Source: a virus | Strand: one strand, 5' to 3' | DNA: 30,617 bases | IMG/VR virus record: IMGVR_UViG_3300042384_000745 | Location: 1-30,617 of that record | Shown here: in pieces, positions 1 through 30,617 of the stretch | Layout: each line of letters opens with the position of its first letter | Position numbering within the stretch: the stretch's first letter is position 1 | The notes under the pieces: generated by a model | What the model was told of the DNA's origin: nothing | Databases searched by the model: none | Seen by the model: the letters and a program-made list of their open reading frames with translations, nothing else | Translations under genes and position numbers: made by a program

Positions 1-14
1 TATTGAGGACCGCC

Positions 15-134
15 ATGAGTAAACTTTTCACCCTAGCCGAGCTCGCGCTTTTCGTTGGCCTTGCCGCCGCGTTCGGAGCCTTGGCCGTGCTGTGCTTTCA
101 GGCTGGCTATGACCACGCCATTTTCACAAGGTAG
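15..134 (+). CDS. Small single-pass membrane protein (39 aa)
   Basis: A 39-residue ORF beginning MSKLFTLAELALF and ending at TAG. Residues 7-28 form one hydrophobic helix rich in Ala, Leu, Phe and Val, followed by a short polar tail (GYDHAIFTR). A GAGG ribosome site lies 5-8 nt before the ATG. It sits 6 nt upstream of the next gene, so it belongs to the same early operon. I do not recognise a family. Short one-helix proteins are common in phage early operons, but none of the known roles can be assigned here. The main doubt is its small size. Confidence 0.6.
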   Translation: MSKLFTLAELALFVGLAAAFGALAVLCFQAGYDHAIFTR

Positions 135-140
135 GACCAT

Positions 141-923
141 ATGAACACCGAACTTGTCACCACGGCATCGTCACCCGTTGCCGACTATAAGCGATCCACT
201 GACGCCGCCAATATCTGCAAGGCCATTGTGATCGAAACCGCCAAGAAAATTGGCGACCGCAAATATGTCATGGTCGAGGGCTGGCAGGCCATAGCCATTG
301 CCCATGGTTGCGCAGCCTCTGCCTGCAATGTTGAAATTGTTGAAGGCGGGATTCGCGCTATTGGCCAAATCCGGCGCATGTCTGACGGGGCCTTGATTGC
401 CGAGGCCGAGGGTTTTGTCGGTGAAGACGAGCCGACCTGGTACGGCGGAAAAAACCCATGGGGCAAGACCCTGCCCGCCCGGCCCATGTATGCCATCCGC
501 GCCATGGCCCAGACCCGCGCCATTAGCCGGGCTTGCCGGTCCGCATTTGCCCATGTCGTCGTCATGATGAATGCGGGCCTGTCCACCACGCCAGCCGAGG
601 AAGTGCCAGACGAAGGCTTTGTGAATGCGGATTTTCGCGAAGCGGGCAAGGCCGCACCGGCCCGCACCGCGCCCGCTGAGGACCCAGACCCCGCCGCGCT
701 TGGTCACGCCTTAGCCGAAATCGACAAGTGCGCGGACCTGTCCGAACTGTCAATTGTCTGGACCCGCAATGCGCCCGGCTGGAAACAGTATTTTACGCCC
801 GCCGATCTGGCCAAGATCACCAAGGCCAAGGACGCCCGCAAGGCCGCGCTAACCGCCGCGCCCGTGGTTGAGCCAACCCCATTTGATGACGCCATCGAAG
901 CTTTGCAAAATGAGGCCGCGTAA
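141..923 (+). CDS. Conserved phage protein of the early recombination operon (260 aa)
   Basis: The first large gene of the plus-strand early operon, with an AGGTAGGA ribosome site before its ATG. The N-terminal 150 residues look conserved: a YVMVEGWQAIA block (about 43-53), a GQIRRMSDGALIAEAEG strand pair (about 71-87) and a helix AIRAMAQTRAISRACR (about 118-133). This pattern (VEGW, then AMAQTRA.SRA.R) recurs in phage proteins encoded near single-strand annealing or SSB genes. From about residue 155 the protein is Ala/Pro-rich and probably flexible. Its position just before a NinB-like and an SSB gene suggests a role in recombination or single-strand DNA handling. That role is inferred from context; I see no catalytic motif. 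Confidence 0.7.
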   Translation: MNTELVTTASSPVADYKRSTDAANICKAIVIETAKKIGDRKYVMVEGWQAIAIAHGCAASACNVEIVEGGIRAIGQIRRMSDGALIAEAEGFVGEDEPTWYGGKNPWGKTLPARPMYAIRAMAQTRAISRACRSAFAHVVVMMNAGLSTTPAEEVPDEGFVNADFREAGKAAPARTAPAEDPDPAALGHALAEIDKCADLSELSIVWTRNAPGWKQYFTPADLAKITKAKDARKAALTAAPVVEPTPFDDAIEALQNEAA

Positions 924-1639
924 TGGAAATGCAAGGTCACAACAATCCACCTGAGCCAACCCCATTTGAGGCGGTCAGTGTTCACATTGACGACCTTTTG
1001 ACCGAGGCCCGCAACTGGCTTGACGATCAGGGGGTCCAAACCCAAACCGAAGCGGATGGTGTGTCGCTTTTGCTTGACGATCTGCGCAAGGCTTACAAAG
1101 CCGCAGACGCCGCCCGCAAGGAAGAGGCCCGGCCATTTGATGAGGGCAAGGCCGAGGTGCAGGCCCGCTATAACCCGATCCTAAAAGCGGCTGAAACCGG
1201 CGCGGACGCCTGCAAAAAGGCTTTGGCACCCTATCTGCAAAAGCTGGAGGCGGAAAAGCGGGCGCAGGCCGAGGCCAAGCGCCGGGAGGCCGAGGAAGCC
1301 GCCGCCAAGGCCGCAGAAGCCGCGCGCCAAGCCGACGCCGCCAATCTGGAACAACGCGAAGCCGCGCTGGCATTGGTTGCCAAGGCCGAAGAGGCCGAAC
1401 GCGCCGCCAAGGCCGCTGAGCAAAGCAAGGCCCATGCCAAGGGCGGGGAGCGCGCCGCCGGGCTGCGGTCCTATTTCAAGCCGGTTCTGACCGATGGACA
1501 AGCAGCCCTTGCCCATTATTGGCGGACCAACCGCGCCGCTCTAGAGGCCTTTGCGCTGGACCTAGCCGCCAAGGATGTGCAGGCGGGCAAGCGCCAGATT
1601 CCCGGCTTTGACGTGATCGAAGAAAGGCGCGTGGTATGA
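923..1639 (+). CDS. Coiled-coil phage protein of the recombination operon (238 aa)
   Basis: Overlaps the stop of the previous gene (TAATG), so translation is probably coupled. After a short leader with the motif HNNPPEPTPFE comes a long helical region. Residues about 105-180 are a highly charged Ala/Glu/Lys/Arg coiled coil, and a compact C-terminal segment ends with [18 protein letters not shown] know this layout (NNPPEPTPFE start, central coiled coil, IPGF near the end) from unnamed phage proteins next to recombination genes. No enzyme motif is visible. The high GC content produces long opposite-strand shadow ORFs here, which I treat as artefacts. Confidence 0.8.
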   Translation: MEMQGHNNPPEPTPFEAVSVHIDDLLTEARNWLDDQGVQTQTEADGVSLLLDDLRKAYKAADAARKEEARPFDEGKAEVQARYNPILKAAETGADACKKALAPYLQKLEAEKRAQAEAKRREAEEAAAKAAEAARQADAANLEQREAALALVAKAEEAERAAKAAEQSKAHAKGGERAAGLRSYFKPVLTDGQAALAHYWRTNRAALEAFALDLAAKDVQAGKRQIPGFDVIEERRVV

Positions 1640-2031
1640 CCCGGCGCACCTTTGTCTTGGCCAATGAGGCCGTCCGCAATCGCGCCATTATCGCCCTGGA
1701 CGAGGCCCCCGTGGGAAGCCGGGTTGAAATTAAAGGCCCAGCCCGGTCACTGGACCAGAACGCCCGGTTTTGGGCCATGCTTGGCGATGTGTCCGAGCAA
1801 CTGGTCTGGCATGGCCAGCGCCTAAGCCCCGAAGATTGGAAGCTGATCTTTTTGAGCGGCCTAAAGCAAGAGGCCCGGATTGCGCCCAATCTTGACAATA
1901 ACGGCTTTGTCTATCTGGGCCGTTCGTCATCCGATCTTAGCCGGGCGGAGTTTGCCGACCTGTTTGAGATCATGGAAGCCTTTGCCGCGCGCGAAGGTGT
2001 TGTATTTCACAGCAATAGGGAGGCCGTGTAA
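1636..2031 (+). CDS. ninB: NinB/Orf-like recombination mediator
   Basis: 131 residues, starting in an ATGA overlap with the gene before. The sequence has NinB (lambda Orf) family features: [17 protein letters not shown] (about 38-54), then [14 protein letters not shown] (about 63-76), and a C-terminal helix with AREGVVFHS. Lambda Orf is a dimer that binds single-stranded DNA and SSB and helps load the annealing protein, partly replacing host RecFOR. Its length matches the family (about 140 aa). The SSB gene begins at its stop codon, so the pair probably acts together on phage DNA ends. The family call is firm; the exact partner is inferred from the neighbourhood. Confidence 0.85.
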
Positions 2032-2462
2032 TGGCTAGCGTCAACAAGGCTATCTTGGTCGGACACTTGGGCAAAGACCCGGAAATCCGCGCAACCAATA
2101 ACGGCGATAAGATTGCCAATCTATCGGTCGCAACCTCTGAAAGCTGGCGAGACAAGGCCAGTGGTGAGCGCAAGGAAAAGACCGAATGGCACAAGGTCGT
2201 CATCTTCAATGAGGGCCTAGCCAAGCTTGCTGAAAGCTATCTGCGCAAGGGCTCCAAGGTCTATCTTGAAGGCGCACTGCAAACCCGCAAATGGACCGAC
2301 AAGGACGGTGTTGAAAAATACTCAACCGAGATCGTGTTGCAAAAATATCGCGGCGAACTCGTCTTGCTCGACAGCAAGGGCGACAGCGACGCCACGCATT
2401 CAAGAGCCGACCGGCCAGCCGAGACCTTTAACGCCGATCTGGATGACGAAATTCCATTCTAG
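2031..2462 (+). CDS. ssb: Single-stranded DNA-binding protein (SSB)
   Basis: 143 residues. Residues 1-105 form a bacterial-type OB fold: [20 protein letters not shown] at the start, then [21 protein letters not shown], a [20 protein letters not shown] block and [13 protein letters not shown] short linker leads to the acidic tip DLDDEIPF, the standard C-terminal peptide through which SSBs recruit repair and replication partners. The linker is much shorter than in host SSBs, as is usual in phages. It starts in a TAATG overlap with the NinB-like gene. It coats single-stranded DNA during phage replication and recombination. Confidence 0.95.
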
Positions 2463-2531
2463 CTTTCACCGAAAATCTGTAACCCCACCCCCTAGGGACC
2501 GGGCGCGGCCTAAGAAGCGGCCCGGAACAAT

Positions 2532-2726
2532 ATGACCACGAAGGCCCTTATGATCGTAGCCATCATTCTCATGGCGCTTGGCCTAGGTGCAAAGTTTGCG
2601 GCCATTCAAATAGAAAAGGCCGTCTACCCATCCAAGGGCGGACTAGCAAAGGTCCTTCAATGGTTAGAGTTGCTGGGCGGGGCGACTTGGTTGTTGGCCG
2701 CAACGACCTGGACCGTTTTGTTATGA
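2532..2726 (+). CDS. Small two-helix membrane protein (64 aa)
   Basis: A 64-residue ORF with two hydrophobic segments, about residues 5-27 (ALMIVAIILMALGLGAKFAA) and 40-63 (VLQWLELLGGATWLLAATTW), joined by a short basic loop. The ribosome site is weak. The 69-nt gap before it, after SSB, holds only a poor GC-rich inverted repeat. The gene ends in an ATGA overlap with the next small gene, which supports its being real. No family is recognised. Possible roles include superinfection exclusion or a membrane accessory function, but nothing in the sequence decides. Confidence 0.55.
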   Translation: MTTKALMIVAIILMALGLGAKFAAIQIEKAVYPSKGGLAKVLQWLELLGGATWLLAATTWTVLL

Positions 2727-2869
2727 CCCGCCCCGCCCCCAAGCCCGACGAGCGCAACGAGCGCGCCATGCTGGCCAAGGCCGCGTCTGGGTGGCCGGGT
2801 GCGCGGGCCTATCAGGCGGAGGTTTACCGCCGGACGCACGAACAACTGAGGAAGGAGCTAGGACGATGA
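2723..2869 (+). CDS. Small basic hypothetical protein (48 aa)
   Basis: I chose the ATG at 2723 because it overlaps the preceding stop (ATGA). A longer in-frame start lies inside the membrane-protein gene and adds only out-of-frame sequence. The 48-residue product starts MTRPAPKPDERNERAMLAKA and ends in a charged amphipathic helix (EVYRRTHEQLRKELGR). It ends in another ATGA overlap with the HTH gene downstream, so it is part of a chain of coupled small genes. No family is recognised. It is probably soluble. Confidence 0.5.
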   Translation: MTRPAPKPDERNERAMLAKAASGWPGARAYQAEVYRRTHEQLRKELGR

Positions 2870-3216
2870 CCGAGCGGCCCCGCACCGGCCCGCGCCGGGG
2901 TCTGAACCGTACCGAGGCGGCGGACTATATCGGCATCAGTGTCTCGAAATTCGACCAACTGGTCGCCGGGGGCCTGATGCCGCCGCCAAAATCGATTGAT
3001 CGGCGCACCCTACTGGGCGCGGTCGAGGAGATCGAGCGGCGGCGGGCGGTCGTCGCCAAGTTTGAAGCTGAGCTTGGTGACTGGCACGATTGCGCAAGAA
3101 TTGACGCTAAAATGAGCGGTCCAGTATTAATGGGATGGGACAGACGGCAATTAGATCGGTGTTGGGAAAAGCATATTCGAAACCGGCCAGCCGACCAGAC
3201 CGGGGGTGAGGGATGA
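2866..3216 (+). CDS. AlpA/excisionase-like HTH protein
   Basis: 116 residues from the coupled ATG at 2866; a longer upstream start would read out of frame through the previous gene. Residues 12-60 match the small winged-HTH pattern of AlpA/MerR-like excisionases: LNRTEAADYIGISVSKFDQLVAGGLMP, then a basic turn and DRRTLLGAVEEIERRR. The C-terminal half is less typical, and its DNA is more AT-rich than the flanks. Proteins of this type bind DNA to activate excision or regulate integrase. It lies two genes upstream of int, so it could be the recombination directionality factor or a regulator of int. The next gene is a second candidate. Confidence 0.7.
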   Translation: MTERPRTGPRRGLNRTEAADYIGISVSKFDQLVAGGLMPPPKSIDRRTLLGAVEEIERRRAVVAKFEAELGDWHDCARIDAKMSGPVLMGWDRRQLDRCWEKHIRNRPADQTGGEG

Positions 3217-3590
3217 GCGCCGTCAGGACCGACAAGGAGGCCGCAGCCGAACTGGGCTATCCGGTGCGCAAAATCCGCGAGGTGCTTGACGCCAATGGCC
3301 TGTGCATGAAACTTGGCAACCGCCGCCGCTTAACGCAAAGCCAGTTTGAAGCCCTGCAAAAGGTCCTAACCGTCCAATGTCCCTCAAAATCTACGAGCGC
3401 CCCAAGGGTTCGGGCAACCTCCATATCCGGGGAACGGTTCAGGGCCTGTGGTATGAAGGAAGCGCTCGAACTCGCAAGCGCTCCGAGGCCGAAGCCATCC
3501 GGGCCAAGATCGAGGCCGAACTCTACCAGCGCGCAATCTTCGGGGCAAAAGCGGTCGCAACCTTTGCCGAGGCCGCAGCCATGTTCATGA
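3213..3590 (+). CDS. Excisionase-like HTH protein overlapping int
   Basis: 125 residues if read to its stop, with a GGGTGAGGG ribosome site. Residues 5-50 are a compact HTH: TDKEAAAELGYPVRKIREVL, then a wing-like basic stretch KLGNRRRLTQSQFEAL. This resembles excisionases. After about residue 55 the frame runs 214 nt inside the integrase gene, and the protein becomes a Ser/Pro/Arg-rich tail that is probably just the alternate frame of int. Xis and int overlap in lambda-like phages too, but usually by less. The HTH is convincing; the tail may have no function. Confidence 0.6.
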   Translation: MSAVRTDKEAAAELGYPVRKIREVLDANGLCMKLGNRRRLTQSQFEALQKVLTVQCPSKSTSAPRVRATSISGERFRACGMKEALELASAPRPKPSGPRSRPNSTSAQSSGQKRSQPLPRPQPCS

Positions 3591-4420
3591 AGGCGGGCGG
3601 CGGGCGCGAACACATGACGGGCGCAATTCTCGAATTGGGCACCATGCGCCTTGCCGATATCAATCAGGCCACGCTTGATGACTGGGCACAGCGCCGCTCT
3701 GGCCTAAAGCCAGCCACAGTCGTTCGCCAAATCTATGCGCCGGTTTCCGCCGTCATAAATTACGCCCACACTCAAGGCCTCTGCGATCCGATCCGCTTTC
3801 GCAAGCCCAAGCTAGACAATGCCAGGACCGTGTTTCTGACACCCCAAGAGGCCGAGGCGTGGCTTGAGGCCCTGCCCGATTATCTTGCGCGGATCATGAT
3901 TTTTTATCTGGCCACGGGCTGCCGGGCCAGTGAGGGCCTAAACCTGCAATGGCGCGATGTTTCGCCAGCCAATGAGCGGGTTCAGCTTTACGAGACCAAG
4001 GGCGGCTATCCGCGCAGCTTTGACCTCCCACAGCGCGCTAGGGCGGCGCTAGGTCCGCGCGGGCATGATGAAGCCTATGTGCTCACGAACAGCCATGGTG
4101 AGCCTTGGCACGGCTATGACGCCCTCAACCTGATGTACAAGCGCACCCGTGAGCGCCACCCGGAGCTAAGGGCGATCAGCAACCACCTATTGCGGCACAC
4201 CTGGGCAACTTGGGCCTATTGTTGCACACGCGACTTGACTTACCTTCAACAAGCTGGTGGATGGCGTTCCTTGAACTTGCTTGGACGCTATGCGCACCCG
4301 GCAAGCCAAGGCCTCGCACAAGATGTTCTGGCACATAGTTGGGAATTTTGTGGGAGGGAGATTTTTAAGGCTGGACGGAAACCCCGCAAAGCCTTACAGA
4401 ACAAGACTTCGCCGCCGTAG
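3377..4420 (+). CDS. int: Tyrosine integrase (site-specific recombinase)
   Basis: 347 residues. The N-terminal part has the arm/core-binding layout: MSLKIYERPKGSGNLHIRGT, then an RAKIEAELYQRAIFG helix typical of these integrases. The catalytic domain is complete: R183 (ATGCRASEGL), K208 in the beta-hairpin, H270 and R273 (HLLRH), W296 (AGGWRSL) and nucleophile Y305 (GRYAHPAS). It cuts and joins attP and attB through a covalent phosphotyrosine bond. The last codons (Ser-Pro-Pro-stop) fall inside a tRNA-Thr 5' sequence, so int physically overlaps its attachment site. The excisionase-like ORF overlaps its first 214 nt. This is the main evidence that the phage is temperate. Confidence 0.96.
   Translation: MSLKIYERPKGSGNLHIRGTVQGLWYEGSARTRKRSEAEAIRAKIEAELYQRAIFGAKAVATFAEAAAMFMKAGGGREHMTGAILELGTMRLADINQATLDDWAQRRSGLKPATVVRQIYAPVSAVINYAHTQGLCDPIRFRKPKLDNARTVFLTPQEAEAWLEALPDYLARIMIFYLATGCRASEGLNLQWRDVSPANERVQLYETKGGYPRSFDLPQRARAALGPRGHDEAYVLTNSHGEPWHGYDALNLMYKRTRERHPELRAISNHLLRHTWATWAYCCTRDLTYLQQAGGWRSLNLLGRYAHPASQGLAQDVLAHSWEFCGREIFKAGRKPRKALQNKTSPP
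4340..4357 (+). repeat. Left arm-type repeat copy
   Basis: An 18-bp element lying inside the 3' end of int. It matches 4569-4586 at 16 of 18 positions, differing at positions 7 and 11. Its inner GGAATTTTG also has an exact reverse complement at 4475-4483. It is a likely integrase or accessory-protein binding site. Confidence 0.55.
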
Positions 4421-4449
4421 CTCAGTGGTAGAGCGCATCATTGGTAATG
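4411..4449 (+). other. attP core: 5' half of tRNA-Thr(GGU) gene
   Basis: The 39 nt from GCCGCCGTAGCTCAG to TTGGTAATG read as the 5' half of a tRNA: acceptor strand, TA, D-stem GCTC/GAGC with GGTA in the loop, anticodon stem CATCA and loop TTGGTAA with anticodon GGT (Thr). The match fails straight after the loop: the 3' anticodon strand has a C where pairing needs an A, and no T-arm, acceptor 3' strand or CCA follows. It is a fragment, not a working tRNA. It overlaps the stop codon of int, as expected for an attachment core in a host thr tRNA gene. Confidence 0.8.
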
Positions 4450-4568
4450 CTGACCTGCATTGACCCCGGCGCTGCAAAATTCCTTACAAAATAACGGATT
4501 TTTGAATTTAATTGATCCCGCAATACGTCTAAAAATGCCAGAACGTTCCGTGAATCGTCGGCAAAAAC

Positions 4569-4586
4569 TGGGAAATTTTTGGGAGG
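4569..4586 (+). repeat. Right arm-type repeat copy
   Basis: The partner of the element at 4340-4357, in the same orientation, on the far side of the core. Its GGGAGG end is also positioned as a strong ribosome site for the ATG at 4594, so the two functions are hard to separate by eye. Confidence 0.55.
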
Positions 4587-4622
4587 CTGAAAAATGGATA
4601 TGAATGTGACCGAACCTGGACC

Positions 4623-4871
4623 ATGCCCGCCCGGAACATTGAGTGCCACATCGAAGACGCCGCCCATCCGCTTGAGGCCGATCAAGAGGTTGTTGACCTG
4701 CTTGACCAGAACACGCGCCTTACCGGCAAGGTCGCCCAGCTTGAATATCAGGCGTCATGGGCGGCAACCGAAGAGCGCGCACGGATCGCAGCGTGGCTGC
4801 GCACCTTCACAGGCAGTGAACGGCTAAACGATGCGGCAAACCGTATCGAGACTGGGGAGCATTTGAAATGA
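4623..4871 (+). CDS. Small phage protein with C-terminal GEHxK motif (82 aa)
   Basis: 82 residues: an acidic helical first half (EADQEVVDLLDQNTRL), then EERARIAAWLR and the ending LNDAANRIETGEHLK. The second half resembles the end of the next gene's product (DERAEIVALLR...AAKIEAGEHQK), so the two look like tandem paralogues. This ER..I...LR...I..GEH ending recurs in short phage proteins of unknown role. The start is doubtful: the ATG at 4623 has a poor ribosome site, whereas an excellent GGGAGG-ATG at 4594 is in another frame. A small frameshift near 4600-4660 is possible. The stop overlaps the next ATG (ATGA). Confidence 0.65.
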   Translation: MPARNIECHIEDAAHPLEADQEVVDLLDQNTRLTGKVAQLEYQASWAATEERARIAAWLRTFTGSERLNDAANRIETGEHLK

Positions 4872-5089
4872 TTATTTTTGGCGTTGAGGTGAAGGGCGAT
4901 CACACTTTCGACCGCGAAAGTATGGAGCGGTACATGGCTCAAGCGTACAAAGCGGGGCAAGAAGATGAGCGGGCCGAGATCGTGGCCCTCCTGCGCGACG
5001 AAACCCAGATCATGGCCGCAACCGTCCAGGCGCAGAATATGCTGCTGGAAGCGGCGGCTAAGATCGAAGCAGGGGAGCACCAAAAATAA
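4868..5089 (+). CDS. Small phage protein, paralogue of upstream gene (73 aa)
   Basis: 73 residues, coupled to the previous gene by an ATGA overlap, with GGGGAG as ribosome site. A short beta-like start (MIIFGVEVKGDHTF) is followed by a helix with the shared block DERAEIVALLRDE and the ending AAAKIEAGEHQK. No catalytic motif is seen. The similarity to the preceding protein suggests duplication. The function is unknown. Confidence 0.7.
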   Translation: MIIFGVEVKGDHTFDRESMERYMAQAYKAGQEDERAEIVALLRDETQIMAATVQAQNMLLEAAAKIEAGEHQK

Positions 5090-5098
5090 AATTATAAA

Positions 5099-5141
5099 AA
5101 CACGTTTCCCGTGTTGACAACATACAGCGGTGTTGTATGTT
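5099..5141 (+). promoter_or_regulatory. Sigma70-type promoter with overlapping palindromic operators
   Basis: TTGACA (5114-5119) and TATGTT (5136-5141) are separated by 16 nt, the best promoter-like pair I found in the plus-strand small-gene region. A perfect 8-bp inverted repeat, AACATACA / TGTATGTT with a 7-nt spacer, covers 5119-5141 and so masks the space between the two boxes and the -10 box. A second inverted repeat AACACG / CGTGTT (5099-5104 and 5110-5115) touches the -35 box. The arrangement suggests a repressor-controlled promoter for the genes at 5194 and 5544. The binding protein is not identified. Confidence 0.6.
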
Positions 5142-5162
5142 TACTTATCGACGCACGGGGAC

Positions 5163-5175
5163 TGGCCCCGGGCCA
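5163..5175 (+). promoter_or_regulatory. GC-rich palindrome in the leader
   Basis: TGGCCC-C-GGGCCA lies just upstream of the ribosome site (AGGAAG, from 5181) of the gene at 5194. It could be a further operator or a small leader hairpin. There is no T-run, so it is not a terminator. Confidence 0.3.
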
Positions 5176-5193
5176 AGGGTAGGAAGACCTAAA

Positions 5194-5547
5194 ATGACAT
5201 CGATCAATCAAATCAATGCCGGCGTGATTGTCACTGAGACCCGCATGATGGGCCTTGGCCTTAATGATGCGCTCGGCATGGCGCATGAGGCCCGGCTTTT
5301 TAATGATCTGAACAAGGACGCACACCGCGCCACTGTGGTCCGCTTGGTTAAGGCGATCTGGGCCAAAGATGAGCGGGACATGGCCGAGGCCCGCCGCCTT
5401 TCGACGCAACTGGCTATCAGCAATGACCGCGCCGCCGCCAAGTTTGGCGACCGCTGGACCGCCGCCCTATCGCTTCCACTCGGTCGCAAGCGCCGCGACA
5501 AGCTGGCCAAGATGCGCCGCGCCGCCGACCCACGGGCGCAGGCATGA
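5194..5547 (+). CDS. Hypothetical helical phage protein (117 aa)
   Basis: I start this at ATG 5194, which has a clear AGGAAG ribosome site. The longer in-frame ATG at 5138 lies inside the operator palindrome. The 117-residue protein begins MTSINQINAGVIVTETRMMG and is mostly helical and basic toward the end (LPLGRKRRDKLAKMRRAA). No family is recognised. It is the first gene after the operator-controlled promoter and overlaps the HTH gene by ATGA, so the two probably form one transcript. It might be an early regulator or a host-interaction protein; the sequence does not say which. Confidence 0.65.
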   Translation: MTSINQINAGVIVTETRMMGLGLNDALGMAHEARLFNDLNKDAHRATVVRLVKAIWAKDERDMAEARRLSTQLAISNDRAAAKFGDRWTAALSLPLGRKRRDKLAKMRRAADPRAQA

Positions 5548-5945
5548 CCCCTTTCGCCCTCCTTCTCGGCACAGCTGGCCTCTCGCACAGAGAGGCCAGT
5601 GACTTTTTGCAGGTTCGCCTTGATACCATCCATACCTGGTCAAGCGGACGCAATAATTGCCGCCCGGCAGTGCTTGCCGAATTGCGGGACCTGATCCAAA
5701 AACAAGAGCGCGCCGCGCGCGAGGCCATAGCCCAGATCGAGCAGGTCCGCAGCCAGCACCCCGCCGCCGAGATCGAGCTTGGCTATCCGACCGACGACTA
5801 TGAGGCCAAGGGCCTCGGCTGGCCCTCAGTCGGCGCGTGGCGGGCCATGGCTGCGCGGGTGGTGGTCGCGGCCATGCCCCTGCGCCTGGTTCCGCGCGGC
5901 TCTAGCCTCGCCACCGCGGCCGCCATTGAGGCCCGTGAGCCCTAA
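5544..5945 (+). CDS. HTH domain protein, possible regulator (133 aa)
   Basis: 133 residues. The first 50 form a helix-turn-helix of the Cro/antitoxin kind: LSHREASDFLQVRLDTIHTW, then SSGRNNCRPAVLAELRDL. A helical linker follows, then a small C-terminal domain containing LGWPSVGAWRAMAARV and LRLVPRGSSLATAAA. I have seen this C-terminal pattern in unnamed proteobacterial phage proteins. The last 120 nt overlap, on the opposite strand, the Rz1-like gene that converges on it. As the second gene behind an operator it could be an autoregulator. That role is inferred. Confidence 0.7.
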   Translation: MTPFALLLGTAGLSHREASDFLQVRLDTIHTWSSGRNNCRPAVLAELRDLIQKQERAAREAIAQIEQVRSQHPAAEIELGYPTDDYEAKGLGWPSVGAWRAMAARVVVAAMPLRLVPRGSSLATAAAIEAREP

Positions 5946-6176
5946 AGCAGCCGCTGCGCCCTGCCATGCCTCGACTGCCAGCCTATGCCGGGTCGCGCAA
6001 TCCTGATACCGGGCAAGCAGGGTCAGTTCCCAAGCCAGTCGATCAGGATCAATTGCCGGGCTTGGCGGCGGCGGTAGCATAGGGCACGGGGCCGCGAGAT
6101 TGGCCGGTGGCGGCGTTAGCGTCACTGACCGCGCCGACGAGCAAGCCGACAAGAGGGGCGGGCACAGCGCAATCAT
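5826..6176 (-). CDS. Rz1: Rz1-like o-spanin lipoprotein
   Basis: The frame inside and beyond the Rz-like gene encodes a short signal with lipobox LLSAC, then a Pro-rich mature part (TPPPANLAAPC and MLPPPPSPA) and a helical CATRHRLAVEAW segment. These are marks of Rz1 outer-membrane spanin subunits, which join Rz to fuse the inner and outer membranes at lysis. From the ATG at 6176 the signal is only 11 residues before the Cys and lacks a basic n-region; a rare upstream start would lengthen it, so the start is uncertain. The end runs 120 nt antisense into the HTH gene. About 128 nt are shared with Rz in another frame. Confidence 0.75.
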   Translation of the reverse strand: MIALCPPLLSACSSARSVTLTPPPANLAAPCPMLPPPPSPAIDPDRLAWELTLLARYQDCATRHRLAVEAWQGAAAALGLTGLNGGRGGEARAARNQAQGHGRDHHPRSHGPPRAD

Positions 6177-6441
6177 GGCTAGGCGCAGGACGGTCGCGCC
6201 AATACTCCTGGACGGTCTGGACGCGCCCGCCAAGGGCTTGAGCGGCCCGCTCGCGTTCGACTTCGTACCGTGCTGAGACATTGTTCAATTCCTTTTGCAT
6301 GGCGATTTGAGCCATTAGAGCCATTTTGGCCATTTTGGCTTCACGCGCCTTGGCCATGTTGTGGCTGACACCAAAGCCCGCGGCAAAGGCCATGGCAAAA
6401 AATGCGGCCGCAATTGCCGCCTTAAGGCCGATCATTGTCAT
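6049..6441 (-). CDS. Rz: Rz-like i-spanin
   Basis: 130 residues from ATG 6441, chosen for the GAGG 9 nt upstream. Residues about 4-25 (IGLKAAIAAAFFAMAFAAGFG) are an N-terminal membrane anchor. A periplasmic coiled coil follows (AREAKMAKMALMAQIAMQKE through YEVERERAAQAL). This is the inner-membrane spanin layout. The overlapping lipoprotein frame, the holin and the endolysin next to it complete a standard Gram-negative lysis cassette. The C-terminal third is Ala/Gly/Pro-rich and less typical. Its start overlaps the end of the holin gene by 20 nt. Confidence 0.8.
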   Translation of the reverse strand: MTMIGLKAAIAAAFFAMAFAAGFGVSHNMAKAREAKMAKMALMAQIAMQKELNNVSARYEVERERAAQALGGRVQTVQEYWRDRPAPSHDCAVPAPLVGLLVGAVSDANAATGQSRGPVPYATAAAKPGN

Positions 6442-6718
6442 CACTGTTGACCTCAAAACTGGTATCGCCTGGCCCCTTGATCTTTACGTCCACCGCCGCG
6501 ATAGACGCCACGATGATCCCGATCATGCCCAATGTGATCCACAGGCCCCAGCCAAGGATATTGATTTGCGCGGGCTGCTGGCTTGCATCCCATGGGCCCT
6601 TCCAGACCACCCACACCAAGCCCGCAGCGAATCCGGTCAGGACCACCGCCCCGCCGATTATGGCCCAGAGGCGCAACGGCGCGGCCTTGAGCATGGCGGA
6701 CCACATCTTGGCAATCAT
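6422..6718 (-). CDS. Putative holin (two membrane helices)
   Basis: 98 residues with two strong hydrophobic helices, about 17-40 (LWAIIGGAVVLTGFAAGLVW) and 54-76 (ILGWGLWITLGMIGIIVASI), and a charged C-terminus (SDDNDRP). The size, the topology and the place between the endolysin and spanin genes are those of a class II-like holin. Holins form the inner-membrane lesions that release or activate endolysin. No sequence family is recognised, so the call rests on topology and context. It starts 4 nt after the endolysin stop. Confidence 0.75.
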   Translation of the reverse strand: MIAKMWSAMLKAAPLRLWAIIGGAVVLTGFAAGLVWVVWKGPWDASQQPAQINILGWGLWITLGMIGIIVASIAAVDVKIKGPGDTSFEVNSDDNDRP

Positions 6719-6721
6719 GGC

Positions 6722-7189
6722 CTAGGCCCTCATGAGATTGTTGGCAATCCGCCGCGCCCATCCCTTGCCGAAGGTTGGCCAGGTCGTAAGTTCGGTCATG
6801 AATTGCAAGCGAGCGCCACTGTATCGGGCGGCTAGACCGGCAGGATCAGCGACCATGACGGCTGCGCGCGTAACCGGGCCAAAGCGGCCATCGGCGGCGA
6901 CACCGACCGCTGTTTGCAGAAACTGGACCGCCTGGCGAAGGCCGGAATTAACCGCCGCGTCAAAGACGTGGAACCGCAGGGCGGCTGGCAGGTTGTCGCA
7001 TCCAACGGGTGCCCAATAGTCCCGCCGATAGATCGCCTTGGCCCCGTCCAGGGTCAGATTGCGAATATCCACCGCCGGATAGGCGCGCTTGGAAATCCCA
7101 TATTTGGTCTCGCCGCCGGGATCGCGGGGATCGTTCACATAGCCGCCCTCATGCCCGATGAGGGCTTCAAAGGCTTCGTCGAAGGTCAT
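6722..7189 (-). CDS. Endolysin, GH108-type muramidase
   Basis: 155 residues. The N-terminal domain starts MTFDEAFEALIGHEGGYVND and continues RDPGGETKYGISKRAYP, the signature of glycoside hydrolase 108 N-acetylmuramidases, with catalytic Glu14 in HEGGY. A C-terminal peptidoglycan-binding part (ALRFHVFDAAVNSG through VGVAADGRFGPVT) completes the family layout at normal length. It cleaves the glycan backbone of the wall. There is no signal peptide or SAR anchor, so it should need the holin for export. The ribosome site GAGGGA precedes the ATG. Confidence 0.93.
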   Translation of the reverse strand: MTFDEAFEALIGHEGGYVNDPRDPGGETKYGISKRAYPAVDIRNLTLDGAKAIYRRDYWAPVGCDNLPAALRFHVFDAAVNSGLRQAVQFLQTAVGVAADGRFGPVTRAAVMVADPAGLAARYSGARLQFMTELTTWPTFGKGWARRIANNLMRA

Positions 7190-7199
7190 TGTGGTTCCC

Positions 7200-7529
7200 T
7201 CAAGCTAAGGACGGCATGGCGGGTTGCCAGCCTTCGGGCAGTTCGTCGATCAGGTCTTCCGGTTCGATCTTAATCGCGCCGGAGTGATAGATTTCGGCGG
7301 GAACCTCGACCGGCTCGCCGTCCTGGATGATCGTGGTTGGCAGGGCCTGATCGTCGGGGATGCAGATTGCGACCTGCTGGCCATCGGGGTGACGGATCAA
7401 GGGCCACCAAAAGGCGGTGATGCCTTCGCATCCCTCCTGCTTGGCCTTGATTGCGCTTATGCCGGTGGCCATTTCCAGCGGCTGGGCCAGAGACTGCGCG
7501 GCGGCGAGGGTGGTGACAAAGTATTTCAC
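7200..7529 (-). CDS. Hypothetical protein between fibre and lysis genes (109 aa)
   Basis: I chose the GTG at 7529, which has a strong AGGAAGGAA ribosome site; the longer ORF would overlap the fibre gene. The 109-residue product starts VKYFVTTLAAAQSLAQPLEM and has acidic stretches near the end (IKIEPEDLIDELPEGWQP). No membrane segment or enzyme motif is seen. A gene directly after a tail-fibre gene can encode a fibre chaperone or assembly protein. That is only a positional suggestion. Confidence 0.6.
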   Translation of the reverse strand: MKYFVTTLAAAQSLAQPLEMATGISAIKAKQEGCEGITAFWWPLIRHPDGQQVAICIPDDQALPTTIIQDGEPVEVPAEIYHSGAIKIEPEDLIDELPEGWQPAMPSLA

Positions 7530-7572
7530 GGGATGTTCCTTCCTAGGCGACATTGACGGTGTAATAAGCGCC

Positions 7573-9021
7573 CTAAATGCGCTCAAGGGTTTGACGGTCG
7601 GTGGTGGAGAGGACGGAGGGGAAGGCTATGATTTCTGATACAGTGCCGTCAAATGGGAACAATGATCCAGCTCCATTCAACGAACCTATCGCGCTATTGA
7701 CCCCCGTATAGACGCTCGGAATTGTTGCGCTATCCCATTCCGCGCCGTTCTTAAACAGTTTCCACTGCTCGCTTCCGGTGGTTGATATAGATGTGATTAA
7801 AGTGGGTGCATTTGAAATAGCAACTTCTAAGGCGAGACCACCGCTTCCTCCGCCTCCCGTCGCTGAAGCGTTGAATAAGTTTAAAAACCCAGCCGTCGCA
7901 GCTCCAGTTGAAATTTGGTTTACAAGAATTGCAAAACGGCCAGTTGCGCCAGCAAACCACTGCCCAAAAACAGACCCGGTTACATTTTTAATCGTCGGTG
8001 TGAATAGAACAAACAGACTGTGCGTTGTGTCAATAAGCGGAGAAGCGGCAGCTAAATAATCATCCACGCCATCAAACCTGATTTCCGGCTTTCCATTAAC
8101 AGCCTCCAACGCACCATTGCTGACAATGCGCGGCTGCGATGCTGCCGTGGTCTGCGTGACATTGCGCCCGTTGCCTGATTGGTCGTACCAAGTGGTGACA
8201 AAGCCGTTAGCCGTGTTTGCTGTTGCTACGGTTTGTTGATAAGTTTGCGCGGTTGTTCCTGTGTTTAGTTGAGCGCCCCAGATAATGCGGTTTTGCCCGA
8301 TAGTTCTGCTTGTGCTATTATCCGCATCGGTGGCTGTATTGATCACAGATATTGCCTTAACCGTTGACGTCGCGGTGAGCGATATACGATACCAACCATT
8401 GCCAACAGGCGTTGAACTTGCCGTTGCACCACTCCATCCAGAGCCAACTGTCGAAACAGTGCCAAGCTCGCCGGTTAGCATATTCACCCAGCAGCGGGCT
8501 TGGTTGGTGACGACTGCCGTATCAAAAAATCCGATACGCGACCAAGTGCCAGTTGAACCGGCTTTGATAAAGAGCGAGAATGTGATCTGCCCCGCCGCAG
8601 CGAGCGCGATGTTTTGGTACCTGCCAGACGTTGATGACAGCACTGTGCATCTCTCTGCGGTCAGTGTGCCATCGGGGGCTATTTCCGAGTTTGCCGCAAT
8701 GGTTTCGGCTGACCCTGCCAGCCCCTCCCACGCCGCGTTTTCAAACTCCTCCGATCGCAGCAGCAGGTTCTGCGATCCGACGTGATTCATCAATGCAGCC
8801 GTGTTCAGATCACCGCTGGCGGTAAGGCCAACATCAAGCTCGGCATTGTCGCTCGACCGGCGCACCCGTACCGCGCCACCCGTATGCGCCGCCCGCGTCC
8901 GCCGCAAGCTGTACGCGGCAGCAGCGGGTGCGGAAATCTGGTCAAGGATGGGGATGGATGCAAAGCCAAGCCGCCGAGACGCACCACCGATGGCCGATAG
9001 CCTTGTTGCGCGCAGCCTCAT
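7573..9021 (-). CDS. Lectin-like virion fibre protein with inserted carbohydrate-binding module
   Basis: 482 residues. A concanavalin-like/AbfB-type module is split in two: AAYSLRRTRAAHTGGAVRVR and the NTAALMNHVG start at about 35-83, resuming at about 270 with GFVTTWYDQSGNGRN and continuing through KPEIRFDGVDDYLAA to the end. Between them (about 85-266) sits a second beta-rich domain starting NLLLRSEEFENAAW, like phage carbohydrate-binding modules. Such proteins probably bind surface glycans or decorate the virion. The gene is more AT-rich than the packaging genes, a hint of transfer or fast evolution. It starts in a TAATG overlap with the gene upstream. No catalytic residues can be claimed. 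Confidence 0.75.
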   Translation of the reverse strand: MRLRATRLSAIGGASRRLGFASIPILDQISAPAAAAYSLRRTRAAHTGGAVRVRRSSDNAELDVGLTASGDLNTAALMNHVGSQNLLLRSEEFENAAWEGLAGSAETIAANSEIAPDGTLTAERCTVLSSTSGRYQNIALAAAGQITFSLFIKAGSTGTWSRIGFFDTAVVTNQARCWVNMLTGELGTVSTVGSGWSGATASSTPVGNGWYRISLTATSTVKAISVINTATDADNSTSRTIGQNRIIWGAQLNTGTTAQTYQQTVATANTANGFVTTWYDQSGNGRNVTQTTAASQPRIVSNGALEAVNGKPEIRFDGVDDYLAAASPLIDTTHSLFVLFTPTIKNVTGSVFGQWFAGATGRFAILVNQISTGAATAGFLNLFNASATGGGGSGGLALEVAISNAPTLITSISTTGSEQWKLFKNGAEWDSATIPSVYTGVNSAIGSLNGAGSLFPFDGTVSEIIAFPSVLSTTDRQTLERI

Positions 9022-9323
9022 TAGATTAGCTCCGTAATCCGAATGGACCCCGCCGCCGTCTCTTGCAGTACTGAAATTGTCGTGGATGCTGGCACGTCAA
9101 AGTCAATACGCTCACCCGCCCCGACATAGTGGCTTGTGGCTGTGGCCGTACCGCTGAGCGAGTACCAAGCGCCTTGCGTCGCAAACATGGACACCCGGCG
9201 ACAGGTCGTGGTCAGGACGATGTTAGCCGCCGTGCCAGACGTGGCCTGCACACGAGGAACGTCAGGCTGTCCTAGCGGATCAACGGGCCAGAGGCTTGGA
9301 GTAAACGGAGTATTAGTCATCAT
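9021..9323 (-). CDS. Small beta-rich virion-associated protein (100 aa)
   Basis: 100 residues, predicted to be mostly beta: AANIVLTTTCRRVSMFATQG, then AWYSLSGTATATSHYVGAGE and FDVPASTTISVLQE. The pattern resembles small proteins encoded before fibre genes in many phages, where they are thought to be virion accessory proteins. It recalls in outline the protein at 20459. Two adjacent ATG codons are possible starts; the first fits the AAGGA site, which lies within a small hairpin (9330-9342). It is translationally coupled to the fibre gene. Confidence 0.6.
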   Translation of the reverse strand: MMTNTPFTPSLWPVDPLGQPDVPRVQATSGTAANIVLTTTCRRVSMFATQGAWYSLSGTATATSHYVGAGERIDFDVPASTTISVLQETAAGSIRITELI

Positions 9324-9329
9324 GTGAAT

Positions 9330-9342
9330 CCTTATGCTAAGG
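9330..9342 (-). promoter_or_regulatory. Hairpin covering a ribosome site
   Basis: CCTTA-GCA-TAAGG is a perfect 5-bp inverted repeat whose 3' arm contains the AAGG Shine-Dalgarno of the gene starting at 9323. If folded in the mRNA it would hide the site and lower translation. The stem is short, so the effect may be weak. Confidence 0.35.
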
Positions 9343-9364
9343 TGCGCTGGGCGCGGGTTTTAAG

Positions 9365-9580
9365 TCACAGTCCAAACATCTTTTTGAGGTGTTCTGCGAA
9401 AATCGTCAGGACGACCCCTGCGCACGTGGCTACACCCATGACCCAATGATAAGTGTCCTGGAGTTTACCGACCGCTGCGGTTAGCTTTTTGTTCTCCGCT
9501 TCAAGGTTTTCTATCATTTTGCTCATGGTCTTTATTTCGGTTTCGGCAACGGCAACCCTTTCGGACAAGGGCGCGGACAT
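9365..9580 (-). CDS. XhlA-like coiled-coil membrane protein (71 aa)
   Basis: 71 residues from the ATG at 9580 (TGATG overlap with the previous gene); a TTG one codon earlier is less likely. Residues about 5-45 are a heptad-like coiled coil (VAVAETEIKTMSKMIENLEA and ENKKLTAAVGKL), and residues about 47-63 form a membrane helix (WVMGVATCAGVVLTIFA) with a short basic tail. This is the layout of XhlA-type small phage lysis proteins. A role in lysis or membrane anchoring is possible, though the main lysis cassette lies elsewhere. Family confidence is moderate. Confidence 0.6.
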   Translation of the reverse strand: MSAPLSERVAVAETEIKTMSKMIENLEAENKKLTAAVGKLQDTYHWVMGVATCAGVVLTIFAEHLKKMFGL

Positions 9581-10053
9581 CAATGAGACTCGCGAGGGCT
9601 GCCACGGGAACCCACGTCAAAACAGCGCTTATGATAAGTCTGAAAGACATCCCACACCCCCGGACTAAGGACACAGATCAATTGGGCAAAAAAGGTCAGA
9701 TTCATGACAAGGACACGCGCATTGAATGCTATCGGGTGTTGCCAAAAATACTGATAGGTAAGGTTGGTGAGCGCCTGAATTGCCAAGAGGATTATGAGGC
9801 ATACCTTCCACCGGGCGCGCTCCTGCTGCCGTGACCCAAGCAAAAACACGGCGAAGATTGCGTCGCATACCTGAGACCAGATCATACTGTCGGGCGGCTG
9901 GCCGAACACGGCGGCGATTGCGGTAACGCACCAGGTGAGCACGAGGAAGGCCGACGCGCCGAGTGTTGCCGGGCGGACGTTCCTATCGACCAGCATCTCG
10001 ACCGCAAAGGTCAGGAGCGCCGCCAAGCCCGTTGCGGTTAGACCCGATCCCAT
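9580..10053 (-). CDS. Polytopic membrane protein (157 aa)
   Basis: 157 residues with about four hydrophobic stretches: near 5-22 (TATGLAALLTFAVEML), 29-50 (TLGASAFLVLTWCVTAIAAV), 82-100 (WKVCLIILLAIQAL) and 110-135 (ARVLVMNLTFFAQLICVLS). A good AGGTAAGG ribosome site precedes the ATG, and it ends coupled to the XhlA-like gene. No family is recognised. With its neighbour it might make up a holin-type membrane pair or a superinfection-exclusion system. Neither can be decided from sequence. Confidence 0.6.
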   Translation of the reverse strand: MGSGLTATGLAALLTFAVEMLVDRNVRPATLGASAFLVLTWCVTAIAAVFGQPPDSMIWSQVCDAIFAVFLLGSRQQERARWKVCLIILLAIQALTNLTYQYFWQHPIAFNARVLVMNLTFFAQLICVLSPGVWDVFQTYHKRCFDVGSRGSPRESH

Positions 10054-10058
10054 TAGCC

Positions 10059-10298
10059 TTACCTCTTGTCGCCGCCGACGCTTTTCAGCACGGGCGTCGG
10101 CTTTGGCGTTGAGCGGTCGGCATGACGGGCAACAAGCTGCAACAGCCCATGGGCCTTATCCAGCAGGGTTTTGATTTCCTCGCCAGCCTCTGGATCATGC
10201 TCAAAAGCTTCGTCACATACCTTGTGCGCCATGTTCAAGCCAAATTGGATAATCAGGGCCGCAGCCTGAGCCTTGATTGCAATGATTGTCTCTTTCAT
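10059..10298 (-). CDS. Hypothetical small protein (79 aa)
   Basis: I start at ATG 10298 (MKETIIAIKAQAAALIIQFG), which has AAAGG upstream; the longer form adds a basic leader without a ribosome site. The N-terminal 30 residues are a mildly hydrophobic amphipathic helix. An acidic helix follows (AFEHDPEAGEEIKTLLDKAH), then a basic C-terminus. It is the first gene after the tailspike, with a 67-nt gap holding no clear terminator. The function is unknown. Confidence 0.55.
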   Translation of the reverse strand: MKETIIAIKAQAAALIIQFGLNMAHKVCDEAFEHDPEAGEEIKTLLDKAHGLLQLVARHADRSTPKPTPVLKSVGGDKR

Positions 10299-10365
10299 CT
10301 TGTGCCTTTCTTCGCGTTGAAACAAAATTCGAATGATCTTTAGTCAGCCGTGATCAGGTATTGGT

Positions 10366-12588
10366 CTAGTACGGTGTCAATACGCCCCCAGCTCCGGCAA
10401 CTGTTGCGGATGTGGTAAAGCCAGTTGCATCTATAGGCGCGTGGACAAGCGTACCCTGATCCATGCGGACACCCCACTGATTTACTCCACGGCAAGCCGC
10501 ACCAGTGAGGTGGCCCGACAACAAAGCACCAGAGCGGCCAGCGAGATACACGGCAGCAAAGCCAGTGCCGCCGTTGCTTTCAAAGACAGACATCCCGCCT
10601 GATACGCGCAAAATTTGGCCCGTTCCGGTTACGACCGTCTGGAAGCCGTGGCCATGTTGTGCCGGGCCTACAGAGCGATAAGCGCCGCCTAAAAGTCTAA
10701 CTTCTCGGATGAGCGACACGCCGTTGCTAATCAAACAGCCTGTTCTCGATACAAAGTCACACGCCGAGAACTCAATAACATCGACTGGCGAACTTGCTGC
10801 GCCCGTGAAGCCGTTTGCGGCAATGCAGGGTGCATCAGAAAAAACGAAGCCATACTGAGTATTGGCGACCAATCCAGCCTCAGTAGCAACATTCGAAAAC
10901 TTGTAAGTGTGGCCCCGCGCCTCATCAAGATGTCCAAAACTTTCAATTGTGACACCGTGACGCCGCGCCAAGGTTGATCTTGCATTGCTCGCCGAAAGAT
11001 GGGTGCCATGGAAAAGGATGAGGGCATCACCACTCGTGCCAGTGTTAATAGCCCCGCGCGTCTGGATATTATTAACCATCATTGAATAAACGCCAGGGTG
11101 TGCATTGATAAGACAATCCTGCATCCCATCGCCAACGACATTGGTTATAGTGATAAAGCTCTGCATCTGTGAGCCTCCCGCTCCGCGCCCCGATGCGAAT
11201 GCATGACGCCCATTAGAGACATTCATGCCAGAAACCGTTACGCGATCCGTGCCGGAAACGACGAGCGCGTATCCTAAGCCGTCGCGCGCAACCCGATTGG
11301 CGCGGAGGCTTTCGACGTCACACATTCGGCCATTACAGACGATAAATCCGCGATTTTCGGTCGCTGTAGCTAGGCAATCTCGAATTTGAGTTGATCGTGC
11401 GCCCCAAACCCAAATTCCGTCTTGGTCGCCACCAGCACCAGCGCCAAGGACTTCCACATTGTCAAACTCAATATCGACGGCAACCCAACGACGAACAGTT
11501 GCCGAGGTGGTGTAGCTTGAGCGCAGACTTCCGCCCAAGGTGAGCGTACCCGCACCCGAAGTGCTCGACTTGGCAATAACCGTCGCACCCTCCGAACAGA
11601 TTGTGCCATCAGCATCCCATACTCGAGTGGTATCGTGAATTAGCACCTCGTCGCCAACCGAGAATGTAGATAACTCCGCGACCGGGAGCGCGACTGCGCC
11701 GCGAGCAACCGCAGCGGTCAGGGTTGTGCGTGGATAGGACGCCGACCACATGTCAACGCCAGCACTGCTTTCAGCAACAAACCCCAAACCAATCTTAGAC
11801 GACCACCCCGAAGTAAGGTTCATCACGGCTGTGACTGCCGTAATGTCCAAGCGTAGGTTCTGCAAAAGCACCCGCTGCCCGTTCAAGATGGATTGCCGAA
11901 TACCTGTGGTGCCAAACGTGACAGAAGCATTTTGACCGTCAATAGCCACACCCAGAGGAATAGATACGCTCATCGCAGCCGAAAAAGCTGACGACCCCGA
12001 GCCGAACCATGAGAGAAACACTGGGCCCACCCATTGACGAACCCACCGCCCTGTTGTGACGGTCGACTCCTTGATTATCGTTCCGCCGTTGTCAGCAATA
12101 ACCGATGCGCTGTCCCACCGAAACACACCGCCGCCATCGCCAGCCGTCCAATTACTAGAAACTTGCGCCGTAGTAGGCCGACCATTGGGCCACGATACTG
12201 AACGTAAAGCGGGTATGTTAGCGACTTCGCCCAAGGCCGCTCGGCCCACAAGCGGACCAACATTCGATAGGTCGCTTAAGGCAAAAGTAAAGTTTGCCAG
12301 GTTGGGCGCATAGAATACCTGCAATCCGGATAGATCGCGTACCAGCATTGAATAGGTCGAGGCCGTGAATATCTGCGCGGGCGATCCAAGCCGCATGACA
12401 TAGCCACCGAACACGTCAAGAGGTTGGGGCGCGGGGACCGTGCCTGCGGCGTCCCAAAACACAGCCTGAGGGAAGGATATGGGGTCTTGACCAGCAACGC
12501 CAATATAGACCTTGCCTGCGTTTAACCCTGCACCGGCCAGATTGAGAATAGGGGGGTATGGGTTTTGAATTTCGGATAAGGTTGGCAT
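10366..12588 (-). CDS. Tailspike with P22-like head-binding domain
   Basis: 740 residues from ATG 12588, which follows AAAAGGATTGATT; an upstream TTG is less likely. Residues 1-105 match the P22 tailspike head-binding domain (NPYPPILNLAGAGLNAGKVYIG, VFWDAAGTVPAPQPLDVFGG). A linker (about 128-160) has SVSWPNGRPTTAQVSSNW and AGDGGGVFRWDS. The rest is Ser/Thr/Gly-rich, with short strand-turn repeats as in a pectate-lyase-like right-handed beta-helix. Such trimers bind and often cleave host surface polysaccharide. No catalytic acids can be named. It sits right after the ejection genes, as expected for a P22-type particle. The gene is more AT-rich than the packaging genes. Confidence 0.85.
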   Translation of the reverse strand: MPTLSEIQNPYPPILNLAGAGLNAGKVYIGVAGQDPISFPQAVFWDAAGTVPAPQPLDVFGGYVMRLGSPAQIFTASTYSMLVRDLSGLQVFYAPNLANFTFALSDLSNVGPLVGRAALGEVANIPALRSVSWPNGRPTTAQVSSNWTAGDGGGVFRWDSASVIADNGGTIIKESTVTTGRWVRQWVGPVFLSWFGSGSSAFSAAMSVSIPLGVAIDGQNASVTFGTTGIRQSILNGQRVLLQNLRLDITAVTAVMNLTSGWSSKIGLGFVAESSAGVDMWSASYPRTTLTAAVARGAVALPVAELSTFSVGDEVLIHDTTRVWDADGTICSEGATVIAKSSTSGAGTLTLGGSLRSSYTTSATVRRWVAVDIEFDNVEVLGAGAGGDQDGIWVWGARSTQIRDCLATATENRGFIVCNGRMCDVESLRANRVARDGLGYALVVSGTDRVTVSGMNVSNGRHAFASGRGAGGSQMQSFITITNVVGDGMQDCLINAHPGVYSMMVNNIQTRGAINTGTSGDALILFHGTHLSASNARSTLARRHGVTIESFGHLDEARGHTYKFSNVATEAGLVANTQYGFVFSDAPCIAANGFTGAASSPVDVIEFSACDFVSRTGCLISNGVSLIREVRLLGGAYRSVGPAQHGHGFQTVVTGTGQILRVSGGMSVFESNGGTGFAAVYLAGRSGALLSGHLTGAACRGVNQWGVRMDQGTLVHAPIDATGFTTSATVAGAGGVLTPY

Positions 12589-12590
12589 AA

Positions 12591-15500
12591 TCAATCCTTT
12601 TCAGATTGGTTAGAGGCGGCAGTCCCTGCGATCAGGGGCGCGATCAGGCGGGTTGATGCGGTAAGGTCGATAAAGGCGCGGACGGCCTCGGCTGTTCCGG
12701 CCTTAAGGTCTGGTTTGGTCGCTGCGGCCTTGGCGTCAGTCAGGGCGGCGGCTTGTGGCGTGAAGTTGGTTACGCCCTCCAGCGCAGCCTTGGCGGCGGA
12801 GGCTTCCTGTCCGGTCTTGATCAGGCCTGCCACGGCATCGACCACCGGCTTGACCGGCCCGCCGACAATAGAGGCTACAGGGCCTAGGCGCTGTGCCTGC
12901 TGGCTTAGAAACTGAATGACCTTATAGCCAGACCCCGAAGGATTCACGGTGTTAGGCAAAGGCACGGTTGCCGTCTTGATGATTCGCTGCAGTTTCATGA
13001 GCTGGCCAAAATCGGACGGCTCTAACAAAACCTTAAGCTTGTCTGGCCCAAACTTCTTGATGGCGGTCGATAGCCGGGCGCCAGAGATATCGCCGCTAGG
13101 GCTCAGGGCCGCTTTAAATATGTCGGCGACCCCATGGGCCTGAATGGCCTTCCACGCGGCCCGGCTGTTAGGTGTCGGCTGGCTTAAAAGAACAGCCTTG
13201 ATCTTTTTAAGCGTGGTCAGGCCTTCGGGTCCACCTGCGAATATCTCACGAATGGCGTTTTCCGGTAGGACTATATCGGTCTGGGTACCCTTCTTGAAGT
13301 CGATCAGACGCTGAACAACATCCTTGGCCCCAAAGGTCTTTTTCTGAGTGATGAAGGCTTCACGGCCAGCCTTAAAGGCAGCGCCAACATCACCCTGGCC
13401 CTCGACGGCTGCCCGCTCAACGGCATCCGATACGGCGGTGTCAATCACGCCCTTTAACGCCTGCGACCGACGCGACGTATCGGCGGCGTAAAGGTCGTTA
13501 ACGGTCTGGCGAAGATCCTCAGCGTTATCGACGGCAAGGCGGCGGACTGGCCCGGCAAACTTGATGCGCTCGGCAACCTTCCCGGCATCGTCCATCAGCT
13601 CGACGGCAGTGATACCCTCGACCGTCTTTGGGTTCTTGCCGATGAGGCCATATTGCGCGGCCTTCTGGCGCAAGGCATTGCGGACCTGTTCAGGGACGGC
13701 CTCGTCAATCCAAAGCTCACGCATCTTGGCCAGCAGGGGCGCGGTATCCAGATCAAGGACCGAGCGGGCATTTTCGCCTAGGCCCTGCGCAACCTCACGG
13801 GCCTGCTTATAGAGGGCTGATACCCCTGCCCGGCCCTGGTCAGACAATTCGCGCAGAGAGTCCTTGACGATGGCCCCCCGCTCAGTCGCATTCATGGCTG
13901 GATCGCCAAAGCCGGATCGGAACTTTTCGACGGCCCCGGCAATCGCCTCCTGTTGCCGCGCCAAAAAGGCCCGCGCCTTCTCGCCCTCGCCGCTGGCTTG
14001 GGCTTTCAGGGTCTGTTCGGCATCTTGCGCGGAAAAATCTTGGGTGGCTTGGCCCTTGGTCAGGGGGACGCCCTCAGAGGTCGCCTCTGTCAGCCTAGCC
14101 GCCGCCGTGGCGGGCAAGGGCGCGTTAGGATCGACTGCGGTCGCGTTGACAGCATCGGGCGCTGGCGGGGCTTCTGAGGCCTTGGCGCGGACGCTGGCCG
14201 GATCAACCGTACCGTCCTCGGCAACCCTGACCCCGGCCCGCTCGACGGCTGCGGCCTCATTGGACGAAAGCACCGGGGCGGCAGGCTCAGGCGCGGCGGA
14301 ATCGGAAGCACGGGCGGCAGGGCCCGCCGCAACAGGCTCAGGTGCGCCCACCTCGGCATAGGCAGCCTTAAGCTCTGCCGGGGCAACATCTGCCCGGTCG
14401 GCATAGTGCAAGCCCTCTTCGGTGATTGCGCCATTTTTGTTGAATGCGACCTCTTCGGGAACGGTCTCGATAACCCTTGCGGTCTTGGGGCCAAACTTGG
14501 CGGCAACGCGCTCCAGGGCGCTCACAGACAGGGCCGTACCACCGCCGCCGACCAAGGCAGCACCAAGCTGGCCGATCACGCCAGCGCCGCTCTGGCGAGC
14601 TTTCTCAGCCGCCCCACCGGCAACGCCAGAGGCCACAGTATCTAGAACGGGTGCCGCGGCTAAACTGCGCCCAACTGCGCCCGTAATCCCGGCTGCGCCC
14701 GACATCAATCCACCAATGCCAGCCGTGGCAAGGCCTTGGGTTGCGCCCTGGACGATGGCATCCACAACCTTCTCGCCCTTGGTCGCGGGCATAGGAACAT
14801 TAGCGGCATTAAGGGCCTGATCAACTGCGCCACTGAATGGGCCGGTTGTCGGAATCGGGGCCTTCTGTCCAGCCAATACAAAGGGCAGATTAGCTGCTGC
14901 ATTGACGGCGTTGATCGGCATATCAATAAGCGCTGCTGCACCACGGGCGACACCACCCGCACCCATGGCTAGTCGCTGGCCTGCGGCCAGGGGATCGGGC
15001 CGCTTTAGGGTAGCCCCTTGAGGCAGAACAATGAGCCCGTCCGCAAGGTCGCGCTCCAGCATGGCCCGCTCATTTTCGGTCATTTCCGAGCGGTTGTTAA
15101 AGTTATCAATCACCCGCTTGGGGATCACCGCCGCGTCGGGCTTGGCGGCCTCTTGCGGGCGCGTTAGGGCCATACCTTCTGGCAAGGCGAGTGACCCGGC
15201 CTTGATGGCATCATCAATCCGCTTGCGATCCGCTGCGCTCATAGCGCCGGGCGTGTTATAATTGGTCAGTATGGCTTCTGGGATGGCAGGGACTAACCCC
15301 CGGCGCGTTCCATTTAATCCAGACGATCCGGTAACGCGGCCCACATAGGCGCGGGTAATTGGGCCATGATTGGCTGGGTTCGTCCCGCCATGGTATTCAG
15401 CCACGGCCCTAGCCGGATCGCCGCCATTACGCTTTAGACTATCGGACAATAAGCGGCCCGCGACCTCTGCGGCATTCTCTGCGGATAGGTAGGGGTCAAT

Positions 15501-15710
15501 CCCGTATTGCTTGATCGCGGCGCGGCGTGTGGCAGGAATGATCTGATAGACCGTCCTTGCGCCCGCGCTCGATACCTGGTCGGCATTTGTCCGCTCGCCC
15601 TTGGTGCGGACTGACTGTAAAAGCCCTGCCGGCAGGCCAAGTTTATCCGTGACTCTGGCGTCCAGCGCGTCATAGGACGCGGCCCGATAACTGATTTCGT
15701 GGCCCTTCAT
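12591..15710 (-). CDS. DNA ejection protein with N-terminal lytic transglycosylase domain
   Basis: 1039 residues in the P22 gp16 position. Residues about 25-115 resemble a lytic transglycosylase: Glu39 (TKGERTN) as candidate catalytic acid, SSAGARTVYQIIPATRRAA, and AEYHGGTNP in place of the usual GYNAG motif. A long middle region (about 245-420) is rich in Ala/Gly with hydrophobic runs suited to membrane insertion. The C-terminal half is helical. Such proteins leave the capsid with the DNA and help open a path through the wall and inner membrane. It starts in ATGA overlap with the preceding ejection gene and ends 3 nt before the tailspike start. Confidence 0.85.
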   Translation of the reverse strand: MKGHEISYRAASYDALDARVTDKLGLPAGLLQSVRTKGERTNADQVSSAGARTVYQIIPATRRAAIKQYGIDPYLSAENAAEVAGRLLSDSLKRNGGDPARAVAEYHGGTNPANHGPITRAYVGRVTGSSGLNGTRRGLVPAIPEAILTNYNTPGAMSAADRKRIDDAIKAGSLALPEGMALTRPQEAAKPDAAVIPKRVIDNFNNRSEMTENERAMLERDLADGLIVLPQGATLKRPDPLAAGQRLAMGAGGVARGAAALIDMPINAVNAAANLPFVLAGQKAPIPTTGPFSGAVDQALNAANVPMPATKGEKVVDAIVQGATQGLATAGIGGLMSGAAGITGAVGRSLAAAPVLDTVASGVAGGAAEKARQSGAGVIGQLGAALVGGGGTALSVSALERVAAKFGPKTARVIETVPEEVAFNKNGAITEEGLHYADRADVAPAELKAAYAEVGAPEPVAAGPAARASDSAAPEPAAPVLSSNEAAAVERAGVRVAEDGTVDPASVRAKASEAPPAPDAVNATAVDPNAPLPATAAARLTEATSEGVPLTKGQATQDFSAQDAEQTLKAQASGEGEKARAFLARQQEAIAGAVEKFRSGFGDPAMNATERGAIVKDSLRELSDQGRAGVSALYKQAREVAQGLGENARSVLDLDTAPLLAKMRELWIDEAVPEQVRNALRQKAAQYGLIGKNPKTVEGITAVELMDDAGKVAERIKFAGPVRRLAVDNAEDLRQTVNDLYAADTSRRSQALKGVIDTAVSDAVERAAVEGQGDVGAAFKAGREAFITQKKTFGAKDVVQRLIDFKKGTQTDIVLPENAIREIFAGGPEGLTTLKKIKAVLLSQPTPNSRAAWKAIQAHGVADIFKAALSPSGDISGARLSTAIKKFGPDKLKVLLEPSDFGQLMKLQRIIKTATVPLPNTVNPSGSGYKVIQFLSQQAQRLGPVASIVGGPVKPVVDAVAGLIKTGQEASAAKAALEGVTNFTPQAAALTDAKAAATKPDLKAGTAEAVRAFIDLTASTRLIAPLIAGTAASNQSEKD

Positions 15711-17038
15711 TTGGGAGCCATCCGCGCTTGGGCTGCGGCCTTGGCCTGCTCCCTGTTGCGCTCCGTAATCACGGCGCTAAACCGCTCACCGGGCTTGACC
15801 AGCCGATTGCCGACAAAAAAGCCGCCGTTGCGGGCTGGACCAAGCGAACCGCCATTGCCAACCAGCCAATCGGCTTGCAGGTCATTGTCCTGGGCAACGA
15901 GGTCTTGCATTTTGGCCACGCCGCGCAGGAAAGCGACCATCGTGTCGGCGCTTGCCGTTGGTTCGGGAAAGCCCTTAAGGGCCATTTGAATGTCTTTATC
16001 TGAGGCTGGACCGGGCGGCAGACTTTTCACCGCCTGCTGATTTCTCAATTGCTCATAGTCGCGGCGCAACTGGGTAACGGCGCTGGCATCGCCAGACAGG
16101 CCGGTCAGGGCCGTGATAACACCGGCTGTAACACCGCCTGATGCACTGGCCGTGGCCAACTTGTCGGCAAGGCTACTGGCCTTCGCGGATAGTGACCGCG
16201 CAGAGGTCGAGTTAAGGACTGCCGTATTGACCAACGCCTGAGCGGGTGCAGGTAGGGTGTTGGCTGTCTGGTCTAGCTGTGCATATCGGATCGCGACATC
16301 GTCCTGATATCTACCAACATCCAAGTTAAGCCGCGCCGCTTCGTTTGCGGTTTGAGCCTGCCACCGCCTAGCCTGCGCCGCCTTGGACTGACGTTCAGCC
16401 TCGGCATTCGGAGCGATCTGGCTGGTCTCGGCAATGGTCTTGTTCGCAGTGGCAATTGCGCCTTGGGTCGCAGCCGCGTTTTGGGCGATTTCCCCAGGTA
16501 ACTTGGCATTAGCTCGGTCGGCGTCGCCAAGATTACCAAAGGTCGCGGCAAACTGGTCAGGGCCAACAGTGCCAGCAAGGCTATAGACCGACGCGGCGCG
16601 GGCTGCGGCGGGGTCTTCATTGATCAGGTCCAGCATCTGTTGATCGTCGGACGTATCGCGACCTGCGGCCTTGTCGGCATCAATGCGGCGCTGAAGAATG
16701 CGAGAGGCATCTTGCGGACGCCCGGCGCTTAGATAGCCGTGAACCGCCGTTTGATCTTTTAAGTTTATGCTTTGGGTTTCAGCGTCCGAGGCTTTGTGCG
16801 CCGCCTGGATGGCCTCTCGCGATTTTGGATCAAGCATAAACAGCGTCCGGACATTTTCGGCGGACGGATTCTTGATAAAGGCCTCCTGCGCCGCATCAAG
16901 CCGCGCCTGCGCCTGTTGAGCCTGCACCATCTCGGCCTGTTGTGCCTGACGCTGTTGAGCCGCGCGGAGGCTGTCGGTGAAGGCCTTGCCGACATCAATA
17001 TTGGACAACTGCCCCCAGTAGTCGATTGGCCCTTCCAT
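15707..17038 (-). CDS. DNA ejection (internal virion) protein, gp20-like position
   Basis: 443 residues, almost all helical and very rich in Gln and Ala: RAAQQRQAQQAEMVQAQQAQ at about 25-44, and SLSAKASSLADKLATASASG further on. It ends with a compact segment containing NGGFFVGNRLVKPGERFSAV. The size, composition and position between the gp7-like and gp16-like genes match P22 gp20, one of three proteins ejected into the host. Sequence identity to gp20 cannot be judged here. It begins in a TAATG overlap with the previous gene. Confidence 0.75.
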   Translation of the reverse strand: MEGPIDYWGQLSNIDVGKAFTDSLRAAQQRQAQQAEMVQAQQAQARLDAAQEAFIKNPSAENVRTLFMLDPKSREAIQAAHKASDAETQSINLKDQTAVHGYLSAGRPQDASRILQRRIDADKAAGRDTSDDQQMLDLINEDPAAARAASVYSLAGTVGPDQFAATFGNLGDADRANAKLPGEIAQNAAATQGAIATANKTIAETSQIAPNAEAERQSKAAQARRWQAQTANEAARLNLDVGRYQDDVAIRYAQLDQTANTLPAPAQALVNTAVLNSTSARSLSAKASSLADKLATASASGGVTAGVITALTGLSGDASAVTQLRRDYEQLRNQQAVKSLPPGPASDKDIQMALKGFPEPTASADTMVAFLRGVAKMQDLVAQDNDLQADWLVGNGGSLGPARNGGFFVGNRLVKPGERFSAVITERNREQAKAAAQARMAPK

Positions 17039-17730
17039 TAGAGAAAAGCCTTTGCAAGAGCGGCCCAGTTAATGCCGCCACCGGTCCCGCCCGCCCCCGG
17101 CGCAGGTTGCCCGCCGCCAAAATCGAACTTGCCAACAAGATTGCCAATGATGTCAGCCCCGGCCTTCATTTGCTCTAGGCTAGCATTAGCCCGACCAAGG
17201 ATGCCGCCCGCTTGGGCTTGGCCCTGACCAACTCGAAGCTTTGCAACATTGGTTGCGGTCCCCGCGCCAAGCTGGCCAATATTGGTCGCCGTGGCGTTGC
17301 CGCCTTCGGAAATTCCACCAAGATTGGCTAACTGGTTTTGAATGACCCTTGCCAGGGTGTCGGAGCCAAAATTGGCTAGGCTGCTTTGAATATCCCCGCC
17401 GCGCAGACCACCTGTTGCCGATCCGTTCTGCAAGATCGTTTCTTGACCTGTACGAAATAGCGACTGAAAGAGCGGGCTATCCTTTAGGGCCGCTATCGCA
17501 TCGGCCTGCATTGATCCGCCATTGAGCCCTAAAAGGTCACTCTGACCGCTAAGGGCCTTGCGCCCAGCCTCGGTCCAAGGGGCTAGAGAAGCTTGCGTCG
17601 CGGCCTGTTGCGCGGTGACGGCATCAATAGCCTGTTGGGCAGCGGCCTGCTGGGCTGCGGCGGCTTGGCCAGCGGCCTTCTTCTTCTTCGATGCCCCAAA
17701 AAACGAGGCGATGCTTGAAAAGATACCCAC
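17038..17730 (-). CDS. DNA transfer (ejection) protein, gp7-like
   Basis: 230 residues starting MGIFSSIASFFGASKKKKAA, a short amphipathic start with a Lys cluster. An Ala/Gln helix follows, then the block DSPLFQSLFRTGQETILQNG and ATGGLRGGDIQSSLANFGSD. I know the pattern FRTGQE.ILQNASATGGLRGG from P22-type DNA transfer proteins (gp7/p32 type). The C-terminus is Gly-rich. It is the first of the three ejection genes and has a copy of the repeated late-region motif 37 bp upstream of its start, suggesting that it begins a transcription unit. Confidence 0.82.
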   Translation of the reverse strand: MGIFSSIASFFGASKKKKAAGQAAAAQQAAAQQAIDAVTAQQAATQASLAPWTEAGRKALSGQSDLLGLNGGSMQADAIAALKDSPLFQSLFRTGQETILQNGSATGGLRGGDIQSSLANFGSDTLARVIQNQLANLGGISEGGNATATNIGQLGAGTATNVAKLRVGQGQAQAGGILGRANASLEQMKAGADIIGNLVGKFDFGGGQPAPGAGGTGGGINWAALAKAFL

Positions 17731-17766
17731 GGCGACCCCCGGCTGTTATCTTGGGGATGCGATTGA

Positions 17767-17786
17767 AATCGTAACGGGTCAAAGCA
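17767..17786 (-). repeat. Repeated late-region motif, copy A
   Basis: On the coding strand this reads TGCTTTGACCCGTTACGATT. The same 20 bases occur at 23430-23449, and a 16-of-19 match occurs at 25692-25710. It lies in the gap between the needle-position gene and the gp7-like gene, 37 bp before the latter's start. It contains TTGACC but no standard -10 box at normal spacing. It is a candidate late promoter or regulator site. Confidence 0.6.
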
Positions 17787-17799
17787 CCAAGGATCAGGC

Positions 17800-18327
17800 C
17801 TATGGCGTGGCACTCAGGCGGATGTAATAGGTGGTGCCATTGATGCTCACCGGGATCGAATGCGTTGACGCCGTGACCGTGGCTGTTGGCGTGGAGTCAA
17901 TTCGCAAACTGTCGCACCGCAAGGAGGATTGGACATCAACGGGCTGCGTTAGCATGATGGGGGCCGCATTAAGGACAGCCAGGGCATCAACCACGATCTT
18001 AACCAGACCAGCGGTCGCCACATCCAGCGACACGCCCGCTCCGCCCATTAGAACACGCTCCGCCGATAAGGCCCCCGATGATGCCAGGACAACAAACGCC
18101 GCCGCCGCGATTGTATCCGCCGTAGACTGGGCGGATGCCGCCGCCGCCGCCGATGCCGCCGCCGCCGCCGTAGCTGCATCAGCTACGGCCTGAGCCTCCA
18201 CCGCGTTTTCTACCGCGCCGCTAACCTGCGACGCCGCCCGCTGGATATTCTCAAAAGCTAGGATGGTGCGGTTGTCCTGCCCAAAGAACCGGCTTAGGGC
18301 TGCGCGGTCAATCTCATATTCGATCAT
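17800..18327 (-). CDS. Ala-rich coiled-coil virion protein in tail-needle position (175 aa)
   Basis: 175 residues. The N-terminus, IDRAALSRFFGQDNRTILAF, continues into a helical ENIQRAASQ. Residues about 40-78 are an almost pure Ala/Ser helix (coding DNA full of GCC repeats at about 18120-18175). A beta-like C-terminal part contains LMGGAGVSLDVATAGLV and THSIPVSINGTTYYIRLSA. It lies directly after the gp10-like gene, where P22 has gp26, the trimeric needle that plugs the tail. A needle role is plausible from position and coiled-coil character, but I do not recognise gp26 sequence. It could instead be a minor tail protein. Confidence 0.6.
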   Translation of the reverse strand: MIEYEIDRAALSRFFGQDNRTILAFENIQRAASQVSGAVENAVEAQAVADAATAAAAASAAAAASAQSTADTIAAAAFVVLASSGALSAERVLMGGAGVSLDVATAGLVKIVVDALAVLNAAPIMLTQPVDVQSSLRCDSLRIDSTPTATVTASTHSIPVSINGTTYYIRLSATP

Positions 18328-19724
18328 ACCGTCAAGGCCTCTATATCGGCCTCAAGGCGGGAGAATGAAGCAATAGCCGTATTAGCACCCCGAAACCGCA
18401 GGCCCGCATAGGCGCGCACCATGATCTTTGGTCGCCATTGCATCCGCTTGCGGCTCTCGCCAGTCTTGCCCAGTGATATGGCCCGTTCCTGCCCCCAGGT
18501 GCGGCCATCTTGCGTGATGGATAAAAAGGCGGTCGGGTCGCTACCAAAGGGGCAGGCACCCGGTACGCCGAACAGTTCAAGCGCCTTGATCAGCACCCCT
18601 CGCCCATCGTTATAAATCAGTGCGGTGTCAAACTGCCAGCCCGCGACAATGCCAAAATGGGTCTGGACGCTTTCATCCATGTAACCCACCATGCCATCCA
18701 GTGAGCCGACAATCCATTGGCCATTGGTCAGGACGGCATGGCGCGGCGCATAGGCCTGATCCGCCATGATCCCAGAGGCGCGGATGTGCCAAACCGATTG
18801 CTCCGCCCTGCGCGACGCTTGGTGGCTATAAACGAGGGTCTTATCAGGCAGATGGACCAATAGGCGCTGTTCATTGGCATCGACAACAGCCTCAAGCTCT
18901 ATGGTCGACAATTGGCCGTCGCTCAGTTCGCCAAGGATTCGGTCAATCTCTGGCGTAGAGATCGGCAAGGCTTGGCCTGGTCCCCCTAGATAGACGCTGG
19001 CCCTTTCATTGCGCGAGGCCCCGACGCAAGCGAAAGTGTCCAAAAAGTGCGCTTTGGCATAAGTGCCGATTGTGCCCTTTGGAATCAAGCCGCCATTGTT
19101 TCTTGCAAAGGGAAAGCCTGAACCGCCGACATTCTGAAAGTTCTCGGTCGTGGTCTGATTGATTGCATAGACCTCACCCCTAATCTTAATCAAGCTGACA
19201 ATCTGGTCAGGGCTTTCCTCGGATGAGCCATATTTTAAGGGGTTGACCGCAAAGGGGTCGCTTAACTCTGTGACGACCAGATTAGTGCCGTCAGTCGTCA
19301 TAAAATAGCCCGCGATCCAGATCACATCTAGGACGAGGCCTAGGTCAGGGTCTGTAACCTGCGCTAGGCTTGATCCATTCCAGTAGAAAAGCTTGCCGTT
19401 TGAGGCAATAGCCAGACGGTCAAAGCTGTAATCCATTGAAACCGGACCGCCATTGTCGCCGACCTCGCCAAGCACGGTCACGACCGATCCATCTATTCGG
19501 ACCAGTTTGGACCCCATGACCCGGTAGCAAGCCCCATTCCAGTTGATAGCCCCGCGATCCCGGCCCGGCCCGGTGCTGATCAGGGTCACGCCGGGCGGAC
19601 TGTGGAGATAGCCGTCTGATAAGCCGCTTTCGGCAATCACAGGCTCAAGATTGATTGGATAACTGGTTCGCAACCGGGCCGTTGCATCGGCCTTGATGCC
19701 AGACAGGGTGCTAATCCGCGTCAT
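18324..19724 (-). CDS. Packaged-DNA stabilisation / tail hub protein, gp10-like
   Basis: 466 residues with the P22 gp10 layout: YPINLEPVIAESGLSDGYLH near the start, SPPGVTLISTGPGRDRGAIN, VMGSKLVRIDGSVVTVLGEV, then FDRLAIASNGKLFYWNGSSL and DQIVSLIKIRGEVYAINQTT. This is a beta-propeller-like series. In P22 this protein forms a ring below gp4 and holds the DNA in after packaging. Length agrees with the family (472 aa in P22). The gene overlaps both neighbours by ATGA, so it is coupled to the gp4-like gene upstream. Confidence 0.9.
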   Translation of the reverse strand: MTRISTLSGIKADATARLRTSYPINLEPVIAESGLSDGYLHSPPGVTLISTGPGRDRGAINWNGACYRVMGSKLVRIDGSVVTVLGEVGDNGGPVSMDYSFDRLAIASNGKLFYWNGSSLAQVTDPDLGLVLDVIWIAGYFMTTDGTNLVVTELSDPFAVNPLKYGSSEESPDQIVSLIKIRGEVYAINQTTTENFQNVGGSGFPFARNNGGLIPKGTIGTYAKAHFLDTFACVGASRNERASVYLGGPGQALPISTPEIDRILGELSDGQLSTIELEAVVDANEQRLLVHLPDKTLVYSHQASRRAEQSVWHIRASGIMADQAYAPRHAVLTNGQWIVGSLDGMVGYMDESVQTHFGIVAGWQFDTALIYNDGRGVLIKALELFGVPGACPFGSDPTAFLSITQDGRTWGQERAISLGKTGESRKRMQWRPKIMVRAYAGLRFRGANTAIASFSRLEADIEALTV

Positions 19725-20446
19725 ACCCCTGCCGCCCCATAACGGCGACTGCCCGCCCCTAGCGCGACCATTGATGGGATAGGACGACTTTGGATGACCG
19801 CGCTTGCAGCTCGCAGCGCATTGAGACCCTGCGCCAGCGCAATCCGGCTTTCGCTGCTCATGGTCTTGCCAATCGCGGGCATGATCCGCAGGGCCAAGGA
19901 CAGGGCGACGATGTTTAAAGCCCAGTCTGGCAGATAGGAGGCGTCCCCTAGATCGCCGCCGCCCAGAACCAAGGGCCTGTTATAGCCCAGAACAATGTTG
20001 CAGCCTGGGCCGGCCCATTCGAGCATGAGCGCATCCAGACGGCGCAGGGCTGAGAATTGTTCCTCTGGCGTGGCGTCGAAGGCATAACCTGCTAGCCCGA
20101 TTTCTTCAAACGCCATGGTGATGATGGTGCGCTTTGTTACCGTTGCGGGGACCGTGCTGCTTCCACTGTCAATCCGCAGGGTGATTTGGTCGGTCAGAAC
20201 CTGCCCAAGGTCGGTCCTGACCGTATGGTTAAACACGGTGGTGGTCGCGTCTGTGCCGCCCGTGATCAGGGCTTGGACTGAGGTTGCGCCGTTATCGCCA
20301 TCAAGAACCACGGATGATTTAACAACCGCCGTTCCGCTGGCAACCGTCAAAGTGTGGGATGCAATCTGGTCGCCGCCAAGCTCGGTGGCCCAGTCTATGA
20401 CATAGGCGACGGTCTCAGTTGGTTTTTTTGGCGACCAGATGATCAT
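19721..20446 (-). CDS. gp4-like tail accessory factor fused to a beta-rich adaptor domain
   Basis: 241 residues in two parts. Residues about 104-241 resemble P22 gp4: KRTIITMAFEEIGLAGYAFD, EEQFSALRRLDALMLEWAGP and LPDWALNIVALSLALRIMPA. gp4 binds the portal and starts tail assembly. Residues 1-92 form an extra beta domain (PTETVAYVIDWATELGGDQI, HTLTVASGTAVVKSSVV, QALITGGTDATTTVF) of the type seen as a separate small fibre-tail adaptor protein in other phages. P22 gp4 is only about 166 aa, so this is either a fusion or an acquired head domain. A Ser/Thr linker joins the parts. Confidence 0.8.
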   Translation of the reverse strand: MIIWSPKKPTETVAYVIDWATELGGDQIASHTLTVASGTAVVKSSVVLDGDNGATSVQALITGGTDATTTVFNHTVRTDLGQVLTDQITLRIDSGSSTVPATVTKRTIITMAFEEIGLAGYAFDATPEEQFSALRRLDALMLEWAGPGCNIVLGYNRPLVLGGGDLGDASYLPDWALNIVALSLALRIMPAIGKTMSSESRIALAQGLNALRAASAVIQSRPIPSMVALGAGSRRYGAAGV

Positions 20447-20458
20447 GACAAGCGGCCC

Positions 20459-20797
20459 CTAGAACCCGTTGCCGGGCGTTACCAAAAGATTACCATCGGC
20501 TATGGATGCAATGGCGCTGATCCGCTTGTCCCCAAAGCCAACCGAGATCACGAACCGATGACCCGGAGGGACCGGAAAACCGCCCGGCGCAGCGGCAAGG
20601 CCCGCAACCGTGGCATTGACCCCGGCATCGGTATTGGATGGCAGGGTCGCGACACGCAAAAAGGCAATGGCCGTCGCCGATGAATTATACAGCATCAACT
20701 GGTCGCAGCCGTCTGGAATCGCCACAGGGGTCGATGCTGTGATTGCGTTGGGAATATAGAAGCTACTGGCTGGGCTGGGGCAAAAGGGCTTAAGCAT
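20459..20797 (-). CDS. Small beta-rich structural protein (112 aa)
   Basis: 112 residues: SFYIPNAITASTPVAIPDG, LMLYNSSATAIAFLRVATLP, PGGFPVPPGHRFVISVGFGD and a final DGNLLVTPGNGF. Alternating short strands and the ending ..TPG.G are typical of small virion proteins found between the coat and tail genes of many phages, possibly decoration or head-completion proteins. It recalls in outline the product at 9021. The start ATG overlaps the previous gene's stop. The role is inferred from position only. Confidence 0.65.
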   Translation of the reverse strand: MLKPFCPSPASSFYIPNAITASTPVAIPDGCDQLMLYNSSATAIAFLRVATLPSNTDAGVNATVAGLAAAPGGFPVPPGHRFVISVGFGDKRISAIASIADGNLLVTPGNGF

Positions 20798-21149
20798 CGC
20801 CAGCCACCTTGGCCTCTATGGCCTTTTCGATTTCCGTAACCAGCCCCTTGCGGGTCTTGCCCGACCGTTCAGCCGTCAGCAGGCCTGACAATTCTTCCGC
20901 AGTTAGTTCGGCTAAAAGCGGCGTTATCTCGGAAACCGACGCATCAAGAATGCTATCATAGGCACTGCCAAATGCGCTATCAGGATTAAGGGCCGCGACA
21001 GCCTCCGGGCCTGACAACCAACCGTCAAGGCGGGCATCGGCCTCTTGATCGCTATCCACGATCAGAAGGTCAAGCGGTAGACCCCACGCCTCAGGACAGG
21101 CCTTGGCCTTATCCTCAGATGGGCGATATAGCATGGTCTGGTCTGTCAT
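20790..21149 (-). CDS. Hypothetical protein between coat and tail genes (119 aa)
   Basis: I chose ATG 21149 (MTDQTMLYRPSEDKAKACPE), which follows an AGGGAT site. The longer ORF would begin inside the coat gene and cross the terminator at 21172-21199. The protein is acidic and ends with LTAEELSGLLTAERSGKTRK followed by a helix. This small C-terminal helical domain (EL..L...E..GK.R) recurs at the ends of several phage head proteins. It is the first gene after the coat terminator, so it should be expressed at a lower level. The function is unknown. Confidence 0.65.
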   Translation of the reverse strand: MTDQTMLYRPSEDKAKACPEAWGLPLDLLIVDSDQEADARLDGWLSGPEAVAALNPDSAFGSAYDSILDASVSEITPLLAELTAEELSGLLTAERSGKTRKGLVTEIEKAIEAKVAGDA

Positions 21150-21171
21150 TGGGTAATCCCTGAATCGTGAG

Positions 21172-21199
21172 AAAAAAGGGGAGAGCCGAAGCCCTCCCC
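21172..21199 (-). terminator. Rho-independent terminator after the coat gene
   Basis: On the minus strand: GGGGAGGGC, TTCG tetraloop, GCTCTCCCC (9-bp stem with one G-T pair), then TTTTTT. This is the strongest intrinsic terminator I found in the window. It lies 19 nt after the coat stop codon and inside the late operon, so it probably attenuates rather than ends late transcription. Confidence 0.9.
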
Positions 21200-21217
21200 G
21201 ATTGCGTTCGGCTAGAC

Positions 21218-22489
21218 CTAGGTCTGACCGAACAGGGTGATCCCCATCATTTCGGGCTGGGCAGCAACCGTACCCCACAGCGCGTCAACCCGGTACTTGG
21301 TGGAGAGGTCGTTGATACCGCCTTGGCGGGTCATAACCAACTCAAAGCCCTGATCGGTCGCTCCGCGCATAACGGCCAAACCGCTGTCCGGAGCCGGTGC
21401 CAGACGGCCTGGCAGGATTTGGACAGCGTCGCCCTGCCAGAACGGGTTCACAGAGGCCGTGACCGTATTCAGGAAGGTGATCGCCGCGCCATTGGCAGGT
21501 GTTGCCGTGACGTTCTGATACATGGCCTCGGCATTGGTCGCGCCACCATTGCTGATAATGGGAGGCGTGATCTGCACCGTACCAGAGCCGCCAGCGCCGG
21601 TCAGGATTGCGGTGATACGGAAGGTCTTGAGTTGGCCCGTGTCCTGCTTAGTGATGTGGTGACACGCATTGACGCCTGCAATCGTGAAAGCATCGCCGAC
21701 CTTGACCGTGCCGGAAGCCACACTAATGGTGATGGTCTGGAACCGGTTGTCCACGTTCAAGGAGCCGCGCCCCGCCGTTAGGGTAGCAGCAGCCGGAGTG
21801 TAAAACTGGTTGGCACCGTTCAAGGTTACGGTAACGCCAGCCGCCGCAGTCAGGCGATAAGCATAGTCCATCTTATACAGGTCGAAGCCTGCAATGTCTG
21901 GCACTATGGCCTTTTCATACGCCGTCAAAGCCGCAGCTGCGCTTGAGGTTTTCACCTTGGCAAGGTCTGCGGCCATGTTGTTGTAATCGCGCGGCGAGGC
22001 AAGGAATTTGCGGTCTTCGCGGGGAATGCCCTGTTCGGTGAACAATGCATCAGCCAACTGAATATCATCAAACCCAGTGGCTGCGACGTTGCGCTTATTG
22101 ACCAGGGTGCCAAACAAGGAAGCCACCGTCATAACGTCAACATTCATGTCGGCGCTTAGACGTTGATAGGCCGCTTTGGATAGGCGGGTCTCTTGCTGAC
22201 CATCGCGCAATTCACGGGCGGTCATAACCCAAGGCGCGTGGCGTTGGGTATTGATCACGGCGGGAACCGACAACTGGGTCACGTCCTTGAAATTGCTCGT
22301 GGCATCGTTACCGGCATAGGTGGTCATAATGTAAGGCTGAGGCAGCCACATAATGTCGCCGGTGCGCTCCATTTGCAATTGGTCAAACTTAGTGACAACA
22401 GCGGCGCGGCTGGCAACCAGTGCGTCGTCATAGCCTTCCAGCATGTTGTCGAAAATTACGCGCTCTTCTTTTGAGAAACCGTTAGGCAT
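21218..22489 (-). CDS. Major capsid protein, P22 coat family
   Basis: 423 residues, close to P22 coat (430). It has the P22-type N-terminal layout (SKEERVIFDNMLEGYDDALV, IMWLPQPYIMTTYAG, TQLSVPAVINTQRHAPW, ADMNVDVMTVASLFGTLV). Residues about 225-345 correspond to the inserted I-domain, with VKVGDAFTIAGVNACHHIT and DTGQLKTFRITAIL. It builds the icosahedral head with the help of the scaffold protein encoded just upstream. AAGGGG is its ribosome site. A strong terminator follows directly, fitting high coat expression relative to the genes downstream. Confidence 0.95.
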   Translation of the reverse strand: MPNGFSKEERVIFDNMLEGYDDALVASRAAVVTKFDQLQMERTGDIMWLPQPYIMTTYAGNDATSNFKDVTQLSVPAVINTQRHAPWVMTARELRDGQQETRLSKAAYQRLSADMNVDVMTVASLFGTLVNKRNVAATGFDDIQLADALFTEQGIPREDRKFLASPRDYNNMAADLAKVKTSSAAAALTAYEKAIVPDIAGFDLYKMDYAYRLTAAAGVTVTLNGANQFYTPAAATLTAGRGSLNVDNRFQTITISVASGTVKVGDAFTIAGVNACHHITKQDTGQLKTFRITAILTGAGGSGTVQITPPIISNGGATNAEAMYQNVTATPANGAAITFLNTVTASVNPFWQGDAVQILPGRLAPAPDSGLAVMRGATDQGFELVMTRQGGINDLSTKYRVDALWGTVAAQPEMMGITLFGQT

Positions 22490-22516
22490 AGCTGATCCCC
22501 TTAGGGTGAATGGTTG

Positions 22517-23374
22517 CTATTTGGCCTGGACCTTGAGCTGGCGCTTGTACCGAACGACCTCTGTACGGTCGCCGGTGCGTTCAGCCTCGGCCTCAAGCCG
22601 CTGTAGGTGCTTGTCCGTCTGACGGCTGATCGGGGCCGATCCCCTCACAATGCCCTCAGGCGCTGGTGCGGTGCGGTTGCCGGTTGTCACTTTCAGGGTT
22701 CCTTCGAGTTTTGAGACAGCGACCGCAAACTTGATGGGGTCTTGAATGGCTGCGAGGGTTGCCAACTTGGCTGGATGCTTTCCGAGGGCGTAAATGACCT
22801 TGGCTGCATCGCTGCTGGCCTTGATCACGATGGCCTGCTGCGTCTGAGACAGACCGGCCACCACTTCCTCTTCTGCGGCTTCAAAATCGCGAACCTTGAG
22901 GGCCAATTTCTTGCGCCCAAAGTCTGCCATCTCTTCCGCCCAGGCCGCTTGATTGGCCTGTGCATCCCTCTGGGCTTGGGTCGTGGCCTCTTCGGCCTGA
23001 CGCTTCCGGTCCTTCCAAGCATCAAGCGCGGTTTCAAAGGTGTCCTCGTCATAATCGCAGCTTTCAAGGGTTGGCTTTTCGCCGACCTCAACCACTTGCG
23101 GTGCTGACGGCTTGGCCAACTCTGCCAAGCGGGCATCTCGATCCCGGATTTCTGCGCGGAGCTTGCGGACAAGCCCTGAATCCTGTCCCTCGTTTGAGGC
23201 TGGCGCTGCCTCATCGCCAAAGGTTACAAGGACTTCATCCTCATCGCCTTCGGCCTCGCTATCGGTGCCCTCTTGGTCCAGATCGCCGTTACCCTCATCG
23301 GGCAAAAGGTCGTCAGTTTCCGATTCTAGGGCGCTGTCCTGCGCATCTGCCGTATTGGTCAATTCGACCCCCAT
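22517..23374 (-). CDS. Scaffolding protein
   Basis: 285 residues from ATG 23374; a GTG five codons earlier (23389) is an alternative, since neither has a clear ribosome site. The N-terminal 60 residues are very acidic (ESETDDLLPDEGNGDLDQEG). The middle is helical (DALDAWKDRKRQAEEATTQA), and the end is basic (TEVVRYKRQLKVQAK). An acidic start, a helical middle and a basic tail that docks on coat protein are the usual scaffold design. The gene lies between the portal and coat genes, as in P22. A copy of the repeated late motif lies 56 bp before the start. Confidence 0.88.
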   Translation of the reverse strand: MGVELTNTADAQDSALESETDDLLPDEGNGDLDQEGTDSEAEGDEDEVLVTFGDEAAPASNEGQDSGLVRKLRAEIRDRDARLAELAKPSAPQVVEVGEKPTLESCDYDEDTFETALDAWKDRKRQAEEATTQAQRDAQANQAAWAEEMADFGRKKLALKVRDFEAAEEEVVAGLSQTQQAIVIKASSDAAKVIYALGKHPAKLATLAAIQDPIKFAVAVSKLEGTLKVTTGNRTAPAPEGIVRGSAPISRQTDKHLQRLEAEAERTGDRTEVVRYKRQLKVQAK

Positions 23375-23429
23375 TTTTGCACTCAGCACTCACGGTGGCT
23401 GGATACCGATAAGGCTGGGTTGGAGCCGT

Positions 23430-23449
23430 AATCGTAACGGGTCAAAGCA
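23430..23449 (-). repeat. Repeated late-region motif, copy B
   Basis: Identical over 20 bases to copy A (17767-17786). It sits in the gap between the lysine-rich peptide gene and the scaffold gene, 56 bp upstream of the scaffold ATG. Like copy C it is followed on the coding strand by AC (GATTAC), so B and C share slightly more sequence on that side. Confidence 0.6.
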
Positions 23450-23454
23450 GAGGC

Positions 23455-23535
23455 CTAGCACTTGTCCTTAGGCTTGCCCTTGGCGGCGGGCTTGCTGGCC
23501 TTTGAGGGCTTTGCGGTCTTGATTGGCTTCTTCAT
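23455..23535 (-). CDS. 26-residue lysine-rich peptide
   Basis: The ATG overlaps the portal stop (ATGA), and the frame runs 26 codons to TAG. The peptide starts MKKPIKTAKPSKASKPAAKG and ends KPKDKC. Ten of its 26 residues are lysine, and Ala, Pro and Ser fill most of the rest. Translational coupling to the portal gene and the non-random composition argue that it is made. The very short length is the main doubt. A histone-like peptide that binds DNA or an acidic partner such as the scaffold N-terminus is possible, but this is speculation. Confidence 0.5.
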   Translation of the reverse strand: MKKPIKTAKPSKASKPAAKGKPKDKC

Positions 23536-25655
23536 GGCTGCGGACCTTGGATAGGGTTGATCGGCGCTAAATTGTTCATGGGCCGGGGGCTGAAAAAGTC
23601 GCGGACCTTGCCAATCATCCCGACCTTGCGCTCAACTGCGCCGTGATCGGTTTCTTGACGGGTCTTTTCGGCATCCGCGAGGGTTTGGATGGTCTTGGCT
23701 TCCGAGAGCTTGGTATCGGCCACCGCCTTGCCAGCAAGGGCCTTGGCTTGAGCCGCAGCCGCCATGAGCGCCTCAGCCTGCGGATCAGGAGCCTGGTCCT
23801 GCTGCTGCGCTTGGTCGATTTTGTCCTGTTCGTCCTTGGTCGGCTGAACAAGGCCAATGCTTAGGGCCTTGGCGCGCATCCACGATTGCAAGTCTTCGAC
23901 GCCCTCCCCGTCCATATTCAACATGGCCGTCATCATCATGGCGCTGGCCAGTTCGGGGTCAAACCCTGCCACCACCTGCGATCCATTGATCAGGGTCTTG
24001 ACCGTCTTGTCTCGGCGCGTCGTCGTCGCCTCGGTTACATCCGAGATCACCCGATACTTACCTTTGGCTAAGTCGTTGCGGATCGAATAGCGGCCCTGCG
24101 GATCGGTGAAGCCCTGCTTTAAAACGGTAGTGCCTTGCTCACCGTCGCGGCCCATGGTCTCGACCTCACGGCCCTCCTCAACATAGATGTCACGCGCCAT
24201 TGAAAGCCAGACCTCACCGCAGCGTTGCCAGGACTGTTTCATATTGTCCATATAGATACCGGACTTGGCATCAACGCGGGTTGCGGCAAGGTCCATGGCC
24301 TGAGCGGATACGTTCGCCTTAGTCTGGTCGGCTCCATTATCGGCTGACGTGATCTCAGCAATGTCAGAGCCGGTGATCTGAATCAGGGCGCCAAGAACCG
24401 GCGATAACTGCGGCGGGCTAATCATGCCAATCGGCCCGACAGGCTGCGTTGAGCCGTCCGCATTGACGGTTGGATTGATCAAGGCATAGGGCGCGCGATT
24501 GATATTGGCCTCGGCCCACTTGGCCTCATGCCCGGCAACCTGCTCTGGCGTAAAAATCGGGCGCTCTGTCGCAGCCGTGGCAGCGGTCTCAGTCAGCTTC
24601 GAGATTTGTGCGTTATAAATTCTCTGCGGGTCTTTGGCCAAACGCACATGACCGCGCGTCCGCTCCATATTGTCGATCCACCACCGCTTTCCATAGACCG
24701 GAATAATCGGGATGCAGTCACCCGCAATGATCTGGCCTTTCTCAGGGCCAATGATCGCGGCACCAGACAGGACATATTTGCGAACCCGACGGCGCTTAAC
24801 CATGCGAACCCGCAATTCACGCCAGCCCTCAATAGCCAGTTGCTCAAGGTCGCCATCGGTCAGATCGGAGGCCCATTCCCGGCGCTCCTCTTGGGTGGTG
24901 CGGTTCTGCAAGACGTGCAGCTTTTCGGCCTTAACCTCGACGGTGTAATACTCGGCAACCCGCACAACATCGGGCGTGAACCAATCATAATTGGTCTTGA
25001 ACAGCCCCTGCGGCCAGTCGCTATCATGGTCCAAGCCGTACTCGCGCTCAAACTCCGCCTTGGCCATTGAAGTAATGACAATGCACCACCGGGCATCCGA
25101 CTTGTCGTAAAGGCGCGCGTTCGGGTCCCAGAACACCGATTGATCTGCATCCACAATGGATTCAAACGCAATCCGCTGGTGGTCAGTGTCAGGGTCAAAT
25201 TCGTCTGCATAGACATTGGTCAGACGCCAAGCGCCGATACCGCCCTGGACGGCCTCTTCAAAAGCGTTGTCGGTTGCCTGCTGGCCTTTGGAGACATAGA
25301 AGTCGGCGCGAAACATGCCGTCTAGGGTGTCGGCGGTTTTCTCATCGGTGCCCTTACCGACGCCACGAAAATCCACAATCATCCGATTAGCGCGATAGTC
25401 GGCAATGATCTTTTCAACGCCCTGGGCGGTCTTGTTGACCTCGACCATGATTGAGTTAGCGAACTGATCCCCCCAAAGGCCTTCCCACTGCGCCCCGGCT
25501 ATGGAGACAAAGCGGCGGTCCTCAAGGTTAAGCGCCCGCTCCTCGGCACAGGCCGCAACCACGCTTTCGAAATCCGCTATGGCGCGGGCGTGAATATCCT
25601 CAGACCCTTCGGTCTTTTCGGCCTCATCAATGTCAGGTTCTGATATGCCGGTCAT
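23532..25655 (-). CDS. Portal protein, P22 type
   Basis: 707 residues (P22 portal is 725). It has the P22 portal layout: an acidic N-terminus, RRFVSIAGAQWEGLWGDQF, VEVNKTAQGVEKIIADYRAN, SKGQQATDNAFEEAVQGGIG and VDADQSVFWDPNARLYDKSD. A C-terminal helical barrel is rich in Ala and Gln (ALMAAAAQAKALAGKAVADT). Twelve copies form the ring through which DNA enters and leaves, docked to terminase during packaging and to gp4 afterwards. The 79-nt gap upstream, after terminase, holds copy C of the repeated motif. The ATG follows GGGGCGAC. Confidence 0.95.
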   Translation of the reverse strand: MTGISEPDIDEAEKTEGSEDIHARAIADFESVVAACAEERALNLEDRRFVSIAGAQWEGLWGDQFANSIMVEVNKTAQGVEKIIADYRANRMIVDFRGVGKGTDEKTADTLDGMFRADFYVSKGQQATDNAFEEAVQGGIGAWRLTNVYADEFDPDTDHQRIAFESIVDADQSVFWDPNARLYDKSDARWCIVITSMAKAEFEREYGLDHDSDWPQGLFKTNYDWFTPDVVRVAEYYTVEVKAEKLHVLQNRTTQEERREWASDLTDGDLEQLAIEGWRELRVRMVKRRRVRKYVLSGAAIIGPEKGQIIAGDCIPIIPVYGKRWWIDNMERTRGHVRLAKDPQRIYNAQISKLTETAATAATERPIFTPEQVAGHEAKWAEANINRAPYALINPTVNADGSTQPVGPIGMISPPQLSPVLGALIQITGSDIAEITSADNGADQTKANVSAQAMDLAATRVDAKSGIYMDNMKQSWQRCGEVWLSMARDIYVEEGREVETMGRDGEQGTTVLKQGFTDPQGRYSIRNDLAKGKYRVISDVTEATTTRRDKTVKTLINGSQVVAGFDPELASAMMMTAMLNMDGEGVEDLQSWMRAKALSIGLVQPTKDEQDKIDQAQQQDQAPDPQAEALMAAAAQAKALAGKAVADTKLSEAKTIQTLADAEKTRQETDHGAVERKVGMIGKVRDFFSPRPMNNLAPINPIQGPQP

Positions 25656-25691
25656 GTCGCCCCGCTCGGTAGGGTTCCGGCATGGGGCGGT

Positions 25692-25711
25692 AATCGTAGC
25701 AGGTCAAAGTC
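25692..25711 (-). repeat. Repeated late-region motif, copy C
   Basis: A diverged copy, CTTTGACCTGCTACGATT on the coding strand, matching A and B at 16 of 19 bases. It lies between the terminase and portal genes, 37 bp before the portal ATG, the same spacing as copy A to its gene. The repeated placement in late-region gaps argues against chance. Confidence 0.55.
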
Positions 25712-25734
25712 AGCAACAGGGCGGCGGCAATCGC

Positions 25735-27078
25735 TTAGCGCCGATTAAACGCGGTCGAAATCTTTGGAATTGCCGACGACACTGGGGCCTCTTTGCGGGG
25801 GCTGACAATCGCGGGGAACAACTCAGCCAGGGCCCAGATCAATGCATCTGCCCGGTTAGGCGATCCGCCGCCAAGATAACCGTTGGTATTGAAACTGGTT
25901 AGTTCCCCTTCAAGCTCTAGGAACTGCCCAACATGGCGCACCTTACCTTGCTCATAGAGGGCGCTGAAAGGCTCGGCGCGTACAGCCTTGCCCCGTGTCG
26001 CTGTAACCTGCTTAAAGGGCGTCCTGGGCCTTGCGGTCTGGATGGTCGCATTGACCATGGCCCCGCCATAATTGACCTCGCCCACCACAATATCAGCCTG
26101 GTGCCGATCAAAGGCATCTGTGGCGACACGGCCCCAAACCGCAGGCCCCGCCTTCACAGTGCAGTCCTCCTGGACATAGACCACCCCGTCAACGCCAAGG
26201 CCAGCCACCACGATCCCGATAGCGTCATTATCGGCATTGTCCACGTCGCCGGAACCAGAGGGGTCAACAGCCACCACAACGCGGATAAACTCAGGTACGA
26301 TCCCGTCAGACACTCGCCATTTCTCAATAACCTCATCGGTGAACAGAGCGCCAGGCGTGGCGTCCCCGAACTCGCCATCTAAGAACCGCTTACGCAGCCG
26401 GGCGGATAGGCCCTTAAGGGTGTCGATATAATCATCTGACACGTTAGCGGCATTATCGGCGGGATTGATCTTGAAATAGGCATAGTTTTCGGGATTGGCT
26501 AACGGCAAGCCGGTTTCAACATCAACCTTTTTGACAAAAACCTTATAGGACCAATGCCCCTTAGACGGCGGGTTTTCGTCGTAATATATCCTAGGCCTGA
26601 GAGGCGCGGCCTCCATACCCCTAACGGACTGCATGACGCTTTGCGCTAGCCGGGTAATGGCCACCTGAACACTTGCCCAAGGTATTTGGCTGCACTCGTT
26701 GAAATAGATGGTGACAAATTCCATGCCAAGGATTTTTTCCGTTCGCTCGGCATCGTCCAGCCCGGCAAACCAGACCTGTGATCCATTCGGTAAGGTCATA
26801 TACCAGTCGGTCTTATTCATCGTCCATGTGACGCCCGCAAACGCAATCCGCATGACCTTGGGCAGGGTGTCAGAGATAATCGAAGCCTTGATAGCATTGA
26901 AGCGATATCGAAAGATCACATGGCGGCTGTCAGGCGCTTTCAAGGCCCGCAAAACCACATTGCGAACCAAAAGGAATGTCTTGCCAGACCGCGACCCACC
27001 AAGCAGCATCAAATGCTTTGCGGGCCCGGCCAATACGATCTGAGCCTGCGCCTGCTTATCTGTCAGCCTAAAGCTCAA
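25735..27078 (-). CDS. terL: Terminase large subunit
   Basis: 447 residues. ATPase half: Walker A GGSRSGKT at 27-34, and Walker B VTIYFNE with catalytic Glu128. Nuclease half (RNase H-like): Asp272 in VVAVDPSGSGD, Glu334 in VVGEVNYGG, Asp411 in NRADALIWAL. It pumps DNA into the prohead and cuts the concatemer. The start is a TTG that overlaps the small-subunit stop (TTGA), which I accept because no ATG lies nearby and the SFRLTDKQAQAQ start is typical. The family and active sites are clear. Confidence 0.97.
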   Translation of the reverse strand: MSFRLTDKQAQAQIVLAGPAKHLMLLGGSRSGKTFLLVRNVVLRALKAPDSRHVIFRYRFNAIKASIISDTLPKVMRIAFAGVTWTMNKTDWYMTLPNGSQVWFAGLDDAERTEKILGMEFVTIYFNECSQIPWASVQVAITRLAQSVMQSVRGMEAAPLRPRIYYDENPPSKGHWSYKVFVKKVDVETGLPLANPENYAYFKINPADNAANVSDDYIDTLKGLSARLRKRFLDGEFGDATPGALFTDEVIEKWRVSDGIVPEFIRVVVAVDPSGSGDVDNADNDAIGIVVAGLGVDGVVYVQEDCTVKAGPAVWGRVATDAFDRHQADIVVGEVNYGGAMVNATIQTARPRTPFKQVTATRGKAVRAEPFSALYEQGKVRHVGQFLELEGELTSFNTNGYLGGGSPNRADALIWALAELFPAIVSPRKEAPVSSAIPKISTAFNRR

Positions 27079-27359
27079 AGCTGACTATCTTCTGCCTGGA
27101 TCACAACGGTGACTCCAAGCCCAACATCGCCCTTGATCTCGGTCGGCAGGAGCTTGGCCCAGAGTTTGTAGAAGTCGGTCGGCTCTGTACGGCCCCACCT
27201 AACAAGGGCAGCGACTCCCCCCAGCTCGTCAAAGGCCTCAATCAGCGCGGCCTTAATGGCTTTGGTTGATTTGTTAGGGACGCCTTTTTTACGGCCCATG
27301 CCAGCACTTGGCGGACGCCTAACAGTTTTCACTAGTTTGTTGTCTGGGATAACGGTCAT
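27075..27359 (-). CDS. terS: Probable terminase small subunit
   Basis: 94 residues directly upstream of, and overlapping, terL. It contains GRKKGVPNKSTKAIKAALIE, a basic turn and helix common in small phage proteins annotated as terminase small subunits. A second helix (WGRTEPTDFYKLWAKLLPTE) and a short beta tail follow. Small subunits bind the packaging site and control terL. The sequence is short for a full small terminase, so the call leans on position. If it is wrong, the two-HTH protein just upstream is the alternative. Confidence 0.7.
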   Translation of the reverse strand: MTVIPDNKLVKTVRRPPSAGMGRKKGVPNKSTKAIKAALIEAFDELGGVAALVRWGRTEPTDFYKLWAKLLPTEIKGDVGLGVTVVIQAEDSQL

Positions 27360-27360
27360 T

Positions 27361-27879
27361 TTACTGGTCTACCTCTGTTTTCGTAATGCGTCCAATCTGG
27401 TTTTGGCTGGCCTTGATTGCCCTGGCAACCTCCATGCCGGTCTCCGTCAATCGCCACGTCAAGGGCTTGCGGCCATCATCTGTGACCAGTCCATCGGCGC
27501 GAAGCTTATTGAGGGTTACGCGCGCGGACATGGCGGTTGTATTGACGGCGGTTGCAAGGATGACCGAGGAGTCTGGCCTCTTAAGGAGCGCGATCAATAG
27601 GCGCTTGCTCAGGGTGTTGCGCCGGGCATGGGGCGATTTATGGTCAGGGTCTTGTCTGCGCCGTGGAACCGGCTCGCTGTTCGTTGTAGCGGCCTTAGGT
27701 TTGCCCTTAGGCTTGGGCTTGGGCTTGGTCATCCGATCTGGTGCGCGCTCATGTGTTTGCTTATAGGCCTGATCAAACTGTGAGCGGGCGGAATCAACCG
27801 ATACGCCCATCTGCATAGAAACCTGTTGCCATTGCACCCGACCGTCTCTGGTACAGCGAGCTATTATGTCGGCGCTCAT
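27361..27879 (-). CDS. Two-HTH DNA-binding protein (172 aa)
   Basis: 172 residues from ATG 27879, after AGGGTAG; a longer ORF overlaps the peptidase gene. Residues about 1-40 form an HTH-like region (DGRVQWQQVSMQMGVSVDSA). A Lys/Pro linker follows (KPKPKPKGKPK). Residues about 85-160 resemble a MarR-type winged helix (NTLSKRLLIALLKRPDSSVI, ARVTLNKLRADGLVTDDGRK, WRLTETGMEVARAI). It stands between the peptidase and terminase genes, at the boundary of replication and packaging. It could be a late-gene activator that acts on the repeated motif, or a DNA-recognition partner of terminase. Both ideas are inference. Confidence 0.65.
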   Translation of the reverse strand: MSADIIARCTRDGRVQWQQVSMQMGVSVDSARSQFDQAYKQTHERAPDRMTKPKPKPKGKPKAATTNSEPVPRRRQDPDHKSPHARRNTLSKRLLIALLKRPDSSVILATAVNTTAMSARVTLNKLRADGLVTDDGRKPLTWRLTETGMEVARAIKASQNQIGRITKTEVDQ

Positions 27880-27884
27880 GGTTT

Positions 27885-28331
27885 CTACCCTAGCTCTACC
27901 GTGGTGATTTCGCCGCCGCACTTAACGGTAAGTTGAATCGCCGCCTCGACCGCCCCCCTTGCTGTCGCGCCAGCGACCATCGCGCCCATGGCGAAATTAT
28001 CGCCGCAACCAGATGCGGTGAAGCCAAAAGTCGTATACTCAAAACACTCCTTCCACTTACCCTTGTCCAATGAACGAACGATTTTATCTGGAAAAACAAG
28101 GATAGCGGCAACATCTTCTAGTCGCGGCGCGTTTTCCAAATCGTTCGGACTATTTGCTGTCAAAAACCAATCCATAAGCTCCTGGCAATCATAGCTTGGT
28201 CCACTTGCGCCTAAAAGATAGCCAAATTTGTTTTTTACTACTTTTTCCATAGCGCCCAATCGATGACCTTGCGCGGTGCTGATCAGAGTATCCCCCGCCA
28301 TCATCCCGTCCCTGTATGCGATAATCGTCAT
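27885..28331 (-). CDS. HslV/proteasome-like Ntn peptidase
   Basis: 148 residues. The start MTIIAYRDGMMAGDTLISTA matches the opening of HslV-type Ntn hydrolases. After Met removal, Thr would be residue 1 (nucleophile). Asp13 (AGDT) and Lys29 (GAMEKVV) then fall where HslV has D17 and K33, both shifted by the same four residues. TTFGFTASGCGDNFAMGAMV and GATARGAVEAAIQLTVKCGG match the later helices of the fold. No unfoldase partner is seen. It may process or degrade phage or host proteins. The DNA is more AT-rich than the flanks. AAGGAG is its ribosome site. Confidence 0.8.
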   Translation of the reverse strand: MTIIAYRDGMMAGDTLISTAQGHRLGAMEKVVKNKFGYLLGASGPSYDCQELMDWFLTANSPNDLENAPRLEDVAAILVFPDKIVRSLDKGKWKECFEYTTFGFTASGCGDNFAMGAMVAGATARGAVEAAIQLTVKCGGEITTVELG

Positions 28332-28813
28332 GCCGCCATCTCCTTAGCTTCGAGTAGATCCAGAGCCTCACTGACGCGTCGCACAAAGGCCCTGCGCACC
28401 CACCCCCAATGCCGCTCACCGCCGATTAGGGCCAGAAGTTCTCCCGGCTTAGGCGCAAAGGCCGTGTCACGCCGCAGCCACGCCGCGCAGGCATGTTGGA
28501 CGGCATCTAGGGGGACGTCGCCAAACACCGACAGCCAGGCGCTCCAAACGTTCGCGGCTTCGAACTCGGTCTGCTTGGCCTGGCCATATGGGCCAAACAG
28601 CTTTTCAAGTTCGAAGATCAAGGCCTCCGGCGCAGCCGGTTGCGCAAGCCGCTTGGCCAGATCAAGATATGACCGCAAGGCGGGGATATCCGCCGCCGTC
28701 ATCGTCTCCACCGCTTTGCGAGGAACGGAGCCGATCAAGCGCGAGTGCAGCGCCTGCTCTTCGAGTCTCGCCAATGGTTGGGGTTGCCGCTCGACTACCG
28801 TTAGGGCCGTCAT
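28328..28813 (-). CDS. Putative helicase-loader-like replication protein (lambda P position)
   Basis: 161 residues from ATG 28813, after GGAGG. It is helical, with AWLSVFGDVPLDAVQHACAA and WLRRDTAFAPKPGELLALIG, a pattern found in phage proteins encoded after replication initiators. It directly follows and overlaps (152 nt, another frame) the O-like initiator, as lambda P follows O, so a DnaB-loading role is plausible. No ATPase motif is present, which fits P-type rather than DnaC-type loaders. The function is inferred from order and helical character. It ends coupled to the peptidase gene (ATGA). Confidence 0.6.
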   Translation of the reverse strand: MTALTVVERQPQPLARLEEQALHSRLIGSVPRKAVETMTAADIPALRSYLDLAKRLAQPAAPEALIFELEKLFGPYGQAKQTEFEAANVWSAWLSVFGDVPLDAVQHACAAWLRRDTAFAPKPGELLALIGGERHWGWVRRAFVRRVSEALDLLEAKEMAA

Positions 28814-29546
28814 ATCCGCCTCCAATGATGTTTGATTGATTTACGCCGGGCATGTCCGCGCTTAGGCGGATGTCCCGCAGCTTGATCGCGTCATCCCGAA
28901 TCCACGACCAAGACCGGATCGGCTTGCGGGTTCGCTCTGACCGGGTTCGGACCATGCCGATTGCGGCGATGACCTCCGACCACAGGCACGGCTCCCCGCT
29001 CTGGGGTTCGACCAAGGCCCGCAGGTCCGCCGCGTGTTTGACCCCGGTTGAGGTCTGGTCCAACTGGTCGCCTGCCGCCGCCGTCGCCTCTGCGAGCATC
29101 CTAGCCCAATCGTTCGGATCGCCGGGCGCGCGCGCGTTTATGGTGGTGATAGGTTCTATTAATGGTTCTAATAACGGTTCATTATGCGTCGCAACTGTTG
29201 CGACTGGATTTGGAAAGAGTTGCGACTGGTTATCGCAAGAATTGCGACTGGATTCCGCAGATATTGCGACCTGATCTTGGCCCATTTTGAGCGTAAACAT
29301 GTCGCTTGTCCGCGTACCGTCAGACCGCTTCCGGCTCTCCCGAACAATGATCCCGGCCTCGGTCAACTGCTTAAGGGCATTCCAAACGGTTCGGCTGCTT
29401 AGCTCGGTTTCCTCGGCAATTGTGTCCTGTTTTGGCCAGCACTGAGCATCCTTATTGGCGTAATTAGCCAACGAAAGCAGGACTAGCTTTTCACTTGGGG
29501 AAATGCCGCGAACAGCAAAGGCCCAACTCATAGCCTGAACGCTCAC
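28662..29546 (-). CDS. Replication initiator, lambda O-like, containing the origin
   Basis: 294 residues from GTG 29546, after GGAGGG and coupled (GTGA) to the gene upstream. Residues 1-85 are a winged HTH: VSVQAMSWAFAVRGISPSEK, CWPKQDTIAEETELSSRTVW, NALKQLTEAGIIVRES. Residues about 88-117 are a low-conservation linker whose DNA is four 22-bp repeats. Residues about 120-132 read NEPLLEPLIEPI, coded by three 12-bp repeats. The C-terminal part is helical, then Gly/Asp-rich. An origin inside the linker of the initiator gene is the lambda O arrangement: the N-terminal domain would bind the repeats and the C-terminal part would recruit helicase or loader. The last 152 nt overlap the P-like gene. 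Confidence 0.8.
   Translation of the reverse strand: MSVQAMSWAFAVRGISPSEKLVLLSLANYANKDAQCWPKQDTIAEETELSSRTVWNALKQLTEAGIIVRESRKRSDGTRTSDMFTLKMGQDQVAISAESSRNSCDNQSQLFPNPVATVATHNEPLLEPLIEPITTINARAPGDPNDWARMLAEATAAAGDQLDQTSTGVKHAADLRALVEPQSGEPCLWSEVIAAIGMVRTRSERTRKPIRSWSWIRDDAIKLRDIRLSADMPGVNQSNIIGGGYDGPNGSRAATPTIGETRRAGAALALDRLRSSQSGGDDDGGGYPRLAVIS
29152..29187 (-). repeat. Three AT-rich 12-bp direct repeats (probable unwinding element)
   Basis: Plus-strand units GGTTCTATTAAT, GGTTCTAATAAC and GGTTCATTATGC follow one another with an exact 12-bp period, next to the 22-bp repeats. The AT-rich tail of each unit resembles the 13-mers of bacterial origins and the AT-rich part of the lambda origin. 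In the protein they give the period-4 repeat EPLLEPLIEP. Confidence 0.75.
29188..29285 (-). repeat. Origin iterons: four 22-bp direct repeats
   Basis: TTGCGAC starts at 29198, 29220, 29242 and 29264, an exact 22-bp period. The first three units share TTGCGACTGG; the fourth reads TTGCGACCTG. Reverse copies GTCGCAA (29188-29194) and TCGCAA (29233-29238) form inverted repeats with units 1 and 3, each with a 3-nt gap. Since 22 is not a multiple of three, the encoded residues do not repeat, so selection must act on the DNA. This is the expected form of initiator binding sites in a phage origin. Confidence 0.85.
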
Positions 29547-29848
29547 AGCCCGACCCTCCGCTTGTGGGCCTTTAATGCCCAAAGGACCGTCGTGTGATGG
29601 CGGTTAAAGGCCCTGCCTATCTGGGGAAGGCTCCAGCGCCGGGTTCGCCAACATTCATGCATCGCGTCTTGCCGAACGTGCGCGATCCGCATAGACCGGT
29701 CTCGCCCGATCATGTCCTCGTAATCAAACCCGTATTCTTCCGCCACGCGCTCAATAATGTCGCGCATGGTCTCGCGTGAAAAGAAGCCAATCCTTGCAGA
29801 CGGCGGCGACCATAAGCCGTGGTGCTGAAAGTGCGAAAGCGCCGTCAT
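29543..29848 (-). CDS. Stand-alone DnaA domain IV-like DNA-binding protein
   Basis: 101 residues. Residues about 28-98 match the C-terminal DNA-binding domain of DnaA: MRDIIERVAEEYGFDYEDMI, then RDRSMRIAHVRQDAMHECW, SLPQIGRAFNRHHTTVLWAL. HHTTV corresponds to the DHTTV signature that contacts the DnaA box. No AAA+ domain is present; the protein is only about a fifth of a DnaA. It lies directly upstream of the initiator gene that contains the origin and is coupled to it. It may help at the phage origin, or compete with host DnaA at the chromosomal origin or promoters. The family is clear; the role is inferred. Confidence 0.88.
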   Translation of the reverse strand: MTALSHFQHHGLWSPPSARIGFFSRETMRDIIERVAEEYGFDYEDMIGRDRSMRIAHVRQDAMHECWRTRRWSLPQIGRAFNRHHTTVLWALKAHKRRVGL

Positions 29849-30357
29849 GGTGCTGTCCCGGTTCCGTCTTGAAACGGCAGATAGAAAAACCCGCCCTTGG
29901 CCGGGTCAGCCGCCGTCATAAGTTTGCACCTAGACTTAACGCCAAGCGGCTCAAGCCATTCGGCCAAGATCAGGCTATAGGCCTCCACAGAGTGAGCCAC
30001 GGCGCTTAGGCCATTGCTCTGCTTGACATCGCGCAGCCAGACCTCTTGATTGTCCGAAACGCGCCCGGCTCGTGTCTTGGCAATCTTGTCTTTCGAGGCC
30101 TTCAACTCAATTGCAGCAAAGCGGCCATCAGGCAAGCAGAACACCAGATCGCCAACGCCCGCAATGACGCCAAGCTTTTTCAGCCGGGCCATCTCGCCAT
30201 CGGTGCGATTGCCCTTTTCGTTCGGGACGTGAAAAAAGATCAGGCCTGGATAGGCCAAAAGGGTGTATTTGATGCAGGCCTCTTGCACCGCATCTTCCGG
30301 GCGACCGCGCTTCTTCCTAATGCCGGGGCGCTTGGGGAATGGGGTCATGCCACTCAC
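29845..30357 (-). CDS. VRR-NUC family nuclease
   Basis: 170 residues. It has the VRR-NUC (PD-(D/E)XK-like) layout: GRPEDAVQEACIKYTLLAYP, FFHVPNEKGNRTDGEMARLK, GVGD with Asp70, and the IELK core with Glu84 and Lys86. It would cut or nick DNA, perhaps branched structures, in phage recombination or replication. The GTG at 30357 (coupled to the gene upstream, AGGATT site) is my start; ATG 30348 is the alternative. It overlaps the DnaA-like gene by a few bases. Family confidence is high; the substrate is not known. Confidence 0.88.
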   Translation of the reverse strand: MSGMTPFPKRPGIRKKRGRPEDAVQEACIKYTLLAYPGLIFFHVPNEKGNRTDGEMARLKKLGVIAGVGDLVFCLPDGRFAAIELKASKDKIAKTRAGRVSDNQEVWLRDVKQSNGLSAVAHSVEAYSLILAEWLEPLGVKSRCKLMTAADPAKGGFFYLPFQDGTGTAP

Positions 30358-30533
30358 GGCGCAATCCTATTCCCGATGTCCATGAGGCCGCGCGCAACCC
30401 AGTCACACACGCGGCTCATACCCCGCAGCATCGCGCCCAGCGCGCTTAGACAGGCTATCGGGACCATGAGCACTAAGGCGGCGAGCCAGAGCACGGAACC
30501 TAAGAGCCGTATGGGCCCGCTCGTTTGCCTCAT
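30354..30533 (-). CDS. Small membrane protein (59 aa)
   Basis: 59 residues from ATG 30533 (MRQTSGPIRLLGSVLWLAAL), after GGGAG. Residues about 8-35 are strongly hydrophobic (LLGSVLWLAALVLMVPIACL and on), enough for one long or two short membrane helices. The rest is a basic amphipathic helix. It ends coupled to the VRR-NUC gene (GTGA). A longer in-frame form exists but overlaps the ORF at 30403. No family is recognised. Confidence 0.6.
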   Translation of the reverse strand: MRQTSGPIRLLGSVLWLAALVLMVPIACLSALGAMLRGMSRVCDWVARGLMDIGNRIAP

Positions 30534-30603
30534 TTTCAATTTCTCCCGCTTGTTGGTTGATAAAGTCGCCAAGGCTGGTCCTAAACATCACGGTCAGAAG
30601 CAT
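30403..30603 (-). CDS. Small ORF overlapping the membrane protein gene (66 aa)
   Basis: 66 residues near the right edge of the window. The first half (MFRTSLGDFINQQAGEIENE, then ANERAHTALRFRALARRLSA) looks like a real charged helical protein. The second half overlaps the small membrane protein in another frame and may be a by-product. The start could be ATG 30603 or ATG 30588. It might continue the same operon, whose upstream part lies outside the window. The function is unknown. Confidence 0.4.
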   Translation of the reverse strand: MLLTVMFRTSLGDFINQQAGEIENEANERAHTALRFRALARRLSAHGPDSLSKRAGRDAAGYEPRV

Positions 30604-30617
30604 CAGCCCAAACCCGA

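Follow-up and report, generated by a model that had tools for sequence, protein, structure and literature searches.

A candidate replication origin with a lambda-type layout inside the HTH_36 initiator gene of a metagenomic phage

Why should the initiator gene of a metagenomic phage carry, within its own coding sequence, four evenly spaced copies of a short DNA sequence next to an AT-rich repeat? The gene belongs to a window of 30,617 bp, the entire IMG/VR virus record IMGVR_UViG_3300042384_000745, which encodes a P22-like portal and a terminase recognised in Pfam and PHROG profile searches. The same phage is represented by four other contigs with 98.5-99.9% identity, and the initiator gene is identical in all of them. 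A first-pass annotation of the sequence proposed that the repeats constitute a lambda-type replication origin hidden inside the initiator gene. Judging from sequence comparison, the repeat array and the adjacent tract very probably (roughly 0.88) form a phage replication origin, which is embedded in the codons for a predicted disordered linker of the initiator.

The initiator gene (28662..29531, minus strand; 289 aa, likely start ATG at 29531) was characterised using Pfam, PHROG and AlphaFold2. The encoded protein contains an N-terminal winged helix of the HTH_36 family (62 bits against the Pfam cut-off of 25). In PHROG, it has matches to numerous families annotated as replication initiation protein or as O-like, among them phrog_1032, phrog_391 and phrog_270, with E-values down to 3e-24; the proposed location of the repeats inside an HTH initiator gene holds. 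The score against Phage_rep_O (PF04492), the lambda O family, is 17.9 bits, under the curated cut-off of 28.7; lambda O itself scores 123 bits. In the AlphaFold2 model, residues 1-84 form the winged helix, with pLDDT of 85-95 over most of it, the linker residues 85-138 have pLDDT below 50 and are probably disordered, and the C-terminal part is predicted to be helical with low confidence. A fold search with the initiator retrieved generic winged helices only, DnaD among them. The codons of the linker (window 29118-29279) hold both the iterons and the AT-rich tract, and thus the putative origin would be placed where the protein tolerates it.

Directly upstream of the initiator gene is a gene for a 101 aa protein (29543..29848, minus strand) that consists of the C-terminal (domain IV) helix-turn-helix of DnaA alone (Bac_DnaA_C, 60 bits); the window contains no E. 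coli-type DnaA box (TTWTNCACA, 0 matches). The same early gene cluster includes a VRR-NUC nuclease gene (29845..30357, minus strand; Pfam). One near-identical contig, L005, extends 2.3 kb beyond the window end and encodes, on the upstream side, a small HTH protein, weakly Cro-like (P22_Cro, E 0.05), ahead of the nuclease and, in the opposite orientation, an S24-type (cI-like) repressor, giving the gene order small HTH, VRR-NUC nuclease, DnaA-domain-IV-like protein, initiator. With this cI/cro-like pair upstream, the early gene cluster follows, as far as gene content and order indicate, the lambda plan. The gene downstream of the initiator (28328..28825, minus strand; 165 aa) occupies the position of lambda P and has no significant Pfam or PHROG match and no recognisable P- or DnaC-like similarity. 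Between the replication and packaging genes, there is a match to an HslV-family peptidase PHROG (phrog_1040; 27885-28331, minus strand).

The array spans approximately nucleotides 258-343 of the initiator gene. The TTGCGAC units annotated at 29198, 29220, 29242 and 29264 are correct to the base; on the coding strand, the core GTCGCAA starts at 29270, 29248, 29226 and 29204, with a period of exactly 22 bp. In coding order, iterons 1 (29264..29270), 2 (29242..29248) and 3 (29220..29226), all on the minus strand, carry this core in codon phases 0, 1 and 2, respectively, and iteron 4 (29188..29204, minus strand; GTCGCAACAGTTGCGAC), again in phase 0, has perfect 8-bp arms around one base and adjoins the AT-rich tract; the four units encode VAIS, SRNS, QSQL and VATV. 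Across the four copies, 8 of 10 columns are identical at period 22, compared with a maximum of 5 in 3000 codon shuffles and 7 in 3000 permutations of synonymous codons, none of which matches the observed array (0/3000 in each case). The sequence TGCGACTGG occurs exactly three times in the window, always within the array. The small palindromes noted at units 1 and 3, with the units counted upward from 29188, are confirmed (GTCGCAACTGTTGCGAC and TCGCAAGAATTGCGA): iteron 2 in coding order is a palindromic unit, the second half-site of iteron 3 is degenerate, and the four units together show 18 of 24 matches to an inverted partner half-site at a constant offset of 11 bp (p = 0.005). Family-wide, the half-site test gives p <= 0.05 for just 10 of 40 arrays; it was used instead of a dyad test on majority consensus sequences (7/40), which was too blunt. 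A 21-bp GCC-rich repeat at 18097-18180, the sole other strong periodic signal in the genome, is a coding repeat that stays in frame. No turn of the GC skew, a check put forward with the original proposal, is seen at the array; the record ends 1.3 kb away, hence the skew is uninformative.

The tract that follows the iterons (29152..29187, minus strand) is a putative DNA unwinding element, as suggested by its instability and by its conservation in relatives. It comprises the AACC-led 12-mers AACCGTTATTAG, AACCATTAATAG and AACCTATC. All three of the AT-rich repeats described initially are present (29152-29163, 29164-29175 and 29176-29187), the third one being weak (GGTTCATTATGC), with AACC starting on the coding strand at 29179, 29167 and 29155; GAACCNNTNANNGAACC has two matches with at most one mismatch, against 0.05 expected. 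Over 40 bp after the iterons, the A+T content is 70%, compared with 42% for the gene, and only 0.05% of the 35-bp windows of the genome are less stable, the tract not being the one unstable stretch of the genome. The codon register is broken by the 22-bp units only; the 12-mers, with a length that is a multiple of three, remain in frame and encode the peptide EPLLEPLIEPI; a constraint at the DNA level therefore needed its own test.

Homologues of the initiator were gathered in a repeat-blind manner, by protein similarity (phages and plasmids) and by terminase similarity (viral contigs), and were searched for spacings of 16-32 bp. The pre-set check for loss of the linker repeats in homologues found them largely retained: a significant array is located just after the winged helix in 24 of the 27 full-size genes, the remaining three being those of SF6, RcBaka (p 0.06) and Azospirillum. 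The array-bearing relatives come from Escherichia, Vibrio, Pseudomonas, Rhizobium, Rhodobacterales and Corynebacterium, and their arrays consist of 2-7 units whose sequence and period differ between phage groups (e.g., GTGCAGGAGATTCA in SfV, GCAGGAAATGCACC in LESphi3, CCGTGTCTCAAA in a Labrenzia phage and TGACCATGCCGCA in a Tardiphaga plasmid). A search with a Rhodobacterales-type alignment yielded 160 loci, with a significant array in 19 of 24 non-redundant linkers; a scan of genome contigs with a single protein gave no match, and alignment A2 was set aside as a search profile because it was too diverse. Applied to lambda O, the same procedure recovers its annotated iterons. Several individual loci deserve mention. 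In Salmonella phage SF6 (L015, 2486-3118), the winged-helix gene is kept, with a primase/helicase downstream, and neither a significant array nor an AACC pair is detected. In the Tardiphaga plasmid (L092, 3510-4190), an O-like initiator gene in the vicinity of repC contains iterons and three AACC repeats spaced by 12 bp; this region may be an additional origin, derived from a phage. L088 has another, short HTH_36 gene (776-1127) upstream of the iteron-bearing initiator gene.

The iterons change freely among these genes while the repeat that follows them is common to relatives, the GAACC 12-mer being conserved from Corynebacterium to Escherichia and Rhodobacterales. At least two AACC copies within 75 bp past the last iteron are present in 45 of 49 non-redundant HTH_36 genes, all taken from repeat-blind searches, compared with 2.4 expected from codon shuffles; the control GGTT, the reverse complement, is found in 0 of 49, and four of the genes lack the AACC motif. 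The spacing is usually 12-13 bp, and the consensus is G-AACC-[AT]-[GT]-T-[AC]-A (GAACC-W-K-T-M-A). When viral contigs were searched blind with GAACCNNTMANNGAACCNNTMA, an HTH_36 initiator domain was located no more than 400 bp upstream in 52 of 120 among the matches listed; for a scrambled-pattern control, this was the case in 0 of 120 among the matches listed. A generic scan with GAACC(N7)GAACC(N7)GAACC, abandoned for this stricter pattern, hit mostly EP-rich proteins, with 12 of the 120 listed matches at initiators. In the gammaproteobacterial loci L014, L096, L097, L098 and L103, CACTCTTTTGAAC or CACTCTTTAGAAC is located between the first and second AACC; these sequences resemble the boxA antitermination element and are absent from the window. 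No description of the GAACC repeat was found in the literature searched, the coverage of which is incomplete and includes few subscription papers.

This conservation could reflect the peptide rather than the DNA. Under such an interpretation, the iterons still mark the origin, the tract acts by its low melting energy only, and GAACC is the trace of an inherited EPxx linker peptide. We consider this rather unlikely, notwithstanding that 56 of 58 strict 12-bp arrays among the matches listed are in the GAA-CCN frame and that peptide repeats similar to NPVREPVREPV occur in many relatives; some selection on the EPxx repeats at the peptide level is indeed likely. In Rhodobacterales, the AACC copies are spaced by 13 bp; this spacing was tried as proof of a frame shift and discarded because the peptide NPVREPVREPV stays in frame, and codon choice was relied on instead. 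When the tract was compared with the rest of the gene in 36 GC-rich genes, GC3 was 0.42 in the tract versus 0.74 elsewhere; GTA accounts for 80% of the valine codons in the tract versus 5% elsewhere, ATA for 64% versus 6% of the isoleucine codons, and AGA/AGG for 62% versus 9% of the arginine codons, and glutamate before proline is encoded by GAA in 46 of 46 cases in the tract versus 15 of 48 elsewhere. In the tract, GTA exceeds GTT 48 to 5, although GTT is the more common one elsewhere (4:1), which implies more than a push to A+T; similarly, ATA exceeds ATT 18 to 8. The AACC count is 90, compared with 50.9 expected from the peptide and each gene's own codons, an excess that is significant individually in only 6 of the 36 genes, which are related sequences. 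Furthermore, AACC copies occur in other frames, where they encode other peptides (RT, NH, NL), in L088, L067, L093, L013 and SfV. Because synonymous codons are forced in the tract, the codon pattern indicates that the DNA is selected there besides the peptide, which alone would not account for it.

Two further explanations would dispense with an origin altogether. The array might be an operator that autoregulates the initiator operon, a possibility suggested by the combination of a winged helix with palindromic sites and by the potential of intragenic binding to block transcription. This appears very improbable given that the site lies ~260-340 bp into the gene, with no sigma-70-like promoter nearby in the promoter scan, that an operator would not need a conserved low-stability tract with a repeat of its own, and that in lambda this layout has been proven to act as an origin. 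Alternatively, the repeats could have arisen secondarily, either because selection favoured a repetitive peptide in the linker or through tandem duplication in the recent past. Slippage can create tandem repeats in linkers, and the array is the same in the four near-identical contigs, but units in codon phases 0, 1, 2 and 0 that encode different residues contradict this scenario, and distant relatives have arrays of other sequences at the same place, so that we find it scarcely credible.

Under the favoured interpretation, that of an origin within the initiator gene, we infer binding, opening, helicase loading and a reader of the 12-mers. Initiator dimers would bind the four palindromic iterons, spaced by 22 bp, via the winged helix, and the bound dimers would jointly strain the adjacent AT-rich tract so that it opens. 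The initiator, or else a partner that is conserved together with it, might then hold the GAACC 12-mers, exposed as a single strand, in a sequence-specific manner, and the strand held open would be fixed for helicase loading. The analysis locates a candidate origin in a metagenomic phage that is open to testing, and the combination of a winged-helix gene, phased iterons and GAACC 12-mers offers a recipe for finding unmarked origins of phages and prophages. If the 12-mer is read sequence-specifically, the roles of weak DNA and of a recognised sequence in phage unwinding elements become directly testable, natural swaps within one host being available in E. coli (SfV type versus lambda type).

Among the closest known systems, the modules with O-like initiators of SfV, LESphi3, Labrenzia and Rhizobium phages share the HTH_36 initiator, the position of the array and the AACC after it, whereas the sequence, number and spacing of the iterons are phage-specific; no annotated origin is present in the record stretches examined for these phages. 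The plasmid origins RK2 oriV/TrfA and F oriS/RepE also combine iterons with an unwinding element that contains a short tandem repeat. Unlike iteron plasmids of the RK2, F and P1 type, the window has no E. coli-type DnaA box; the phage origin would lie inside a coding sequence, and the RK2 repeat, TAAACnTTnTTTT, is different. TrfA requires the full set of 13-mers in the RK2 unwinding element and binds them on one specific strand (PMC4081077); by analogy, we infer that the GAACC code is read by the initiator.

The lambda origin shares the location within the initiator gene, the four imperfectly palindromic iterons with ~20-bp spacing (PMC7466680), which are inverted repeats (PMC7466680, PMC5043065), the order, with the AT-rich tract on the C-terminal codon side of the iterons, and the position downstream of a cI/cro pair, with a Cro-like protein only weakly recognised here. 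The lambda-type designation is therefore apt with regard to layout, order and operon context and does not extend to the 'exact form' that had been claimed: the iteron spacing is 20/24/23 in lambda and uniformly 22 bp here, the initiator is an HTH_36 protein below the Phage_rep_O cut-off, a P-like loader is not recognised in the downstream gene, and the unwinding motif is another one, with ACAAAAGA or ACAAAAGAC repeated in the tracts of lambda, P22, HK544, SEN22, Bas106 and PhiR30_1 in contrast to GAACC..TMA here. Iteron-like repeats are present in all seven lambda-class O genes that were found with lambda O and read by the same procedure, and none of these genes has two AACC after the repeats (0/7). 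L009 and L613-L617 have unrelated iterons, yet common ACAAAAGAC repeats in the AT-rich tract, in parallel with GAACC in the HTH_36 genes. E. coli hosts both classes, and thus the motif tracks the initiator family, not the host, which suggests that the initiator complex is the probable reader; lambda O binds AT-rich DNA in single-stranded form (PMC7466680). From these sequence patterns, there is perhaps an even chance that each phage initiator family has its own unwinding-element code, GAACC-W-K-T-M-A for HTH_36 and ACAAAAGAC for lambda-class O, read, probably as a single strand, by some conserved portion of the initiator complex. The region as a whole is very likely an origin that combines the lambda-type plan with another initiator family, HTH_36.
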